Positions 1 to 64,000 of a stretch of 64,000 bases of DNA are shown here, one piece after another. Position 1 is the stretch's first letter; each line of letters opens with the position of its first letter. Source of the DNA: Brevundimonas subvibrioides (GTDB lineage Bacteria > Pseudomonadota > Alphaproteobacteria > Caulobacterales > Caulobacteraceae); contig NZ_CP114542.1 in assembly GCF_027271155.1 (NCBI RefSeq), positions 1,922,001-1,986,000 on the forward strand, written 5' to 3'. The position numbers were made by a program, and so were the translations under genes. The notes below the pieces were generated by a model. That model worked only from the letters and a program-made list of their open reading frames with translations, did not search any database and was not told the origin of the DNA.

Positions 1-50
1 CATCCTTGGTAAGGCTGAGGTCGTGGGTTCGATTCCCCCCGGCGGCACCA
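1..50 (+). tRNA. tRNA-Thr (GGT), 3' part only
   Basis: The 3' half of a tRNA is cut by the window edge. Visible are an anticodon loop TTGGTAA (anticodon GGT, threonine), the T-loop TTCGATT between G-rich and C-rich T-stem arms, the acceptor 3' strand CGGCGGC and an encoded ACCA end. The acceptor strand predicts a 5' end GCCGCCG, as in threonine tRNAs. One mismatch appears in the anticodon stem and one in the T stem, so the isotype rests mainly on the anticodon. Confidence 0.85.
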
Positions 51-60
51 TCTGAACGAT

Positions 61-90
61 AAAGGCCCGGTCGACAGACCGGGCCTTTTT
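61..90 (+). terminator. Rho-independent terminator of the tRNA gene
   Basis: The inverted repeat AAAGGCCCGGTC / GACCGGGCCTTT has a 4-nt loop and is followed by a T run. It begins 10 bases after the tRNA CCA end and is a textbook intrinsic terminator. It may also serve the convergent minus-strand gene that ends at 106. Confidence 0.85.
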
Positions 91-105
91 CATGGTTGCG
101 CGGGG

Positions 106-699
106 TCAGGGCGTGCGCCGGTCAGATTGCGGGTCTTGCCGTTCAGTGTCGCTTCCCGCCACCCTCACCCGCTCCTCGAAGACGGAGCCGTAAGGCGTCG
201 GGCGAACCCCGTTGAAATCCATGGGCCGATAATCGCGGTACCCGAACCCGTCGTAGGCAAAACCGGGGTAGCCATATCCATAGCCTGGATAGCCATACCC
301 GTAGCCGTAGCCACCGTAACCGTTCCGCGTCTGGGAGAAGCTCAGGTCCAGACGACCCTTCTCGCCGATGGGCAGGGACACGCCGACAGAGACTGCACTG
401 AAATCACCGGTCCCGACCGCGCCGCTTACGAAGCCGTGCATCTTGCGGTCATCCGCAGGCTCTCGATCGGAGGCGAATGGCGCGTCCGGGGCTGGACGGG
501 CCGCGATCCAGCGGTCGATCTGCTCGGCCGTGGTCAGGGACTGGATGGTCGGTGCGATCAGGGACGCATCCGGACGGGCGTCCGTCGTCGGTGCGACCGC
601 ACCCACCACCACCGAATCGGCCCCTTGCGGTGCCGTGGACACCACGCCATCCGGATCCGATGCGATCGCGAGACTGGTCAGAACGAGCAGGATCAGCAT
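106..699 (-). CDS. Secreted Gly/Tyr-rich protein of unknown function
   Basis: A 197-residue protein that starts with a short hydrophobic segment (residues 1-13, ending near IASD), read as a signal peptide. A low-complexity middle is followed by a segment that looks like beta-strands of an outer-membrane or surface protein (SVGVSLPIGEKGRLDLSFSQTRN). A run of Gly-Tyr repeats with Pro and Phe (about residues 128-155) and a charged tail complete it. A GGAG Shine-Dalgarno lies 8 bases upstream of the ATG. No enzyme motif is visible. It could be an envelope protein of the kind with YGYGY repeats, but I do not recognise the family. Confidence 0.6.
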   Translation of the reverse strand: MLILLVLTSLAIASDPDGVVSTAPQGADSVVVGAVAPTTDARPDASLIAPTIQSLTTAEQIDRWIAARPAPDAPFASDREPADDRKMHGFVSGAVGTGDFSAVSVGVSLPIGEKGRLDLSFSQTRNGYGGYGYGYGYPGYGYGYPGFAYDGFGYRDYRPMDFNGVRPTPYGSVFEERVRVAGSDTERQDPQSDRRTP

Positions 700-756
700 G
701 CCATCAACTCCACCACGCGCCTCATCCTAACCCGGATTGCGGCGGAACGGTGAAGA

Positions 757-1248
757 TCATGCGATCCCGTCGCCGCGCCCCAGCGGATCGGGCAAGGGGC
801 GGCCCTCTTCCACGAACTGAAGGGCGACCGAATTGATGCAGTACCGCAGGCCTGTGGGGGGCGGTCCGTCGGGAAAGACGTGGCCCTGATGGCTGCCGCA
901 CCGGGCGCAGGTCGTCTCGGTCCGCGTCATGCCGTAAGACCGGTCCACGATCGCGGTGACATGTGCCTCGTCCACCGGTTGGGTGAAGCTGGGCCAGCCG
1001 GTACCGCTCTCGAACTTGGTCGTCGCCTTGAACAGCGGCAGGCCGCATTCGCGACAGCAAAAGACGCCGGGCCGTTTTTCACCCAGCAGGACGCCGCAGA
1101 ACGGGGCCTCGGTGCCGTGGCTGAGGAGGACCCGCTTCTCCTCCGCGTTCAGATCAGCCTCCAGCGCCACGCGCTGGCTTTCGCTGGGCGGGGTCAGGTC
1201 AAAGCCGGCGGCGGAACGAAGGGCACGGGGGTCTGCGGTGTCTGTCAT
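757..1248 (-). CDS. msrB: Peptide-methionine (R)-S-oxide reductase
   Basis: MsrB reduces methionine-R-sulfoxide in proteins, repairing oxidative damage. The 163-residue protein has the two zinc-binding CxxC pairs (C65/C68 and C114/C117), the SGTGWPSF motif (residues 81-88) and the catalytic cysteine in RYCINS (C137). Length matches the single-domain family. The N-terminal 30 residues are a little longer than in minimal MsrB. No signal peptide is seen, so it should be cytoplasmic. No msrA is next to it; the gene stands alone, with a 288-bp non-coding stretch upstream. Confidence 0.93.
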   Translation of the reverse strand: MTDTADPRALRSAAGFDLTPPSESQRVALEADLNAEEKRVLLSHGTEAPFCGVLLGEKRPGVFCCRECGLPLFKATTKFESGTGWPSFTQPVDEAHVTAIVDRSYGMTRTETTCARCGSHQGHVFPDGPPPTGLRYCINSVALQFVEEGRPLPDPLGRGDGIA

Positions 1249-1387
1249 GGGTCGGAGATAGGCACGGCGGCATGGGCTTCCAACCCAAGTCCCGCTCCGG
1301 CATCGACGACCCCTCCCCCAGGTTCGCTGGACTCCGGGTGTGCAACGAAGTGCAATTAAACGTCTTTGAAATCAGGGTTTTGCACGC

Positions 1388-1414
1388 GATGGACTCGGTT
1401 TTTCGGAGTCCATC
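1388..1414. repeat. Inverted repeat carrying two GANTC sites in a 288-bp non-coding gap
   Basis: A perfect 9-bp inverted repeat (GATGGACTC / GAGTCCATC) encloses a 9-base loop. Each arm contains a GANTC pentamer (1392-1396 and 1406-1410), and a third GANTC lies at 1330-1334. GANTC is the CcrM methylation site in Caulobacterales. There is no T run after the repeat, so it is not an obvious terminator. The rest of the gap (1249-1536) contains the msrB promoter region and an AT-rich patch (about 1454-1493) that is striking in this GC-rich DNA. I see no gene in it. Confidence 0.5.
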
Positions 1415-1501
1415 CGACGCGGATCGATCCCGCCCGTAGAAGATCAGAGAATTCCGATAACTTATTGATCTAATATAATTTTCTACCCATTCGGCGTGCG
1501 G

Positions 1502-1528
1502 CCACCCTCCCCGTGACAGGGAGGGTGG
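1502..1528 (-). terminator. Hairpin after the S41 protease gene, probable terminator
   Basis: A perfect 10-bp GC-rich stem (CCACCCTCCC / GGGAGGGTGG) with a 7-base loop sits 9 bases beyond the stop codon of the minus-strand protease gene. It lacks a strong U-tract on the minus strand, so termination may be weak or the hairpin may only stabilise the 3' end. Confidence 0.5.
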
Positions 1529-1536
1529 TTATCGCC

Positions 1537-3027
1537 TCAGCTTCCGAACAGGGTCGCGACCCAGGCCCGGACGGCCGCCTCGTCGGCCGGATTGCCGACA
1601 TAGGCCAGGCCCTGCGCCGGAGTGAACGGCGTGTTGTTGGCGCGCTCGCGGCTGGTCCAGGCCTTGTGACCGTAGCTCAGATCGGAATAGTTGGACGGCA
1701 GGCGCGCGATGGTCGGCTCGATGAAGATGGTATCGGTCGCCGTCGTCGAGCCCGCGATGCGAACGTTCGGCAGCTTGGACAGCAGGTCCAGCGTGTCCAG
1801 GCACCCACCCGAGCAACCGGCATCGACCAGGACGACGACAGGGCCCTGAACCGGATTGGGTGCCCCCGTATCGGCCACGGCGGCCCGGCCCGGCAGGGTG
1901 AAGGTCTGTTGTCCCGCGGCGATCGCGGCATCGAAGGCCGCGACGATGGCCTGGGTCTGTTCGATCACCGGAGCGGCTTCCTGCACGAAGCGCGGATCCG
2001 CCTGCATGCGCCCCAGGGTATCGGCATACCATGTCCGGTTGCCCGGCGTGGCGCGATAGGTGATGGCCCCGGCCGCCGGCTGCCGGCTGACGGTGAACTC
2101 GGGCGTCCAGATGCGGTTGGCCAGGCCATAACCGCGCGCCGTCGACGTATAGGCCGACGCGCCGGACGCGGCACGCAGGTCCAGCACGAAGCCTTGCGGT
2201 CCCCGCAGGGCCGCGGCCTGTCCCTCGACCAGGACGTTGAAGGCATCCCACCCGGCGCTGTCGGCGAACGAATGCACATTGACCCACGGCCGCCCGTTGA
2301 CGGTTTCGATGCTCAGCGGCGTCGCCGACGGCATGTAGACGGTCGCGCGGTAAGCCGCTTCCAGGTCTCCGGCCGCCAGCGGGACGGGACGAAGCTCGGT
2401 CGCGCGCGGACGACCGCGGTCGCCACGCTTGAACTCGCAGGTCGACGGGACGCCTGCGGCAAACGGATTGTTCCGGTTCCACAGCAGGTACGGCGCCGAT
2501 GTGACGCGCCCGGCCTCGGTGTCCAGGTTGGCTTCCCACTTGTCGAGCTTGCCACGCGCATATTCCTCGATCGGCACGAGGTTGCAGCTGACGACGATGT
2601 CGCCCACCCGCGGCGCATTGCGGACGCCGGCCTTGACGTAGGTGACCTCATAGTGGCCGTTCCGCCATCCGGTCGTGATCCCCGGCCAGGAGATTCCGAA
2701 AAACGGCCCCAGGCTTTCGTAGGATGGCGTGATGGCGATGTTGGAATCCCGGAAGCCGGCCGCATAGTACCGCATCAGATAGGCGTGGCTGTCGCCGGAG
2801 TTCACCTGACCCAGACGGCCATTGGCATCCGCCAGGCCCGCGTCGATCCAGCCCCGGAAGCTGTCGCCCGCCGCGCCGGGAATGACGGCCGCCGGGTGGT
2901 TGTCGCGAAGGGCGTCGTGCGCTGCCTGCAGGTCGGTCCGGGCAAGGGCCCGGAAGTCCTGCGCAGACGCGGCACTCGCGCTCAAGGCAACGGCGGCCGC
3001 CGCAACGGCGGTCAGGAAACGGATCAT
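1537..3027 (-). CDS. Secreted S41-family (tail-specific protease-like) peptidase
   Basis: A 496-residue exported protein with a clear signal peptide (residues 1-22, cleavage near ASAQ). The C-terminal third carries the segment VVVLVDAGCSGGCLDTLDLL, which matches the strand-turn-helix around the nucleophilic serine of S41 / C-terminal processing peptidases. The region before it (VNVHSFAD, FVLDLRAASG) fits the clan's beta-strands. No PDZ domain is evident, which places it with periplasmic S41 relatives rather than classical Prc/CtpA. It presumably acts in the periplasm on an unknown substrate. It is separated by 124 bp from the aldolase gene upstream on the same strand. Confidence 0.75.
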   Translation of the reverse strand: MIRFLTAVAAAAVALSASAASAQDFRALARTDLQAAHDALRDNHPAAVIPGAAGDSFRGWIDAGLADANGRLGQVNSGDSHAYLMRYYAAGFRDSNIAITPSYESLGPFFGISWPGITTGWRNGHYEVTYVKAGVRNAPRVGDIVVSCNLVPIEEYARGKLDKWEANLDTEAGRVTSAPYLLWNRNNPFAAGVPSTCEFKRGDRGRPRATELRPVPLAAGDLEAAYRATVYMPSATPLSIETVNGRPWVNVHSFADSAGWDAFNVLVEGQAAALRGPQGFVLDLRAASGASAYTSTARGYGLANRIWTPEFTVSRQPAAGAITYRATPGNRTWYADTLGRMQADPRFVQEAAPVIEQTQAIVAAFDAAIAAGQQTFTLPGRAAVADTGAPNPVQGPVVVLVDAGCSGGCLDTLDLLSKLPNVRIAGSTTATDTIFIEPTIARLPSNYSDLSYGHKAWTSRERANNTPFTPAQGLAYVGNPADEAAVRAWVATLFGS

Positions 3028-3151
3028 GGGCGAACTCCAGGCCAGAAATCGTTGGTTCGGTCACGGGTTAAAGCCGATATGACTCGACCTTGCCAAGCCA
3101 CTACGGCGAAGGCGTGACAGTTCGCGTCGCAGGCGACCGGCTGAAGGGGCA

Positions 3152-4165
3152 CTAAAGACCTGCGATCGCCTCCAGCACCTCGTCCACGGCCTCTGCGGTC
3201 GTCGCCCAGGAGCATACGAAACGAACCGAGCCGTCGTCGAAGCGGTAACAGGCCCATCCCGCCGCATTGAGGGCCGCATGGGCCGTCGCAGGCATCCGCA
3301 CGAACACGGCATTGGCCTCGACCGGATGCGCCAGAATGAAGGACGAGCGCGTCGCAATACCGGTGGCCAGCCGCTGGGCCATCAGATTGGCGTGGGCGGC
3401 ACCGTCTTCCCACGCATGGCTCTCCAGCATCCCAAGGAAGGGCGCGGCCAGGAAGCGGCCTTTGGACGCCGTCTGCCCGGCCTGCTTCAGGCGGTTGTCC
3501 ACCCGACGCGCCAGGGACCTGTCGAACATCACGATCGCCTCGGTGCACAGCCCTCCGGCCTTGGCCCCGCCGAACACCAGAACATCGACGCCCAGCCGCG
3601 CGATCCGGGTCAGGTCGAACCCGGCCGCCGCCGCATTGGCCAGCCGCGCACCGTCCAGATGGACCCCGTAACCGCGCTCCTTCACCGGTTCGATCAGGTG
3701 CCGCAGCTCTTCCTCGGTATAGACGGTGCCGTATTCGGTGGATTGGGTCAGGCTGAGCGCCGCCGGCGGCTGGCGATGTCCGACCTCGGGCTCGTCGAGC
3801 GCCGCCTCCAGCGCGCGCACGTCGATCTTGCCCGACAGGCCGGGCAGGCCGATCAGGCCGACGCCCTGCCCGAAGAATCCCGGCGCGCCTGTCTCGTCGG
3901 TGCAGACGTGGGCGGCATGGTGGGCCAGAACCGCCTCGTGCGGATAGGCCAGCATCGACAGGGCGATGGCATTGGCGGCCGTACCGGAAAAGACGAAGCG
4001 AATCTCGGCATCCGCATCCAGGCGGCGGCGGATCTGGTCGGCCGCGCGCGCCGTAATGTCGTCGGCCCCGTAGGCGCGGGCGTAGTCGGCGTTGGCCTCA
4101 ATGAGGCCGCGCAGCGCGGCCGGTGCCATCCCTGCAGTGTTGTCGGAACCGAAATCGTAGCGCAT
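3152..4165 (-). CDS. ltaE: Low-specificity L-threonine aldolase / beta-eliminating lyase family
   Basis: A PLP enzyme of the threonine aldolase family that splits L-threonine or L-allo-threonine into glycine and acetaldehyde. Visible family marks are FSGTAANAIALS (residues 59-70, phosphate binding), AHHAAHVCTDE (81-91, the histidine that stacks on PLP), HLDGAR (169-174, aspartate contacting the pyridine nitrogen) and FGGAKAGG with the Schiff-base lysine K202. The 337 residues are normal for the family. It lies 6 bp downstream of the mechanosensitive channel gene on the same strand, so the two are likely co-transcribed. Confidence 0.92.
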   Translation of the reverse strand: MRYDFGSDNTAGMAPAALRGLIEANADYARAYGADDITARAADQIRRRLDADAEIRFVFSGTAANAIALSMLAYPHEAVLAHHAAHVCTDETGAPGFFGQGVGLIGLPGLSGKIDVRALEAALDEPEVGHRQPPAALSLTQSTEYGTVYTEEELRHLIEPVKERGYGVHLDGARLANAAAAGFDLTRIARLGVDVLVFGGAKAGGLCTEAIVMFDRSLARRVDNRLKQAGQTASKGRFLAAPFLGMLESHAWEDGAAHANLMAQRLATGIATRSSFILAHPVEANAVFVRMPATAHAALNAAGWACYRFDDGSVRFVCSWATTAEAVDEVLEAIAGL

Positions 4166-4171
4166 CGTCGG

Positions 4172-5161
4172 TCAGGCCTCGTTCTGGTCGCCGTCGCGAC
4201 CGCTGTCGAACCCGGCGCTGCGCGGATTCGAGCGCGCGCGCAAACCCGGCTGACCCTCGGCCGCCCCGGGCACCTGCGCACCGTTGTCGCCATAGGGCAC
4301 CGCGACCTGGTGCGGGAATGGAATCTCGATGCCAGCGGCGTCCAGCGCCTCCTTCGCCGCCTGGAACACGTCCGCCCGCGTCTGCCAGTAGTCGTCGGAC
4401 CGGGTCCAGGCCGTCAGCGTGACCTCGACCGAGCTGTCCAGCAGGTCCGTGACCCCGGCCCACGGCGCAGGATCGGCCAGGACCTTGTCCTGGGCTGCGG
4501 CGGCAGCCGTCAGAGCGTCCCTGGCCGTATTCAGATTGTCGCCGTAGCCGACGCTGATCTTCAGCTCCATGCGCCGGTTCTTCTGTCCGGACAGGTTCAG
4601 AATGAAGTCGCCGAAAACCTTTCCGTTCGGGGCCATGATCTTCACATTGTTGGCGTCGGCCAGCTGGGTGAAGAACAGGTCCAGCCGCTGCACCTTGCCG
4701 ATGTGACCGCCGATGTTGACCAGGTCCCCCACGCGGTAGGGCCTCAGGATCAGCAGCATCACCCCCGCCGCCACATTCGACAGCGTGCCCTGCAACGCCA
4801 GACCGACCGCCAGCGATGCCGCGCCCAGCACCGCGATGATCGAGGTCGTCTGGACCCCCAGACGCTGGAGCACGGCGATGAAGCCGACCAGGAAGACGAC
4901 GACGCGCACGACCTGCACGGCGAAGCTGAGCACCGTCGGATCGTGCCGGAAGCCCTTGACCCGGCCCAGCGCCTTGCGCGTCGCAGACGCCGCCCACCGC
5001 GCGGCGAAGACGGTCGCGGCGAAGATCGCCAGGGCGATGGCCAGATTGACCGCGAAGTCGCCCGCCATCTGGGTCATCCTGGCCATCATGGCCACGTCGA
5101 GCGTCGTCGCCTGCTGGCCCGCCACGATCAGGCCGTTCAAGGGGTTCCGGGTCGAAAGCAT
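4172..5161 (-). CDS. MscS-family mechanosensitive ion channel
   Basis: A small-conductance mechanosensitive channel of the inner membrane that releases solutes on hypo-osmotic shock. The 329 residues hold three membrane segments (about 36-57, 78-98 and 105-137). The third is the pore helix, with the typical Ala/Gly pattern (SIIAVLGAASLAVGLALQG). It continues into the beta domain (LILRPYRVGDLVNIGG). The C-terminal tail after about residue 285 is low complexity and acidic. It is the first gene of a probable two-gene unit with ltaE. Confidence 0.93.
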   Translation of the reverse strand: MLSTRNPLNGLIVAGQQATTLDVAMMARMTQMAGDFAVNLAIALAIFAATVFAARWAASATRKALGRVKGFRHDPTVLSFAVQVVRVVVFLVGFIAVLQRLGVQTTSIIAVLGAASLAVGLALQGTLSNVAAGVMLLILRPYRVGDLVNIGGHIGKVQRLDLFFTQLADANNVKIMAPNGKVFGDFILNLSGQKNRRMELKISVGYGDNLNTARDALTAAAAAQDKVLADPAPWAGVTDLLDSSVEVTLTAWTRSDDYWQTRADVFQAAKEALDAAGIEIPFPHQVAVPYGDNGAQVPGAAEGQPGLRARSNPRSAGFDSGRDGDQNEA

Positions 5162-5274
5162 GCGGGCGGTCTAACGCCTTGGACAGGGATTGGAACCCGT
5201 CGGATCGCAAATCGACCTCTCGACGGGGACCGCGGGCGGCCTCAGACTGCTTGATTGCGGCGGAGTGCGTGCCT

Positions 5275-5895
5275 TTGAAGAAGTCCTCGCTCACCGTCGG
5301 TGTCGATGTGCCCTGGGTTACCAGCTGGACCGAAGAACCGATCCAGGGCGTCCGGCCTTGCGCGTCGGTCGGCGGGCGTCTGGCCCTGACGCAGCGCGAA
5401 CACCCGGGTTACGGCCGCCCGGAGTATTCCAGAAACCACCTGCTGCGACAGCGCCTGACGGTCTCCCGGATGCTGTGCCCCATGTGCGGGGAGCCGACCG
5501 GTCCCGACGACCGCGTGACACAGGTCGCGCGCCGCATCCCGGCCGGTCGCCTGCGGGCCTCGGGCCGCGGTGCCGACCTGTCGCCGCGCATCGCCGACGC
5601 GCAGGTCCTGATCGATGCGGGGGCGATCGCGCCGCTGCATCGCCGCTGCTCGGACCTGTCGCTTCAGCATTGCCCGCACCTGCGCGCCGAACCGAACATC
5701 GACGTCCAGCCCTTCCCGGCCCGGTGGACCATCCTGCCCCTGCTGATCGAGGCGACCGCTCCGGCTCCTGCCGGAAACGCCCTGATGCGCAACATGACCG
5801 CACCCGCATCGGTGCCCGTCGTCACCTTTCTGCAGATTTGCGGCGTGTCCGAAGACGTTGACCGAGCCTGGCGCACGAAGCGCAAGGCCGGCTAG
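5275..5895 (+). CDS. Conserved hypothetical protein with a putative Cys/His metal site
   Basis: A 206-residue protein that I cannot assign to a named family. It has a CPMCG knuckle (C68/C71) and, about 50 residues on, LHRRC (C125) and QHCPH (C133, H135). This arrangement could bind one zinc ion in a treble-clef or ribbon-like fold. I chose a TTG start at 5275, because a GGAG element lies 9 bases upstream and the protein then begins KKSSLTVGVDVPWV. A GTG at 5269 and a TTG at 5179 are alternatives in the same frame. It converges with the DNA ligase gene, sharing 4 bp at the stop codons. Confidence 0.65.
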   Translation: MKKSSLTVGVDVPWVTSWTEEPIQGVRPCASVGGRLALTQREHPGYGRPEYSRNHLLRQRLTVSRMLCPMCGEPTGPDDRVTQVARRIPAGRLRASGRGADLSPRIADAQVLIDAGAIAPLHRRCSDLSLQHCPHLRAEPNIDVQPFPARWTILPLLIEATAPAPAGNALMRNMTAPASVPVVTFLQICGVSEDVDRAWRTKRKAG

Positions 5896-7583
5896 CCCGC
5901 TTTCGCCAGGCGCCCTCCACCACCCTCGATGGCGTCAAGCAAATCCATGACCTCCCCGATCGTCGCGGCCTCGCGCGCCGGCTTGTCCCAACGGATTCGC
6001 CCGATCCGGGGAAAGCGCATGGCGACGCCCGACTTGTGGCGGGGCGACCGGTTCAGACCCTCGAAAGCGATCTCCAGAACCAGCCCGAAATCCCGCTCGG
6101 CCCGCACCGAGCGCACAGGCCCGAAGCGGTCGATCGTGTGGTCGCGCACGAACTTGTCGAGCTGTTTCAGCTCCTCGTCGGTAAACCCGAAATAGGCCTT
6201 GCCGACGGGCGTCAGCGGACCCTCTGGCGTCCAGACCCCGAAGGTGAAGTCGGAATAGAAGCTGGAGCGTTTTCCGTGGCCGCGCTGGGCGTACATCAGG
6301 ACGCAGTCGATCGCGTGCGGATCGCGCTTCCACTTGAACCACGGGCCTTTGGGGCGCCCCGCGACATAGGGGCTGTCCCAACGCTTCAGCATCAGACCTT
6401 CGGCCGCCGCCCCGACCGGCGGGTCGGCGCGCAATATGCCCAGGGCCTCCCAGCTGTCGTAATCGACGACGGGCGACAGATGCAGCCGGTCGCCGGCGTG
6501 CGCCGCCACCATGGCTTCCAGCAGCGCGCGTCGCTCTCGCAAGGAACGCGACCGCAGGTCCTCGCCATCCAGCGCCAGGGCGTCATAGGCCACGATGGCC
6601 GCAGGATAGGCGGCCATGGTTCTGGCATCGACCGTCTTCCGGTTCAGCCGCTGCTGCAGGTCCCCGAACGGCGCGACCTGTCCGTCGCGCCAGACGAGCA
6701 GCTCGCCGTCGATCGCCCCTTCAAAACTCAGACCCGCCGTGACGTCGCCGAAACTCCCTGAAATCTCGTCGCCGGTCCGGGAGTACAGCTTCATCACCCC
6801 CTGCTCGCGAACGGCCTGGACACGGATGCCATCCCATTTCCATTCGGCGGCGTAGTCGGAAGGGGAAAGCCTCGCAAAATCGACAGCCTCATCAATCGCG
6901 ACCGCCAGCATGACCGGGCGAAACCGGCCGGGCGCGTCCGGACTCGGTCGCTCCGCCCTCCCCTCCAGCCAGGCAAACAAGTCCGCGTAGGGCGGCTCCA
7001 GCCCGTGCCACACCTCCTCGATCTCGGACACGTCGACGGCCTCCAGCGCGACGACCGCCTCGTCGCCTGCAGGATCCGGAGCGGCGGACACCACAGCCGG
7101 CCGCACCATGGCGGTTGCCGTCTTCGCCAGTCGTGCCGACAGCCCGACCCGCAATGCGCCCGTCACCAGCTTCAGCAGCGCCCATCGTCCCTTGGGGGCC
7201 AGGGCGTCCAGCCACCCCTCGATCAGGCCTTGAACCTCGCCGCGCTTGGCACAGGACAGGGCATCCACGATCTCACCCAGTTCGGGCTCGCGGTTGTGGC
7301 GGTGTTCAGGGTTGCCGGGCCAGATCAGGGCCACCGTTTCGGCCAGGTCGCCGACATAGTCGTAGGACCAGCGGAACAGCACCGGATCGACCCGTGCCTC
7401 GACCGCACGGCGGATCATGGCCGGCTTGGCCGCGTCGAAACTGAGCTCTCCGGTCAGGGCTGCGAGCGCCCAGCCCCTGTCGGGATCGGGCGTGACGCGC
7501 AGATAGTCCCGCAGGAGCACCAGCTTGGCATTCCGCGATCCCGTCAGCGACAGGCGATCCAGCAGTTCGGCGAAGGCGCGCAT
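5892..7583 (-). CDS. ATP-dependent DNA ligase (cisplatin-damage-response type)
   Basis: The enzyme seals nicks in DNA using ATP. The 563 residues comprise an N-terminal helical DNA-binding domain (about 1-215), an adenylation domain with the AMP-accepting lysine in KWDG (K249) and motif V (WFKWKR), and an OB-fold ending near residue 545. Length and layout match the stand-alone ATP ligases that in many proteobacteria sit beside an exonuclease and a DEXH helicase and were named for the cisplatin response. Those partners are not next to it here: a histidine kinase is upstream and a hypothetical gene downstream. Confidence 0.9.
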   Translation of the reverse strand: MRAFAELLDRLSLTGSRNAKLVLLRDYLRVTPDPDRGWALAALTGELSFDAAKPAMIRRAVEARVDPVLFRWSYDYVGDLAETVALIWPGNPEHRHNREPELGEIVDALSCAKRGEVQGLIEGWLDALAPKGRWALLKLVTGALRVGLSARLAKTATAMVRPAVVSAAPDPAGDEAVVALEAVDVSEIEEVWHGLEPPYADLFAWLEGRAERPSPDAPGRFRPVMLAVAIDEAVDFARLSPSDYAAEWKWDGIRVQAVREQGVMKLYSRTGDEISGSFGDVTAGLSFEGAIDGELLVWRDGQVAPFGDLQQRLNRKTVDARTMAAYPAAIVAYDALALDGEDLRSRSLRERRALLEAMVAAHAGDRLHLSPVVDYDSWEALGILRADPPVGAAAEGLMLKRWDSPYVAGRPKGPWFKWKRDPHAIDCVLMYAQRGHGKRSSFYSDFTFGVWTPEGPLTPVGKAYFGFTDEELKQLDKFVRDHTIDRFGPVRSVRAERDFGLVLEIAFEGLNRSPRHKSGVAMRFPRIGRIRWDKPAREAATIGEVMDLLDAIEGGGGRLAKAG

Positions 7584-7616
7584 GAAGCCTCATCTAGCCA
7601 CAGGCCACTCCAAACG

Positions 7617-7648
7617 CGAAAACGCCCCGGAAGTCTCCCCCCCGGGGC
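7617..7648 (-). terminator. Terminator of the hybrid histidine kinase gene
   Basis: On the minus strand the hairpin GCCCCGG / CCGGGGC, with an 11-base loop, is followed by GTTTTCG. It lies about 80 bases past the kinase stop codon and before the ligase start codon at 7583, which indicates that the two genes are separate units. Confidence 0.6.
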
Positions 7649-7728
7649 TCAGAACGCTCGCTCGGCCTCGCCGCATCGCCCCGGGGCTCATGCCCTGCGC
7701 CGAATCTGCGGGGCCCGTCTGGTCCAGG

Positions 7729-9543
7729 TCAGGCGGCGGCGGACTGAAGGCTTTCGGCCCCGCCCTTTATGGCGGTCCGACCGCCCCTGACCTTCTGCAT
7801 CAGCTGGGCCAGGGCCGCGAAATCGATCGGCTTGTTCAGATAGGCGTCGGCGCCAGCGTCCAGCCCCGCCTCGTGGTCCTCATGCCGGGCCGAGGCAGAC
7901 AGCACGGCGATGGGTGTGTCCGCATTCACGCCGGCGGACCGGATCAGGCGGGTCGCGCTCAGGCCGTCCATGACCGGCATATTCACATCCATGATGATCA
8001 GATCGAAAACCTGGCTCGTCGCCGCGTTCACGGCAATCTGGCCGTCTTCCGCCGACACTGTCGTGTGTCCCGCCGACCCGAGCCACGCCTCCAGGATCAT
8101 GCGGTTGACCGGGTGATCCTCGACCACGAGGACCGACAGACTGTCACCCTCGCCCACCTCGGCGTGGATGGCCTCGGCCTCCTGCATGGGTTGCCATTCC
8201 ACGACGTCGGCCTCGACCGACAGGACGAAGGTCGAACCCTGCCCAACGGTCGATTCGACGCGGATGTCCCCGCCCATGATGTTGGCCATCCGTCGGGCGA
8301 TCGTCAGGCCAAGCCCGGTTCCCCCGAAACGGCGCGTCGAGGACGCATCCACCTGGGTGAAGGGCTGGAACAGACGCTGCAGGTCCTCGGGCGCGATCCC
8401 GGAGCCGCTGTCGGTGACGGAGAAGTCGAAGGCGACGCGTCTGTCGGCGACCCTGCGGGCCAGGACGTGATAGTGGATCGTGCCCGCTTCGGTGAACTTC
8501 ACGGCGTTCGACAGGAGGTTCTGGATCACCTGACAGACCCGCAGCGGATCGCCCTTCACGACCGACGGCACCTCGCCATCAAAGGTGGAGACGAACTGCA
8601 GGCCCTTCGCTTCGGCCTGGGCTTCGAACGGCCCGATCACGCGGCGGTGCAGGTCCTCGATCGACACGTCGATCACCTCGAAGGTCATCTTTCCGGCCTC
8701 GATCTTGGTCATGTCGAGGATGTCGTTCAGCAGGTGAAGCAGGTTGTCGCCGGAGTTGCGGATGATCGACAGGTACTCGCGCTGCGTCGACTCCAGCCGG
8801 GTCGACTGCAGTAGCTGTGCCGCCCCGAGCACGCCGTTCATCGGCGTACGCAACTCATGCGAAATGACGCCGAGGAAGTTGGACTTGGCCTGGTTGGCAG
8901 CATCGGCCTTGTCGCGCGCGCCCTGAAGCTCTTCGATCAGATGGGCCTGATGTTCCTGGAACGCCTTGATCCGCTCCTCGCGCAGCATCGTCATGGTGAC
9001 CAGCACGAACAGGCCCGCGGCCGTGAACGGCATGATGCTGAGGAACGGGACAAACTCCGGCCTGCCCCAGAGACTGCAAAGAATGATCACCGCGACCACG
9101 GAATAGGGCGACGAGATCACGATGGCCTGCTTGGGTGAACTCCGCAGTTGCGAGAACACCAGCACATAGCCGCTGATCAACAGGGCGACGGCAAGGGCTT
9201 GACCGAAGCTTGCGTCCGAGAACCAGGCCATCAGGGGTGCGGAGGCCCAGGCGGCCGTGGTCACGGTCGCGACAGCCGGGAAGATCAGACCCCATCCCGC
9301 ATCGACCCGGCCCGCCATGCGGCGCTCGAAGACACCGCGGACAGAACCGGCCGCCACTGTCGCGGCAAACCACAGGACAGCCGGGACCGGGCCGACAGTG
9401 CCACACAGGCCGACCGCCCAGCTCGCGATGATGAGATAGCGCAGATACTGGGTCTGCAGGATCGCTGTCAGCGCCTGGGCGGCTTCACCGGTGCCGCTCC
9501 GTGCGCCTTCGAGGCTTTTGCCGATATCCTCGGAGCCAACCAT
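7729..9543 (-). CDS. Hybrid sensor histidine kinase with C-terminal receiver domain
   Basis: A 604-residue inner-membrane kinase. About six hydrophobic segments (roughly residues 33-185) form the input domain, with no large periplasmic loop. They are followed by a short coiled coil, the dimerisation/phosphoacceptor motif SHELRTPMNG (H229) and an HATPase domain with N, G1 and G2 boxes (NLLSNAVKF, DSGSGI, GGTGLGLTI). The receiver domain spans residues 471-604 with phospho-acceptor D519 (MDVNMPVMDG) and lysine K571 (LNKPID). Phosphate would pass from H229 to D519 and then probably to a phosphotransferase. No cognate regulator is adjacent and the signal is unknown. Confidence 0.93.
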   Translation of the reverse strand: MVGSEDIGKSLEGARSGTGEAAQALTAILQTQYLRYLIIASWAVGLCGTVGPVPAVLWFAATVAAGSVRGVFERRMAGRVDAGWGLIFPAVATVTTAAWASAPLMAWFSDASFGQALAVALLISGYVLVFSQLRSSPKQAIVISSPYSVVAVIILCSLWGRPEFVPFLSIMPFTAAGLFVLVTMTMLREERIKAFQEHQAHLIEELQGARDKADAANQAKSNFLGVISHELRTPMNGVLGAAQLLQSTRLESTQREYLSIIRNSGDNLLHLLNDILDMTKIEAGKMTFEVIDVSIEDLHRRVIGPFEAQAEAKGLQFVSTFDGEVPSVVKGDPLRVCQVIQNLLSNAVKFTEAGTIHYHVLARRVADRRVAFDFSVTDSGSGIAPEDLQRLFQPFTQVDASSTRRFGGTGLGLTIARRMANIMGGDIRVESTVGQGSTFVLSVEADVVEWQPMQEAEAIHAEVGEGDSLSVLVVEDHPVNRMILEAWLGSAGHTTVSAEDGQIAVNAATSQVFDLIIMDVNMPVMDGLSATRLIRSAGVNADTPIAVLSASARHEDHEAGLDAGADAYLNKPIDFAALAQLMQKVRGGRTAIKGGAESLQSAAA

Positions 9544-9625
9544 GCGTTTCCCGATATCCCGTGAACAGTCCCTGAGATAACGCTATGCCGAACCTTCTAA
9601 GATGAGGTGAATGCAGGCTTATCGT

Positions 9626-9925
9626 TCAACCTCCGGCTTCATCGGGCGCAAGGGCGCGGATCGAAAGCGCGTGCACAGGACCGGCCATTTCTTCGGCCAG
9701 CAGGGCATTGACCGCACGCTGGCGTTGCACCCGGCCTTGCCCGGCAAAGGCGCTCGAGACGACGGTCAGATTGAAATGGCTTTCCCCGCCGGGCCTCGCG
9801 TCCAGACCCCCCTCATGATGATGGCCGGCGTGTCGCGCGCTGTCGTCCTCGATCTCAAGGCGTGTCGGTGCGAGCGCGTCCGTCAGTTTTCTGCGGATAA
9901 TCGTCGCGATCGGGCCTTCAGACAT
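9626..9925 (-). CDS. BolA family protein
   Basis: A small protein of the BolA/IbaG family, which pairs with monothiol glutaredoxins in iron-sulfur handling and affects cell shape and stress responses. The start at 9925 (MSEGPIATIIRRKL) is preferred because AAGGAAG stands 5 bases upstream; an in-frame start at 9949 has no such support. The 99 residues include the BolA core (GGESHFNLTVVSSAF) and the helix QRQRAVNALLAEEM. A His-rich insert (HAGHHHEGG) follows the first strand. The gene is divergent from the J-domain gene 45 bp away, an arrangement I recall from other alphaproteobacteria. Confidence 0.9.
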   Translation of the reverse strand: MSEGPIATIIRRKLTDALAPTRLEIEDDSARHAGHHHEGGLDARPGGESHFNLTVVSSAFAGQGRVQRQRAVNALLAEEMAGPVHALSIRALAPDEAGG

Positions 9926-9970
9926 ATTCGCTTCCTTGATGGTGACCAATTCGACCCTACACTGTGACCG

Positions 9971-10639
9971 ATGCCAGCGTCATTCGACTACAAGCCCCGC
10001 TTCAAGGACATGCGGATCAAACCGCCCAAGGCCGGAGAGGCCGAGGCGGAAGCCGATGTCCTACGTCTGAAGCCCGGCGAAAAGCCCTGCAACTGGCCTG
10101 ACTGCACCAAGGCCGCGACGGCCCGCGCCCCGAAATCGCGCGAGCGGCTGAACGACTTCTACGATTTCTGCCAGCCGCACGCGGGCGAGTACAACAAGAG
10201 CTGGAACTTCTACGCCGGCATGAACGAGGCCCAGATCCGCGCGGCCAAGGAAAACGAGGCCATGACGGGCGGGCGCCCGACCTGGGAGATGAAGGCTGGC
10301 AAGAACTCCAGAGAAGCCGCAGCCTTCGCCGCCAAGATGGGCACGGCCAACACGACGGGCGCGGGCTCCTGGCGCGACAGCTATGGTCTGTTCGGCAGGA
10401 AGGGCGATCAGGCGGCCCAGCACCCGACCGAGGACCGCCGGGTCGGCAAGATCGAACGCGGGGCCTTCGCCGACCTCGACCTGGAACCCGGGGCGTCGAA
10501 GGAGAAGATCAAGGCCGCCTATCACGACCTGCTGAAGCGTTGCCACCCGGACCACAATCAGGGCGACCGCGGGGCCGAGGCCAAGCTGGTCCGCGTCATC
10601 AAGGCCTACAAGATCCTCAAGAAGGCCGGCATCGCCTAG
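9971..10639 (+). CDS. J-domain (DnaJ-class) co-chaperone
   Basis: A 222-residue protein with a C-terminal J domain (about residues 164-220) containing the HPD motif (H192-D194) that stimulates DnaK ATPase. The N-terminal part has four possible metal ligands (C40, C45, C67, H70). No G/F linker, zinc-finger or substrate domain of canonical DnaJ is present, so it is a specialised J protein rather than DnaJ itself. In alphaproteobacteria this type is commonly found between bolA and cobS, as here. Confidence 0.9.
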   Translation: MPASFDYKPRFKDMRIKPPKAGEAEAEADVLRLKPGEKPCNWPDCTKAATARAPKSRERLNDFYDFCQPHAGEYNKSWNFYAGMNEAQIRAAKENEAMTGGRPTWEMKAGKNSREAAAFAAKMGTANTTGAGSWRDSYGLFGRKGDQAAQHPTEDRRVGKIERGAFADLDLEPGASKEKIKAAYHDLLKRCHPDHNQGDRGAEAKLVRVIKAYKILKKAGIA

Positions 10640-10696
10640 CGTACCTCGCACGAACGCCTATCTGCACAGCTCCCCCTGTCGAAACGGAGCCTTCTG

Positions 10697-11122
10697 ATGG
10701 ACGTCCTCTACAAAGCCCACGCCACCGCTTCCGGCGGTGGCCGCGATGGTCGCTCGCACACCGACGATGGCAAGATCGACGTCGCCCTGTCCGTGCCAAA
10801 AGCCATGGGTGGCGACGACGGCCCCGGCACCAACCCCGAGCAGCTGTTCGCGACCGGCTATGCCGCCTGCTACCTCGGTGCCCTTCGTCTGGTCGCCGGC
10901 AAGGCCGGTACGCCGGTCGGTCCGGACACCAGGGTCCATTCGGGCATCGGCTTCGGCAAGAACGACCACGGCGAGGGCTTCAACATCTCCGTCGATCTGA
11001 AGGTCACCGACCACGGCCTCGACAAGGCGGTCATCGATGACCTGATCCAGAAGGCGCATCAGGTCTGCCCCTATTCCAATGCCACCCGCGGCAACGTCGA
11101 CGTCGCCCTCAGCGCGGAATAA
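10697..11122 (+). CDS. ohr: Organic hydroperoxide resistance protein (Ohr/OsmC family)
   Basis: A 141-residue thiol peroxidase that reduces organic hydroperoxides. Both redox cysteines are present: the peroxidatic C58 in AACYLGAL and the resolving C124 in HQVCPYSNATRGN. The first 40 residues show the Ohr-type start (LYKAHATASGG, GRDGR). No MarR-type ohrR repressor gene lies next to it. The gene intervenes between the J-domain gene and cobS and may have its own promoter in the 57-bp gap. Confidence 0.93.
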   Translation: MDVLYKAHATASGGGRDGRSHTDDGKIDVALSVPKAMGGDDGPGTNPEQLFATGYAACYLGALRLVAGKAGTPVGPDTRVHSGIGFGKNDHGEGFNISVDLKVTDHGLDKAVIDDLIQKAHQVCPYSNATRGNVDVALSAE

Positions 11123-11134
11123 CCGCATCAAGGT

Positions 11135-11166
11135 GGCCGCGCGCGTGTTGAGCCGCGCGCGCGGCC
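11135..11166. repeat. GC-only hairpin between ohr and cobS
   Basis: A perfect 11-bp stem (GGCCGCGCGCG / CGCGCGCGGCC) with a 10-base loop lies 12 bases after the ohr stop and 16 bases before the cobS start. There is no T run. It could attenuate read-through, stabilise ohr mRNA, or occlude the cobS ribosome-binding region. Confidence 0.55.
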
Positions 11167-11182
11167 CCTCTACACGGAGCCT

Positions 11183-12196
11183 ATGGCCCTTTCCGACTCT
11201 CCGCCCGACGCGACCCCCGATCCCCTGCTGACCTTCGAGCCTCACCGGCAGGTGAGTGTGCGCGAGGCTTTCGGCACCGATGCCGACATGACCGTGCCGA
11301 TGTTCGACACCGTCGACAGCCATGTGCCCGAGGCGGATCCCGCCTATCGCTTCGATCCCCAGACGACGCTCGCCATCTGCGCCGGCTTCGCCCACGACCG
11401 CCGGGTGATGGTCCAGGGCTATCACGGCACCGGCAAGTCGACCCACATCGAACAGGTCGCCGCCCGGCTGAACTGGCCGCTGGTCCGTGTGAACCTCGAC
11501 AGCCACGTCAGCCGCATCGACCTGGTCGGCAAGGACGCCATCGTCCTGAAGGATGGCAAGCAGATTACCGAGTTCCGCGAAGGCATGCTGCCCTGGGCCA
11601 TCCAGCGCCCGATCGCCCTGGTGTTCGACGAATACGACGCCGGCCGCCCCGACGTGATGTTCGTGATCCAGCGCGTGCTGGAGGCGCAGGGCCGCCTGAC
11701 CCTGCTGGACCAGAACCGCGTGATCCGCCCCAACAAGTGGTTCCGCCTGTTCGCCACCACCAACACCATCGGTCTGGGCGACACCAGTGGCCTGTATCAC
11801 GGCACCCAGCAGATCAATCAGGGCCAGATGGACCGCTGGAACATCGTCACCACCCTGAACTACCTCGACCACGACGTGGAGGCCGAAATCGTCGCCGCCA
11901 AGGCCCCCGAATGGGCCACCGCCGACGGCCGCCGCGCCCTCGCCGCCATGGTCCGCGTCGCCGACATGACCCGGAACGCCTTCATGAACGGCGACATCTC
12001 CACCGTCATGTCGCCTCGCACCGTCATCACCTGGGCCCAGAACGCCACCATCTTCGGCGGGGATGTGGGGTTGGCGTTCCGGCTGACCTTCCTCAACAAG
12101 TGCGACGAGCTGGAACGGCCGACCATTGCGGAGTTCTACCAGCGCGCGTTCGGGGAAGACCTCCCCGAGGCGGCGACGCGGGTGAAGGTGGGTTAG
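11183..12196 (+). CDS. cobS: Cobaltochelatase subunit CobS
   Basis: CobS is the AAA+ ATPase subunit of the aerobic cobaltochelatase, which with CobN and CobT inserts cobalt into hydrogenobyrinic acid diamide in B12 synthesis. The 337 residues have a Walker A motif (GYHGTGKST, 79-87), a Walker B region ([10 protein letters not shown]) and the sensor region ([10 protein letters not shown]). The N-terminus ([22 protein letters not shown]) and overall length fit CobS rather than generic MoxR ATPases. The usual partner cobT is not downstream here; the next gene is convergent and ends 3 bp away. Confidence 0.9.
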
Positions 12197-12199
12197 AGC

Positions 12200-12637
12200 C
12201 TACCGCTTCCTGAATCGCACCGCCTCCGCCGCCAGTCCGGCCCCCCAGGCATCACGCTCCTCCCTCGGCTCCGGCACGAAGGGCGCGTCGGGCAGGCTGC
12301 CGGCCACGCCGCGCATCGCCAGGGCCAGGGGTTCGGCGAAGACTGACAGCATCCGCAGCGGCTTCCTCTTCGCATCGGTGACATCCCAGCCCTCCGCCGC
12401 GAAGGCCTCGACCTGGTCCAGCGGCGACAGGCGCTCGATGCCGTCCCAGTCGCCGGGACGGGCCGCGTCCTCGGCCGCCCCGGCGGTCAGGCCGAACACC
12501 GCCCTCAGGACTGCGTCCACTTCCGGAAACTCATCGCGGCGCGAGGGGTCGGCATGGCCGGGCTTCATCAGGGCCTTCGCTTCGAGGTCGGCGACACCGG
12601 GCAGGTCGATCAGGCGGCGAAGGGGGGTCTGGGTCAT
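12200..12637 (-). CDS. Hypothetical protein
   Basis: A 145-residue protein with no motif I recognise. The sequence is mixed charged and hydrophobic without signal peptide or membrane segments, and it ends in a basic stretch (VRFRKR). An SD-like GGGCGG precedes the ATG closely. It occupies the slot after cobS where cobT would be expected. That the frame is intact, and that the longer alternatives on either strand are worse, argues for a real gene, but it has no functional support. Confidence 0.55.
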   Translation of the reverse strand: MTQTPLRRLIDLPGVADLEAKALMKPGHADPSRRDEFPEVDAVLRAVFGLTAGAAEDAARPGDWDGIERLSPLDQVEAFAAEGWDVTDAKRKPLRMLSVFAEPLALAMRGVAGSLPDAPFVPEPREERDAWGAGLAAEAVRFRKR

Positions 12638-12710
12638 CCGCCCGATCTAGCCGGTGTAGACCCCTCCGCCAAGCAAGGGCCCTGTGATCAACGCCCCACG
12701 GTCAGATCCG

Positions 12711-14225
12711 TCAGGGCCGAATCCGGGCGTAGAACTGCTGGATCAGGTCCAGCCTCTCGCCGTGCGGCACGGCTCTGGCGACCGGTCCGTCGTTGGTGAA
12801 CTCCAGCAACCGGTCGCCGGCGACGCCGGGCCAGTCGACCCGGTCAGGTCCGTTGGGATCCGATCGCGTGGCGAATCCGGTCCAGTAGTCCGCCATGGCC
12901 GTGGCCGCGCGTGCGTCGCGCTCTCCCAGCGGCCGACCGACGGTGTCGAGGTTGTCGAACACATAGGGCCGCTCGGAGGCATGCGTCGCCCCACCGCTGG
13001 GTTCGGGGTTGGACTCGGGCACGACGTCGAAACGGTAGAGCCAGGCGGGATGGCCCGCATCGGCGTGCAGGCGTGCCAGATGACGCGCCGGTTCGTTGAA
13101 GATGAGGTCGCTGACGACCGAGGTGTCATAGCCGCCCTGCCCGCCATAGGCCGCGACCAGGGCGCTGTACTCCTCGTCGGTCATGAGATCGTCCGCACGC
13201 CCATAGGCGCCCGCATCGGACGGGCGGATCCACCAGAACTCCGCACTGTTGGTGCCCAGGATCATGGGCACCGGGGCCTGTCGTCCGCCCGCGAAGGCCT
13301 CGACGACGTCTTCGGGCACGACACGCCCGTCGACGATCAGATTGTCGGTGTAGAAGGCGGGCGTCGGTGACAGCAGGCGTTCGGCCGGCAGGGCGCGCAG
13401 ATCATCGGCTGTGGCCCCGGCCAGCTGCACCGATCGGGCAAAGGCGACGCCGAGACTCTGCGCCGACGGGTGTCCGGGGCGGTCCTCGTCCAGCAGCGCC
13501 GATCTCTGGCGGCCCAGGCCAGATTGAACGATCGCCTTGTGGAACAGGCCCCGGGCTGCGGGCGCGACCATCAGCTGCGTCACCGCGACCCCGCCCGCTG
13601 ACTCGCCAAAGATCGTCACATTGCCGGGGTCGCCGCCGAACCGGGCGATATTGTCGCGCACCCACTCCAGGGCGGCGATCTGGTCCATGACGCCATAGTT
13701 TCCCGCGGGTTCGTCGGGCTGACGCTCGGCGGCCAGGGCGGGATGGTCGAAAAAGCCGAGCCGTCCCAGCCGATAGTTGATCGTCACCACCACCACGCCC
13801 CGGCGCGCCAGGTTCGTGCCGCTATACAGCGCCGCCGTACCCGACCCGTTGTTGTACCCACCGCCATGGATCCAGACCATGACCGGCAGGAGTGCCGTCA
13901 TGCCCTGTGGCGTCCAGACGTTCAGCGTCAGGCAATCCTCGCTCATGGGCAGCGGCCCGACGCCCGGATCGCCGTTGGCGGGCGACTGGATACAGATGGC
14001 CCCGGGCCGGGTCGCGTCCCGGATGTCGGACCATGGCGCGGGCTTCACCGGCGGACGCCAACGAAGCGGACCCACCGGCGGCGCGGCAAAGGGCAGGTTC
14101 TGGAACGAGATAACGCCCGACTCCTCACGACCCTGGGCGCGACCCTGGGCGAGCGCGATCTCGGGGTCCGGAATGTTTGCCGGACCGGTGGTCATCAGGG
14201 CCGCCATCAGGCTTTCAAGGATCAT
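12711..14225 (-). CDS. Type B carboxylesterase
   Basis: A 504-residue alpha/beta hydrolase of the carboxylesterase/lipase family. The oxyanion-hole motif is WIHGGGY (residues 118-124) and the nucleophile elbow is FGESAGG (S209); the signature EDCLTLNVW is at 96-104. The catalytic acid and histidine should lie near WWIRPSD and in SGGATHASERPY. No convincing signal peptide is seen. Substrate is unknown; such enzymes hydrolyse aromatic or short-chain esters. It is transcribed away from the response regulator gene, with 154 bp between them. Confidence 0.9.
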   Translation of the reverse strand: MILESLMAALMTTGPANIPDPEIALAQGRAQGREESGVISFQNLPFAAPPVGPLRWRPPVKPAPWSDIRDATRPGAICIQSPANGDPGVGPLPMSEDCLTLNVWTPQGMTALLPVMVWIHGGGYNNGSGTAALYSGTNLARRGVVVVTINYRLGRLGFFDHPALAAERQPDEPAGNYGVMDQIAALEWVRDNIARFGGDPGNVTIFGESAGGVAVTQLMVAPAARGLFHKAIVQSGLGRQRSALLDEDRPGHPSAQSLGVAFARSVQLAGATADDLRALPAERLLSPTPAFYTDNLIVDGRVVPEDVVEAFAGGRQAPVPMILGTNSAEFWWIRPSDAGAYGRADDLMTDEEYSALVAAYGGQGGYDTSVVSDLIFNEPARHLARLHADAGHPAWLYRFDVVPESNPEPSGGATHASERPYVFDNLDTVGRPLGERDARAATAMADYWTGFATRSDPNGPDRVDWPGVAGDRLLEFTNDGPVARAVPHGERLDLIQQFYARIRP

Positions 14226-14379
14226 GACGTGATCCTAGCAAGGTTGGGCGCGCCGACAATCCGGCGATGGCCGCCGGTGCCGCGATGCAGGAGTCCACGG
14301 TGATTTGGCAACACCGGACATATCAGCCTAAACACGGGCCGGATTTGTCGCGGACTGGTTTTCCGCTGATCGGGGTAGT

Positions 14380-14760
14380 TTGATGTCTGATGGCGTGCGC
14401 GGTCGCCGCATTCTGGTGGTCGAGGACGAAGCCCTCGTCGCCATGCTGCTGGAGACGATGCTCGAGGACATGGGTTTCGCCCCGGTCGGCCCCGTCGGCG
14501 ATATCGACACCGCCCTCGAGGTCCTGCAGGACGACAGCCGCCTGGACGGTGCCCTGCTGGATGTGAACGTCGCCGGCCGGGAGGTGTTCCCGGTCGCCGA
14601 AGCCCTGAAAATGAAGGGCGTGCCGTTCGTCTTCTCCACCGGCTATGGCGAGAGTGGCCTGCCGGAAGACTGGCGCGGGCATCCCACCATCCAGAAACCC
14701 TTCACCGAAGACGCCGTGCGTGAGGCCCTGTTCAAGGCCCTGGGCGTCGCCGCCGTTTGA
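14380..14760 (+). CDS. Single-domain response regulator
   Basis: A 126-residue CheY-like receiver without an output domain. The acidic pair (E14, D15), the phosphorylation site D60 (ALLDVNVAG), the S/T position (FSTGYGE) and the conserved lysine K105 (IQKPF) are all present. It may act as a phosphate sink or relay. The hybrid kinase at 7729-9543 is one candidate partner, but nothing links them beyond being in the same window. The 3' end overlaps the convergent oxidoreductase gene by 29 bp. Confidence 0.92.
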   Translation: MMSDGVRGRRILVVEDEALVAMLLETMLEDMGFAPVGPVGDIDTALEVLQDDSRLDGALLDVNVAGREVFPVAEALKMKGVPFVFSTGYGESGLPEDWRGHPTIQKPFTEDAVREALFKALGVAAV

Positions 14761-16348
14761 AGTCCTTCAGGATTTCGCGTGCCGCATTATGGCCCGGTGC
14801 CCCCGTCACGCCACCACCCGGATGGGCACCGGAGCCGCAAAGATACAATCCGGGCAACGGCATGCGGTGATCGGCATGGCCAAGGATCGGCCGGGCGCTG
14901 AACAACTGGTCCAGCGTCAGCCGCCCGTGAAAGATGTCTCCGCCCACCAGACCGAAGCGCCGTTCCAGGTCCAGAGGTGTCAGGGCCATCCGCCCCAGGA
15001 CCGAGGCCTTGAACCCCGGGGCCCATTCGTCGACCGTATCGATCATCAGGTCGGCGACGGTTTCGCGGTGATCGTTCCACGACCGTCCGTCGGATAGCTG
15101 CGGAGCCACGTGTTGGCAGAACAGGCTGGCGACGTGTGCCCCTCGCGGTGCCAGGGTGGCGTCCAGCGTCGAGGGGATCAGCATTTCGATGATCGGTCGG
15201 GCCGACCAGCCGTCCAGCCGGGCCTGGGCATGCGCCCGATCCATATAGTCGAGGCCGGGTGCCAGAATGATCCCGGCCGTGTGGTGATCGCCGGGTTCGG
15301 GACGAGCGGAAAATCGCGGCAGCTCCGACAGGGCGACATTCATCCGGAATGTGCCTGAACCGGAACGGTAGCCCGCCATCCGTTCCCGAAAATCGACCGG
15401 CACGATCGCCGGATCCACAAGGCGATCGAACAACAGGCGCGGATGCAGGTTCGACACGACCGCGCGCGCCCCGACGATCTGTCCGCCCTCGGTCACCGCG
15501 CCGACCGCCCGGCCACGCATCGTCAGCACCTTCGCCACGGGGGCGTCGAGCCGGATATCGACCCCCTGTTCGATACAGGCTGCGGCCATGGCCTGGGTGA
15601 TGGCTCCCATGCCTCCGATCGCATGACCCCACGCGCCCTTTACCCCGTTCACCTCGCCGAAGACGTGATGCAGCAGCACATAGGCCGAGCCCGGCGTGTA
15701 AGGGCTGGCATAGTGTCCGACCACGCTGTCGAAACCGAACAGGGCCTTGATCGGATCGCTCTCGAACCAGCCGTCCAGCCAGTCACCCGCCGATTTGGCG
15801 AACAGGTCGAGGACGTCCCGTCTGGCCGTCAGGTCCAGCCCGCCCAGCCGACGCGCCAGACGACCGGCCTTCAGCATTTCGGGCAGGGCCTCCCGCCAGC
15901 CGCCTTCCGGCAGGTTGGGCGGCGTCTCCAGAACCAGCGCGCGCAGCACCTCGGCCACCCGCTCCAGCCGAGCCTCATAGGCCGGCAAACGCTCGGCATC
16001 CCGGCTTGAGAACTTTGCCACCTCGGCCTGGGTCCGGCCTTGCCCCGCCGCCAGATGCCGTCCGTCTTCCAGAGGCAGGAAGTTCGACATCCGCCGGTCG
16101 ACGATGTGAAGACCATGACGCGCCAGATTCATGTCGGCGGCGACCTTGGGATTCAGCAGACTGACGGTGTAGCTGGCGGTCGAGTTGCGAAATCCGGGAT
16201 GGAATTCCTCGGTTACCGCAGCGCCGCCGACCACGCTCCGCCGCTCCAGCACTGTGACCTTCAACCCGGCCCGGGCCAGATAGAAGGCACAGACCAGCCC
16301 GTTGTGCCCACCGCCCAGTATGACGACATCCACGTCGCGCTCGCTCAT
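14732..16348 (-). CDS. FAD-dependent oxidoreductase, CrtI/PYROXD2-like superfamily
   Basis: A 538-residue flavoprotein with the dinucleotide-binding motif ILGGGHNG near the N-terminus and the C-terminal FAD motif of phytoene desaturase relatives (GLYLCGSGAHPGGGVTGAPG). The start at 16348 is chosen because GGAGG lies 5 bases upstream; the open frame extends another 50 codons without support. It resembles PYROXD2-type proteins more than true CrtI, and the window has a separate CrtI. Its position beside the isoprenoid/carotenoid genes suggests, but does not show, a role in carotenoid modification. The substrate is unknown. Confidence 0.8.
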   Translation of the reverse strand: MSERDVDVVILGGGHNGLVCAFYLARAGLKVTVLERRSVVGGAAVTEEFHPGFRNSTASYTVSLLNPKVAADMNLARHGLHIVDRRMSNFLPLEDGRHLAAGQGRTQAEVAKFSSRDAERLPAYEARLERVAEVLRALVLETPPNLPEGGWREALPEMLKAGRLARRLGGLDLTARRDVLDLFAKSAGDWLDGWFESDPIKALFGFDSVVGHYASPYTPGSAYVLLHHVFGEVNGVKGAWGHAIGGMGAITQAMAAACIEQGVDIRLDAPVAKVLTMRGRAVGAVTEGGQIVGARAVVSNLHPRLLFDRLVDPAIVPVDFRERMAGYRSGSGTFRMNVALSELPRFSARPEPGDHHTAGIILAPGLDYMDRAHAQARLDGWSARPIIEMLIPSTLDATLAPRGAHVASLFCQHVAPQLSDGRSWNDHRETVADLMIDTVDEWAPGFKASVLGRMALTPLDLERRFGLVGGDIFHGRLTLDQLFSARPILGHADHRMPLPGLYLCGSGAHPGGGVTGAPGHNAAREILKDFKRRRRPGP

Positions 16349-16434
16349 ATCGGCCTCCGCATCAAGGACATCATGGACGATTCCGGCACGGGTGGCTTGC
16401 AGGCACGCATGCGTTCGTCGCGCCGCAGAACGGG

Positions 16435-17502
16435 TCAGCTCTGGATCAGCTCGGCCTTGCGCAACGCCCGGAGATGAGCCGACCCTGTGCAGAAGCACAC
16501 GGTCCGCATCTGCCGGATGATGATCTGAAAGTGGTCGATCACGGCCTCGGTCGAAACCGTCGCGGCCTGCAGGACGCCCGCCGCCTGGCCCACAAGGTCG
16601 GCGCCGAGCCGGATCGCCTTGGCCGCATCGACACCGTCGCGGATGCCGCCGGATCCGATGATGAAGCCATCAGGGCAAGCCTCGTGCGCTGCCTGAAGCG
16701 CCCGGACCGTGGGAATGCCCCAGTCGGCAAAGGCCAGGGCATGGGTCTTGTCGGCGGGATCGGTGGCCCGCTCTCCCTCGATCAAGCCCCAATTCGCTCC
16801 CCCCGCGCCCGCGATATCGATCGCCGAGACGCCCATCGCGAACAGACGCCGTGCTGTCGCCGCGGAGATGCCGGCCCCTGTCTCCTTGACCACGACCGGT
16901 GCGTCCAGTCGGAGGATCAGCGCCTCAAGGGCCGCGCCGACACCCTTCCAATCGCGATCGCCCTCGGGCTGGCAGGCCTCCTGAAGCGGATTCAGATGCA
17001 CGATCAGGGCATCGGCCCCGATCATGTCGATGATGCGCCGGGCCTCATCGAGGCCGAAGCCGCGCGTCAGCTGTGCCGCACCGATATTGGCCAGGATCGG
17101 TATGTCCGGGGCACGATCCCGCAGCGACTGGGTCAGCCCCGACCCGCCGCCATCCTCCAGGGCCGCGCGCTGCGACCCGACGGCCAGAGCGATGCCCAGC
17201 GCCTGCGCCGCCTCGGCCAGATGCGCATTGATCGCCTCGGCCCGGGACGGTCCTCCCGTCATCGAACTGATCAGCAGCGGGGCGCGCAGCCGACGCCCCA
17301 GGAAGTCGGCTCCGAGATCGATTCTGGCGTGGTCCAGATTCGGCAACGCTTCGTGCACGAAACGAACCGTATCGAACCCGGCGTCGCGGGCATGACGCCC
17401 CCCGCCGGACAGGACCACGTCCAGATGCTGATCCTTGCGATCGGTGATGCTTGGTTCGGACAACAGACGCTCCGCAATCTCGTCGGCCGTCGATAGGCGC
17501 AA
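16435..17502 (-). CDS. fni: Isopentenyl-diphosphate delta-isomerase, type 2 (FMN-dependent)
   Basis: Interconverts IPP and DMAPP, supplying both C5 units for carotenoids and quinones. The 355 residues form a TIM barrel with RKDQHLD near the N-terminus, the SSMTGG and VGSQRAAL segments, and the FMN phosphate-binding end ([23 protein letters not shown]). The proposed start is TTG; no ATG is available upstream of the conserved RKD motif, so the exact start is uncertain. It is divergent from crtZ, 55 bp away, and so probably shares a control region with it. Confidence 0.92.
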
Positions 17503-17557
17503 CAGAGGTGATCTGTCACGCTGGCAGCATCGGGGTCCAGCAGGTAGAGTTCAGACC

Positions 17558-18055
17558 ATGCTCGCCTTCTGGTTCATCGCCCTGACCGTGGCAGTCTTCC
17601 TTCTGATGGAAGGCGTCGCCTGGACCACACATCGCTATGTGATGCACGGCCCCCTGGGCTGGGCCTGGCACCGCGACCACCACGAGCCGCACGACAAGAT
17701 GTTCGAGGTCAATGATCTTTACGGCGTGGTCGGCGCGATCGCCGGATGCGGCCTGTTCGTCCTGGCCTGGCTGACCGACCTGTGGTGGATTCGCGCGATC
17801 GCCCTGGGCGTCACCCTGTACGGGGTCGTCTATGCCTTCGTGCATGACGGTCTGGTGCACCAGCGCTGGCCCTTCCACTGGATGCCCAGGAACGGATACG
17901 CCCGTCGACTGGTCCAGGCGCACAAGCTGCATCATGCGGTCCAGACGCGAGACGGGGCCGTTTCCTTCGGCTTCGTCCTGGCCCCGGACCCTCACCGGCT
18001 GAAGGCCATCCTGAAAGCGCGCCGGGCCGAGCGCCTCGGCAACCCCACATCATGA
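17558..18055 (+). CDS. crtZ: Beta-carotene hydroxylase CrtZ
   Basis: A membrane di-iron hydroxylase that adds 3- and 3'-hydroxyl groups to beta-ionone rings. The 165 residues carry the histidine clusters of the fatty-acid-hydroxylase/CrtZ family: H25/H30 (HRYVMH), H38/H41/H42 (HRDHH), H96/H101 and H122/H125/H126 (HKLHH). Several hydrophobic segments alternate with these motifs. The start is ATG 17558; the frame is open further upstream but that part overlaps the fni start and has no homology sense. It overlaps crtW by 4 bp (ATGA), so the two are translationally coupled. Confidence 0.95.
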   Translation: MLAFWFIALTVAVFLLMEGVAWTTHRYVMHGPLGWAWHRDHHEPHDKMFEVNDLYGVVGAIAGCGLFVLAWLTDLWWIRAIALGVTLYGVVYAFVHDGLVHQRWPFHWMPRNGYARRLVQAHKLHHAVQTRDGAVSFGFVLAPDPHRLKAILKARRAERLGNPTS

Positions 18056-18801
18056 GCCCGACCCGCCAGACCCTAATCGGCCTGACTCTGGCGCTGTTGA
18101 TCGTCGGTGGGTGGATGACGCTGCATGTGTGGGGCGTCTTTTTCCAGAGCCTTTCGTGGCCCGCGGTGGCCTTGGCCCCGCTGCTGATCCTGGCCCAGAG
18201 CTGGCTGGGTGCCGGGATGTTCATCGTCGCCCACGATTCGATGCATGGTTCGCTGGCCCCCGGGCGACCCCGCCTGAATGCGGCGATCGGACAGCTGTGC
18301 GTGGGAGCCTATGCGGCCTTCTCATACCGCACCCTAAACCTCTGCCACCACCAGCATCACCGCACGCCCGGCAGCGCCACCGACCCGGACTTTCACGCCG
18401 AACGGCCCGAGGCCTTCGGTCCCTGGTTTGTCGCCTTCTTCACCCGCTATTTCGGCCTGCGCGAACTCCTGATCGTCAGTGCGGTAGTGGCGGTGTATCT
18501 GTTCGTCCTGAAGGCAAACGCGCTGAACATGATGCTGTTCTGGGGCCTGCCCGCGATCGTCAGCGCTCTACAGCTGTTCGTCTTCGGCACCTGGCTGCCC
18601 CACCGGCACGAGAAGTCCGGGACTGGCTTCATCGACCGCCACAATGCGCGGACCCTGCCGATGCCGTGGATCCTGTCGCTCCTGACCTGCTTCCACTTCG
18701 GCCTGCACCACGAGCACCACACCTCCCCGACGACGCCCTGGTGGCGGCTACCGTCGCTGAAGGCTCAACCCGTCAGACCCGCGTCCACAGAGCCTGTCTA
18801 G
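18052..18801 (+). CDS. crtW: Beta-carotene ketolase CrtW
   Basis: A membrane di-iron ketolase that introduces 4-keto groups, giving echinenone/canthaxanthin and, with CrtZ, astaxanthin. The 249 residues have the fatty-acid-desaturase-like histidine boxes HDSMH (61-65), HHQHH (99-103) and HHEHH (219-223), plus several membrane helices. The combination of box spacing and FGTWLPHRHE fits CrtW rather than a fatty acid desaturase. The 3' end overlaps convergent crtB by 29 bp, a tight junction at the middle of the cluster. Confidence 0.94.
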   Translation: MSPTRQTLIGLTLALLIVGGWMTLHVWGVFFQSLSWPAVALAPLLILAQSWLGAGMFIVAHDSMHGSLAPGRPRLNAAIGQLCVGAYAAFSYRTLNLCHHQHHRTPGSATDPDFHAERPEAFGPWFVAFFTRYFGLRELLIVSAVVAVYLFVLKANALNMMLFWGLPAIVSALQLFVFGTWLPHRHEKSGTGFIDRHNARTLPMPWILSLLTCFHFGLHHEHHTSPTTPWWRLPSLKAQPVRPASTEPV

Positions 18802-19714
18802 GCGGCGGGGCCTTGCCGCGATCCAGGGTCTGGGTCCAGACGGCGATCAAGGCCCCCCGACCGAACAGCCAGAGCTTCATCGCCCGCCCGACCGAAACGC
18901 GCCTTTTCCAGACGCCCGGCCCGCCACGCCGGACCTTGCGGCCGATCTCGCGATAGACACCCCGCGCCGCCGCGATCGCCATCGACGACCGGAACGGAAG
19001 GCCACGCAGACCATCGCGCGCGCTGTCGTAATAGGGCTCGGCCACCGCCAGCAGCCGCTGCGTCACCCGATGGACGGTCTCGCGATTGTGGGTGGCAGCG
19101 ACGGCCTCGGCCGTGGGTTCAAGGCCCGCCTCGACCAGCCAGTCAGCGGGCAGATAGAGGCGACCGCCTTCGGCATCCTCGATCACGTCGCGCGAGATGT
19201 TGGTCAGCTGGAAGGCCAGGCCCAGATCCTGGGCGCGCCTCAGAACCTCGGGGTCCGTCACACCCATGACCCGCGCCATCATGACGCCGACCACTCCTGC
19301 CACATGCCAGCAATAGGCCATGACGTCGTCCAGGGTGACATAGTCGCGGTGTTCCACGTCCATGGCGAAGCCGTCGATCATGTCCATGGCCCAGCGCTCC
19401 GGCAGGCGGTGGCGGATGGCCACGCGCTGAAAGGCGGCGAACGTCGGGTCCGACATCGGCTCGCCGCTCATGGCCCGCCGCGTCATGTCGTAAAGGCGCG
19501 CCAGCCGACGCTTCTGCTCCTCGACGCTCAACGCCTCATGGGCAAAGCCGTGGTCCTGGCCGTCGATCTCGTCGTCACAGGCCCGGCACCAGGCATAGAG
19601 CAGCCAGGCATCCTCGCGCACCGCCGGGTCGAACAGCCGCGAGGCAGAGCGGAAACTCCTGGACCCCTTGGTGATCGAAGCCTTCGAGGCGGCGAGGACA
19701 GCGTCTGCGGTCAC
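18773..19714 (-). CDS. crtB: Phytoene synthase CrtB
   Basis: Condenses two GGPP molecules to 15-cis-phytoene, the first committed step of C40 carotenoid synthesis. The two aspartate-rich metal-diphosphate sites are visible: DDEID (residues 47-51) and DVIED (176-180), with the usual context LAFQLTNISRDV. The 313 residues are normal. It is last in the crtY-crtI-crtB unit and overlaps crtI by 4 bp. No crtE for GGPP is present in the window; the polyprenyl synthase at 45595 looks like a longer-chain enzyme. Confidence 0.95.
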   Translation of the reverse strand: MTADAVLAASKASITKGSRSFRSASRLFDPAVREDAWLLYAWCRACDDEIDGQDHGFAHEALSVEEQKRRLARLYDMTRRAMSGEPMSDPTFAAFQRVAIRHRLPERWAMDMIDGFAMDVEHRDYVTLDDVMAYCWHVAGVVGVMMARVMGVTDPEVLRRAQDLGLAFQLTNISRDVIEDAEGGRLYLPADWLVEAGLEPTAEAVAATHNRETVHRVTQRLLAVAEPYYDSARDGLRGLPFRSSMAIAAARGVYREIGRKVRRGGPGVWKRRVSVGRAMKLWLFGRGALIAVWTQTLDRGKAPPPRQALWTRV

Positions 19715-21213
19715 CGGACAGTCTGCCCCTGGTCCAGCATGAGGCCGGCCGTCGCCTTGGCCGAGCCGACCACACCTGGAATGCCCGCACCCGGATGGGT
19801 GCCGGCCCCGACGATATAGAGGTTCGGGATCACGTCATCGCGATTGTGCGGCCGGAACCAGGCACTCTGCGTCAGGATCGGCTCCAGCGAGAAGGCCGAG
19901 CCCAGGTGCGCGTCCAGATCGGTCTTGAAATCCTTGGGCGTCCAGATTCGCGTCGTCACCAGATCGCGGCGCAGGTTGGGGATGTAGCGTTCCTCCAGGT
20001 AGTCGATGATCTTCTCGCGGTATTCCGGCCCCTTCACGTCCCAGTCGATGTCTGCGGCCCCCAGATGCGGAACCGGCGACAGGACGTAGTGGCTGCTCAT
20101 GCCCTCGGGGGCCATCGACGGATCGGTGGCGCAGGGGGCGTGCAGATACAGCGAGAAGTCGTCCGGGAGCGTCGGCCCCGAGAAGATTTCGGAGATCAGT
20201 TCGCGATACCGCGCACCGAAACAGATGGTGTGGTGGGCCAGCTGGGGCTGGGGCTGCGACGTGCCGAAGTGCAGCACGAACAGCGACATGGAAAACCGCT
20301 TCGACTTCAGTGACCTGGCCCTGGATTTTCCGCGCGGTGTTCGGCCCAGCAGTTTCGCATAGGTGTTCACGACGTCGGCGTTCGAGGCCACCATGTCGGC
20401 CGGAATGACCTCGCCGCTGGCCAGGGTGACGCCCGTGGCCCGATCGCCTTCGGTCTCGATCCGCTCGACGGGGCTGTTCAGGCGGAAGTCGCCCCCCAGG
20501 TCCTGAAAGAACTTCACCAGACCGTTGATCAGGGCGCTCGTTCCACCCCGGGCGAACCAGACCCCGCCGCGCCGCTCGAGCGCGTGGATCAGGCCATAGA
20601 CCGAGCTGGTCTTGAAGGGATCGCCGCCCACCAGCAGGGTGTGGAAGCTGAAGGCCTGGCGCAGGTGCGGGTCCTTGATGTGCCGCGCGACCATGGTGTG
20701 GACGCTGTTCCACGCTTCAAGCCGGATCAGCTCGGGCGCGGCCTGCAGCATCGATCCGAACGACTGGAACGGGACCGCCCCCAGCTTCAGATAGCCTTCC
20801 TGATAGAGCTCTTCGGAATAGGCGTGGAACCTGTTGTATCCCTCGACGTCGTCGGGATTGAACGCCGCGATCTGGCGCTCCATGGCGACCTGGTCGTCGT
20901 TGTAGTCAAAGTGAGTGCCGTCCTCCCAGCACAGCCGGTAGAAGGGATCGACCGGCATCAGGTCGACGTAGTCGCTCAGCTGCGAGCCCGTGCCGTCGAA
21001 CAGTTCCTTCAGGCAATCCGGATCCGTTATGACGGTCGGGCCGGCGTCGAAGGTGAAACCCTGCTCCTTCCAGACATAGGCACGGCCGCCCGGCTTGTCC
21101 CGCATCTCCAGCAGCGTCGTCTGGATGCCCGCCCGCTGCAGCCGGATGGCCAGGGCAATGCCGCCGAAACCGGCCCCGATCACCACCGCGCGTTTTGCCG
21201 TAAGGTCTCTCAT
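19711..21213 (-). CDS. crtI: Phytoene desaturase CrtI
   Basis: FAD-dependent desaturase that converts phytoene to lycopene (neurosporene cannot be excluded from sequence alone). The N-terminal FAD motif is GAGFGGIALAIRLQ (about residues 13-26), followed by EMRDKPGGRAYVW. The C-terminal signature is LYIVGAGTHPGAGIPGVVGSAK. The 500 residues match CrtI. It sits between crtY and crtB with 4-bp overlaps on both sides, so the three proteins are probably made together. Confidence 0.96.
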   Translation of the reverse strand: MRDLTAKRAVVIGAGFGGIALAIRLQRAGIQTTLLEMRDKPGGRAYVWKEQGFTFDAGPTVITDPDCLKELFDGTGSQLSDYVDLMPVDPFYRLCWEDGTHFDYNDDQVAMERQIAAFNPDDVEGYNRFHAYSEELYQEGYLKLGAVPFQSFGSMLQAAPELIRLEAWNSVHTMVARHIKDPHLRQAFSFHTLLVGGDPFKTSSVYGLIHALERRGGVWFARGGTSALINGLVKFFQDLGGDFRLNSPVERIETEGDRATGVTLASGEVIPADMVASNADVVNTYAKLLGRTPRGKSRARSLKSKRFSMSLFVLHFGTSQPQPQLAHHTICFGARYRELISEIFSGPTLPDDFSLYLHAPCATDPSMAPEGMSSHYVLSPVPHLGAADIDWDVKGPEYREKIIDYLEERYIPNLRRDLVTTRIWTPKDFKTDLDAHLGSAFSLEPILTQSAWFRPHNRDDVIPNLYIVGAGTHPGAGIPGVVGSAKATAGLMLDQGQTVR

Positions 21214-22376
21214 ACTGGTCTTCCTGGGCGGGTTTCACGCAGCTGTCGCAGCGCGCGATGGATGGGCACGGGTGGTTTTCCGGTCAGGATGCGCGCCTTG
21301 TCCAGCGTCGTGCTCCGTCCTGCGTAGAAGCGCCGCACCAGCGGCTCGGACAGGCCATAGAACCGGCGCATGACTCTCCAGCGATCTTTGGGCTCGGCCG
21401 CGCGGAACAGCATCCGGTCCAGCAGGCGATAGAAGGCGCGGTCCGCCCAGACCTGTTTAGAGTGATTTTCCATCAGCGTCCGCAGCCCTGCGGACGACAC
21501 GTCGGCTGCATCCGCAATCAGTCGCGCCGTCGCGACGGCGTCCAGCAGGGAATAGCCTGTCGTGGGATGGAACAGCGCGGCCGCCAGACCGGCGCGTGCG
21601 ACGGTCGGCTCCTCGGCCCAGAAGGCGTCTATGTCGCCGTCCAGCGCGATCGGCAGGATTCCCTCTTCCTCGTCCAGCACCGCCTCGACCGTCCAGCCCC
21701 GCGATCGGACATAGGCGTCGATCCGGTCCCGGATCACCTCGCGGTCAAGCCGGGCTCCGTCGACGTAATAGGTATCCTCGATCAGCACGGTCCGCTCATC
21801 GAAGGGAAGCAGATAGACGAACCGGTACGCGTCGCCCTGCGCGACCGTCGCGTCCATGATCGTCGGCCGGGTCAGTCCGTGCGGCTCCGTCAGCCGCACC
21901 GTTTGGCCCAGGAACAGCTGCCAGCCCAGGTCCAGATGCGGTGTGGGGGACGGCCCGCGTGCGTCGATCACCCCCCGGGCACGCAGGACAGTCTGGTCCG
22001 ACAGGGTCACGCGGTCCGTCGACACGGCCACCGCTTCGCCCGCGATCAGCCGGTCGCCCAGCAGGGGGGCGACAGCCGCATGCAGCCGCTCGGACGTCAT
22101 GCTGTTGTAGGGTGTCTTCATCGACCGGCTCAGGCCGGGGAAATAGATTTCGTAACCGCCGGTCCATCGATGCGGGGTCGCCGGGGCCAGCCAGGCCCGG
22201 TCCTCGGCCGAGATGTCGCCGTCGAAGAATGACCAGGTGTGTTTGCCGCCCAGACGCCCATCCCGCTCGACCACGGCCACGCGCAGATCCGGCCGGTCCA
22301 TGGCCAGTCGCCAGGCGATCAGGCTGGACGCCAGCCCGCCGCCGACAAGGATCAGGTCATGGTCGGAATGGGCCAT
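21210..22376 (-). CDS. crtY: Lycopene beta-cyclase CrtY
   Basis: Cyclises both ends of lycopene to beta-carotene. The 388 residues begin with the FAD/NAD-binding motif ILVGGGLASSLIAWRL. The family motifs FDERTVLIEDTYY and FHPTTGYSLLDAVATARL also fit bacterial CrtY. As the first gene of the minus-strand unit it should be preceded by the operon promoter in the short gap to the terminator at 22398-22425. Confidence 0.95.
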   Translation of the reverse strand: MAHSDHDLILVGGGLASSLIAWRLAMDRPDLRVAVVERDGRLGGKHTWSFFDGDISAEDRAWLAPATPHRWTGGYEIYFPGLSRSMKTPYNSMTSERLHAAVAPLLGDRLIAGEAVAVSTDRVTLSDQTVLRARGVIDARGPSPTPHLDLGWQLFLGQTVRLTEPHGLTRPTIMDATVAQGDAYRFVYLLPFDERTVLIEDTYYVDGARLDREVIRDRIDAYVRSRGWTVEAVLDEEEGILPIALDGDIDAFWAEEPTVARAGLAAALFHPTTGYSLLDAVATARLIADAADVSSAGLRTLMENHSKQVWADRAFYRLLDRMLFRAAEPKDRWRVMRRFYGLSEPLVRRFYAGRSTTLDKARILTGKPPVPIHRALRQLRETRPGRPV

Positions 22377-22389
22377 CCCCCGTCCTTAA

Positions 22390-22434
22390 AGCGAAACGGG
22401 CCCCGGCGCGACTGCGCCGGGGCCCGCATTTTCG
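22390..22434 (-). terminator. Strong hairpin between the PPC-repeat gene and crtY
   Basis: A perfect 12-bp stem (GGGCCCCGGCGC / GCGCCGGGGCCC, 22398-22425) has a 4-base loop. On the minus strand it is followed by GTTTCGCTTT. It separates the upstream repeat-protein gene from the crtY-crtI-crtB operon. The plus-strand side also ends in ATTTTC. Confidence 0.75.
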
Positions 22435-22445
22435 TCGCGCGGACT

Positions 22446-24293
22446 CTATTCGCGGGGAACGACCGTCAGGGCATAGGCCCCTTCCTGTCCCGAAGTGAAG
22501 CTGCGGGCGCGGATGACATAGTCACCGTCTTCCTCGACACTCCACTCGATCTTGGCGTGGGTGTCCGACAGGCCGTCATCGTCCGAGATGACCGAGGTGA
22601 ACACCCCGCTCTCATCTTCCTGACCAACATCGAGATAGGCGTCGAACGCATTGGAAACCATCGTCAGCCGCAACTTCTCGCCGGCCTTCAGCGTGACCTT
22701 GTAGGCGTCGTAGTAGCTGCCGTCCTCGGTCAGACCGTCGTCCTCGGTCAGGGTCCCCCGCGCCGTCGCACCCACCAGGATGCTGCCCGGCAGGGGCTGC
22801 GGGCCCCGGTCGATCAGCTCCAGTGAATAAAGGCCCGTCGAGTCGCTCGACAGCGGCAGGGCGCGGACGATGTAATCCCCGTCCGCCGGCAGGACGTAGT
22901 TCAGGCGCGAGTCCGTGCCTTCACCCAGACCGTCGTCGTCCTCGGCCACGGCGTAGAACTCCCCGTCCGCCGCTCCGATCTGCAGATAGGTGTCGAAATC
23001 ACCTGAGCGCATGATGGCCTGCACGCGGTTTCCGGCCACGCCGGTGAACCGATAGGCGTCATAGCCCCGGTTTTCGTCGTCGGTCGCGTCGCCATCGACG
23101 ATCTCGCCCTGGACGGTCGCCCCCACGGCGATCGGCGCAGGTTCAGGCAGCGGCGGGGCCTCCTCCAGCGTCAGGGTGAAAGCCCCCTCCCCCTCGTCGC
23201 TGAAGGCGCGGGCCTCCAAAGCGTAATCGCCATCCTCGTAGAAGGTGAAGGTCAGGCGGGAGTTTGTGCCCTCGCCCGCACCGTCATCATCGGAGTCGAT
23301 CGAATAGCGGCCACCGGCGTCCTGGGCCCGCTCTGCGAACAGCTCCAGAAAGGTGTCGAACGAGTCGGAACTCATCGTGGCGATGAGCCTCTGACCGGTC
23401 GTGGCGTGGAACGTATAGATCTCGGCCGGAACGCCAAAATCGTTCCTGTGGCTGCCCAGGTTGCCCTCGACCGTATCGCCGAAAGCGATCGGATTGCGCG
23501 GCGCGGCCGGACCGGTCTCCTCGACCTTGAGGGTATAGGCCCCGTTGGTGGTGCCATCCAGCGGCGCGGCGCGCACGATGAAGTCGCCGGAGGCCGGTGC
23601 CGTAAAGACCAGGTAGGAGTTCAGCCCGCCCGCGCCGGAATCGTCGTTGGACGCGATTTCCTGGAAATCTCCGCGGGCCGAACCGACCCGAACGATCGCG
23701 TCGAAATCATCGCTGTTCAGGCTGATCGCATAGCGCTGACCCTCGCGAGCGCGGAAGCTGTAGGCGTCATACAGGGCGTCGTCATCGTTCACCGGATCGG
23801 TGTCCGCGATCCGGCCATCGATCTCTTCCCCGATCCGCAGTCCGGTGGGGCGCGGGGCGCGGGGCGGTGCAGCGCGTTCGTTGATCTGCAGCGTATAGTC
23901 TCCGCCTTCCAGACCGCTCAGGGTCCGGGCCCGGATCAGATAGTTGCCGGACGCGGGAGCCACGAAACGCATCCGCGAGTCGGTCCCTTCTTCGAGGCCA
24001 TCATCGTCCGATGCGAACGCCTCGGTAGCGTCGCCCTCAAACGCCTCCAGATAGGCATCGAACGATGCTGCGCGCAGCGTCGCCTCGACCCGCTGGCCTT
24101 GGCGAAGCCGGACCGAATATGTGTCGTAGACGAACTGCCCCACCTCCTCGTTATCGACCGTGGTGTCTTCTGCGGTCAGCGCGCCCGTCACGGACTGACC
24201 CAGTCGCAGAGGCGTGACCTCCTGGGCCAGAGCCTGACCGGCGGTGAGCAGAGCGATGGCGCTGACAGTGATGGCGAAAGAAGAGCGGCGCAT
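22446..24293 (-). CDS. Secreted protein of five tandem PPC-like beta-sandwich domains
   Basis: A 615-residue exported protein: signal peptide (residues 1-23, cleavage at ALAQ) followed by five repeats of about 115-120 residues. Each unit starts with a pattern like LRxGxxxxGxL, has a central DDDG-type acidic loop (NDDSG in unit 2) and ends in a strand such as YTLQI, YTLKV, FTLTL, YSLEL or YALTV. This is the bacterial pre-peptidase C-terminal fold. No protease or other catalytic domain is attached. It may be a surface or periplasmic binding protein, and the acidic loops may bind calcium. The start at 24293 has a GAGG element upstream; the longer open frame beyond it is antisense to folD. Confidence 0.8.
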   Translation of the reverse strand: MRRSSFAITVSAIALLTAGQALAQEVTPLRLGQSVTGALTAEDTTVDNEEVGQFVYDTYSVRLRQGQRVEATLRAASFDAYLEAFEGDATEAFASDDDGLEEGTDSRMRFVAPASGNYLIRARTLSGLEGGDYTLQINERAAPPRAPRPTGLRIGEEIDGRIADTDPVNDDDALYDAYSFRAREGQRYAISLNSDDFDAIVRVGSARGDFQEIASNDDSGAGGLNSYLVFTAPASGDFIVRAAPLDGTTNGAYTLKVEETGPAAPRNPIAFGDTVEGNLGSHRNDFGVPAEIYTFHATTGQRLIATMSSDSFDTFLELFAERAQDAGGRYSIDSDDDGAGEGTNSRLTFTFYEDGDYALEARAFSDEGEGAFTLTLEEAPPLPEPAPIAVGATVQGEIVDGDATDDENRGYDAYRFTGVAGNRVQAIMRSGDFDTYLQIGAADGEFYAVAEDDDGLGEGTDSRLNYVLPADGDYIVRALPLSSDSTGLYSLELIDRGPQPLPGSILVGATARGTLTEDDGLTEDGSYYDAYKVTLKAGEKLRLTMVSNAFDAYLDVGQEDESGVFTSVISDDDGLSDTHAKIEWSVEEDGDYVIRARSFTSGQEGAYALTVVPRE

Positions 24294-24395
24294 GATGTTT
24301 CCCTCGGGATAAGCCCGTGACGCACATAGACGACGATCCGCGACAACTGTAAATCGCCGCACACCGGTCGATTCCTGACGGATGAGGAGCCAATC

Positions 24396-25319
24396 ATGGC
24401 GGACGATGCATTTCGCGCCACGATCATCGACGGGAAGGTCTTCGCCACCGGTCTTGTGGACCGCATTACGGCCGCAACCGCCGCTCTGATCACCTCGCAT
24501 GGCATCAAGCCTGGCCTGGCCGTCGTGATCGTCGGCGAAGATCCGGCCAGCCAGATTTACGTCCGCAACAAGGGCGAGACCACGGCGCGCGCCGGCATGC
24601 GGTCTGACACCCACAGACTGCCCGACACGACCACCCAGGCCGAGTTGCTGGCCCTGGTTCAATCCCTGAACGAGGACCCGGGCATCCACGGAATCCTCGT
24701 GCAGCTCCCCCTGCCCTCGCAGATCGATTCGTCCGCAGTGCTGGGCGCGATCGACCCGGACAAGGACGTCGACGGGTTCCACGTCGTCAATGCCGGCCGC
24801 CTGGCCGTCGGACTGCCCGGACTGGTCCCCTGCACGCCACTGGGCTCGACCATGTTGCTGAAGGCCCGGCTTGGCGACCTCTCGGGCCTGCATGCGGTAA
24901 TCGTCGGCCGCTCCAACATCGTCGGCAAACCCATGGCGCAACTTCTTCTCGCCGAGAACTGCACCGTCACCGTCGCCCACTCCCGCAGCCGCGATCTGCC
25001 CGCCCTGTGCCGGACCGCCGACATTCTGGTCGCGGCGGTCGGGCGACCGGAGATGATCCGGGGCGACTGGATCAAGCCGGGCGCGACGGTGATCGACGTG
25101 GGCATCAACCGCGTTCCCTCTGCCGATCCGGTGAAGGCCGCCGAGGGCAAGACGCGGATCGTCGGCGACGTGCTGTTTGCCGAGGCCGTCGAGGTCGCGG
25201 GTGCGATCACGCCCGTACCCGGCGGCGTCGGACCCATGACCATCGCCTGCCTGCTGGCCAACACCTACGTCGCAGCCTGCCGTGCGAACGGTAACGTCCC
25301 CTCGGCTCTGGACGCTTGA
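24396..25319 (+). CDS. folD: Bifunctional methylenetetrahydrofolate dehydrogenase / cyclohydrolase
   Basis: Interconverts 5,10-methylene-THF and 10-formyl-THF, feeding purine and methionine metabolism. Signatures are [15 protein letters not shown] (residues 48-62, with the catalytic lysine), the Rossmann segment [18 protein letters not shown] and the C-terminal [18 protein letters not shown]. The 307 residues are normal. A GAGGAG Shine-Dalgarno lies 7 bases before the ATG. The gene is divergent from the PPC-repeat gene, with 102 bp between them. Confidence 0.97.
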
Positions 25320-25391
25320 AGCAACCCGGCGATGCGCGGATAGTCGCGAGTTGAAGACAGGCGGCATGCGGCCGTCGAACGGAGGGTTTCC

Positions 25392-26042
25392 ATGGTTCGC
25401 ATCAACTCGCGCCTCGGTATGGCGTTCGCAGTCGTGCTGGCGGTTCCGGCGCTGTCGGCCTGCGGCTATAACACCATCCCGACCAAGCAGGAACGCGCCC
25501 AGGCGGCCTGGGCCGATGTGCAGAGCCAGTACCAGCGCCGCGCCGATCTGATCCCGAACCTGGTCGCCACCGTGCAGGGGGCCGCCATCCAGGAGCGCAC
25601 CACCCTGACTCAGGTCACCGAGGCCCGCGCCCGCGCCACGGCCGTTCAGATTACGCCTGAAACCCTCAGCGACCCTGCGGCCTTCCAGCAGTTCCAGGCG
25701 GCTCAGGGCCAGCTGACCAGCGCCCTTTCGCGCCTGCTCGTCACGGTCGAGGCCTATCCCCAGCTCCAGGCCAACCAGGGCTTCCTGCAGCTGCAGTCGC
25801 AGCTTGAGGGCACCGAAAACCGCATCACCATCGCGCGCCGCGACTACAACGAGGCGGTCCGCGACTATAACACCAGCCTTCGTACCTTCCCGACCGTGAT
25901 CTGGGCCAAGACAGTTTTCTCGGGCGAGGAGCCGATGCAACTGTTCACGGCCACAGCAGAGGCACAGTCCGCGCCGCAGGTGCAGTTCAACCTGAATGGT
26001 GCGCCGACAAGCGCGCCGGGCTCGACGCCGCCAGATCGGTGA
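25392..26042 (+). CDS. LemA family lipoprotein
   Basis: A 216-residue lipoprotein: N-terminal hydrophobic segment with lipobox LSAC (residues 21-24), then the four-helix LemA domain (YNTIPTKQERAQAAWADVQSQYQRRADLIPNLVATVQGAA). The C-terminal tail is Pro/Ser/Ala-rich. LemA proteins are anchored in membranes and of unsettled function, often beside TPM-domain proteins as here. An excellent GGAGG precedes the ATG. The stop codon overlaps the GTG start of the next gene, so the two are translationally coupled. Confidence 0.92.
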   Translation: MVRINSRLGMAFAVVLAVPALSACGYNTIPTKQERAQAAWADVQSQYQRRADLIPNLVATVQGAAIQERTTLTQVTEARARATAVQITPETLSDPAAFQQFQAAQGQLTSALSRLLVTVEAYPQLQANQGFLQLQSQLEGTENRITIARRDYNEAVRDYNTSLRTFPTVIWAKTVFSGEEPMQLFTATAEAQSAPQVQFNLNGAPTSAPGSTPPDR

Positions 26043-26860
26043 CCCTGGTTCCCTTGTCCAGCCTTGCCCGCCGTGCCGTCGCCCTTGTCGGCGCGATGGT
26101 GGTTGTCCTGTTCATGGGCACGCAGGCTTTCGCGGCCGAGCCGGACTTTCCTGCGCTCTCCGGGCGTGTGGTCGATCAGGCCCGGCTTCTGTCTTCTGAA
26201 AAGGAAGCCGAAATCACCGCCCGGCTGGCCCAACTGGAGAGTGACACAGGCGATCAGTTCGTCGTGGTCACCGTCGACAGCCTTCAGGACTACGAGATCG
26301 AGGACTATGGCTACAGGCTCGGCCGGGCCTGGGGCATCGGCAGCGCCGAAAGTGACAACGGTGTCCTGCTGATCGTCGCGCCCAACGAACGCAAGGTGCG
26401 CATCGAGGTCGGGTATGGGCTTGAACCCGTCCTGACCGATGCCCTGTCGAACCAGATCATCCAGAACGACATCCTGCCGCCTTTTCGCGAAAGCGGCTTT
26501 GAACGAGGCATCTCCGCCGGCGTCGATGCCGTGATCGCCCAGCTCCAACTGGATCCCGCTGAGGCCCAGGCCCGGGCCGTCGCCGCCGCCCCGACCGAAG
26601 CGGACGAACCGGTCTTTCCGGTCATCATCATCGCGCTGATCTTTCTGTTTCTGTTCCTGAACCTGATGCGCGGTGCCGGACGACGGGGGCGTCGCCGACG
26701 CGGCGCGGAGGGTCTGGGCGACGTGATCCTGTGGGGCGCGGCCAATGTCCTGAGCAGCTCAGCCAGCAGCCGCTCCGGCGGTTCCAGCTTCGGGGGTGGA
26801 GGCGGCTTTTCCGGCGGTGGCGGCAGTTTTGGCGGTGGCGGGGCTTCCGGCGGATGGTGA
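26039..26860 (+). CDS. TPM-domain protein with Gly/Ser-rich tail (YgcG family)
   Basis: A 273-residue membrane-anchored protein with a signal peptide (about residues 1-33). A TPM phosphatase-like domain follows (about 38-160; marks are VVDQARLLSSEKEAEI, DQFVVVTVDSL and RIEVGYGLEP). A transmembrane helix lies near 206-220, followed by an RRGRRRRG stretch and a glycine-rich tail (FGGGGGFSGGGGSFGGGG). The TPM domain should be periplasmic. Start is GTG, overlapping the LemA stop. Members occur with LemA, probably as an envelope complex. Confidence 0.9.
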   Translation: MTLVPLSSLARRAVALVGAMVVVLFMGTQAFAAEPDFPALSGRVVDQARLLSSEKEAEITARLAQLESDTGDQFVVVTVDSLQDYEIEDYGYRLGRAWGIGSAESDNGVLLIVAPNERKVRIEVGYGLEPVLTDALSNQIIQNDILPPFRESGFERGISAGVDAVIAQLQLDPAEAQARAVAAAPTEADEPVFPVIIIALIFLFLFLNLMRGAGRRGRRRRGAEGLGDVILWGAANVLSSSASSRSGGSSFGGGGGFSGGGGSFGGGGASGGW

Positions 26861-27546
26861 TGCGGATCAACCCCGAAGAGCACGCCGCCATCGCCTCGGC
26901 GATCGCTGCGGCCGAGGCCCGGACATCGGGCGAGATTTTCTGTGTCCTGGCGCGACAGGCGTCTTCCTACCGGGACGTCAGCCTGGTCTGGGCGGCAGCG
27001 GTGGCCTTTATCCTGCCTCTGGCTTTCATCCCCCTCGGGTTCGAAGCCAGGTGGTTTCCCGGGTTCGCCATTACCTGGGAAGCCGCTCACCTTGCCGCCC
27101 GCGACGTGATGATCGGTCGGACCATCGGCGTCTATGCCGTCGTCCAGGCGGCGATCTTCATCATGGCCTATCTGTTCCTGCGTATCCCGCCGGTCACGCG
27201 CCTGGTCACGCCCGCATCCATCCGCCGCGACAGAACCCGACAGGCCGCCATGCATCAGTTCCTGGCCCACGGCCTGCATGTCACGCGCGCGAGGACGGGT
27301 GTTCTGATCTTCGCCGCCCTGTCCGACCGTCAGGTCGAGATCATCGCCGATGAAGGAATCTACAGCCGTGTCGATCCTGACGTCTGGGCCGACGCCGTCG
27401 CCGCCTTGACCGCCGGCCTGAAGGCCGGTCGCCCGGCCGAAGGTTTTGAACGCGCCATAGCATTGGCGGGGGGCGTTCTGGCGGAGCATTTCCCGCCGCG
27501 CGCCTCGAACCCGAACGAGGTTATCAACCGTCTCGTCGAAATCTGA
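26860..27546 (+). CDS. Second TPM-domain membrane protein
   Basis: A 228-residue protein with a TPM-type domain lacking a signal peptide: an N-terminal part (EEHAAIASAIAAAEARTSGEI), two central membrane segments (about residues 42-62 and 83-105) and a C-terminal part (RTGVLIFAALSDRQVEIIADEGI). Its ATG shares bases with the previous stop (TGATG); an ATG 6 bases earlier (26854) is possible. Three overlapping genes, LemA-TPM-TPM, form one unit. The TPM halves of this protein lie on the cytoplasmic side if the usual topology holds; function is unknown. Confidence 0.85.
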   Translation: MRINPEEHAAIASAIAAAEARTSGEIFCVLARQASSYRDVSLVWAAAVAFILPLAFIPLGFEARWFPGFAITWEAAHLAARDVMIGRTIGVYAVVQAAIFIMAYLFLRIPPVTRLVTPASIRRDRTRQAAMHQFLAHGLHVTRARTGVLIFAALSDRQVEIIADEGIYSRVDPDVWADAVAALTAGLKAGRPAEGFERAIALAGGVLAEHFPPRASNPNEVINRLVEI

Positions 27547-27591
27547 GACCCCGCATGGCCTTGGCCCGCACAATCGACTAGCGGGTCGGCC

Positions 27592-28329
27592 ATGCGCCTC
27601 ATGACCTACAATGTGCACCGCTGTGTCGGCGTGGATCGTCGACTGGATGTCGAGCGGATCGTCGCCGTCATCGCCGAGCACGATCCCGACATCGTCTGCC
27701 TTCAGGAACTCGACGTCGGCAGGGCCCGCACAGGTGGCGTGGATCAGGCCCGGACGATCGCTGACCGCCTGGGCATGTCCGTCCGCTTCCATGCCGCGAT
27801 GACGGTCGAGCAGGAGGAGTACGGCGATGCGATCCTGAGCCGCTGGCCGGAGCGCCTGATCCGGGTCGGGGCCTTGCCCACCGTCAGGGGCATCCCGGGT
27901 CTGGAACCGCGCGGCGCCCTCTGGACGCGCGTGGAGAAGCAGGACTGTCCGCCCCTGAACGTCCTGACCACCCACCTGGGGCTGGTTCCGCGCGAACAGA
28001 GGCTTCAGGCCGCTGCCCTGGTTGGCAAGGACTGGATCGGCCATGCCGACTGTCAGGGACCAACGATTCTGGCAGGAGACTTCAACGCGACCTCGATCAC
28101 GCGGCCTTACCAGACCCTGACCCGCAGGCTGGCCGACTGCCAGCGTCAGATCGGCCAACGACCGACGGTCAAGACCTTCCCGTCCGGCTTTCCGGCCATC
28201 CGGATCGATCATGCCTTCGTCAGTCCGCACATCCGGGTGGGTGGTGTCCGGGCCGCGTTTTCGCCCCTGGCGCGGATGGCTTCGGATCACCTGCCCCTGG
28301 TCGTCGATTTCGAGTTTCAGGACGTCTGA
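27592..28329 (+). CDS. Endonuclease/exonuclease/phosphatase (EEP) family hydrolase
   Basis: A 245-residue metal-dependent phosphodiesterase fold. The motifs are TYNVHRC (N7), CLQELD (E39), THLG, GDFNAT and the terminal SDHLPLVVDF with its catalytic histidine. No signal peptide. Such proteins near a phospholipase D-like gene are common and may act on phospholipid headgroups or nucleotides. Its last 13 bp overlap the convergent phospholipase D-like gene. Confidence 0.88.
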   Translation: MRLMTYNVHRCVGVDRRLDVERIVAVIAEHDPDIVCLQELDVGRARTGGVDQARTIADRLGMSVRFHAAMTVEQEEYGDAILSRWPERLIRVGALPTVRGIPGLEPRGALWTRVEKQDCPPLNVLTTHLGLVPREQRLQAAALVGKDWIGHADCQGPTILAGDFNATSITRPYQTLTRRLADCQRQIGQRPTVKTFPSGFPAIRIDHAFVSPHIRVGGVRAAFSPLARMASDHLPLVVDFEFQDV

Positions 28330-29840
28330 GGCAGAGGCCGCTGCGACCGGTTGCGCCGCTTCCAGGGACGGAAGGCGTCTGCGGTCGAAACGGGGTCCCC
28401 CAGCTGGAATTCCGCGATGGTGCGCTGGACCATCGAGGGCTGAATCGCGCCCAGCGGCGTCATGCGCCCCGTGTCGGACTCCTGGATCGCCTTGCCGGTC
28501 GAACCCGTGACAGCCTCGGCTGCCGCGAAGGATTCCCCGCTGATGCCGATGAAGTGGCCGATGGTCTGGTGGCGATAGGCACGGATCCTCTCACGGCCTG
28601 CCGCGTCCTCCGGCGCGATGGCCACATCGCACTCCGTATCGAAGCCTAGCGAGCGGTTGTTGATGTTGGTCGAACCGATGCGCAAAAGGCGATCGTCCAC
28701 GATGGTCACCTTGGCGTGGACGATGATCCGCTCGCCGCCCCGGGTATTGGGGCTGAAGGCAAGGAAACGGTTGTGGACGTCGGCCGTTTCCAGCCGAAAC
28801 AGGACCTCGGCACGCGCCGTGTCCATCGTCATGCTGTCGAACCAGCTGGGGCTGCGTCCCGTGGAGACCAGCACGATCTCGGGACCGTCCGGTTCGGCCA
28901 GCCGTTCGGCCAGGGCCGCAGCGATCACAGGCGAGGTGAAATACTGGTTCTCCATATAGATCAGCTTTCTGGCCCCCCGAATGGCCGCCAGATGCAGACG
29001 TTCGTTCTCACGCACCTCGATACGACCGCCGTATGCGGGTTCGGTCCGGGCGATGCCGACCCGAACCCTCTCGAAATCGACCGGCACGCCGTCCGGCCAG
29101 GGATCGCTTCCCGCCGGTTCGGGCACTGTCCTCTCCCATGTCGCCTTGAACCAGCGTTCGCGCGCGAGGTCGCCCAGCGCCATGGCCGCAGGACCGCTCA
29201 TGACGCACATGGTTTCGTGACGGGGCGGAGAGATGACGCCGGACGGCTGGCGTCGACGCGGATCGGCGTCGCGATGCGCAGTGGAATCCCAGCGATCGAC
29301 CGAAATGTCCCCGCCTCCGCAGAACGCCACCTCATCGTCGATGATGACCACCTTCTGGTGATGACAGGCTCCGATCGGGCCCGGCGAATCCAGCCGGAAC
29401 TCCACCATCCGCTTTCGGAACCAGGTCTGAGCCTTGTGCGGATAAAAGCCCTGCGACGCCGCGATCAGCAGCGGCGACTTCCAGATCAACAGACGCACGT
29501 CCAGTTCGGGTCGCGTCTTGACCATCATCCGCAGCCGATGCCCGATCTCGGCCTGGCGGTCTCCGGCTCTTGTTTCCGGGTCCAGACGGGTTCTCGGATC
29601 GAACTGCCACCCCAGCACCACGACCGACCGCCGGGCCTTGTCCAGGGCCGATGACAGCGCGTCGAAATAGGCCTCGTTCTCCATCAGGATCGACAGCCGG
29701 TCGGCCGTCTCGACACGCCAGCAGGTGTCGCCGGGAACCAGGACCGCCGAAGCGTCCAGGGTCGCGTCGTCGACCGCCTGCTCCATGTTGATCGACCCGC
29801 CCGCCTGACCGATCCTTCCGGATCGCCCTTTTCGTCCCAT
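28317..29840 (-). CDS. Phospholipase D-like protein (cardiolipin synthase-like)
   Basis: A 507-residue protein with two HKD motifs, each providing half of the active site: H161/K163/D168 (HHQKVVIIDD) and H375/K377/D382 (HAKVTIVDD), each followed by a glycine/serine pattern (CGGGDIS, GSTNINNRS). No N-terminal membrane helices are seen, unlike ClsA. This fits soluble or peripheral PLD/ClsC-like enzymes that transfer phosphatidyl groups. An in-frame ATG at 29786 is an alternative start. It converges with the EEP gene. Confidence 0.88.
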   Translation of the reverse strand: MGRKGRSGRIGQAGGSINMEQAVDDATLDASAVLVPGDTCWRVETADRLSILMENEAYFDALSSALDKARRSVVVLGWQFDPRTRLDPETRAGDRQAEIGHRLRMMVKTRPELDVRLLIWKSPLLIAASQGFYPHKAQTWFRKRMVEFRLDSPGPIGACHHQKVVIIDDEVAFCGGGDISVDRWDSTAHRDADPRRRQPSGVISPPRHETMCVMSGPAAMALGDLARERWFKATWERTVPEPAGSDPWPDGVPVDFERVRVGIARTEPAYGGRIEVRENERLHLAAIRGARKLIYMENQYFTSPVIAAALAERLAEPDGPEIVLVSTGRSPSWFDSMTMDTARAEVLFRLETADVHNRFLAFSPNTRGGERIIVHAKVTIVDDRLLRIGSTNINNRSLGFDTECDVAIAPEDAAGRERIRAYRHQTIGHFIGISGESFAAAEAVTGSTGKAIQESDTGRMTPLGAIQPSMVQRTIAEFQLGDPVSTADAFRPWKRRNRSQRPLPQTS

Positions 29841-29945
29841 TGAGGGCTTGTATCGTCAATGGCACAGCTGCGCGTCGGTTCCACCACCGGATTGTAGGAC
29901 GCTCCGAAATCAGGCATAAAGCGAGCGGACGAAGGGAGCACCCAG

Positions 29946-30128
29946 GTGCAGGCGCTGATCGAATTGTTGGCCGGCTTCATCGCGCTGCTCGTCACGGCAG
30001 CGCTCTCCCAGTTCGGCGTCGACATCGAGCGCCCGCAGCGCGCGTCGCCCGAGGTTCACCGCGTTCGAGACTGCGACCAGCCCGCCAAGGCCGATTTCAT
30101 CTCCGCGCGTCGCGATCAGAAGTGCTGA
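29946..30128 (+). CDS. Small membrane protein candidate upstream of tipN
   Basis: A 60-residue open frame starting with GTG, with GGGAG 9 bases upstream. Residues 1-22 are hydrophobic (LIELLAGFIALLVTAAL), and the rest is polar with two cysteines (HRVRDC and the C-terminal residue). It is the only plausible coding stretch in the 421 bp between the divergent phospholipase gene and the tipN-like gene; the remaining 130 bp to the next start show nothing but promoter space. Small size makes this tentative. Confidence 0.45.
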   Translation: MQALIELLAGFIALLVTAALSQFGVDIERPQRASPEVHRVRDCDQPAKADFISARRDQKC

Positions 30129-30261
30129 TCCGCCTCGATTGATTTCGCCTGTCGCGTGTTTCCTGAGCCCGAAACGCTTTCGCCCTCCCGGATCAGGCTC
30201 TAGGGTCGCAGATGCGCCTGGCACGGACCGCCGCGCGCCCGCCAAACGAGATTGACGCTTA

Positions 30262-32829
30262 ATGAAGTCCCGCCAACGGCCGCCGCTTGTTCTGACCGAT
30301 CCCGAGGTGAGCCCGGACGCCGAGGCCCCGCCATCGGACGACATCTCAATTCCGGACCAGGTGCCTGCCACAAGCACGCCGCCCACTCCTGAACGCCCCA
30401 TGTCCGAGCGCCGGCGTCGGCGTCTTGTCGAACAACAGCAGCGGGCGGAGGTCGCCGCAGCGGAACCGGAACCCACGGCCGAGCCGGCTCCGGTCATGCC
30501 TGCCAGGCATACGATCCCGGAATCGCCTGTCGTCGCGCCCTTCTCGATCAGCGCCGATGCCCCGCCAGCGCCCTATCACCCACCGGAACCGCCTGTACCC
30601 CGCCCGCTGCCGGTCGCGCGGACCCCTCAGGCTGCCACGCCCTATCTGATTTCCGGCGCGGCTTCAGCGCTATGGCTCGGCGGCATCGCGGCCTGGGCGG
30701 CCTATGAGATCGGTGCCGGCGACATCCTGGCGGACCCCCTGCGCCTGGCGATCTACACCCTGATCGCCCTGGCCCCCGCCGGCCTGGCCGTAATGCTGGC
30801 GCATGCCGTGCGTCAGGGGAATGGTCTGGCCTTCGAGACCCGACGCGCCCGACACATGGCCGAAGCGCTCGTCGCCCCGACCGCCCTGGCGGCCCAGCAG
30901 ACCGGCGATGTCCTGTCGGCCCTGCGCAACGACATCGACCAGGCCGCCCTGGCCGCCGAGCGCGCCCGTCATGACATGGCCCTGCTTCGCGAAGCGCTTT
31001 CGCTTGAGACCCACCGCCTCAATGAAGCGGCAGACACCGCCGCCCGGACCGCCCGTCGCCTGACCGAGAGCCTGGCGCGAGAGCGCAATGAGATGGTCAG
31101 CCTGGGTGGTCGGCTGGACACCCAGGCCTCCAATGTTCTTGGCGCCGTCGAGCGCCAATCCCGTCTGATCGTCGATGCCTCGGATCTGGCCCAGACCCAG
31201 CTGCGCGAAGCCGAGACGGCCTTGGCCGCCCGCGCCGCGGACCTCGCCGCCGCTGCGAACGAAGCTCAGGACGCCGCCCGACTGGCTTCCGACGACCTGG
31301 CCCGTCAGACGCTGCGCCTGGAGAATGCCGGCACCGGCGTCGCCGAGCAGATCCTGTCGGTCGAACAGGGGCTTGGCCAGCAACGGGCCGCACTGGTCAC
31401 CGCCGCCTATGCCCTGCGTACCGACCAGGAGGACTTCTCGGCGCAGGTCGAGAGCCAGCGCGCCCAGCTGACCGAACAGCTGTCCGCCGCCCGCTCGGCC
31501 AGCGGCGAACTCGGCGATATCTCGACCCGTACGTCCGAAAGCCTCAAGGATCTCGTGGAGGCTGCGACCGACCAGTTCCGCGCCCTGGTGGATCTTTCGC
31601 AGCGCGAGGCCGATAGCTTCGACGCGGCGACAAAGCTGTCGCTCGACCGCTTTGAAGCGCTGGCGGCCGAAGCCCGCGATACCCTGGTCGAGGAAACGCG
31701 CCGAGCCCTCGCCGTGCTGAAGGCCACCGCCGAGGACAGCCGTATCGCTGCCGACGAGGCCGCAAATCATGCCCAGGTCCGCGCCGATCGCCTCGGCGAG
31801 GCTCTGTTCGATGCGGCGCAGAAGGCGGACCAGGCCGCCGACGCCCGGGTCGAAGGTGCCCGGCGGATCGTCGGTGAAACGGTAGGACTCGTCGACGAGG
31901 CCGGTCAGCGCGCGATCGCCAAGCTGGAGTCCACCCTGTCACGCATGAACCAGGCCCTGACAGAGGTCGATGCCGCGATCGGCGATCTCGACGACCGCGC
32001 CGCGCGCCTGCCGGAACAAGCCCGCGCCCGCGCAGAAGCCGTGCGCATCACCGTGGAAGAGGGTCTGGCCGCCCTGGCGGCCGCCTCGCGCAAGGCCGCC
32101 GAAGACACCGAGGCTCTGGACGCCGGCTTCCAGGAACGGGTACGCCGAAACTACGATATGCTGACAGAGGCCGTGCGCCTGATGGGCGTTGTCTCGGGCG
32201 AACCGCAACCGATGCGTCGCCGCGAGCCCCCGCCCACACCGCCTCCGCAGACCACGCCACAAGCTCGACCGAACCGGCCCGAGCCGGCTGTGGAGCCCGA
32301 ACGGGACCGTGGAGTCGGTCTCAGGGGTCGTCTGCGTCTCGCACCCGCCAGCAGTGAACCCGCACCTCGCGCCGCGCCTCCGTCGCAAGACAGGCTGGAC
32401 TGGAGCGATCTGGTCGACGACGGACCGGGTGAAGCATCGCTGGATCTCGACGCGCCAGCCATGCCGGCCGACGCTGACGCCCTCGCTGACAGGATCACGG
32501 GGGCCATCCGGCGGATGGGTGTCGATCCCAACGCCCTGCTGCCCCGGTCACGGGTGGAGGAGGCCGCAACGGCTCTGTCTGAACGCGACCCCGACCGTGC
32601 CCGCCAGATCGTCCGCCGCGTCGCGCCGGCCGCCGTGCGCAGCGTGTCGCGCCGGGTGATGAGCGATCCGGAGCTCAGGGCCGATGCCGAGCGGTATGTG
32701 CGCGGCCTTGCCGCCCGGCTGAATGACCTGGCGCGTGCAGGGGACGCCCACGACGTTCTGGCGACCCTCGCCACCGATCCGGGCCGCGCTTTCCTGCTTC
32801 TGGATGCCGCGATCGGCGATCTCGCCTGA
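30262..32829 (+). CDS. tipN: TipN-like cell-polarity protein
   Basis: An 855-residue membrane-anchored coiled-coil protein. Residues 1-125 are Pro-rich and disordered. Two membrane helices lie at about 128-150 and 162-183, and a long heptad-rich, Ala/Glu/Arg-rich region covers about 190-640. A Pro-rich linker and a helical C-terminal domain (about 725-855) end it. This layout and length match TipN of Caulobacter (888 residues), the pole marker that helps set the polarity axis, flagellum site and chromosome segregation. The call rests on architecture and recollection of that family, not an alignment. No signal peptide. Confidence 0.72.
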   Translation: MKSRQRPPLVLTDPEVSPDAEAPPSDDISIPDQVPATSTPPTPERPMSERRRRRLVEQQQRAEVAAAEPEPTAEPAPVMPARHTIPESPVVAPFSISADAPPAPYHPPEPPVPRPLPVARTPQAATPYLISGAASALWLGGIAAWAAYEIGAGDILADPLRLAIYTLIALAPAGLAVMLAHAVRQGNGLAFETRRARHMAEALVAPTALAAQQTGDVLSALRNDIDQAALAAERARHDMALLREALSLETHRLNEAADTAARTARRLTESLARERNEMVSLGGRLDTQASNVLGAVERQSRLIVDASDLAQTQLREAETALAARAADLAAAANEAQDAARLASDDLARQTLRLENAGTGVAEQILSVEQGLGQQRAALVTAAYALRTDQEDFSAQVESQRAQLTEQLSAARSASGELGDISTRTSESLKDLVEAATDQFRALVDLSQREADSFDAATKLSLDRFEALAAEARDTLVEETRRALAVLKATAEDSRIAADEAANHAQVRADRLGEALFDAAQKADQAADARVEGARRIVGETVGLVDEAGQRAIAKLESTLSRMNQALTEVDAAIGDLDDRAARLPEQARARAEAVRITVEEGLAALAAASRKAAEDTEALDAGFQERVRRNYDMLTEAVRLMGVVSGEPQPMRRREPPPTPPPQTTPQARPNRPEPAVEPERDRGVGLRGRLRLAPASSEPAPRAAPPSQDRLDWSDLVDDGPGEASLDLDAPAMPADADALADRITGAIRRMGVDPNALLPRSRVEEAATALSERDPDRARQIVRRVAPAAVRSVSRRVMSDPELRADAERYVRGLAARLNDLARAGDAHDVLATLATDPGRAFLLLDAAIGDLA

Positions 32830-32945
32830 GACGCGAAAGCGGCCGATACCGGGGGGAAGCGGGAGGAATTGGGCTTGACGATAAGCTCCGCTTGCGGACA
32901 CCGTCTCGCCGCTGTCACGACCCCGTTACGCACCCAGCGGATCCC

Positions 32946-33545
32946 ATGCTCGACACCGTCGCCGAGACCCAACCGGACCGCAGACCCGCGATCCTCGTCT
33001 GTGTTTACGAGCCCGAAGATCCGTCCTGGGCTGCGCTGGAAGACATGGCCGACGACGGCTGGCATCCGCATAGCGCGCGCGCCCTGCCGATCGGTCCGGG
33101 AGATCCTGATGTCCTCGCCGGTCTTCTGACGGGTGAACTCGAGGACCCCGATTGCCGTGGCGTGCTTCTGGTCGGCCGAACGCGTCGGACCGACGGATTT
33201 CGCATCCAGATGCGGGCTGAAAACCGGGCATTGACGGGTGGTGCCAAGCTTGTACGGACCGGCCCTGCCCTCGCACGCGCGACCGCGCCGGTGGCCGAGA
33301 TGGTTCGGGCCCTCAACGACGCCGGCCTTGCGGCGGACGCGACCTCGGAATCCGAAGAGGATGCCGGCAGCTATCTGCTCTATCGAATTCTCACCGCCCT
33401 GCCCGATTCCGCAGACGCGCCGGCCGTCGGACTGCTGCGGGTTCCGGCGACGACCGATCCGCAAAACCTTCGTGCCGGCATTCGCACTGCGGCCGGTGCC
33501 ATTGCCCGGCACCTGTCGCCCCTGCCCCGCACCCGGCTCAGCTGA
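32946..33545 (+). CDS. Pyroglutamyl-peptidase-like protein without an evident catalytic cysteine
   Basis: A 199-residue cytoplasmic protein. The motif SEEDAGSYLLYRIL (about residues 139-152) resembles the SxxAGxYxCN segment around the nucleophile of pyrrolidone-carboxyl peptidases (C15), but the cysteine position holds leucine. The strand GVLLVGRTRRTDGFRIQMRAEN corresponds to the region holding the family's conserved glutamate. The ATG at 32946 gives a reasonable N-terminus; the open frame extends 18 codons upstream. It follows the tipN-like gene by 116 bp. It is either a diverged C15 relative or a non-catalytic protein of that fold. Confidence 0.6.
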   Translation: MLDTVAETQPDRRPAILVCVYEPEDPSWAALEDMADDGWHPHSARALPIGPGDPDVLAGLLTGELEDPDCRGVLLVGRTRRTDGFRIQMRAENRALTGGAKLVRTGPALARATAPVAEMVRALNDAGLAADATSESEEDAGSYLLYRILTALPDSADAPAVGLLRVPATTDPQNLRAGIRTAAGAIARHLSPLPRTRLS

Positions 33546-34698
33546 TCCGCAAGATCCGCTTCAAGCGCCACCCCGCCGCCAGTCCCACGACCGCCAGTCC
33601 GGTCATGGCCAGATAGCCCAGCGTCCCGTATCGATCGTACAGCGGCCCGGCGGCCAGCGTCGCCAGTCCGATCAGGACGCCTGCCGCCATGACCGAGTTC
33701 AGCGTCTGCGCCGCCGTATGCTGCCCCGACGGCGCGAGGCACTCGATGATCTCGACGCCCGCCAGATAGGTCGCTGCGAACGTCAGCGCATGAAGGGCCT
33801 GTAGCGGCCAAAGCGCCCAGAGCGGCGGCACGAAGGCCAGCATCGTCCACCGGACGACGGCCGCGATTCCGCCCAGCATCAGCACCGGCCAAGGCCCGAT
33901 CCCCCTTGCCCGCCGCCAAGGCTCCACGATCCACATGAAGGCGATCTCGACGACGACGGACGTCGCCCAGAGCAGGCCCGTCGTCGCCTCGCCGATCCCC
34001 TGTGCTTTCCACGCAATGGCGGAAAATCCATAATAGAAAGCATGGGTCGCCTGCACCGCGCCGATCGCCACGATGGCTGTCATGAACCCGGGATCGGTCG
34101 CCAGTCCGGCAATGCCGGCATAGCGGTCGCGCTTGCGGCTGGGTCCGGCGTCGGACACCGGCTCGGGCGGCAACAGGCTGGCGGCGGTGACCGCGACCAG
34201 GGCCCCCGCGACGACGATCCACACAATCACCCAGTCGATCGACGCCCGCGCCAGGATGGCCCCCATCAACACGTTGGCGGCCACGAACGCGGCAGACCCG
34301 CATCCCCGCGGCCAGGCAAAGGCAAAACCGTGTCGGCGCGCGGCGCTCAGGTTCAGCACATCGGTCAACGGAATCATGGCGGCCATCGCGCTGGCACCGA
34401 CGAACCAGAGCGGGCCTTGCACCCAAACTCCCTGCGTCAGACCCGCGCCCGCATAGGCCAGTGCGCCCGCGGCGCCCAGAAGGGCGATCGGCGTTCTGCG
34501 ACGCGCGAACCCGTCAGCCCAGACCGCCAGCACCGGCCCGGTCACCAGCCGCGCCAGCATCGGAGCCGCCAGCAGCGCCCCGATCTCGGCACCCGAAAAT
34601 CCCTGGGCGCGAAACCACAGCCCGGCGAACGGCAGGCTTACGCCATTGGCACCGAAGAGCAACACATACTGCAGTGCCATGCGGCGGGCGGGAATCAT
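33538..34698 (-). CDS. Major facilitator superfamily transporter (HcaT-like MFS_1 family)
   Basis: A 386-residue polytopic inner-membrane protein with about 12 hydrophobic segments. The N-terminus (YVLLFGANGVSLPFAGLWFRAQGFSG) and the loop after TM2 (ADGFARRR) resemble the 3-phenylpropionate permease-like group. Substrate cannot be inferred. The gene ends inside the 3' end of the C15-like gene (8-bp convergent overlap) and is divergent from the DUF423 gene 49 bp away. Confidence 0.87.
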   Translation of the reverse strand: MIPARRMALQYVLLFGANGVSLPFAGLWFRAQGFSGAEIGALLAAPMLARLVTGPVLAVWADGFARRRTPIALLGAAGALAYAGAGLTQGVWVQGPLWFVGASAMAAMIPLTDVLNLSAARRHGFAFAWPRGCGSAAFVAANVLMGAILARASIDWVIVWIVVAGALVAVTAASLLPPEPVSDAGPSRKRDRYAGIAGLATDPGFMTAIVAIGAVQATHAFYYGFSAIAWKAQGIGEATTGLLWATSVVVEIAFMWIVEPWRRARGIGPWPVLMLGGIAAVVRWTMLAFVPPLWALWPLQALHALTFAATYLAGVEIIECLAPSGQHTAAQTLNSVMAAGVLIGLATLAAGPLYDRYGTLGYLAMTGLAVVGLAAGWRLKRILRIS

Positions 34699-34747
34699 GC
34701 CTCGTCCGATAGCAGACGCAGACCTTTCAGTGGTCTACGGTTTCGTC

Positions 34748-35116
34748 ATGGCATGGAATCGTCACCTCGCGGCCTTCGCTGCACTGAACGGCGCGATGGC
34801 AGTGGCGGTCGGGGCCTTCGCCGCCCACGGGGCCGGTCCCCAGATCAAGACCCTGCTGACGACAGGGGCCTCATACCAGCTCGCCCATGCTGTGCTGGGC
34901 GTGGTCTGCGCGGTCCTGGCCCCCGGGCTCAGGCTGGCGGGTGTGGCGGGCTGGCTGGCGACGACCGGTGGTCTGATTTTCTGTCTGGCGCTGGCCTTCC
35001 TGGGCTTGCTAAGCCTGCCCGCCCTGGGGGCCGTCGCGCCCATCGGGGGGGTGCTGATGATCGCGGGCTGGCTCGTCCTGGCTTTCTGCGGCCTGCGCGC
35101 CTCGCCTGCCGCCTGA
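34748..35116 (+). CDS. DUF423 family small membrane protein
   Basis: A 122-residue inner-membrane protein with four hydrophobic helices. The N-terminus (LAAFAALNGAMAVAVGAFAAHGA) and the phrase YQLAHAVLGVVC are typical of DUF423/YgdD. Function is unknown. The ATG at 34748 is chosen over an open-frame extension of 34 codons that runs into the divergent gene. It precedes the iminopeptidase by 29 bp and is probably in the same transcript. Confidence 0.88.
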   Translation: MAWNRHLAAFAALNGAMAVAVGAFAAHGAGPQIKTLLTTGASYQLAHAVLGVVCAVLAPGLRLAGVAGWLATTGGLIFCLALAFLGLLSLPALGAVAPIGGVLMIAGWLVLAFCGLRASPAA

Positions 35117-35145
35117 TCCTCCAGACCCGAAACAGCGACCCCAGT

Positions 35146-36120
35146 ATGGCTTTTCCAGTGACCGAGATTTCCCGACGCGAGTTGTACCCCGAAATCGAGC
35201 CCTTCGCGTCCGGCTGGATGCAGACCGGCAGCGCCCACGAAATCTACTTCGAGGAATGCGGCAACCCGCAAGGCCGGCCGGTCCTGGTCCTGCACGGCGG
35301 CCCTGGCGGCGCGATCAACGCCGGCATGCGCCGGTATTTCGACCCGGCCATCTATCGCATCGTGCTGTTCGATCAGCGCGGATGCGGCAAGTCGCGGCCC
35401 AATGCCTCGCTTGAGGACAATACCACCTGGACGCTGATCGAAGATATCGAGGCCCTGCGCGAACGCTGCGGGATCGACGCCTGGACGGTCTTCGGCGGGT
35501 CCTGGGGCTCCACCCTGTCGCTGGCCTATGCGATCACCCACCCCGAGCGGGTCACAGCCCTGATCCTGCGCGGCATCTTCCTGCTGACGAAGAAGGAGCT
35601 GCACTGGTTCTATCAGGACGGCGCCTCGATGATCTTCCCGGACGCCTGGGAGCGGTTCATCGCTCCGATCCCGGAGGACGAACGTCACGACCTGATGGGA
35701 GCCTACTACAAGCGGCTGACAGGCGACGACCGCGCCGAACAGGCGCGCTGCGCCATCGCCTGGTCCAGCTGGGAAGGCGAGACCGTCAGCGTCGAGGGCC
35801 CCGCCGCCCGTCCGGACAAATTCGCCGAACCCGAGTTCGCCATCGCCTTTGCCCGGATCGAGTGCTGGTACTTCATGAACGGCGGGTTCTTCCCGGAGGA
35901 GCACTGGCTGCTGAAGAATATCGGCCGTATCCGCCATATCCCGACATGGATCGCCCAAGGCCGCTTCGACGTGGTCACACCGATCTCGGGGGCCTGGTCG
36001 CTGCATCGTGCCTTTCCTGAAGCCAGGCTCGACATCGTCCCCGATGCGGGCCACGCCTCGTCGGAACCCGGCATCATCGACAGCCTGGTCCGCGGAACGG
36101 ACTGGGCAGCGACGCTCTAG
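35146..36120 (+). CDS. pip: Proline iminopeptidase
   Basis: Releases N-terminal proline from peptides (family S33, alpha/beta hydrolase). The 324 residues contain the oxyanion motif HGGPGG (50-55), the nucleophile elbow GGSWGS (S119), the acid in GRFDVVTP (about D272) and the histidine in DAGHASSE (about 300). FDQRGCGKS (75-83) is the family's signature. The stop codon TAG is the very site where an IS630-type element inserted: T and A are target bases and the G is the first base of the element. The protein is therefore unchanged. Confidence 0.95.
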   Translation: MAFPVTEISRRELYPEIEPFASGWMQTGSAHEIYFEECGNPQGRPVLVLHGGPGGAINAGMRRYFDPAIYRIVLFDQRGCGKSRPNASLEDNTTWTLIEDIEALRERCGIDAWTVFGGSWGSTLSLAYAITHPERVTALILRGIFLLTKKELHWFYQDGASMIFPDAWERFIAPIPEDERHDLMGAYYKRLTGDDRAEQARCAIAWSSWEGETVSVEGPAARPDKFAEPEFAIAFARIECWYFMNGGFFPEEHWLLKNIGRIRHIPTWIAQGRFDVVTPISGAWSLHRAFPEARLDIVPDAGHASSEPGIIDSLVRGTDWAATL

Positions 36121-36207
36121 AGCGTCGTCGGCTTAGTTGGAATCGAAGGATTCCCCTTTTGGTCGGATCGTGATTCAAGGTTGGGGCTGGATGGGAGGCC
36201 AGCTCCG

Positions 36208-36630
36208 ATGCCTCGTCCCTGTTCGATGGATTTGAGAGAGCGGCTGGTGGCTGCCGTTGAGGCGGGCGAGAGCCGGCGATCTGCGGCGCGTCGGTTCGGT
36301 GTCAGCGCCTCTGCGGCGGTGAAATGGATGGCGCGGGCACGGTCCGAGGGTCGTCCCTTGCCTCGCCAGATGGGCGGCTATCGCCGCTCGGTGCTGGACC
36401 GCGAGCGGGACTGGCTTCTGGCCCGGTTGGCCGAAAAGCCGGACCTGACGATCCGGGCGCTGGTGGTTGAACTGTCGGATCGTGGCGTGAGGGCGGGCGA
36501 CTGGTCGGTCTGGGCCTTCCTCAAGCGCGAGGGGCTCAGCTTCAAAAAAAACCCTGCACGCCGCCGAACAGGACCGTCCGGACGTGGCCCGAAAGCGGGC
36601 GCGGTGGAAGCGTCATCAACACCGGATTGA
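36208..36630 (+). CDS. IS630 transposase, first frame (helix-turn-helix part)
   Basis: A 140-residue reading frame with the winged or homeodomain-like HTH start of IS630 transposases (MDLRERLVAAVEAGESRRSAARRFGVSASAAVKWM). The linker contains YRRSVLDRERDWLLARLAEKPDLTIRAL. The frame runs through the A8 tract at 36544-36551 (SFKKN) and then departs from the family pattern in an Arg/Gly/Pro-rich tail. The second frame resumes the expected sequence (KKTLHAAEQDRPDVARKR). GGAGG lies about 10 bases before the ATG. Confidence 0.88.
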   Translation: MPRPCSMDLRERLVAAVEAGESRRSAARRFGVSASAAVKWMARARSEGRPLPRQMGGYRRSVLDRERDWLLARLAEKPDLTIRALVVELSDRGVRAGDWSVWAFLKREGLSFKKNPARRRTGPSGRGPKAGAVEASSTPD

Positions 36631-37150
36631 CCCGCGTCGCCTGGTCTTCATCGACGAGACCTGGGCCAAGACCAACATGACCCGCACCCACGGCCGAGCC
36701 CGGCGTGGCGAGCGACTGGTGGCCCGGGTTCCGCATGGCCACTGGACCACACTGACCTTCATCGCCGCCCTGCGTCACGATCGGATCGAGGCCCCTATGG
36801 TGCTGGACGGCCCGATCAACGGCGATGCGTTCCGAGCCTGGGTCGAGCAGTTCCTGATCCCCACGCTCAGCCCCGGCGACGTCGTCGTGCTCGACAACCT
36901 CGGCAGTCACAAGGGCAAGGCCGTCAGGCAGGCCCTCCGAAAAGCCGGGGCCCACCTGATCTTCCTGCCGCCCTACAGCCCCGACCTCAATCCCATCGAA
37001 CAGGTCTTTTCAAAGCTGAAGACCCTTCTGAAAAAGGCCGACGAGCGCACAGTCGAAGCCACATGGCGACGCATCGGCAGCCTCCTCGACCGCTTCAGCC
37101 CATCAGAATGCGCCAACTACCTTAAGCACGCCGGATATGCGTCCAACTAA
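36584..37150 (+). CDS. IS630 transposase, second frame (DDE catalytic part)
   Basis: A 188-residue frame carrying the DDE catalytic core: FIDETW (first Asp), VVLDNLGSHKG (second Asp) and LPPYSPDLNPIEQVFSKLK (Glu). The listed start (GTG 36584) is only the first possible one; the family sequence actually continues upstream to about 36545 in this frame, so this part should be made as a fusion with the first frame by slippage on A8. If slippage does not occur, the element may be non-autonomous. Confidence 0.88.
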   Translation: MARKRARWKRHQHRIDPRRLVFIDETWAKTNMTRTHGRARRGERLVARVPHGHWTTLTFIAALRHDRIEAPMVLDGPINGDAFRAWVEQFLIPTLSPGDVVVLDNLGSHKGKAVRQALRKAGAHLIFLPPYSPDLNPIEQVFSKLKTLLKKADERTVEATWRRIGSLLDRFSPSECANYLKHAGYASN

Positions 37151-37265
37151 ACCGAACGCGCTCTAGCGGAACGAACCATGGCGCTCGCCCGCCTGGGCGA
37201 GATGACATCGCGTCGATAAATCTCCGCCTGGTCCGACGGGCCAGGGGCGCGAGGCGGCCGACTGA

Positions 37266-38423
37266 TCAGATCAGGCCGTGGCCCTTGGGCAGTTCGGCAT
37301 AGCGATGCACCCGCGTAGCCATGACAAGTCCGAAACCGATCATGACCGTCAGCATGACAGTCCCGCCATAGCTGAGCAGCGGCATGGGCACGCCCACGAC
37401 AGGGGCCAGTCCCATGACCATGGCTCCGTTGATCATGACATAGAGGGCGAAGGTCGCCGTCACGCCGGCCGAGGCCATCCGACCGAAATGGCTGTGCGAC
37501 AGGGAAGCGATCCGCAGGGCGATCAGGATGATGGCGATGTAGCAGAGCAGGATGGAGAAAGACCCGACGAAGCCGAACTCTTCCGACACGGCCGCGAAGA
37601 TGAAGTCGGTCTGCTTCTCCGGCAGAAACTCCAGCTGGCTCTGGCTGCCGAGGCCGTACCCCTTGCCCAGCAGGCCGCCGGACCCCAGGGCGATCTTGGA
37701 CTGGGTGATGTGATAACCGGTGCCCGACGGATCGCTTTCGGGCGACAGGAAGGTCAGGACCCGGTGTCGCTGATAGTCGTGCATGCCGAACATCACATAG
37801 GGCGGGACGAGAGCCACCAGGGCCGCGCCCGCAGCCGCCATGATCTTCCAGCTCAGCCCGGCCATGAACATCATCGCCGCACCGGTCAGGCCAATCAGCA
37901 TGGCCGTGCCCAGGTCCGGCTGGTGCGCCACCAGGGCGAACGGCAGGCCGATGATGCCGATCGGGAAGATCAGCTTCCAGCTGAACCGCGCATCCTGTGC
38001 AGACGCCCCATGGTACCAGCGTGCCAAGGCCAGCACGACGCCGATCTTCATGATCTCGGACGGCTGGATGCGGGTGAAGCCCAGGTTCAGCCAGCGCGTG
38101 GCGCCCATCGCCGTGTAGCCCAGGCCCGGAATCTCGATCAGCATCAGCATGAACAGGGCAAGTCCGTAGACCACATAGGCCGAGCCGAACCAGATCCTCA
38201 TGCTGACCATCGACAGGGCCAGCATCAGGGCCAGACAGACGCCGAAACGGATCAGGTGATTGGCGGCCCATGGCTGCCAGGAGCCCCCGGCGACCGAATA
38301 CAGCATGGCTCCGCCGATCGCGGCGACGGTGCAAAGCAGGGCCGCGAAACGCCAATCGATCTCGCCCAGCTTGACCGAGAGGCGTTCGCGCTCGCCGGGG
38401 CGCGTCAGGGCCGAAGAGGTCAT
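37266..38423 (-). CDS. rodA: Rod shape-determining SEDS glycosyltransferase RodA
   Basis: RodA polymerises peptidoglycan glycan strands during side-wall elongation, acting with PBP2. The 385 residues hold about ten membrane helices. SEDS marks are GATRWLNLGFTRIQPSEIMKIG and HQPDLGTA, and toward the end GLAPVVGVPMPLLSYGGTVML. It overlaps mrdA by 4 bp at its start and is last in the mreC-mreD-mrdA-rodA unit. Confidence 0.96.
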   Translation of the reverse strand: MTSSALTRPGERERLSVKLGEIDWRFAALLCTVAAIGGAMLYSVAGGSWQPWAANHLIRFGVCLALMLALSMVSMRIWFGSAYVVYGLALFMLMLIEIPGLGYTAMGATRWLNLGFTRIQPSEIMKIGVVLALARWYHGASAQDARFSWKLIFPIGIIGLPFALVAHQPDLGTAMLIGLTGAAMMFMAGLSWKIMAAAGAALVALVPPYVMFGMHDYQRHRVLTFLSPESDPSGTGYHITQSKIALGSGGLLGKGYGLGSQSQLEFLPEKQTDFIFAAVSEEFGFVGSFSILLCYIAIILIALRIASLSHSHFGRMASAGVTATFALYVMINGAMVMGLAPVVGVPMPLLSYGGTVMLTVMIGFGLVMATRVHRYAELPKGHGLI

Positions 38424-40483
38424 CGAGGCTCCGCCAGATAGGGCCGTGGACCCGTGCTGGTCGTGGGTGCGGACGGGCGCGGGGTCGCCGGAACGGCTGT
38501 GGCCGGGGCGTCCGGCTCGGGGGCCGCGCCAAAGGCCTCGTCCTCCGCCAGGGCCGCGCCCTCGGCGGCCGGCGGCAGCGGCCGTTCGATGCGGGCGCGC
38601 ATCTCGGGGTCTTTCAGCAGGACTGTGCGCATGATCTCGCGGGCACGCGGGGCGGCGGCGGTCGATCCGGCCAGACCGCCGTGCTCCACAATCACCGCGA
38701 TGCCATAGCGCGGGGCATCCACCGGTGCGAAGGCCACGAACAGATTGTGATCCTTCAGCGCCCAGCCCACGCTGCTGCTGGAGCGCGAGGCGACGTTGTC
38801 ATAGCTGCGAACCTGGGCCGTGCCGGTCTTGCCCGCCATCTGGATGTCGCCCAGACCCAGCTGGCTCTGGCGATAGGCCCCCCCTGTGCGATCGTTCGCC
38901 ACCGCGACCATGCCCTGGCGGACCACCTCCATATGCTCGCGCGGAAAAGGCAGGTCCGGTACGGCCGCACCCGAAGGCCGGTCGACGCCGCCCACGGACT
39001 TGATCAGTCGCGGCTGCAGAGCCTTCACCCCGTTGGCGATCCGCGACACCATGACGGCCAGCTGCAGGGCCGTGACATTGACGTCCCCCTGCCCGATCGC
39101 GACCGACAGCGTCTCGCCCGGATACCAGGTTCGCGAATCCGGGTTCGGATTGTTTCTGTTGTATTCCGCCTTCCACGCCCGGCTGGGGATAGACCCCGTC
39201 TTCTGGTTGCCGACCCCGATGTCGAAGGTCTGCATGAAGCCGATCTTGCGCGCCGCATCGTGGATGCCGTCCACGCCCGCGCGGTTGCACATGTGATAGA
39301 AATAGACGTCGCAGCTGTTCTTGATCGCGTCGTGCATATCCTGCGGACCATGACCGCTGCGGCTCCAGCAGCGGAAGGTCCGGTTGCCGAACCGGTATCC
39401 CCCGCCACAGTTGACCCGCTCGGCCGGATCGACACCGGCGGCCAGCAAGGCCAGCGACGTGGTCAGCTTGAACGTCGACCCGGGGTGGAAGACGCCGCCG
39501 ATCGCCTTGTCAAGCAAGGGTTTGCGCTCATAATCGGACAAGGCGCGATAGGTCGCGCTGGGCACCCCGCCCACGAACAGATTGGGATCGAACGACGGCG
39601 CAGACGTCATGCACAGGATGTCTCCGTTGCGGACATCCATCACGACGCAGCCGCCGCTCTCCTCGCCAAAGACCTCCAGCGCCCGGTTCTGCACGTCGGC
39701 GTCCAGGGTCAGGACGACGTCCTTGCCGGGCACGGCGGGGCGAGATCCGCCCACGTCCTCGGCCACCACACGCCCCCGCGCATCGACCTCGACGCGCGTG
39801 CCGCCGGCCTCACCCCGCAGGTCGGCGTCCAGGGCCTTTTCGATACCCGACCGTCCGATCCGGAAACCGGGGTTGTAGAGGATCTGCGGAACCTCCTCGC
39901 CCCTGTCCTTGATCGCCTGGACGTCGCGATCCGACACCTTGGCGACATAGCCGATGACGTGGGCGAACGACCCGCCGAACGGATAGAAGCGCGCCTCGTT
40001 CATGTCGGCCATCACGCCCGGAAGCTCTGGGGCGTAGATGTTGACCTTGGCGAACTCTTCCCAGGTCAGGTCGCTCTTGACCGGGACAGGACTGAAGCGA
40101 GGGGCGGCGTTCACGTCGCGGATGATGGCACGCCGACGATCCACCGTGTCGGGTAAGAGGCGACCCAGCAGGTCCAGCGTCTGATCCAGATCCTTGGTCT
40201 CGTCGCGCACGACCAGAACGCGGAAGCTGGGCCGGTTCCCGGCGATCACCACCCCGTTGCGATCGAGGATGCGCCCGCGCGGCGGCGGCACCAGTCGAAA
40301 GTTGAACTGGTTGTTGGTGGCGAGAGTCGCATATTCCTGCGCCTGGACGACCTGCAACTGGGCCAGCCGAACCGTCAGCGCAGTGATGCCAAGCGCCGTC
40401 AGCCCGCCCACGACAAAGGTGCGCCGCAGGAAGGATCCCTGACGCTCGTTGACGTCGGAGAAGAAGATCGAAGGCTCGCTCAT
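38420..40483 (-). CDS. mrdA: Penicillin-binding protein 2 (elongation transpeptidase)
   Basis: A 687-residue transpeptidase of the elongasome. A single membrane anchor (about residues 20-42) is followed by the pedestal domain (PPPRGRILDRNG, 66-77) and the transpeptidase domain with STFK (S336-K339), NSCD and AGKTGTAQV. The C-terminal tail after the penicillin-binding domain is long, Ala/Pro-rich and disordered. The start at 40483 (SEPSIFFSDVNERQGSF) overlaps mreD by 4 bp. Confidence 0.95.
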   Translation of the reverse strand: MSEPSIFFSDVNERQGSFLRRTFVVGGLTALGITALTVRLAQLQVVQAQEYATLATNNQFNFRLVPPPRGRILDRNGVVIAGNRPSFRVLVVRDETKDLDQTLDLLGRLLPDTVDRRRAIIRDVNAAPRFSPVPVKSDLTWEEFAKVNIYAPELPGVMADMNEARFYPFGGSFAHVIGYVAKVSDRDVQAIKDRGEEVPQILYNPGFRIGRSGIEKALDADLRGEAGGTRVEVDARGRVVAEDVGGSRPAVPGKDVVLTLDADVQNRALEVFGEESGGCVVMDVRNGDILCMTSAPSFDPNLFVGGVPSATYRALSDYERKPLLDKAIGGVFHPGSTFKLTTSLALLAAGVDPAERVNCGGGYRFGNRTFRCWSRSGHGPQDMHDAIKNSCDVYFYHMCNRAGVDGIHDAARKIGFMQTFDIGVGNQKTGSIPSRAWKAEYNRNNPNPDSRTWYPGETLSVAIGQGDVNVTALQLAVMVSRIANGVKALQPRLIKSVGGVDRPSGAAVPDLPFPREHMEVVRQGMVAVANDRTGGAYRQSQLGLGDIQMAGKTGTAQVRSYDNVASRSSSSVGWALKDHNLFVAFAPVDAPRYGIAVIVEHGGLAGSTAAAPRAREIMRTVLLKDPEMRARIERPLPPAAEGAALAEDEAFGAAPEPDAPATAVPATPRPSAPTTSTGPRPYLAEPR

Positions 40484-40998
40484 CGGAACCGCACGTCGCC
40501 GTCGTCGAACCGCTGGACCATCCAGTCGGCGACAGGGAAGAGCAGCAGCGTCGGGATCACCTGACCCAGCAGGGCCAGCAGGCTCGGCGCGCGCCCCGCA
40601 TCCAGACTGACCACCAGATAGGCCAGCAGGAAGGCCCCCACCGTGCAGGTGGCGTACCAGACGAACAGCACCTGTGTTTCCTGACCCGCCAGCAGGTTTC
40701 GCGAGCCGAGCACGACGGCATAGATCGCGAGCAGGCACAGGGGCCACAGCCCCAGGGTGCCTCCCCAGAACATGTCGAGGAACATGCCGAGGCCAAAGAG
40801 CACGGCCGGAGCTGTCATCGACGGGCGGATCAGCGGCCAGGCAAAGGCCAGCACCATCGGCAGAACCGGCTCCGGCAGTTTCAGGCCGAACAACTCGACC
40901 GGCGTCGCAAGCAGCACGGTGGCGGCCATGGCGATCAGCGCGGGATAGATGACCCACTGCAGCGGGCCGACGACGCGAACCTGCATCGAGCGTCTCAC
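40480..40998 (-). CDS. mreD: Rod shape-determining protein MreD
   Basis: A 172-residue integral membrane protein of the elongasome. It has five to six hydrophobic helices and MreD features (FAWPLIRPSM, GLGMFLDMFWGGTLGLWPLCLLAIY). Identity is supported strongly by position between mreC and mrdA with 4-bp overlaps on both sides. Confidence 0.92.
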   Translation of the reverse strand: MRRSMQVRVVGPLQWVIYPALIAMAATVLLATPVELFGLKLPEPVLPMVLAFAWPLIRPSMTAPAVLFGLGMFLDMFWGGTLGLWPLCLLAIYAVVLGSRNLLAGQETQVLFVWYATCTVGAFLLAYLVVSLDAGRAPSLLALLGQVIPTLLLFPVADWMVQRFDDGDVRFR

Positions 40999-42101
40999 GC
41001 CGCGCCCCCTCCTGCCGGTGCCGTGACAGGCGGGGCTGCGGTCGGCGGAGCCGGTACCGGCGTGGCGGTCGAGGGGGCCGTCGGACCGGATCGCGTCGGG
41101 GCCGCCTGTGGTCTTGAGGATCCGGGCCCGGCGGTTGCCGGGGCCCGCGCACGCCGTGCGGCCGCATCTCCGATGGCCGCGGCCTGGGTCGCGCTCGGCG
41201 CCGGCGCGGTCGCCAGTCCCGCCAGCGGAGCGGCGTTCAGGGAGTCCGGCGCGACCAGTTGGCTGAAGTCCTGGAACAGCATGATACGGACGTAATCGAT
41301 CGCACCCCGATCGCTGAACAGCTTGACCCGCCAGGACCCGTCGATGCCGCGCGCTGCGACCCCGATCGGCACGCCGCGCGGAAAGCCGCCTCCGTCACCG
41401 GATGTCAGCACCCGATCGCCGGCCTGGACCGAGCCGACGCCACGCACAAACTCAAGTTTGGGATTGCCCGACCCATCGCCGGTCAACAGGGCGCGGGCGT
41501 CGGTGCGATCGATCAGCACGGGCGTGCGGCTGGCCACGTCCGTCAGCAGCAGCATCCGGCTGACCCCCCCGGTCACGCCGACGATCCGGCCCACCAGTCC
41601 CTGTTCGTTGATCACCGGGTTGCCGACCTGGATTCCCTTGGTCGACCCCGCGTCCAGCAGGCGCGCATTGACGAACGGGCCACGGGATTCCGACACCGAC
41701 CGGGCAGTCGCCAGGGCGACGACCGGCTCGGTCCGCAGACCCAGCATGGCCTCGTAGCGGGCGTTCACGTTCTTCAGGGCGATGGCCTGGTCACGCCAGG
41801 GCTGGAGCTCTTTCAGTTCCTTTTTCAGTCTGCGGTTCTCGGACACCGCGAAGAAATAGCCGCCGACATAGTCAGACGCCGCCCCGGCCCAGCGCACGGG
41901 GGCGGCGAAGATGCCGTTGACCGGCCCGGCACCGGCGTCGAAGCCCGCCCGGACAGGCCCATAAGCATCCGCGTCCGCGTCATGGCGCCGATCAGCCACA
42001 ATCAGCAGGATCGACGCAATAAGGGCGACCACGACCACGACCGCGGCGGTCCACACCAGCGGCACCTTGAACTGATCGAACGGTCCGTCGCGAAACGCCA
42101 C
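40995..42101 (-). CDS. mreC: Rod shape-determining protein MreC
   Basis: A bitopic protein whose periplasmic part activates PBP2/RodA. One membrane helix (about residues 16-38) is followed by a coiled coil (SENRRLKKELKELQPW) and two beta-barrel domains (NEQGLVGRIVGV, LLTDVASRTPVLI, SGDGGGFPRGVPIG). The C-terminal 80 residues are Ala/Pro/Thr-rich and probably disordered. A GTG start at 42101 fits GGAAGG about 6 bases upstream; a TTG at 42116 is possible. It begins the mreC-mreD-mrdA-rodA chain. mreB is 139 bp upstream. Confidence 0.92.
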   Translation of the reverse strand: MAFRDGPFDQFKVPLVWTAAVVVVVALIASILLIVADRRHDADADAYGPVRAGFDAGAGPVNGIFAAPVRWAGAASDYVGGYFFAVSENRRLKKELKELQPWRDQAIALKNVNARYEAMLGLRTEPVVALATARSVSESRGPFVNARLLDAGSTKGIQVGNPVINEQGLVGRIVGVTGGVSRMLLLTDVASRTPVLIDRTDARALLTGDGSGNPKLEFVRGVGSVQAGDRVLTSGDGGGFPRGVPIGVAARGIDGSWRVKLFSDRGAIDYVRIMLFQDFSQLVAPDSLNAAPLAGLATAPAPSATQAAAIGDAAARRARAPATAGPGSSRPQAAPTRSGPTAPSTATPVPAPPTAAPPVTAPAGGGAA

Positions 42102-42198
42102 GGCCTGCCTTCCCAAAAAGAGTCAGAATCGGCGGGACGCCCCCCGCCGCTGTACGCAGCCTATCGCAAAAAGCGAGCCACAATGAAACTGGCGAATT

Positions 42199-42224
42199 CG
42201 CTGCAATCACGGGGATTTGCAGCG
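42199..42224 (-). terminator. Hairpin between mreB and mreC, possible partial terminator
   Basis: The inverted repeat CGCTGCAA / TTGCAGCG has a 10-base loop and lies 17 bases past the mreB stop. It has no U-tract. It could reduce read-through from mreB into mreC, or protect the mreB 3' end. The rest of the mreB-mreC gap shows no gene. Confidence 0.4.
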
Positions 42225-42240
42225 AGGCTTGCGGCTGGCC

Positions 42241-43290
<1,050 letters not shown>

Positions 43291-43558
43291 TTACCGTTCG
43301 GTTGGGGCCTTCAAGGCGCTGCAAATCATCCGGCTTCGGCGACGCCCCGTCCGATGCGTATCCCCACACGCGTCGGATTTCCTGATCGTCCTCGCCTGAC
43401 CGGCTGTGCGCTCGTTTGCCCGCATGGACAGGCGATTACAAGCCCCGATGCCGCGCGAAGTCACCGCCGCGATCACGACCGGGTGACGGCTGCGCCTGGG
43501 TTTCTGCGCAAGTTTCCGAACGGTCGATCCGCAGGCCCTCCGCAGTCCGCGATTTTGG

Positions 43559-45581
<2,023 letters not shown>

Positions 45582-45594
45582 TCAGGGCTGCCGA

Positions 45595-46635
45595 TCAGCT
45601 GGCCCGGCTGACGGCGAAGTCGGCGAGCTTTTCCAGCGCCGCGCGCCAATCCCCGTTCGGGAGGATCTTCAGCGCAGCCTTGGCGGCGTCGGCGTATTCG
45701 CCGGCGGTATCCAGCGTGGCCGACACCGCACCCGTACCCACGATCAGTTCGCGCGCGCGGCGGAAATCGTCATCGGTACGCTGATTGCCGTTGATGGTGC
45801 GGTCCCAGAAGGCGTCTTCCCGGCCGCGCGTGCGGGCCACAGCCAGCAGGAGCGGCATGGTCACCTTGCCTTCGCGGAAGTCGTCACCCGCGTTCTTGCC
45901 CAAGGCCTCCGACGACCCGCCGTAGTCGAGCGCGTCGTCGGCCAGCTGGAAGGCGAGACCCAGGTTGAGCCCATAGGCGCGCAGTGCCGACGTGGTCGTC
46001 TGGTCCGCGCCAACGCCGACGGCACCGGATTCGGCGGCGGCGGCGAACAGTTCGGCGGTCTTGGCCGAAATGATCCGCAGATAGGTTTCCTGATCCAGGT
46101 TCAGGTCGTGCGCCCGAGTCAGTTGCAGCACCTCGCCCTGGGCGATCACGCTGGACGCCTGGGCCAGAATGCCGAGGGCGCGAATCTGGTCGGTCTCGAC
46201 CATCAGCTCGAAGGCGCGGGCGAACAGGAAGTCGCCGACCAGCACGCTGGTGGCCGATCCCCAGATCAGATGGGCCGCGACCTTGCCGCGACGGCGTTCG
46301 GACCCGTCCACGACGTCATCGTGCAGAAGGGTGGCGGTGTGAATGAACTCGACGGAGGCCGCCAGCTTCAATGCGGCCGTCAGATCGGCTTCGGGACGGC
46401 CCGCCGTGACCGAGCGGGCCGCCGCGATCGTCAGCAAGGGCCGCAGGCGTTTGCCACCCGCGGAGACGATATGCTCGGCCAGCAGCGGGATCACAGGCAC
46501 GCTGGACTGCATCCGGTCCAGGATCAGGGCATCAACAGCCGCCATATCGACCTTGGCCAGCCGGGCCAGGGCCTCGGCATCGCCCCGGTCCCGGACGGGA
46601 TGGGCTCGGGGCGCGGTCAAAGTGACGGCATCCAA
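45595..46635 (-). CDS. ispB: Long-chain polyprenyl diphosphate synthase (octa-/decaprenyl type)
   Basis: Elongates farnesyl diphosphate with IPP to the ubiquinone side chain. The 346 residues hold the first and second Asp-rich motifs DDVVD (106-110) and DDALD (233-237), plus GGKRLRPLL. The residue pattern before the first motif (FIHTATLLHDD), with small side chains, favours a long product and argues against GGPP synthase. It converges with aatA, 13 bp apart. Confidence 0.88.
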   Translation of the reverse strand: MDAVTLTAPRAHPVRDRGDAEALARLAKVDMAAVDALILDRMQSSVPVIPLLAEHIVSAGGKRLRPLLTIAAARSVTAGRPEADLTAALKLAASVEFIHTATLLHDDVVDGSERRRGKVAAHLIWGSATSVLVGDFLFARAFELMVETDQIRALGILAQASSVIAQGEVLQLTRAHDLNLDQETYLRIISAKTAELFAAAAESGAVGVGADQTTTSALRAYGLNLGLAFQLADDALDYGGSSEALGKNAGDDFREGKVTMPLLLAVARTRGREDAFWDRTINGNQRTDDDFRRARELIVGTGAVSATLDTAGEYADAAKAALKILPNGDWRAALEKLADFAVSRAS

Positions 46636-46750
46636 CGGAAATCTCTCTCAAACGCGGCATCGGGGAGGAGACGCCGCTTCCTTATCGCGCCCGCTTGCAG
46701 CAAACCGATCCGCCGGACAATGGTGACGCCACCATGAGGGGTCAAGCCGC

Positions 46751-47524
46751 GTGACCGTCGCATCTCCACCGTCCGAGGCCCAGCCGCCCGCCGAACCCAC
46801 CGAGAACGCCCTGCTGGGCGGAAGGGTTCGTCTGTTGCAGGCCCGCGACGGCTATCGCGCGGGGATGGACGCCGCCCTGCTGGCCGCGGCCGTGCCGGCG
46901 AGGCCGGGCGAGCGGGTGCTGGAAGCCGGATGCGGGGTCGGTGCCGTCCTGACCCAGATCGCAGCGCGCCGGTCCGGCGTTCTGCTGACCGGGGTCGAGC
47001 GCGACGCGGCGGCGGTCGATCTGGGTGGGCGGAACGTCATCCTGAACGGCCTGCAAGACCGGATGGTCGTGAGCCACGGCGACGTCGCCGCCGGTTTCGC
47101 GGCGCTGGAACTCGCCCGGTTCGACTGGGCCGTCAGCAATCCCCCCTTCTTCGATGACGAAGCCGCCCTTCGCGCGCCCTCCCCCGCGAAACGCAGCGCC
47201 TGGATCGCCGACGACGGACTGGCGGTCTGGACGCGATTCCTGACCGACGGCACCCGCGACGGCGGCCGGATCGTGATCATCCACCGCGCTGACCGCCTGG
47301 CCGACCTGCTGGCCCTGCTGGGCGAGCGTTGCGGGTCGTTCGCCATCCAGCCGATCCAGCCGTTCGCGGACCAGCCTGCGAAGCGGGTCCTGATCCAGGC
47401 CATCCGCGGCGGCCGCGCCCCCTTGCGGCTGCTGCCCGCCCTCGTCCTGCACGACCGGTCCGGGGCCAAGCATACCGCCGAGGTGGAGGCGATTCTCCGC
47501 GGCGAAGCGGATATCGCCCTGTGA
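46751..47524 (+). CDS. TrmN6-like class I methyltransferase (tRNA1(Val) A37-type)
   Basis: A 257-residue SAM-dependent methyltransferase. It has motif I VLEAGCGVGA (about residues 56-65), the acidic GVERD and the NPPF motif (130-133) typical of N6-adenine/glutamine methyltransferases. The N-terminus LLGGRVRLLQARDGYRAGMDAALLAAA is characteristic of TrmN6/YfiC. The GTG start at 46751 is divergent from ispB by 115 bp. The function in tRNA is inferred from family only. Confidence 0.85.
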   Translation: MTVASPPSEAQPPAEPTENALLGGRVRLLQARDGYRAGMDAALLAAAVPARPGERVLEAGCGVGAVLTQIAARRSGVLLTGVERDAAAVDLGGRNVILNGLQDRMVVSHGDVAAGFAALELARFDWAVSNPPFFDDEAALRAPSPAKRSAWIADDGLAVWTRFLTDGTRDGGRIVIIHRADRLADLLALLGERCGSFAIQPIQPFADQPAKRVLIQAIRGGRAPLRLLPALVLHDRSGAKHTAEVEAILRGEADIAL

Positions 47525-47690
47525 CCACCTGAGGACCTGGAGTCTCCCGGACGAAAAAAGCGACTCCAACTTCTCCAGGGCGGCGGCCGTGGCCGGATGG
47601 AAGCGTGCAGCATAACCGGACGATGCGTCAGAATCGGACACGATGTACGGACCCGTTGCCAGGCCGCGCCCGGCCGCGCATCAATCACCC

Positions 47691-48938
47691 ATGCGCCTGA
47701 TCCTTTTCCTCGCCGCCCTTCTGTTCGCCCTGCCCGCACAGGCACAGGAGGCGTTGCTGCTGCGCCCCGACCGGGTCTTCGACGGCGTCGATCCCCGCCC
47801 TCATGCGGGGTGGACTGTCCTGCTGCGCGGGAACCGGATCGAGGCCGCCGGCCCGGACGTCGCGGTCCCTGCCGACGCTCGCGTCATCGACCTGCCGGGC
47901 CAGACCCTGATGCCGGGGATGATCGAGGGTCATTCGCACCTGTTCCTGCACCCGTACAACGAGACGCCGTGGGACGATCAGGTGCTGCACGAGCCGCTTG
48001 CCCTGCGGACCGCGCGGGCCGTGAATCATGCACGCGCCACCCTGATGGCCGGCTTCACCACCGTGCGCGACCTGGGCACCGAGGGCGCGGGCTATGCCGA
48101 TGTCGGACTGCGCCGCGCGATCAATGAAGGCATCGTGCCGGGGCCGCGCATGCTGGTCGCCACCCGGGCGATCGTTGCCACCGGGGCCTACGGGCCAAAG
48201 GGATTCGAGCCCGGCGTCGAGGTGCCGCTGGGGGCCGAGGAGGCCGACGGCACGGACCTGGTCCGCGTGGTCCGCAGCCAGATCGGGGCCGGAGCCGACC
48301 TGATCAAACTGTATGCCGACTATCGCTGGGGTCCCGGCGAACCCAGCCGCCCGACCTTCTCGCAAGCCGAACTGACCGAGGCGGTCGAGGCCGCCCATTC
48401 CGCAGGCCGTCAGGTCGCGGTCCATGCCGGAACAGCCGAGGGCATGCGTCGCGCGATCCTCGCCGGTGCCGACACCCTCGAACACGGCGATGCAGGAACA
48501 CCGGAGATTTTCCGCCTAATGGCCCGGCACGGCACGGCCCTGTGCCCCACCCTGGCGGCGACCGAATCGATCACCCGCTATCGCGGCTGGGACGGGGCCG
48601 AGCCCGCGCCGCAGAACGTCCTGACCAAGCGGGAAGCCTTCGCAGCCGCCCGCGCCGCCGGGGTCGCGATCTGCATGGGGGGTGACGTCGGGGTCTATGC
48701 CCATGGCGACAATGCACTCGAGATGGAACTCATGGTGGCCGCCGGGATGCCCGCCGCCGAGGTTCTGATCGCCGCAACCTCGGGCAATGCCGCGATCTTC
48801 GACCTGACCGATCGCGGAGCGATCCGGCCCGGTCTGCTGGCGGACCTCGTGGCCGTCGAGGGGGACCCGACCACCCGGATCGCTGCCGTTCGCAGGGTCC
48901 GGCTGGTGATCAAGGACGGTGAGATCGTCGAGCCCTGA
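47691..48938 (+). CDS. Exported metal-dependent amidohydrolase
   Basis: A 415-residue amidohydrolase with signal peptide (1-18, cleavage at AQAQ). The HSH metal motif (H81, H83), the lysine in GADLIKLYA, the histidines in VAVHAG and TLEHGDA and the aspartate in CMGGDVG complete the dinuclear metal site. The beta-sandwich ends (DRVFDGVDPRP, GLLADLVAVEGDP) are typical. Such periplasmic enzymes often are Xaa-Pro or imidazolonepropionase-like dipeptidases; substrate unknown. The 166 bp upstream contain no gene. Confidence 0.9.
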   Translation: MRLILFLAALLFALPAQAQEALLLRPDRVFDGVDPRPHAGWTVLLRGNRIEAAGPDVAVPADARVIDLPGQTLMPGMIEGHSHLFLHPYNETPWDDQVLHEPLALRTARAVNHARATLMAGFTTVRDLGTEGAGYADVGLRRAINEGIVPGPRMLVATRAIVATGAYGPKGFEPGVEVPLGAEEADGTDLVRVVRSQIGAGADLIKLYADYRWGPGEPSRPTFSQAELTEAVEAAHSAGRQVAVHAGTAEGMRRAILAGADTLEHGDAGTPEIFRLMARHGTALCPTLAATESITRYRGWDGAEPAPQNVLTKREAFAAARAAGVAICMGGDVGVYAHGDNALEMELMVAAGMPAAEVLIAATSGNAAIFDLTDRGAIRPGLLADLVAVEGDPTTRIAAVRRVRLVIKDGEIVEP

Positions 48939-49070
48939 TCCTGTCCCTCCCCGCCCGGGCACGGCACGGGGGACACGGCCGGAACGCAGGATAGATCGCC
49001 CTGCCCGCCCCACCCGCTCGCTGTGCGATCTGCCCTCCCCCGAGGGGGAGGGAGAGGCTAAGAGACGTCC

Positions 49071-49682
49071 ATGTCCCTGCGCCCCCTCTTCGTCACCCAG
49101 GTCTATGAGGCCACCCTGGCCGCCACACCGGGGTTCGAATCCTTCAACGCCGGCCTTTCCGACGCCTGCCGCATGCTGGCCATCGAGGACGGGGCCGGCC
49201 GGGCCTGGTGCAAGGCGCACGGCTATCGCGGCTATACCTCCTACGGCTCATTGAACGACCTGCCCCAGCGCCTGCCCGAGTTCGCCGAGCTGAAGAAGCA
49301 TCTGGACCGCCACGCCCTGGCCTATGCCCGTGCTCTGAATTTCGACCTGGCCAGGAAGCCCCGGCTCGACACCATGTGGGTCAATATCCTGAAGCCCGGT
49401 GGGGGCCATTCCGGCCATATCCATCCGCACGCCTTCCTGTCCGGCACCGTCTATGTCGAGGTCCCCGACGGCGCCTCGGCCCTGAAGCTGGAGGATCCCC
49501 GCCTGCCGATGATGATGGCCCGCCCCGGCGTCGATCCCGATGCGCCGCAGTCCGAGCAGCCGTTCGTCTATCTGGCTCCCCGGGCCGGCACCGTGCTGAT
49601 GTGGGAAAGCTGGCTGCGGCACGAGGTGCCGATGAACGCGGCCAGGTCCGACCGAATCTCCATCAGTTTCAACTATGCCTGA
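49071..49682 (+). CDS. Putative 2-oxoglutarate-Fe(II) oxygenase (TIGR02466-type)
   Basis: A 203-residue cytoplasmic protein with the double-stranded beta-helix pattern of 2OG-Fe(II) oxygenases: the metal-binding segment HSGHIHPH (H113-H120), a downstream histidine H184 (WLRHEVPMN) and the 2OG-contacting arginine R195 (SDRISISFN). These fit the TIGR02466 group, of unknown substrate. The gene overlaps the SDR gene by 8 bp, so the two are likely coupled and may act on the same metabolite. Confidence 0.8.
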   Translation: MSLRPLFVTQVYEATLAATPGFESFNAGLSDACRMLAIEDGAGRAWCKAHGYRGYTSYGSLNDLPQRLPEFAELKKHLDRHALAYARALNFDLARKPRLDTMWVNILKPGGGHSGHIHPHAFLSGTVYVEVPDGASALKLEDPRLPMMMARPGVDPDAPQSEQPFVYLAPRAGTVLMWESWLRHEVPMNAARSDRISISFNYA

Positions 49683-50478
49683 CGCCGAACCCGCCGCACG
49701 CGCAACCTTTCCCGGCGTCTGCCTCGTCACCGGGGCCGCGTCCGGCATCGGTGCGGCGACGGCCAGACGTCTGGCCGCAGATGGCGCCTCGGCACTGGTG
49801 CTGGTCGACCGGAACGGCGAGGCGCTTCATGCCCTTGGTGACGAGCTGGAGCAGGCCTCGGGGATCGCCCTCCATCTGTGCCATCAGGACATTCTCAGCG
49901 AAGACGGCTGGGATGGCATAGAACATACCGTCAGGCACCAGTGGGGCGGACTGGACAGCGTTGTGGCCAATGCGGGTGTTTCCGACGCAGGGTCCATCGC
50001 CGAGCTTTCGCTTGAGGCCTGGCGATCGGTCCTGTCCGTGAACCTGGACGGCACGTTCCTGACGCTGCGAACGGCCCTGCGCCTCTTGCGGGATGGAGGG
50101 TCGGTGGTGGTGGTGTCCTCCGCCTCTGCCGTCAAGGCACAGCCGGGCACGGCCGCCTATGGCGCATCCAAGGCCGCCGGACTTCAACTGGCCCGCGTGG
50201 CTGCAAGGGAGGGCGCGATGCGGGGCATCCGGGTCAATGCAATCCTGCCCGGCGGGGTCGAAACGCCGATCTGGCAGAGTGTTCCGGCCTTCAGCGACCT
50301 GGTCGCGGAAACCGGATCGGAACAGGCCGCCTTCGACAGGATGGCCAGTTTCGCCACACCGCTGGGTCACTATGCCAAACCCGACGAGATCGCAGGCCAG
50401 ATCGCCTTCCTGCTGTCGCCCGCCGCCCGCTCCATGACCGGTTCTGCGCTTGTCGTGGACGGGGGTTACATGCTCTGA
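49675..50478 (+). CDS. Short-chain dehydrogenase/reductase (SDR)
   Basis: A 267-residue NAD(P)-dependent oxidoreductase with TGAASGIG (19-26), NAG (NAGVSD) and the active-site YGASK. The C-terminal GSALVVDGGYML is that of classical SDRs. It overlaps the 2OG oxygenase gene upstream. Substrate unknown. Confidence 0.93.
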   Translation: MPDAEPAARATFPGVCLVTGAASGIGAATARRLAADGASALVLVDRNGEALHALGDELEQASGIALHLCHQDILSEDGWDGIEHTVRHQWGGLDSVVANAGVSDAGSIAELSLEAWRSVLSVNLDGTFLTLRTALRLLRDGGSVVVVSSASAVKAQPGTAAYGASKAAGLQLARVAAREGAMRGIRVNAILPGGVETPIWQSVPAFSDLVAETGSEQAAFDRMASFATPLGHYAKPDEIAGQIAFLLSPAARSMTGSALVVDGGYML

Positions 50479-50518
50479 GGCCGGTGTAACCTTCCCCGCG
50501 TCCCGCACGAACCTCCCG

Positions 50519-51088
50519 GTGACCGTGACCGACCGCGAAGCGCATCTTCAGTCCCTCATGCTGCGTGGCCTCGATGGCGACGCGAGCGCGTGGCGCGTGC
50601 TGCTGACCGATCTGGGCGCGCATCTGCGGCCCTTCTTCGCCCGTCGGCTGTTCGACGGGGGGGCGGATGCCGAGGACCTGGTGCAGGAAACCCTGATCGC
50701 CATCCATGCCAAGCGGACGACCTGGGACCGCAACCAGCCCTTCAGCGGATGGGCCTATGCGATCGCGCGGCACAAGCTGATCGACCATCTGCGCCGACGC
50801 GGCCGCCGCCCGACGCATCCGCTGGACGAGGCGTCGGAGCTGTTCGCCGACCATACGGTGGAGGACGGCGCGACCCGGGCCGACCTGTCGCGCTGCCTGT
50901 CCCTGCTGCCCGCCCGCCAGCGCCGCCTGATCGAGGACGTCCGCCTGAAGGGCCTGACCGTCGCCGAGGCCGCCGCCAATCACGGCTACACCCTGACCGC
51001 GGCCAAGGTCAGTATCCACCGCAGCCTGAAATCCCTGAACGCCCGCTTTGCGCCCGCGTCCCCCGACGGAGGCGACCATGAAGACTGA
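50519..51088 (+). CDS. sigF: ECF sigma factor, SigF-like
   Basis: A 189-residue ECF sigma factor with region 2 (DAEDLVQETLIAIHAKRTTWD, SGWAYAIARHKLIDHLRRR) and region 4 (LPARQRRLIEDVRLKGLTVAEAAANHGYTLTAAKVSIHRSLKSL). Start is GTG 50519; a second GTG two codons on is equally possible. The gene overlaps a six-helix membrane protein of the NrsF type by 11 bp. In Caulobacter the SigF/NrsF pair responds to chromate and cadmium; here the same is inferred from the pairing and the cysteines of NrsF. Confidence 0.85.
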   Translation: MTVTDREAHLQSLMLRGLDGDASAWRVLLTDLGAHLRPFFARRLFDGGADAEDLVQETLIAIHAKRTTWDRNQPFSGWAYAIARHKLIDHLRRRGRRPTHPLDEASELFADHTVEDGATRADLSRCLSLLPARQRRLIEDVRLKGLTVAEAAANHGYTLTAAKVSIHRSLKSLNARFAPASPDGGDHED

Positions 51089-51719
51089 AGACCTGATCGA
51101 CGCCCTGGCCGTCGACCTGCCGCCGTCCGGCCGCCGCGAGATCGAGCGCCGCCTGCTGCTGCGGCTGATCCCCGCCGGCCTCGCGGTGCTGGCCGGCGTC
51201 GGGCTTTGGCTCGGGTTCCGCAGCGATCTGGCCACCGCCATGATCGGCCCGACCTTCTGGGCCAAGGCGGCCTATACGGGCGGCCTGGCTTTCGCCGCCT
51301 TCTGGCTGCTGGCGCGTCTTGGCCGTCCCGGTGCGAGCGCGAAAGCGCCGCTGATGGTTCTGGCCGCCCTGCTGGCGGCCGTCGCGGCGCTCGCGATCTT
51401 CGAGCTGGTCACCATGCCGATGCCGGAACGGATGCCCGCCCTGATGGGCGACAGCGCCCGGGTCTGCGCGCCCAACATCCTGCTGCTCAGCGCCCTGGCG
51501 GCCCCGTTCGTCTTCTGGACCGCCCGCGCCTTCGCGCCGACGCGCCCCGCTCTGGCGGGGGCGGCCGCCGGGCTCCTGACGGCCGGGCTGGCCACGACCC
51601 TGTACGGACTGCACTGCCCCGAACACACGGCGCCGTTCGTCGCCGTCTGGTATTCGCTGGGCATGGGGCTGGCGACGGGCATCGGAGCCATCGCGGGACG
51701 GTTCGTGTTTCGCTGGTAG
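51078..51719 (+). CDS. nrsF: NrsF-like membrane anti-sigma factor (DUF1109)
   Basis: A 213-residue protein with six membrane helices. Two cysteines lie at positions 130 and 180 (ARVCAPN, GLHCPEH), near the ends of helices on the periplasmic side. Caulobacter NrsF has, as I recall, two essential cysteines at 131 and 181, so the match is one residue off. The N-terminal cytoplasmic 30 residues would hold SigF. ATG 51078 overlaps the sigF 3' end. Confidence 0.82.
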   Translation: MKTEDLIDALAVDLPPSGRREIERRLLLRLIPAGLAVLAGVGLWLGFRSDLATAMIGPTFWAKAAYTGGLAFAAFWLLARLGRPGASAKAPLMVLAALLAAVAALAIFELVTMPMPERMPALMGDSARVCAPNILLLSALAAPFVFWTARAFAPTRPALAGAAAGLLTAGLATTLYGLHCPEHTAPFVAVWYSLGMGLATGIGAIAGRFVFRW

Positions 51720-51842
51720 ATCGCCTGATCCGCCTTCAATCCGCCGTGCCGATGGCCCAGGTCATTTGCCACCCGGCGCGCGGGTCGCTACATCGCGCCC
51801 CTACCTCCCATCCGATTTTGACGACAGGGCGCACCGCACCTC

Positions 51843-53510
<1,668 letters not shown>

Positions 53511-53530
53511 GGCTCCGGACCTGAAAACAA

Positions 53531-53570
53531 AAAAGGGGACCGGGCTGCGGCCCGGTCCCCTTTTCTTTTT
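53531..53570. terminator. Bidirectional terminator between ettA and opgH
   Basis: The stem GGGGACCGGGC / GCCCGGTCCCC (11 bp, 4-base loop) is flanked by A runs on one side and TTTTCTTTTT on the other, so it can stop transcription from both converging genes. Confidence 0.9.
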
Positions 53571-53588
53571 CGCGTCAGAACGCCGGGA

Positions 53589-55514
53589 TCAGCCGAAGGC
53601 GCGAGCCGGTTCGATCTCGGCCACCGGGCGCGTCGCCGGGAACAGCACGGCAGGCGACACCGCGACCGCGTCCTCGTCCGGGGTGACCATCCAGCCCTTG
53701 CGGCCGAAGGCCTCGCCCACGGCGCGGCGCGAGGTGAAGACGGCGATCGGGGCGGCGAACAGCAGCGGCAGGACGATCGGGGCGAACCAGGTCGCCAGGT
53801 CGGGACGGATGAACAGGCCGGCCGCGAACATCACGCCCGTGACCATCTGCCAGCGCATGGCGGTGAAGGCATCCTTCCAGGCCAGGCCATCGGCGCTGCG
53901 TTGCTGGGCCGACCAGCCGGCGTCATGGCCGCTGACGATCTTGATGACGGCGATGGTGTTGGCAACCATCAGGATGGGGGCCAGGGCGGCCGACAGGGCG
54001 ATCTCCAGCGCCATGCCCTTGAGGATCTGACGGGTGCCGCCGAAGGCCTTGCGCTCGCCGGGACGGGTCAGGACCAGAATAAAGCCCATCAGCTTGGGCC
54101 CCATCAGCATCACGCCACCCAGCAGTGAAGCCAGCATGAAGGGCGAGAACTGGGGGTTCAGGATGTAGAAGAACGACGTCCAGTCGACCGGACCCTGCAG
54201 CTGCATGGCCATGCCGACGATCAGCGAGGCCAGCCACAGCGGCGACGACAGATAGGCCATGCAGCCCATGGCCAGTTGCAAGCGGCTGATGGGGTTCAGA
54301 CCCGGGGCACCGATCAGGGCCAGATGCTGCAGATTGCCCTGGCACCAGCGGTGATCACGGCGGATGAAGTCGGTCAGGGTCGGCGGCGTCTCTTCGCAGC
54401 TGCCGTCCAGAGCGGCCGTGACGTGAACGGCCCAGCCCGCGCGGCGCAGCAGGGCGGCCTCGACGACGTCGTGGCTCATGATGTGGCCACCGAAGGGCTT
54501 GCGGCCCTCAAGCTCGGGCAGGCCGGCGCAGTCGGCGAAGGCGCGGGTGCGCAGGATGGCGTTGTGGCCCCAGTAGCTGGCCTCCGAACCCGCCCACCAG
54601 GCGAGGCCGGCAGCCGCGACGCGGCCGTACAGGCGCACGCCGAACTGGGACACGCGCGCGAACAGGGTCTGGGCCTTGATGATGGTCGGGGCGGTCTGGA
54701 TCAGGCCGACGCCGGGGTTGCGCTCCATGGCGTCGACCAGACGCAGCACGGTCTCGCCGGCCATGGTCGAGTCGGCATCCAGCACGATCATGAAGTCGTA
54801 GGCACCGCCGAAGGTGCGGGTCCAGTCGGCGATGTTGCCGGCCTTGCGTTCGATGTTCTCGGTCCGGCGGCGATAGTAGAGCTGGCTGCCGGCGTGAGCG
54901 CGCAGGGCCATGCAGGCTGACAGTTCGGCAATGGCGGCCTCGTCCCTTGTCGAATCGCTGAGCACGAACAGGTCGAAGGCGTCCGAAGCCCCCAGGCGGG
55001 CCAGGGAGGCATCGAGCGCGCCGAGGCGGGCCAGGGCCGCGCGGGCGTCCTCGTTGTAGAGCGGCATCAGCAAGGCCGTCCGGCGCGTCGGCAGCGGCGG
55101 ATAGGGCGCGAAATCCATGTCGTCCTGCTCGCGGCCCGTCAGCATGACCACGAGGCCCGCGAAGGTGCTGCAGAACCAGCAGGCGATGGCCAGGATCAGG
55201 ACGGCGAAGATGGCCAGGGCCAGGATCTCGAGCGGCTGAAACCCTTCGCGCGCGCACAAGATCACGGGCGCGATCAGGGCCAGCAGAGCCACGACGACCG
55301 TGGCCCCGAAGACGATGAACCGACGGGTCAGCAGCCCGTCCGGACGCGTCTCTAGGCGAGCGGTCACCTGACGGTCGGCGTCGTCGAACGTCTGGCGCGG
55401 CATCGCAAGCGGGGCCTGCTCAGGCAGCCAGCCGCTGACACCGGTGAAGGCCGAAAAGATCTCGACCTGGTCATCGGACTGATAGACACGTGCCGTCGAG
55501 CCTTGGCCGCTCAT
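53589..55514 (-). CDS. opgH: Glucan biosynthesis glucosyltransferase OpgH/MdoH
   Basis: A membrane GT2 enzyme that makes the glucose backbone of osmoregulated periplasmic glucans. The 641 residues include membrane helices (about 65-88, 94-125 and several after 400), the GT2 region with LLMPLYNED, the DxD motif in MIVLDADSTMAGE, and the RDHRWCQGN motif (QxxRW type). It is shorter than E. coli OpgH (847) but typical for alphaproteobacteria. opgG, which usually precedes opgH, is absent here. Confidence 0.93.
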   Translation of the reverse strand: MSGQGSTARVYQSDDQVEIFSAFTGVSGWLPEQAPLAMPRQTFDDADRQVTARLETRPDGLLTRRFIVFGATVVVALLALIAPVILCAREGFQPLEILALAIFAVLILAIACWFCSTFAGLVVMLTGREQDDMDFAPYPPLPTRRTALLMPLYNEDARAALARLGALDASLARLGASDAFDLFVLSDSTRDEAAIAELSACMALRAHAGSQLYYRRRTENIERKAGNIADWTRTFGGAYDFMIVLDADSTMAGETVLRLVDAMERNPGVGLIQTAPTIIKAQTLFARVSQFGVRLYGRVAAAGLAWWAGSEASYWGHNAILRTRAFADCAGLPELEGRKPFGGHIMSHDVVEAALLRRAGWAVHVTAALDGSCEETPPTLTDFIRRDHRWCQGNLQHLALIGAPGLNPISRLQLAMGCMAYLSSPLWLASLIVGMAMQLQGPVDWTSFFYILNPQFSPFMLASLLGGVMLMGPKLMGFILVLTRPGERKAFGGTRQILKGMALEIALSAALAPILMVANTIAVIKIVSGHDAGWSAQQRSADGLAWKDAFTAMRWQMVTGVMFAAGLFIRPDLATWFAPIVLPLLFAAPIAVFTSRRAVGEAFGRKGWMVTPDEDAVAVSPAVLFPATRPVAEIEPARAFG

Positions 55515-55581
55515 GGAAGCTCCCTTTCGGGTCGCAAGGCACCAACCGGACGCGGTTGTTGCGATGCAACATCGCGGGCAC

Positions 55582-55612
55582 TTTCAATCACTCTTGCGCG
55601 ATTTTCAATCAC
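55582..55612 (-). promoter_or_regulatory. Two 10-bp direct repeats 21 bp apart upstream of opgH
   Basis: TTTCAATCAC occurs at 55582-55591 and 55603-55612 (GTGATTGAAA in the direction of opgH transcription). The start-to-start distance of 21 bp equals two helical turns, the arrangement used by tandem-binding regulators such as OmpR-type proteins. They lie 68-98 bp before the opgH start. The regulator is not known. Confidence 0.45.
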
Positions 55613-55644
55613 GGAATGGTGATCGCGTGATTTTTCTTGGGCGA

Positions 55645-56298
55645 TCAGGCGTCGTCGATCGATGCGGTGTCGGAATCCAGGGCTCTGCCGAGAAGCCAGG
55701 CCGCCACGCCAACCCACCCGACCAGCACGATGGCAAAGGCCCGTTCCCAGTAGCCGACGTTGAAATCGTTGACTGTTCCGGGAAAGATCATGTGTTTGGT
55801 CATGACCGTCAGCACGACCATGGCGAGGAAGGCGGCGAGCAGGAACTGTTTGAGACGAAGGAACCCTGCTGCGTTCCGCAAGGCAAACAGCAGGAACACC
55901 GGCGCCAGCTGGATCCCCAGACCCAGGTTGATGGCCATGTGTCGCGGGTCCGGCCATGCGTACAGGCTGGAAATCACGAGGCCGATCCCCGCCAGCACGA
56001 ACAGCAGACCGATCAGGACCGCCGATACGACCGAGCGGGTCAGGATCACGACGGCCAGCCCGAAGCCCCCACCCGCGAACCCCGTCATGACCCCGGCGAA
56101 CAGGACCCCGGCGTTGAAGATCACCGGATAGGTCGCCGTCGCGCCGCCCAGTTCGCTGAGATACTGACGGGCATGATCGAAGTCGGCGTAGCAGGCGGCG
56201 GCGACAAGCACGGCCAGGAGCGCCACGAGCGGTGCGGCCACCCCGACGGACAGCAGCGTCCGCGCGACCTTGCGCCGGTCGATGGCCGCGAGGGTCAT
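55645..56298 (-). CDS. DUF998 family membrane protein
   Basis: A 217-residue protein with six hydrophobic helices. Its phrases (YLSELGGATATYPVIFNAGVLFAGV, YAWPDPRHMAINLGLGIQLAP) match DUF998, a family of unknown role in bacterial and archaeal membranes. It starts inside the acyltransferase stop codon (TGATG), so the acyltransferase and this gene are translationally linked. Confidence 0.82.
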   Translation of the reverse strand: MTLAAIDRRKVARTLLSVGVAAPLVALLAVLVAAACYADFDHARQYLSELGGATATYPVIFNAGVLFAGVMTGFAGGGFGLAVVILTRSVVSAVLIGLLFVLAGIGLVISSLYAWPDPRHMAINLGLGIQLAPVFLLFALRNAAGFLRLKQFLLAAFLAMVVLTVMTKHMIFPGTVNDFNVGYWERAFAIVLVGWVGVAAWLLGRALDSDTASIDDA

Positions 56299-57473
56299 CA
56301 CGCCTTGTCCGGTCGGACCGCAATCACGGCCGCAGCGACCGGCCGCGCAGCCGTGGATGGCTTGAGCCCCCAGATCGGGCGGATCAGCGGAATCCGGCGC
56401 ACGATCTCGTAGATCGCCAGACTGCCGCCGATCGTGATGACGGTCAGAACGCCGGCCTCCAGGGGCGCGGCCCAACCCAGGGGGCCGATGAACCACAGTC
56501 CCACCACCAGGATCGTCTGGTGGGCCAGATAGCAGGTGAAGACCGCGTCGCTGAGATACCGCAACACGCGGCTGTCGCGCTGGCGCAGGTACAGGCTGCC
56601 GAACCCCAGGATGGTGCAGATCACGGCCCACTGGTCGATCGCGAAAACCAGGTTTCGCGGCACGCCCCAGAAGGCCCCTCCCCCCGGATGCGCGGTCTGC
56701 AGCATCATGACGGGCAGGGCCAGGCCGGCGATGCCCAGGCCGAGCCAGCGATATCGCTCCAGATCGCGCCACACGGACTCCTGCCGCACGACCAGAAAGC
56801 CGAACAGGAAGGCGCCCAGGGACAGGGCATGATTGTACCAGTCATGGGTCAGGGTGTTGGTCACGCCGATCAGCGGAAACACCGCCAGGCGGATGAAGAC
56901 CAGATAGGCCATCGGCACGACAACCACCCGCCAGCCAGCCAAAGCCTGCGCCAGCACCGCTTCGGCCCGCGCCAGCAGCATCGGGCGCATCATCATCAGC
57001 ACCACGACCCCGCTGTAGACCGCGATATAGACGATGAACCACAGATGGTTGACAGGAACGCCGTCGCCGAGGCCCGACAGGCTGAACTCGTGCCACCACC
57101 AGGCGGCGAAATTGCCGGACCAGCCGCCCTTGTCCAAGGCCTCGATCCACGACTGGATCGGCACCAGGACCAGGGTCCCGAACAAAAGGGGCGGGATCAG
57201 ACGCTCGGCCCGGGCCCGGGCCACCTGTCCGGCGCTCCGGCGCGCGGTCATGAACCGAAGCGCAGCCCCCGAAACCAGAAACAACAGCGTCAGTCGCCAC
57301 GGATTGGTGACCAGCACGCCCTCGCGCATCCATTCGAAGGTGTGACGGCTGTGGACGTGCCAGTCATAGGGCGCATAGGCGAGGCCGACGTGATACAGGA
57401 TCAGCAGCCCGAAAGCGGACACCCGGATCCAGTCCAGATCGAGGCGACGGACGGGTGCGGCGGCAGGAGTCAC
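56298..57473 (-). CDS. Acyltransferase 3 family membrane protein (OpgC-like)
   Basis: A 391-residue inner-membrane acyltransferase with about ten helices. It starts near RRLDLDWIRVSAFGLLILYHVGLAYAPY, where the conserved histidine (YH) occurs. The closest functional parallel is OpgC, which succinylates periplasmic glucans, and its position near opgH supports that. Another role such as lipid or exopolysaccharide acylation remains possible. GTG 57473 is preferred; GTG 57509 is the alternative. Confidence 0.8.
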   Translation of the reverse strand: MTPAAAPVRRLDLDWIRVSAFGLLILYHVGLAYAPYDWHVHSRHTFEWMREGVLVTNPWRLTLLFLVSGAALRFMTARRSAGQVARARAERLIPPLLFGTLVLVPIQSWIEALDKGGWSGNFAAWWWHEFSLSGLGDGVPVNHLWFIVYIAVYSGVVVLMMMRPMLLARAEAVLAQALAGWRVVVVPMAYLVFIRLAVFPLIGVTNTLTHDWYNHALSLGAFLFGFLVVRQESVWRDLERYRWLGLGIAGLALPVMMLQTAHPGGGAFWGVPRNLVFAIDQWAVICTILGFGSLYLRQRDSRVLRYLSDAVFTCYLAHQTILVVGLWFIGPLGWAAPLEAGVLTVITIGGSLAIYEIVRRIPLIRPIWGLKPSTAARPVAAAVIAVRPDKA

Positions 57474-57539
57474 TCCGCGTCTATGATCGACCGGCCCCGC
57501 CCTGTCCACGCCGCCCGGCCACGGATTGCCGCGGCGGTT

Positions 57540-57965
57540 TCACCGGACGACGACGCGATAGGTCTCCGTCCGGGCGGGCGGCGTCCCCTGTTCCCAGGCG
57601 CGTCGATAGGTGAAGGTCAGGGTCGCGGTGCCGGGGCGCGCTGCGAAAAAGCGCCAGTGCGTCGTGCCGCCCACGCCGACCATCCCGGGGGCGTGCGGCT
57701 CGACGATCTCCTCACCGAAGGGGGTGCCGGGCGTCAGGATGCCGCTTTCGACATCGGACACCTGCCACTGGTATCCGGTGGTGCTGTTGCTATCGAGCGC
57801 CACCGCCATCGTCTGTCCGACGCGCAACCGGGTCTCCCCGCCCTTCACCCCTTCGACATCGCCGTTCACGGGCATCGCTCCGGTCCCTCCTTCCAATCCA
57901 CGGGCGGTGGCGCTGCACCCGGTCAGAAGCGCGACGGCGAGGAACGATGCGGTGATGACTTTCAT
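57540..57965 (-). CDS. Chagasin-type (I42) protease inhibitor lipoprotein
   Basis: A 141-residue lipoprotein with lipobox LLTGC (C17) and the three inhibitory loops of chagasin-family inhibitors of papain-like cysteine peptidases: NSTTGYQW (60-67), GGTTHWRF (99-106) and RRAWE (121-125). The mature part is about 120 residues. It would sit in the envelope and inhibit cysteine peptidases there, perhaps from other organisms. It precedes the acyltransferase on the same strand by 66 bp. Confidence 0.9.
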   Translation of the reverse strand: MKVITASFLAVALLTGCSATARGLEGGTGAMPVNGDVEGVKGGETRLRVGQTMAVALDSNSTTGYQWQVSDVESGILTPGTPFGEEIVEPHAPGMVGVGGTTHWRFFAARPGTATLTFTYRRAWEQGTPPARTETYRVVVR

Positions 57966-58091
57966 GAGAGCTCCCTGGGCGGGCGAACCGCCGTCCTGAT
58001 CCAGCCTAGACGCCTTGCACGGTGTTCGGCGACCCTCTTTTTCCTGACCGCCGACTGGTTCCTGAACAGCGTCAAGTCTAGAAGCACAGCC

Positions 58092-59027
58092 ATGCCGCAT
58101 CGTCCCGCCGTCCTGATCATGCAGCCCGCCCTGGGTCTGCTGACACCATTTCTGGAAACCGCCTATCGCGTGTTTCGGCTCTGGGAAGGCCCGCCGGTCG
58201 AGGCCCAGGCTGACATCCAGGCCGTCGTCGTGATCGGCGAAGCGCCGCTGGATACGGCCGTGCTGGAGCGTCTGCCGAACCTGAAGCTCATCGCCTGCTT
58301 CACGTCGGGCTATGACGGCATCGATCTGGACTGGTGCGCCGCGCGAGGCCTGCCGGTCACCCATGCGCCCGCCGTCAATCACGAGGACGTGGCCGATCAT
58401 GCGCTGGGACTGATTCTGGCGGCCCGCCGAAAGATCCTCGCGGGCGACCGCACACTGAGGGACGGCAACTGGCGAATGGAAAGCCGGCTGATGACACCGT
58501 CCATGAAGGGTCAGCGGGTCGGAATTGTCGGCCTGGGCCTGATCGGCGACGCCGTCGCACGCCGGGTGCAGGTGATGGGCTGCGAGGTCGCCTGGTGGGG
58601 GCCACGCGACAAACCCTCGCCCTGGCCCCGCAACGCCAGTCTGCTGGAACTCGCGCGAAACAGCGACATACTGGTCGTCGCCTGCCGGGCTGACGAGACG
58701 AACCGGGGCCTGATCTCGGCCGAGGTGCTCAGGGCGCTTGGCCCGAACGGGCTTCTGGTCAACGTCGCACGGGGACAGATCGTGGACGAGGAGGCCCTGA
58801 TCGCGGCCCTGCGGTCCGGCACCCTGGGTCAGGCGGCGCTGGACGTCTTCGAGACCGAGCCTGTCGATGCGGCGCGCTGGGCCGACGTGCCCAACACCGT
58901 CCTGACGCCGCACACGGCCGGGGCCACGACCGAGGCGGTGCAGGGCATGCTGGGCCTGTTGATGCGCAACCTGGCCGCAGCGGTAGCGGACGAACCCCTG
59001 ATCACGCCGGTCGTCCCGACAGTCTGA
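58092..59027 (+). CDS. D-isomer-specific 2-hydroxyacid dehydrogenase
   Basis: A 311-residue NAD(P)H-dependent reductase. It has the Rossmann motif GLGLIG (147-152) and the catalytic triad R227 (NVARGQ), E256 (FETEP) and H274 (TPHTAG). The closest well-known group is hydroxypyruvate/glyoxylate reductase-like enzymes. The ATG at 58092 is the natural start; the frame is open for much longer upstream because it is antisense to GC-rich genes. Confidence 0.92.
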   Translation: MPHRPAVLIMQPALGLLTPFLETAYRVFRLWEGPPVEAQADIQAVVVIGEAPLDTAVLERLPNLKLIACFTSGYDGIDLDWCAARGLPVTHAPAVNHEDVADHALGLILAARRKILAGDRTLRDGNWRMESRLMTPSMKGQRVGIVGLGLIGDAVARRVQVMGCEVAWWGPRDKPSPWPRNASLLELARNSDILVVACRADETNRGLISAEVLRALGPNGLLVNVARGQIVDEEALIAALRSGTLGQAALDVFETEPVDAARWADVPNTVLTPHTAGATTEAVQGMLGLLMRNLAAAVADEPLITPVVPTV

Positions 59028-59086
59028 CGCCTGTTGCGGAAGGTTGATCGAACGCGCGAGGATAGAGGCCTCATCGGAGCCCGCTC

Positions 59087-59965
59087 TTGACCGACCAGAC
59101 CGACGACATCACGCGCCAGACCGCACCGGACGCCGGATCACAACCGGATCTGACGCTGGAGTGCTTTCCCATGCGTCGCGACCCGCCGCGTCTGGTGCCC
59201 GGTCGGCCCGAACGCGACTGGATGGACGACTTCGCCGGTCGCCACCCGTATCGCTGCCTGCCGCTGACCATGGCCAACACCACCGGGTGGGAATTGCTGT
59301 GTCCGTTCGGTTTCGAGGCCGAGTGGGACGGCCGGATGGGGGCCGATTCGATCCGTTTCCGGCCGGATGCCGGTGCCGCGTTCTTCGACCATTTCGCCGC
59401 CTCGCACTTCACCGAAGGCGTGGTGACCTTCCACACCGGCTGGCTGTTCCGCACGCCGCCCGGCTGGGCATTGCGGGCCTCCGGCGTGCCCAACCGGTTC
59501 AAGCACGGGATCGGCGCGCTGGAGGGACTGACCGAGACGGACTGGCTGCCCTACCCCTTCACGATGAACTGGCGCTTCACGGCGCCGGGGATCGTGCGGT
59601 TCGAGAAGGACGAACCCTTCTGCTTCATTCAACCGGTCGAACACCGCAGGATAGAGGCCTTTCGACCCATCCGCGCCTCGATGGACGAGGACGGCGACCT
59701 GGCGCTGCAGTATCGCAAGTGGATGGAGGTCCGGACCGACTTCAACACGCGCATGGCCAACGGCGACCCGGAGACGATCAAACAGGCCTGGCAGCGGTTT
59801 TACTTCCGCGGCGAGTTCCCTGACCAGATCGCCCAGGCCCCGGCCGCGCATGTGAACAAGCGCCGCCTGTCCCCCCTGCCCGACCATCCGCCGGCGGAGC
59901 CCGCCCCTCCGGCAAAGGCCCACATCGGGTTCAGAACCTGGTCCGCCGTTCCGAAACCCCGATAA
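59087..59965 (+). CDS. DUF6065-type protein of unknown function
   Basis: A 292-residue cytoplasmic protein that fits my recollection of DUF6065 in the lines HPYRCLPLTMANTTGWELLCP and FKHGIGALEG. There are no membrane segments and no visible catalytic motif. The C-terminal tail after about residue 255 is Pro/Ala-rich. The start is TTG, with GGAG 8 bases upstream. It is 59 bp downstream of the 2-hydroxyacid dehydrogenase and may be in its transcript. Confidence 0.75.
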   Translation: MTDQTDDITRQTAPDAGSQPDLTLECFPMRRDPPRLVPGRPERDWMDDFAGRHPYRCLPLTMANTTGWELLCPFGFEAEWDGRMGADSIRFRPDAGAAFFDHFAASHFTEGVVTFHTGWLFRTPPGWALRASGVPNRFKHGIGALEGLTETDWLPYPFTMNWRFTAPGIVRFEKDEPFCFIQPVEHRRIEAFRPIRASMDEDGDLALQYRKWMEVRTDFNTRMANGDPETIKQAWQRFYFRGEFPDQIAQAPAAHVNKRRLSPLPDHPPAEPAPPAKAHIGFRTWSAVPKPR

Positions 59966-59996
59966 CCCCGGCACAACGCCACCTTTTCGGGCTTCC

Positions 59997-60024
59997 AATC
60001 ATATAAGGATATCCTTATATGATT
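59997..60024 (+). promoter_or_regulatory. 28-bp perfect palindrome, operator of the methionine operon
   Basis: The sequence from AATCATATAAGGAT to its exact reverse complement forms a perfect palindrome centred between 60010 and 60011. It ends 5 bases before the ATG of the ArsR-type regulator. It also contains TATGAT (60018-60023), which would place a transcription start at or near the start codon. Binding of the ArsR dimer here would block its own promoter and metF-metH. Confidence 0.8.
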
Positions 60025-60029
60025 TTCCC

Positions 60030-60992
60030 ATGTCCCTGACGGCCGAACATACAATCGAAGCCCTGCGCGCTGCCGGCGAGCCGACGCGGCTGCGCATCCT
60101 GTCGTTGCTGGCGGGAGAGGAGCTGTCGGTGATGGAGCTCAGCCGGGTTCTGGACCAGAGCCAGCCCCGGGTTTCCCGCCACCTGAAACTGATGACGGAC
60201 GCGGGCCTGATCGAGCGGTTTCCCGATGGCGCGAGGGTCTTCTATCGAGTCTCGCACGACGTGGACGCCCGGCGCCTGATCGATACGGTGCTGGACCTGC
60301 TGGACGATGCCGAGGGCGAGGCGGATCACGCCCGCCTGAACGCCGTCCGCGATGAACGCGCGACCGCCGCCGCCGCCTATTTCGAGACTGTGGCCCCCAG
60401 CTGGGACCGCATCCGGTCCCTGTATGTGTCCGAATCGGCGGTCGAGAATGCCATCGCCCGCGCGGCCGGGCCCGGCCCGTTCGACCGCGTCGTCGACCTG
60501 GGCACCGGGTCGGGCCGCATGCTAACCCTGCTTGGCTCCAGGGCGCGCATGTCGATCGGCCTGGATCTGAGCCAGAACATGCTCAACATCGCCCGCGCCA
60601 ATGTGGTCAAGGCGGGCCTGGACAGAGTCGAACTGCGCCACGGCGACATCTTCGCCACCCGTCTGCCCGGCCAGTCCGCCGACCTCGTGCTGGTCCATCA
60701 GGTGCTGCACTATCTGGTCGATCCGGCGGCCGCCGTCGCCGAGGCCGCCCGACTGGTCAGTCCCGGTGGAAAACTTCTGATCGTTGATTTCGCCCCCCAC
60801 GACCTCGAGCAACTGCGCGACGAACATCAGCATCGCCGGCTCGGATTTGCCGACGAGGAGATCGGCCGCTGGCTGGCAGACGCCGGTCTCGACGCCTCCG
60901 CCTCCATCGCCCTGCCGCCCGATACCGCAGGCCTGACCGTCACCATCTGGACCGCGACACGCCCGGCCGCAGCCAAGAGGAGCGTTGCCTGA
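60030..60992 (+). CDS. ArsR-family regulator fused to a SAM-dependent methyltransferase
   Basis: A 320-residue fusion. The N-terminal ArsR/SmtB winged helix is at about residues 8-90 (LRIL, MELSRVLDQSQPRVSRHLKLM), without the metal-binding cysteines of classical ArsR. A methyltransferase domain follows at about 110-320 with motif I VVDLGTGSG (154-162). It is the first gene of an operon with metF and metH and overlaps metF (TGATG). Similar proteins in alphaproteobacteria lie beside metF; a role sensing SAM or S-adenosylhomocysteine is inferred. No Shine-Dalgarno is evident before the ATG. Confidence 0.88.
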   Translation: MSLTAEHTIEALRAAGEPTRLRILSLLAGEELSVMELSRVLDQSQPRVSRHLKLMTDAGLIERFPDGARVFYRVSHDVDARRLIDTVLDLLDDAEGEADHARLNAVRDERATAAAAYFETVAPSWDRIRSLYVSESAVENAIARAAGPGPFDRVVDLGTGSGRMLTLLGSRARMSIGLDLSQNMLNIARANVVKAGLDRVELRHGDIFATRLPGQSADLVLVHQVLHYLVDPAAAVAEAARLVSPGGKLLIVDFAPHDLEQLRDEHQHRRLGFADEEIGRWLADAGLDASASIALPPDTAGLTVTIWTATRPAAAKRSVA

Positions 60993-61960
60993 TGGCCGCC
61001 ACTGCCACATCACTCGCGGACGCCCGCGCCCTGCTACTGTCGCCGCTGGGGCCGGTCGCGCGCGCCGGGAACAACGGCAATCCGGTCCGGGTTTCGTTCG
61101 AGTTCTTCCCGCCCAAGTCCGACGAAGCCGAAGCCACCCTGTGGAAGGCCGTTCGCCGTCTGGAGCCGCTGAACCCCGAATTCGTGTCCGTAACCTATGG
61201 TGCGGGCGGCTCGACGCGCGAGCGCACCCACCGCACCGTCCAGCGGATGCTGACCGAGACGACCCTGAAACCGGCCGCCCACCTGACCTGTGTCGAGGCC
61301 AGCCGCGAGGAGGTCGATCAGGTCATCCAGGACTACAGGGCCATCGGCGTCGACCACATCGTGGCCCTGCGCGGCGATCCACCCGGATCGGCGGTCAGCG
61401 GCGGGTCCGGCATCGGGGGCGTCTATCAGCCCCGCGCCGACGGCTATGCCAACGCCACCGAACTGGCCCGCGCGATCCAGCGCGTCGGCGGGTTCCAGAC
61501 CTCGATCGGCGTCTATCCGGAGAAACACCCCGAAAGCCCGTCGATCGAGCACGACATCGATGTGCTGAAGGCCAAGATCGACGCGGGGGCCACGCGCGCG
61601 CTGAGCCAGTTCTTCTTCGACATCGACGCCTTCCTGCGGTTCCGGGACCGAATCCGCGCTGCGGGTGTGACCATTCCGCTGCTCCCCGGGATCATGCCCG
61701 TGTCGAACTTCGCAGGATTGCAGCGGATGAGCGCGTCATGCGGCGCGGCCATCCCGGCCTGGCTCGCAGCCCATTTCGAAGGTCTGGACGACGATCCCGA
61801 GACGCGAAAACTCCTTGCGGCCTCCGTCGCCGCCGAGACCTGCGCCCGGCTGCAGGAGGAGGGATTTTCGGACTTCCACTTCTACACCCTGAACCGCGCC
61901 GACCTGGTCTATGCGATCTGCCGCGTGCTGGGCGTTCGGGAACAGAAGGCCGCGACATGA
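60992..61960 (+). CDS. metF: 5,10-methylenetetrahydrofolate reductase
   Basis: Flavoenzyme that makes 5-methyl-THF for methionine synthase. The 322 residues contain the TIM-barrel start VSFEFFPPKSDEAE, the phrase EFVSVTYGAGGSTRERT and ALRGDPPG, with GIMPVSNFAGLQRM later. The N-terminal 30 residues are an extension. Its stop overlaps the metH start codon (ATGA). Confidence 0.96.
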   Translation: MAATATSLADARALLLSPLGPVARAGNNGNPVRVSFEFFPPKSDEAEATLWKAVRRLEPLNPEFVSVTYGAGGSTRERTHRTVQRMLTETTLKPAAHLTCVEASREEVDQVIQDYRAIGVDHIVALRGDPPGSAVSGGSGIGGVYQPRADGYANATELARAIQRVGGFQTSIGVYPEKHPESPSIEHDIDVLKAKIDAGATRALSQFFFDIDAFLRFRDRIRAAGVTIPLLPGIMPVSNFAGLQRMSASCGAAIPAWLAAHFEGLDDDPETRKLLAASVAAETCARLQEEGFSDFHFYTLNRADLVYAICRVLGVREQKAAT

Positions 61961-63027
61961 CCGCCCGCGCCGAACGCATCGCTGCCCTCCACGCCGCCGC
62001 CAAGGCACGCATCCTGGTCCTCGACGGATCATGGGGCGTGATGATCCAGCGCGCCGAACTGTCCGAACAGGATTTCCGCGGCGACCGTTTCGCCAGCCAC
62101 AACGGCCAGATGAAGGGCAACAACGACATCCTGTGCATCACCCGCCCGGATGTCATCGCCGACCTGCACGACCAGTATTTCGCCGCCGGCGCGGACATCA
62201 GCGAGACCAACACCTTCTCGGCCACCGTCATCGCCCAGGACGACTATCACCTCGACGCCGATGCGGTCTGGGACATCAATCTGGAAGGCGCGAAGCTGGC
62301 CCGCGCCTCGGCCGACCGCTGGACGGGTAAGGAACCGCACAAGCCGCGTTTCGCCGCCGGCTCGATCGGGCCGCTGAACAAGATGCTGTCGATGTCGTCG
62401 GACGTGAACGATCCCGGCGCGCGGCTGGTGACTTTCGACCAGGTCTATGAGGCCTATCGCCATCAGGTGAAGGCGCTGAACGAGGGCGGGGTCGACCTTT
62501 ATCTGATCGAGACCATCACCGACACGCTGAACTGCAAGGCCGCGATCAAGGCCATCAAGGACCTTGAAGACGAGGGGATGGAGCCCCTGCCCATCTGGAT
62601 CAGCGGCACCATCACCGATCGGTCCGGACGCACCCTGTCGGGCCAGACCGCCGAGGCCTTCTGGAACAGCGTGCGCCACGCCAGGCCCTTCGCCGTCGGT
62701 TTCAACTGCGCCCTGGGAGCCGACCTGATGCGGCCGTTCATCGCCGAGCTGAGCCGGGTGGCCGACACCCTGGTCGCCGCCTATCCCAACGCGGGCCTGC
62801 CCAACGCCATGGGCCAGTATGATGAGGAACCGCATCAGACCGCCCATTTCATCGAGGAATGGGCGGCCTCGGGCCTGGTCAACATCGTCGGCGGCTGCTG
62901 CGGCACGACGCCGGAGCATATCCGGCACACGGCCGAGGCGGTGTCGAAACTGCCGACGCGGGAGATCCCGGAGCGGCCGGTGGCCATGCGGCTGTCGGGG
63001 CTCGAACCGTTCGAGCTGGTGGCGTGA
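61957..63027 (+). CDS. metH: Methionine synthase, homocysteine-methyltransferase piece (split MetH)
   Basis: A 356-residue protein equal to the N-terminal homocysteine-binding barrel of MetH: LDGSWGVMIQ, ETNTFSAT and the three zinc cysteines C251 (GFNCALGA) and C314/C315 (GGCCGTTPEHI). It ends where the pterin-binding domain would begin. Caulobacterales carry MetH as two proteins, so a stop here is expected. The next piece starts only at 63973, after an intervening two-gene module. Confidence 0.93.
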   Translation: MTARAERIAALHAAAKARILVLDGSWGVMIQRAELSEQDFRGDRFASHNGQMKGNNDILCITRPDVIADLHDQYFAAGADISETNTFSATVIAQDDYHLDADAVWDINLEGAKLARASADRWTGKEPHKPRFAAGSIGPLNKMLSMSSDVNDPGARLVTFDQVYEAYRHQVKALNEGGVDLYLIETITDTLNCKAAIKAIKDLEDEGMEPLPIWISGTITDRSGRTLSGQTAEAFWNSVRHARPFAVGFNCALGADLMRPFIAELSRVADTLVAAYPNAGLPNAMGQYDEEPHQTAHFIEEWAASGLVNIVGGCCGTTPEHIRHTAEAVSKLPTREIPERPVAMRLSGLEPFELVA

Positions 63028-63053
63028 CCCCATATACCCCCACCTCGGGCCCA

Positions 63054-63081
63054 TTGACACCCCCCATAGACCCCCTAGATT
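63054..63081 (+). promoter_or_regulatory. Probable promoter of the toxin-antitoxin-like module
   Basis: TTGACA (63054-63059), a 16-bp spacer and TAGATT (63076-63081) form a sigma-70-type promoter 30 bases before the ATG. AGGGAG lies 8-9 bases before that ATG. The gap from the metH stop (83 bp) otherwise holds only C-rich sequence. Confidence 0.5.
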
Positions 63082-63110
63082 CTCCTCTGCTGCTGACAGG
63101 GAGATTTGGC

Positions 63111-63530
63111 ATGGGCGCTCAAGCCGAAACCGCTGTAAAAGACGTCGTCGTCTGGACCAAACACGTCCATGGCGACCGCAGGGTCACCGCGCGTCTTCAG
63201 TCCCTGAAGGGCGGCGAAGACCTGGAACTCGTCGTCGATGGCGTCCGTGGCCTGTGGCGCAAGATGGCCGACGGGGTGGACGGGCGCCCTACGTCCGGCC
63301 TGCGTCCCGTCGGGCGAATGCAGACCTTCTGGAAGGAGTTGTATGCGTCACGTCGGGGGGAAACCGTTGTGATCGAACTTCCCGGCGATGAGGTCGCTGA
63401 CGCGCCGCTGATCTACCCCGCCGATCCCGACCCGAAGGTTCGGGCCGAGGCCTTGCAGGCCCTGTTGACGGCGGGCGGCGGGCACTCCCGCGGCGAACGT
63501 TGGACCCGCGACGAATTGTACGACCTATGA
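63111..63530 (+). CDS. Putative antitoxin partner of the PIN-domain protein
   Basis: A 139-residue protein that is coupled to the PIN toxin by an ATGA overlap. The order (small partner, then PIN toxin) is that of VapBC modules. The sequence (VHGDRRVTARLQSLKGGEDLELVVDGVRGLWRKM, RMQTFWKELYASRRGETVVIEL) is longer than typical VapB and shows no clear AbrB or RHH motif, so I do not assign a family. Function as an antitoxin is inferred from position. Confidence 0.72.
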   Translation: MGAQAETAVKDVVVWTKHVHGDRRVTARLQSLKGGEDLELVVDGVRGLWRKMADGVDGRPTSGLRPVGRMQTFWKELYASRRGETVVIELPGDEVADAPLIYPADPDPKVRAEALQALLTAGGGHSRGERWTRDELYDL

Positions 63531-63973
63531 TTTCCGCCGACACCAACGTCTTCGCCTACCTGTATGACGAAGACAGTCCGCAAAAGCAGGCTGTCGCGAG
63601 AGCTACGGTGGCAGCCCTGGCGGCGAAACAGGGAATCGTTGGCCTTCAGGTCGTCGGTGAACTGAACAACGTCCTGCGCCGCAAGATGGGTAAGACACCT
63701 TCAGAGGCCGCGCAGGCCGGGCGGCGTCTGATCGGGGCATTTTCGGTCTTCCCCCCCACCCGTCAGGCCGCGGTCTGGGCCCTTGAGCAGGCAGGCGCTG
63801 CGACGCTTCAGTACTGGGACGCCCTTCTGCTGGCCTCAGCGCGTCAGGCGGGCGTGGACACGCTTCTGACCGAGGATCTGTCCGACGGGGCCGAGATCAG
63901 CGGCGTCCTCATCATCAATCCGTTCGGCGAGCAGGGTCTGAGTCCGCGAGCGAGACAGGTTCTGGAGTTCTAG
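63527..63973 (+). CDS. PIN-domain ribonuclease, VapC-type toxin
   Basis: A 148-residue PIN domain with the acidic metal-binding quartet: D5 (SADTNVFAY), E45 (VVGELNNVL), D98 (YWDALLLASA) and D117 (TEDLSDG). VapC-type toxins cleave RNA, often tRNA anticodon loops. The start at 63527 overlaps the partner's stop; the stop TAG (63971-63973) shares its G with the start codon of the next metH piece. The module lies inside the metH locus. Confidence 0.88.
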   Translation: MISADTNVFAYLYDEDSPQKQAVARATVAALAAKQGIVGLQVVGELNNVLRRKMGKTPSEAAQAGRRLIGAFSVFPPTRQAAVWALEQAGAATLQYWDALLLASARQAGVDTLLTEDLSDGAEISGVLIINPFGEQGLSPRARQVLEF

Positions 63974-64000
63974 TGCGCCCCACCTTCATCAACGTCGGCG
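63973..64000 (+). CDS. metH: Methionine synthase, pterin/cobalamin piece of MetH (5' end only)
   Basis: Only the first nine codons are in the window. From GTG at 63973 they read VRPTFINVG, which matches the start of the pterin-binding domain of MetH (typically FINVGERTNVTGS). GGAG at 63964-63967, inside the toxin gene, stands 5 bases before this GTG. The rest is outside the window. Confidence 0.72.

Follow-up and report, generated by a model that had tools for sequence, protein, structure and literature searches.

A PIN toxin–antitoxin-like gene pair at the junction of a split methionine synthase in Brevundimonas subvibrioides

The gene pair and its operon

The stretch of DNA analysed here (64,000 nucleotides, hereafter the window) ends in a methionine (met) operon in which two small genes lie between the halves of a split methionine synthase, MetH (Table 1). 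An initial annotation of the sequence had placed a coupled pair encoding a 139-residue protein (AT, antitoxin-like) and a PIN ribonuclease between metH1 and metH2, oriented with the operon, and this arrangement was confirmed. AT starts 83 bp after the metH1 stop codon, its own stop overlaps the start of PIN in the sequence ATGA, and the PIN stop codon TAG (63971-63973) shares its G with the GTG start of metH2. This 1-nt overlap (TAGTG) and the ribosome-binding-like site for metH2 inside the toxin gene had both been recognised correctly, as had the identity of the sequence beyond position 64,000, where the frame proves to be that of MetH2. The ArsR-type regulator encoded upstream of metF is presumably SahR; SahR regulons are reported in four of four Caulobacterales genomes, with a core that includes metH, metH2 and metF (PMC4239095). 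A known riboswitch in the window was rejected, there being no Rfam match at the gathering cut-off.

Table 1. Positions of genes and sequence elements in the met operon, numbered from the first letter of the window
Feature	Position	Strand	Remarks
Perfect 28-bp palindrome, candidate met operon operator (SahR-type)	59997..60024	.	just upstream of the ArsR-type regulator gene
ArsR-type HTH and methyltransferase domain fusion, probable SahR-like regulator, upstream of metF	60030..60992	+	
metF (MTHFR)	60992..61960	+	4-nt overlap with metH1
metH1, homocysteine methyltransferase half of split MetH	61957..63027	+	PF02574, E 8.9e-94
Operator-like repeat 1, CCCCATATACCCCC	63028..63041	+	immediately after the metH1 stop
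Promoter-like TTGACA-16-TAGATT of the AT-PIN pair	63054..63081	+	
Operator-like repeat 2, CCCCATAGACCCCC	63062..63075	+	between the -35 and -10 hexamers, 34 bp from repeat 1
AT, antitoxin-like 139-aa protein	63111..63530	+	N-domain ~residues 4-89, C-tail with two predicted helices
PIN-domain toxin-like ribonuclease, 148 aa, ATG start	63527..63973	+	PF01850
GGAG, ribosome-binding-like site for metH2, within the PIN gene	63964..63967	+	
metH2 start, GTG	63973..64000	+	frame 888 aa in total, extends past the window end

AT and PIN are not chance open reading frames, since complete pairs occur at the metH junction of 12 other Caulobacteraceae, besides one pair cut by a contig end. Synonymous and nonsynonymous differences between the window and genome G183 number 14 and 2 in AT and 9 and 2 in PIN, small counts that would fit purifying selection on both genes.

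The PIN protein and its partner

The PIN protein matches PF01850 above the Pfam cut-off (E 5e-9), and its residues D5, E45, D98, E116 and D120 are invariant in all 12 aligned rows, two pairs of which are near-copies. Like VapBC, the locus combines a PIN toxin with a conserved acidic active site, a small coupled upstream partner, overlapping genes and a promoter-like sequence of its own. It differs from VapBC in that the partner has no match at a meaningful E-value among Pfam, NCBIfam and PADLOC models, in carrying direct G/C-run repeats rather than a shown inverted repeat, and in being embedded in a met operon. The pair may work like VapBC, the PIN domain being present, although the VapC model TIGR00028 reaches 20.7 bits against a cut-off of 73.6. 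With PF01850, the ATGA-coupled partner and the recurrence of the pair, the description as a toxin–antitoxin-like module given in the initial annotation seems apt.

AT gave no family match that would place it in a known DNA-binding antitoxin class (RHH, AbrB, HTH, Phd). The AlphaFold2 model (pLDDT 86, pTM 0.62) predicts a compact N-domain followed by two C-terminal helices, and its fold matches are weak. A search that scored the 8000 candidates sharing most words returned 333 relatives; among the 120 listed, the names given are all 'hypothetical'. A second search, for relatives of the branch linked to PemK/MazF (see below), returned 743; the 120 of them that were listed carry no Pfam domain and no name other than 'hypothetical' or 'uncharacterized'. 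Some proteins may be in both sets.

At 10 of 13 loci where a relative of AT lacks an adjacent PIN gene, a PemK/MazF-like frame overlaps the AT gene, and no toxin was seen near the relative at L169, L173 and L180. PF02452 was found above cut-off in all nine of the PemK/MazF-like frames scanned, and the frame at L174, which has an internal stop, was assigned by eye. The idea that PIN-less relatives are orphan regulators was rejected because 10 of the 13 precede such frames. The carriers of PemK/MazF-linked relatives (L171, L172, L174-L179, L181 and L182) belong to Rhizobiales, Rhodobacteraceae and other groups. All 10 PemK/MazF-linked proteins have a common C-tail that differs from that of the PIN branch, and hhalign identifies the N-domain as homologous between the branches (probability 99.9%, E 2.4e-37). 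The pair resembles the PemK/MazF type II systems in that relatives of the AT N-domain precede PF02452 toxins; it differs in that its toxin is a PIN protein and its AT tail ends in RDELYD rather than in an EWxSPEDEEAF-type tail. On these sequence comparisons, AT appears to belong to an unnamed antitoxin superfamily, in which the same N-domain, joined to a different C-tail, is also found ahead of PemK/MazF toxins. An N-domain joined to exchangeable toxin-binding tails is the pattern expected of antitoxins.

The N-domain also occurs away from either toxin. In G083 (L201) it forms, without PIN, a 93-aa gene (1504-1785) that overlaps a gene for McrC (1782-2882), and in G328 (L202, 1021-1785) it is fused to DUF6998, which weakly matches the PADLOC model of a methyl-directed restriction enzyme. 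The domain is possibly, in these cases, a DNA-binding module common to restriction systems.

The promoter and its repeats

The initial annotation had credited the pair with a promoter-like sequence of its own, and TTGACA-16-TAGATT indeed occurs once in 62900-63600 against a mean of 0.1 in shuffled sequences. Its TTGACA is flanked by the two operator-like repeats. Across 23 loci, G/C runs of at least four average 3.9 per 90 bp upstream of AT; the remainder of these loci, mostly coding sequence, averages 0.57. The enrichment reaches a local frequency below 0.05 at 21 of the 23, the exceptions being G219 and G205, and 13 of the 23 upstream regions contain a -35/-10-like pair. This set excludes near-copies (G183, G072, G290 and L196, which is locus L164) and the loci whose AT start was not settled by the pattern (L172, L173, L174, L176, L178 and L181). 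Promoters so rich in G/C runs (21 of 23) suggest autoregulation of the pair, with AT as the likely repressor of its own promoter. Allowing at most one mismatch, the operator pattern of the window has two matches in the genome, both at this promoter, but a reversed control also has two (places not shown), so that genome-wide uniqueness of the pattern is weak evidence.

The metH1-metH2 junction as a slot for guest genes

The two halves of MetH were searched in 119 Caulobacteraceae genomes. In 114, MetH1 and MetH2 lie on the same strand of the same contig; the other five gave no MetH1 at threshold. Judged by frame lengths, MetH is split into separate adjacent genes in all 114; none has a fused MetH, the longest open frame around MetH1 being 738 aa. 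The gap between the halves ranges from -1 to 4675 bp, with at most 10 bp in 21 genomes and at least 163 bp in 78. The proposal of a module inside a split metH stands as to position, the pair sitting at the junction, but the pair did not split the gene: that cause was rejected because MetH is split in 114 of 114 genomes and 21 gaps are no longer than 10 bp. By the same 21 of 114, the halves are not always separated by the pair in relatives, an outcome in favour of the initial annotation, as is the metH2 frame beyond position 64,000. Five empty junctions read in the window's genus show TGATG, with the metH1 stop over the metH2 start, in three and TGAGTTG in two. Split MetH is also known from Sphingomonas koreensis and Phaeobacter inhibens (PMC7857596, PMC5764234), where MetH is likewise encoded in separate pieces; unlike the window, no guest genes at the junction are mentioned in the accessible parts of these reports.

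Guest genes were called in the 78 gaps of at least 163 bp (the other 36 junctions have shorter gaps) with a heuristic that picks open reading frames by length and codon-position GC. Genes were called in 61 of the 78 gaps, 106 on the operon strand and four on the opposite strand, an outcome favoured by the weight of 0.75 given to the minus strand. The distance from the stop codon of the last guest to the first aligned metH2 codon falls between -4 and +10 bp in 29 of 59 genomes. Pfam, run on 20 guest representatives, assigned a family above cut-off to 11, the families being D-Ala-D-Ala-ligase-like, DUF6882, DUF4259, PNPOx-like, RidA-like, methyltransferase and amine oxidase. The AT-PIN pair is one of many guests of this junction.

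A D-Ala-D-Ala-ligase-like ATP-grasp gene recurs at the junction in g14 and g22 genomes (e.g. L137, L151-L154), at times accompanied there by DUF4259, RidA-like and amine oxidase genes. The metF-metH1 junction is also variable, measuring 783-893 bp in 10 of 29 loci. At L025 a frame with a methyltransferase domain (538-1371) lies between metF and metH1, and L019 is similar by eye. As this second junction both varies and takes guests, the operon is loose in general and the looseness is not unique to the metH1-metH2 slot.

Distribution of the pair

The AT profile matches 20 of 390 family genomes, in keeping with a strain-variable module: 14 matches lie at the metH junction, four behind carB, and two are to the N-domain only. 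Both genes are present at the metH junction of 13 genomes (G000, the window's own genome, and G183, G049, G036, G072, G268, G091, G290, G292, G378, G389, G061 and G043), and in G337 AT lies there in a pair cut by the contig end. The pair follows carB by 66-107 bp in G205, G219 and G222, and by about 0.8 kb in G213, with a 188-aa frame between; Pfam CPSase domains identify carB in all four. The carB-linked clade consists of four genomes of the window's genus, with the pair at the 3' end of carB (L205 (G205), L156, L157 (G213) and L159). Together, AT and PIN occur in 18 genomes (the 19 rows of the AT+PIN tree minus L164, which is the same as G292), with one more pair cut by a contig end.

Public genomes scanned with a sequence pattern yielded 28 loci, most of them in genomes already known from the family search. 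AT has an adjacent PIN gene at 14, of which 11 are at metH; at 13 it has none, and metH is absent from the fetched stretch (at most 5 kb a side) of all 13; one further locus is cut. The sole pair outside the family is that of L170, a distant alphaproteobacterium with a MetH1 54% identical, in which metF, AT and PIN are followed by a single unsplit MetH frame of 1238 aa. In a class-level search of 385 genomes, the window's own genome was joined only by G666, a weak match (E 1.9e-4). Searched by itself, AT gave no match in plasmids and phages, nor its profile in viral contigs. A phage or plasmid passenger is thus unsupported; this absence argues against an origin in a mobile element rather than against a role in defence.

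A proposed mechanism and its alternatives

We consider it likely that AT and PIN form an autoregulated type II toxin–antitoxin pair, a passenger in the guest-gene slot that has taken over the stop-start overlap with metH2. The AT N-domain would probably bind the G/C-run repeats around its own -35 and -10 elements and so repress the pair, and the C-tail would probably wrap around the PIN ribonuclease and silence it. A fall in the AT level may then leave PIN to cleave RNA. The metH1/metH2 overlap of three empty relatives (TGATG) appears to be replaced here by the PIN/metH2 overlap (TAGTG), and ribosomes that finish translating PIN could start metH2, partly by reinitiation. Given this replacement, metH2 output should partly depend on translation of the toxin gene. 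Under such coupling, methionine synthesis would suffer if the toxin gene were lost, which could be why the pair persists at metH.

A tie of the pair to one-carbon metabolism is possible. That the pair is kept at metH for its function, with PIN activity tied to methionine or one-carbon status, is rather unlikely. PIN might, for example, cut initiator tRNA-fMet or a met mRNA and thereby balance methionine-cycle output and translation start; initiator tRNA is cleaved by some VapC toxins (PMC5408214). The position of AT at metH in 14 of the 20 AT-bearing family genomes, together with the absence of metH around the 13 PIN-less loci, speaks for such integration, but a match to AT is absent from 370 of 390 family genomes and the same slot is filled by unrelated genes. 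The carB copies bear on both sides, being a single clade and yet one settled away from metH. L170 offers an AT-PIN pair between metF and an unsplit metH in a distant lineage, but this is one example only, and its genome was assembled from a metagenome.

A bolder reading, which we regard as distinctly unlikely, would have the N-domain superfamily swap toxins (PIN, PemK/MazF and possibly restriction nucleases) by means of its tails. The PIN branch would be linked to the methionine cycle and would have entered the metF-metH operon on two or more occasions, with toxin translation setting metH2 output; through a PIN target such as initiator tRNA, the supply of methionine and the start of translation would be joined in a closed loop.

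A role in defence, with the pair acting against phages by abortive infection and merely housed in an operon that tolerates it, is very improbable. The N-domain gene that overlaps the McrC gene in G083 and the DUF6998 fusion in G328 point in that direction, but neither AT nor PIN has a PADLOC match and their immediate context is metabolic rather than a defence island.

Arrival at the junction

The likely toxin–antitoxin passenger was probably acquired horizontally, the window lineage and its congener G049 each having obtained it independently. Between these two genomes MetH1 is 91% identical, AT 44% and PIN 48%, a divergence of AT and PIN about as large as that between genera; antitoxins just 44% identical beside a MetH1 of 91% argue for separate acquisition. 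The AT+PIN tree joins the window copies to G043, which belongs to a different genus, g15 (86/86), and joins G049 to Caulobacter copies (89/90), neither branch being starred; all carB copies fall in a single clade (100/100). The metH1 tree comprises 40 rows (39 from the family) taken from the sequences already collected, so that most are from Brevundimonas, g14 or carriers of AT. On it, presence of the pair needs at least five changes, or three if starred branches alone count. Five changes compare with a mean of 10.4 in shuffles, none of 500 shuffles being as low, and this clustering indicates that inheritance was partly vertical. G024, G002 and G066 lack the pair though they are close to both Brevundimonas carriers on the metH1 tree. 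No donor tracts were seen in the flanking metH DNA, so that the route of acquisition, horizontal exchange through flanking metH homology, is one that we infer.

A wholly vertical history, in which the pair is old at metH, was lost many times and was never exchanged horizontally, is the least probable reading of all. In its favour, the AT+PIN tree groups most Caulobacter-type copies, both Phenylobacterium-type copies and the g2 pair; carriers cluster on the metH1 tree, where starred branches force only three changes; and L170 has its pair in the same operon. The identities of MetH1 and AT within one genus and the separate groupings of the window and G049 copies, unstarred as these branches are, run against it.

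Relation to known systems

Literature searches within an open-access collection, judged by titles and the openings of abstracts, showed no paper recognisable as describing a PIN toxin–antitoxin pair at metH. For a field reliant on family models, the unnamed antitoxin superfamily (333 and 743 relatives in possibly overlapping sets) would be new, and it presents one antitoxin head with two unrelated toxin types. The locus is also a natural case in which guest genes enter the middle of the operon of a split metabolic enzyme and appear to rewire translational coupling, which makes it testable whether coupling to a metabolic gene stabilises toxin–antitoxin genes. A precedent for its setting is an MNT-HEPN module of Thermus thermophilus HB8. 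It has another toxin, and the part of the source available reports no recurrent slot with many guest families; as here, a toxin–antitoxin-like module lies inside an amino-acid biosynthesis operon, in that case the lysine operon, and it is absent from a sister strain (PMC2701414).
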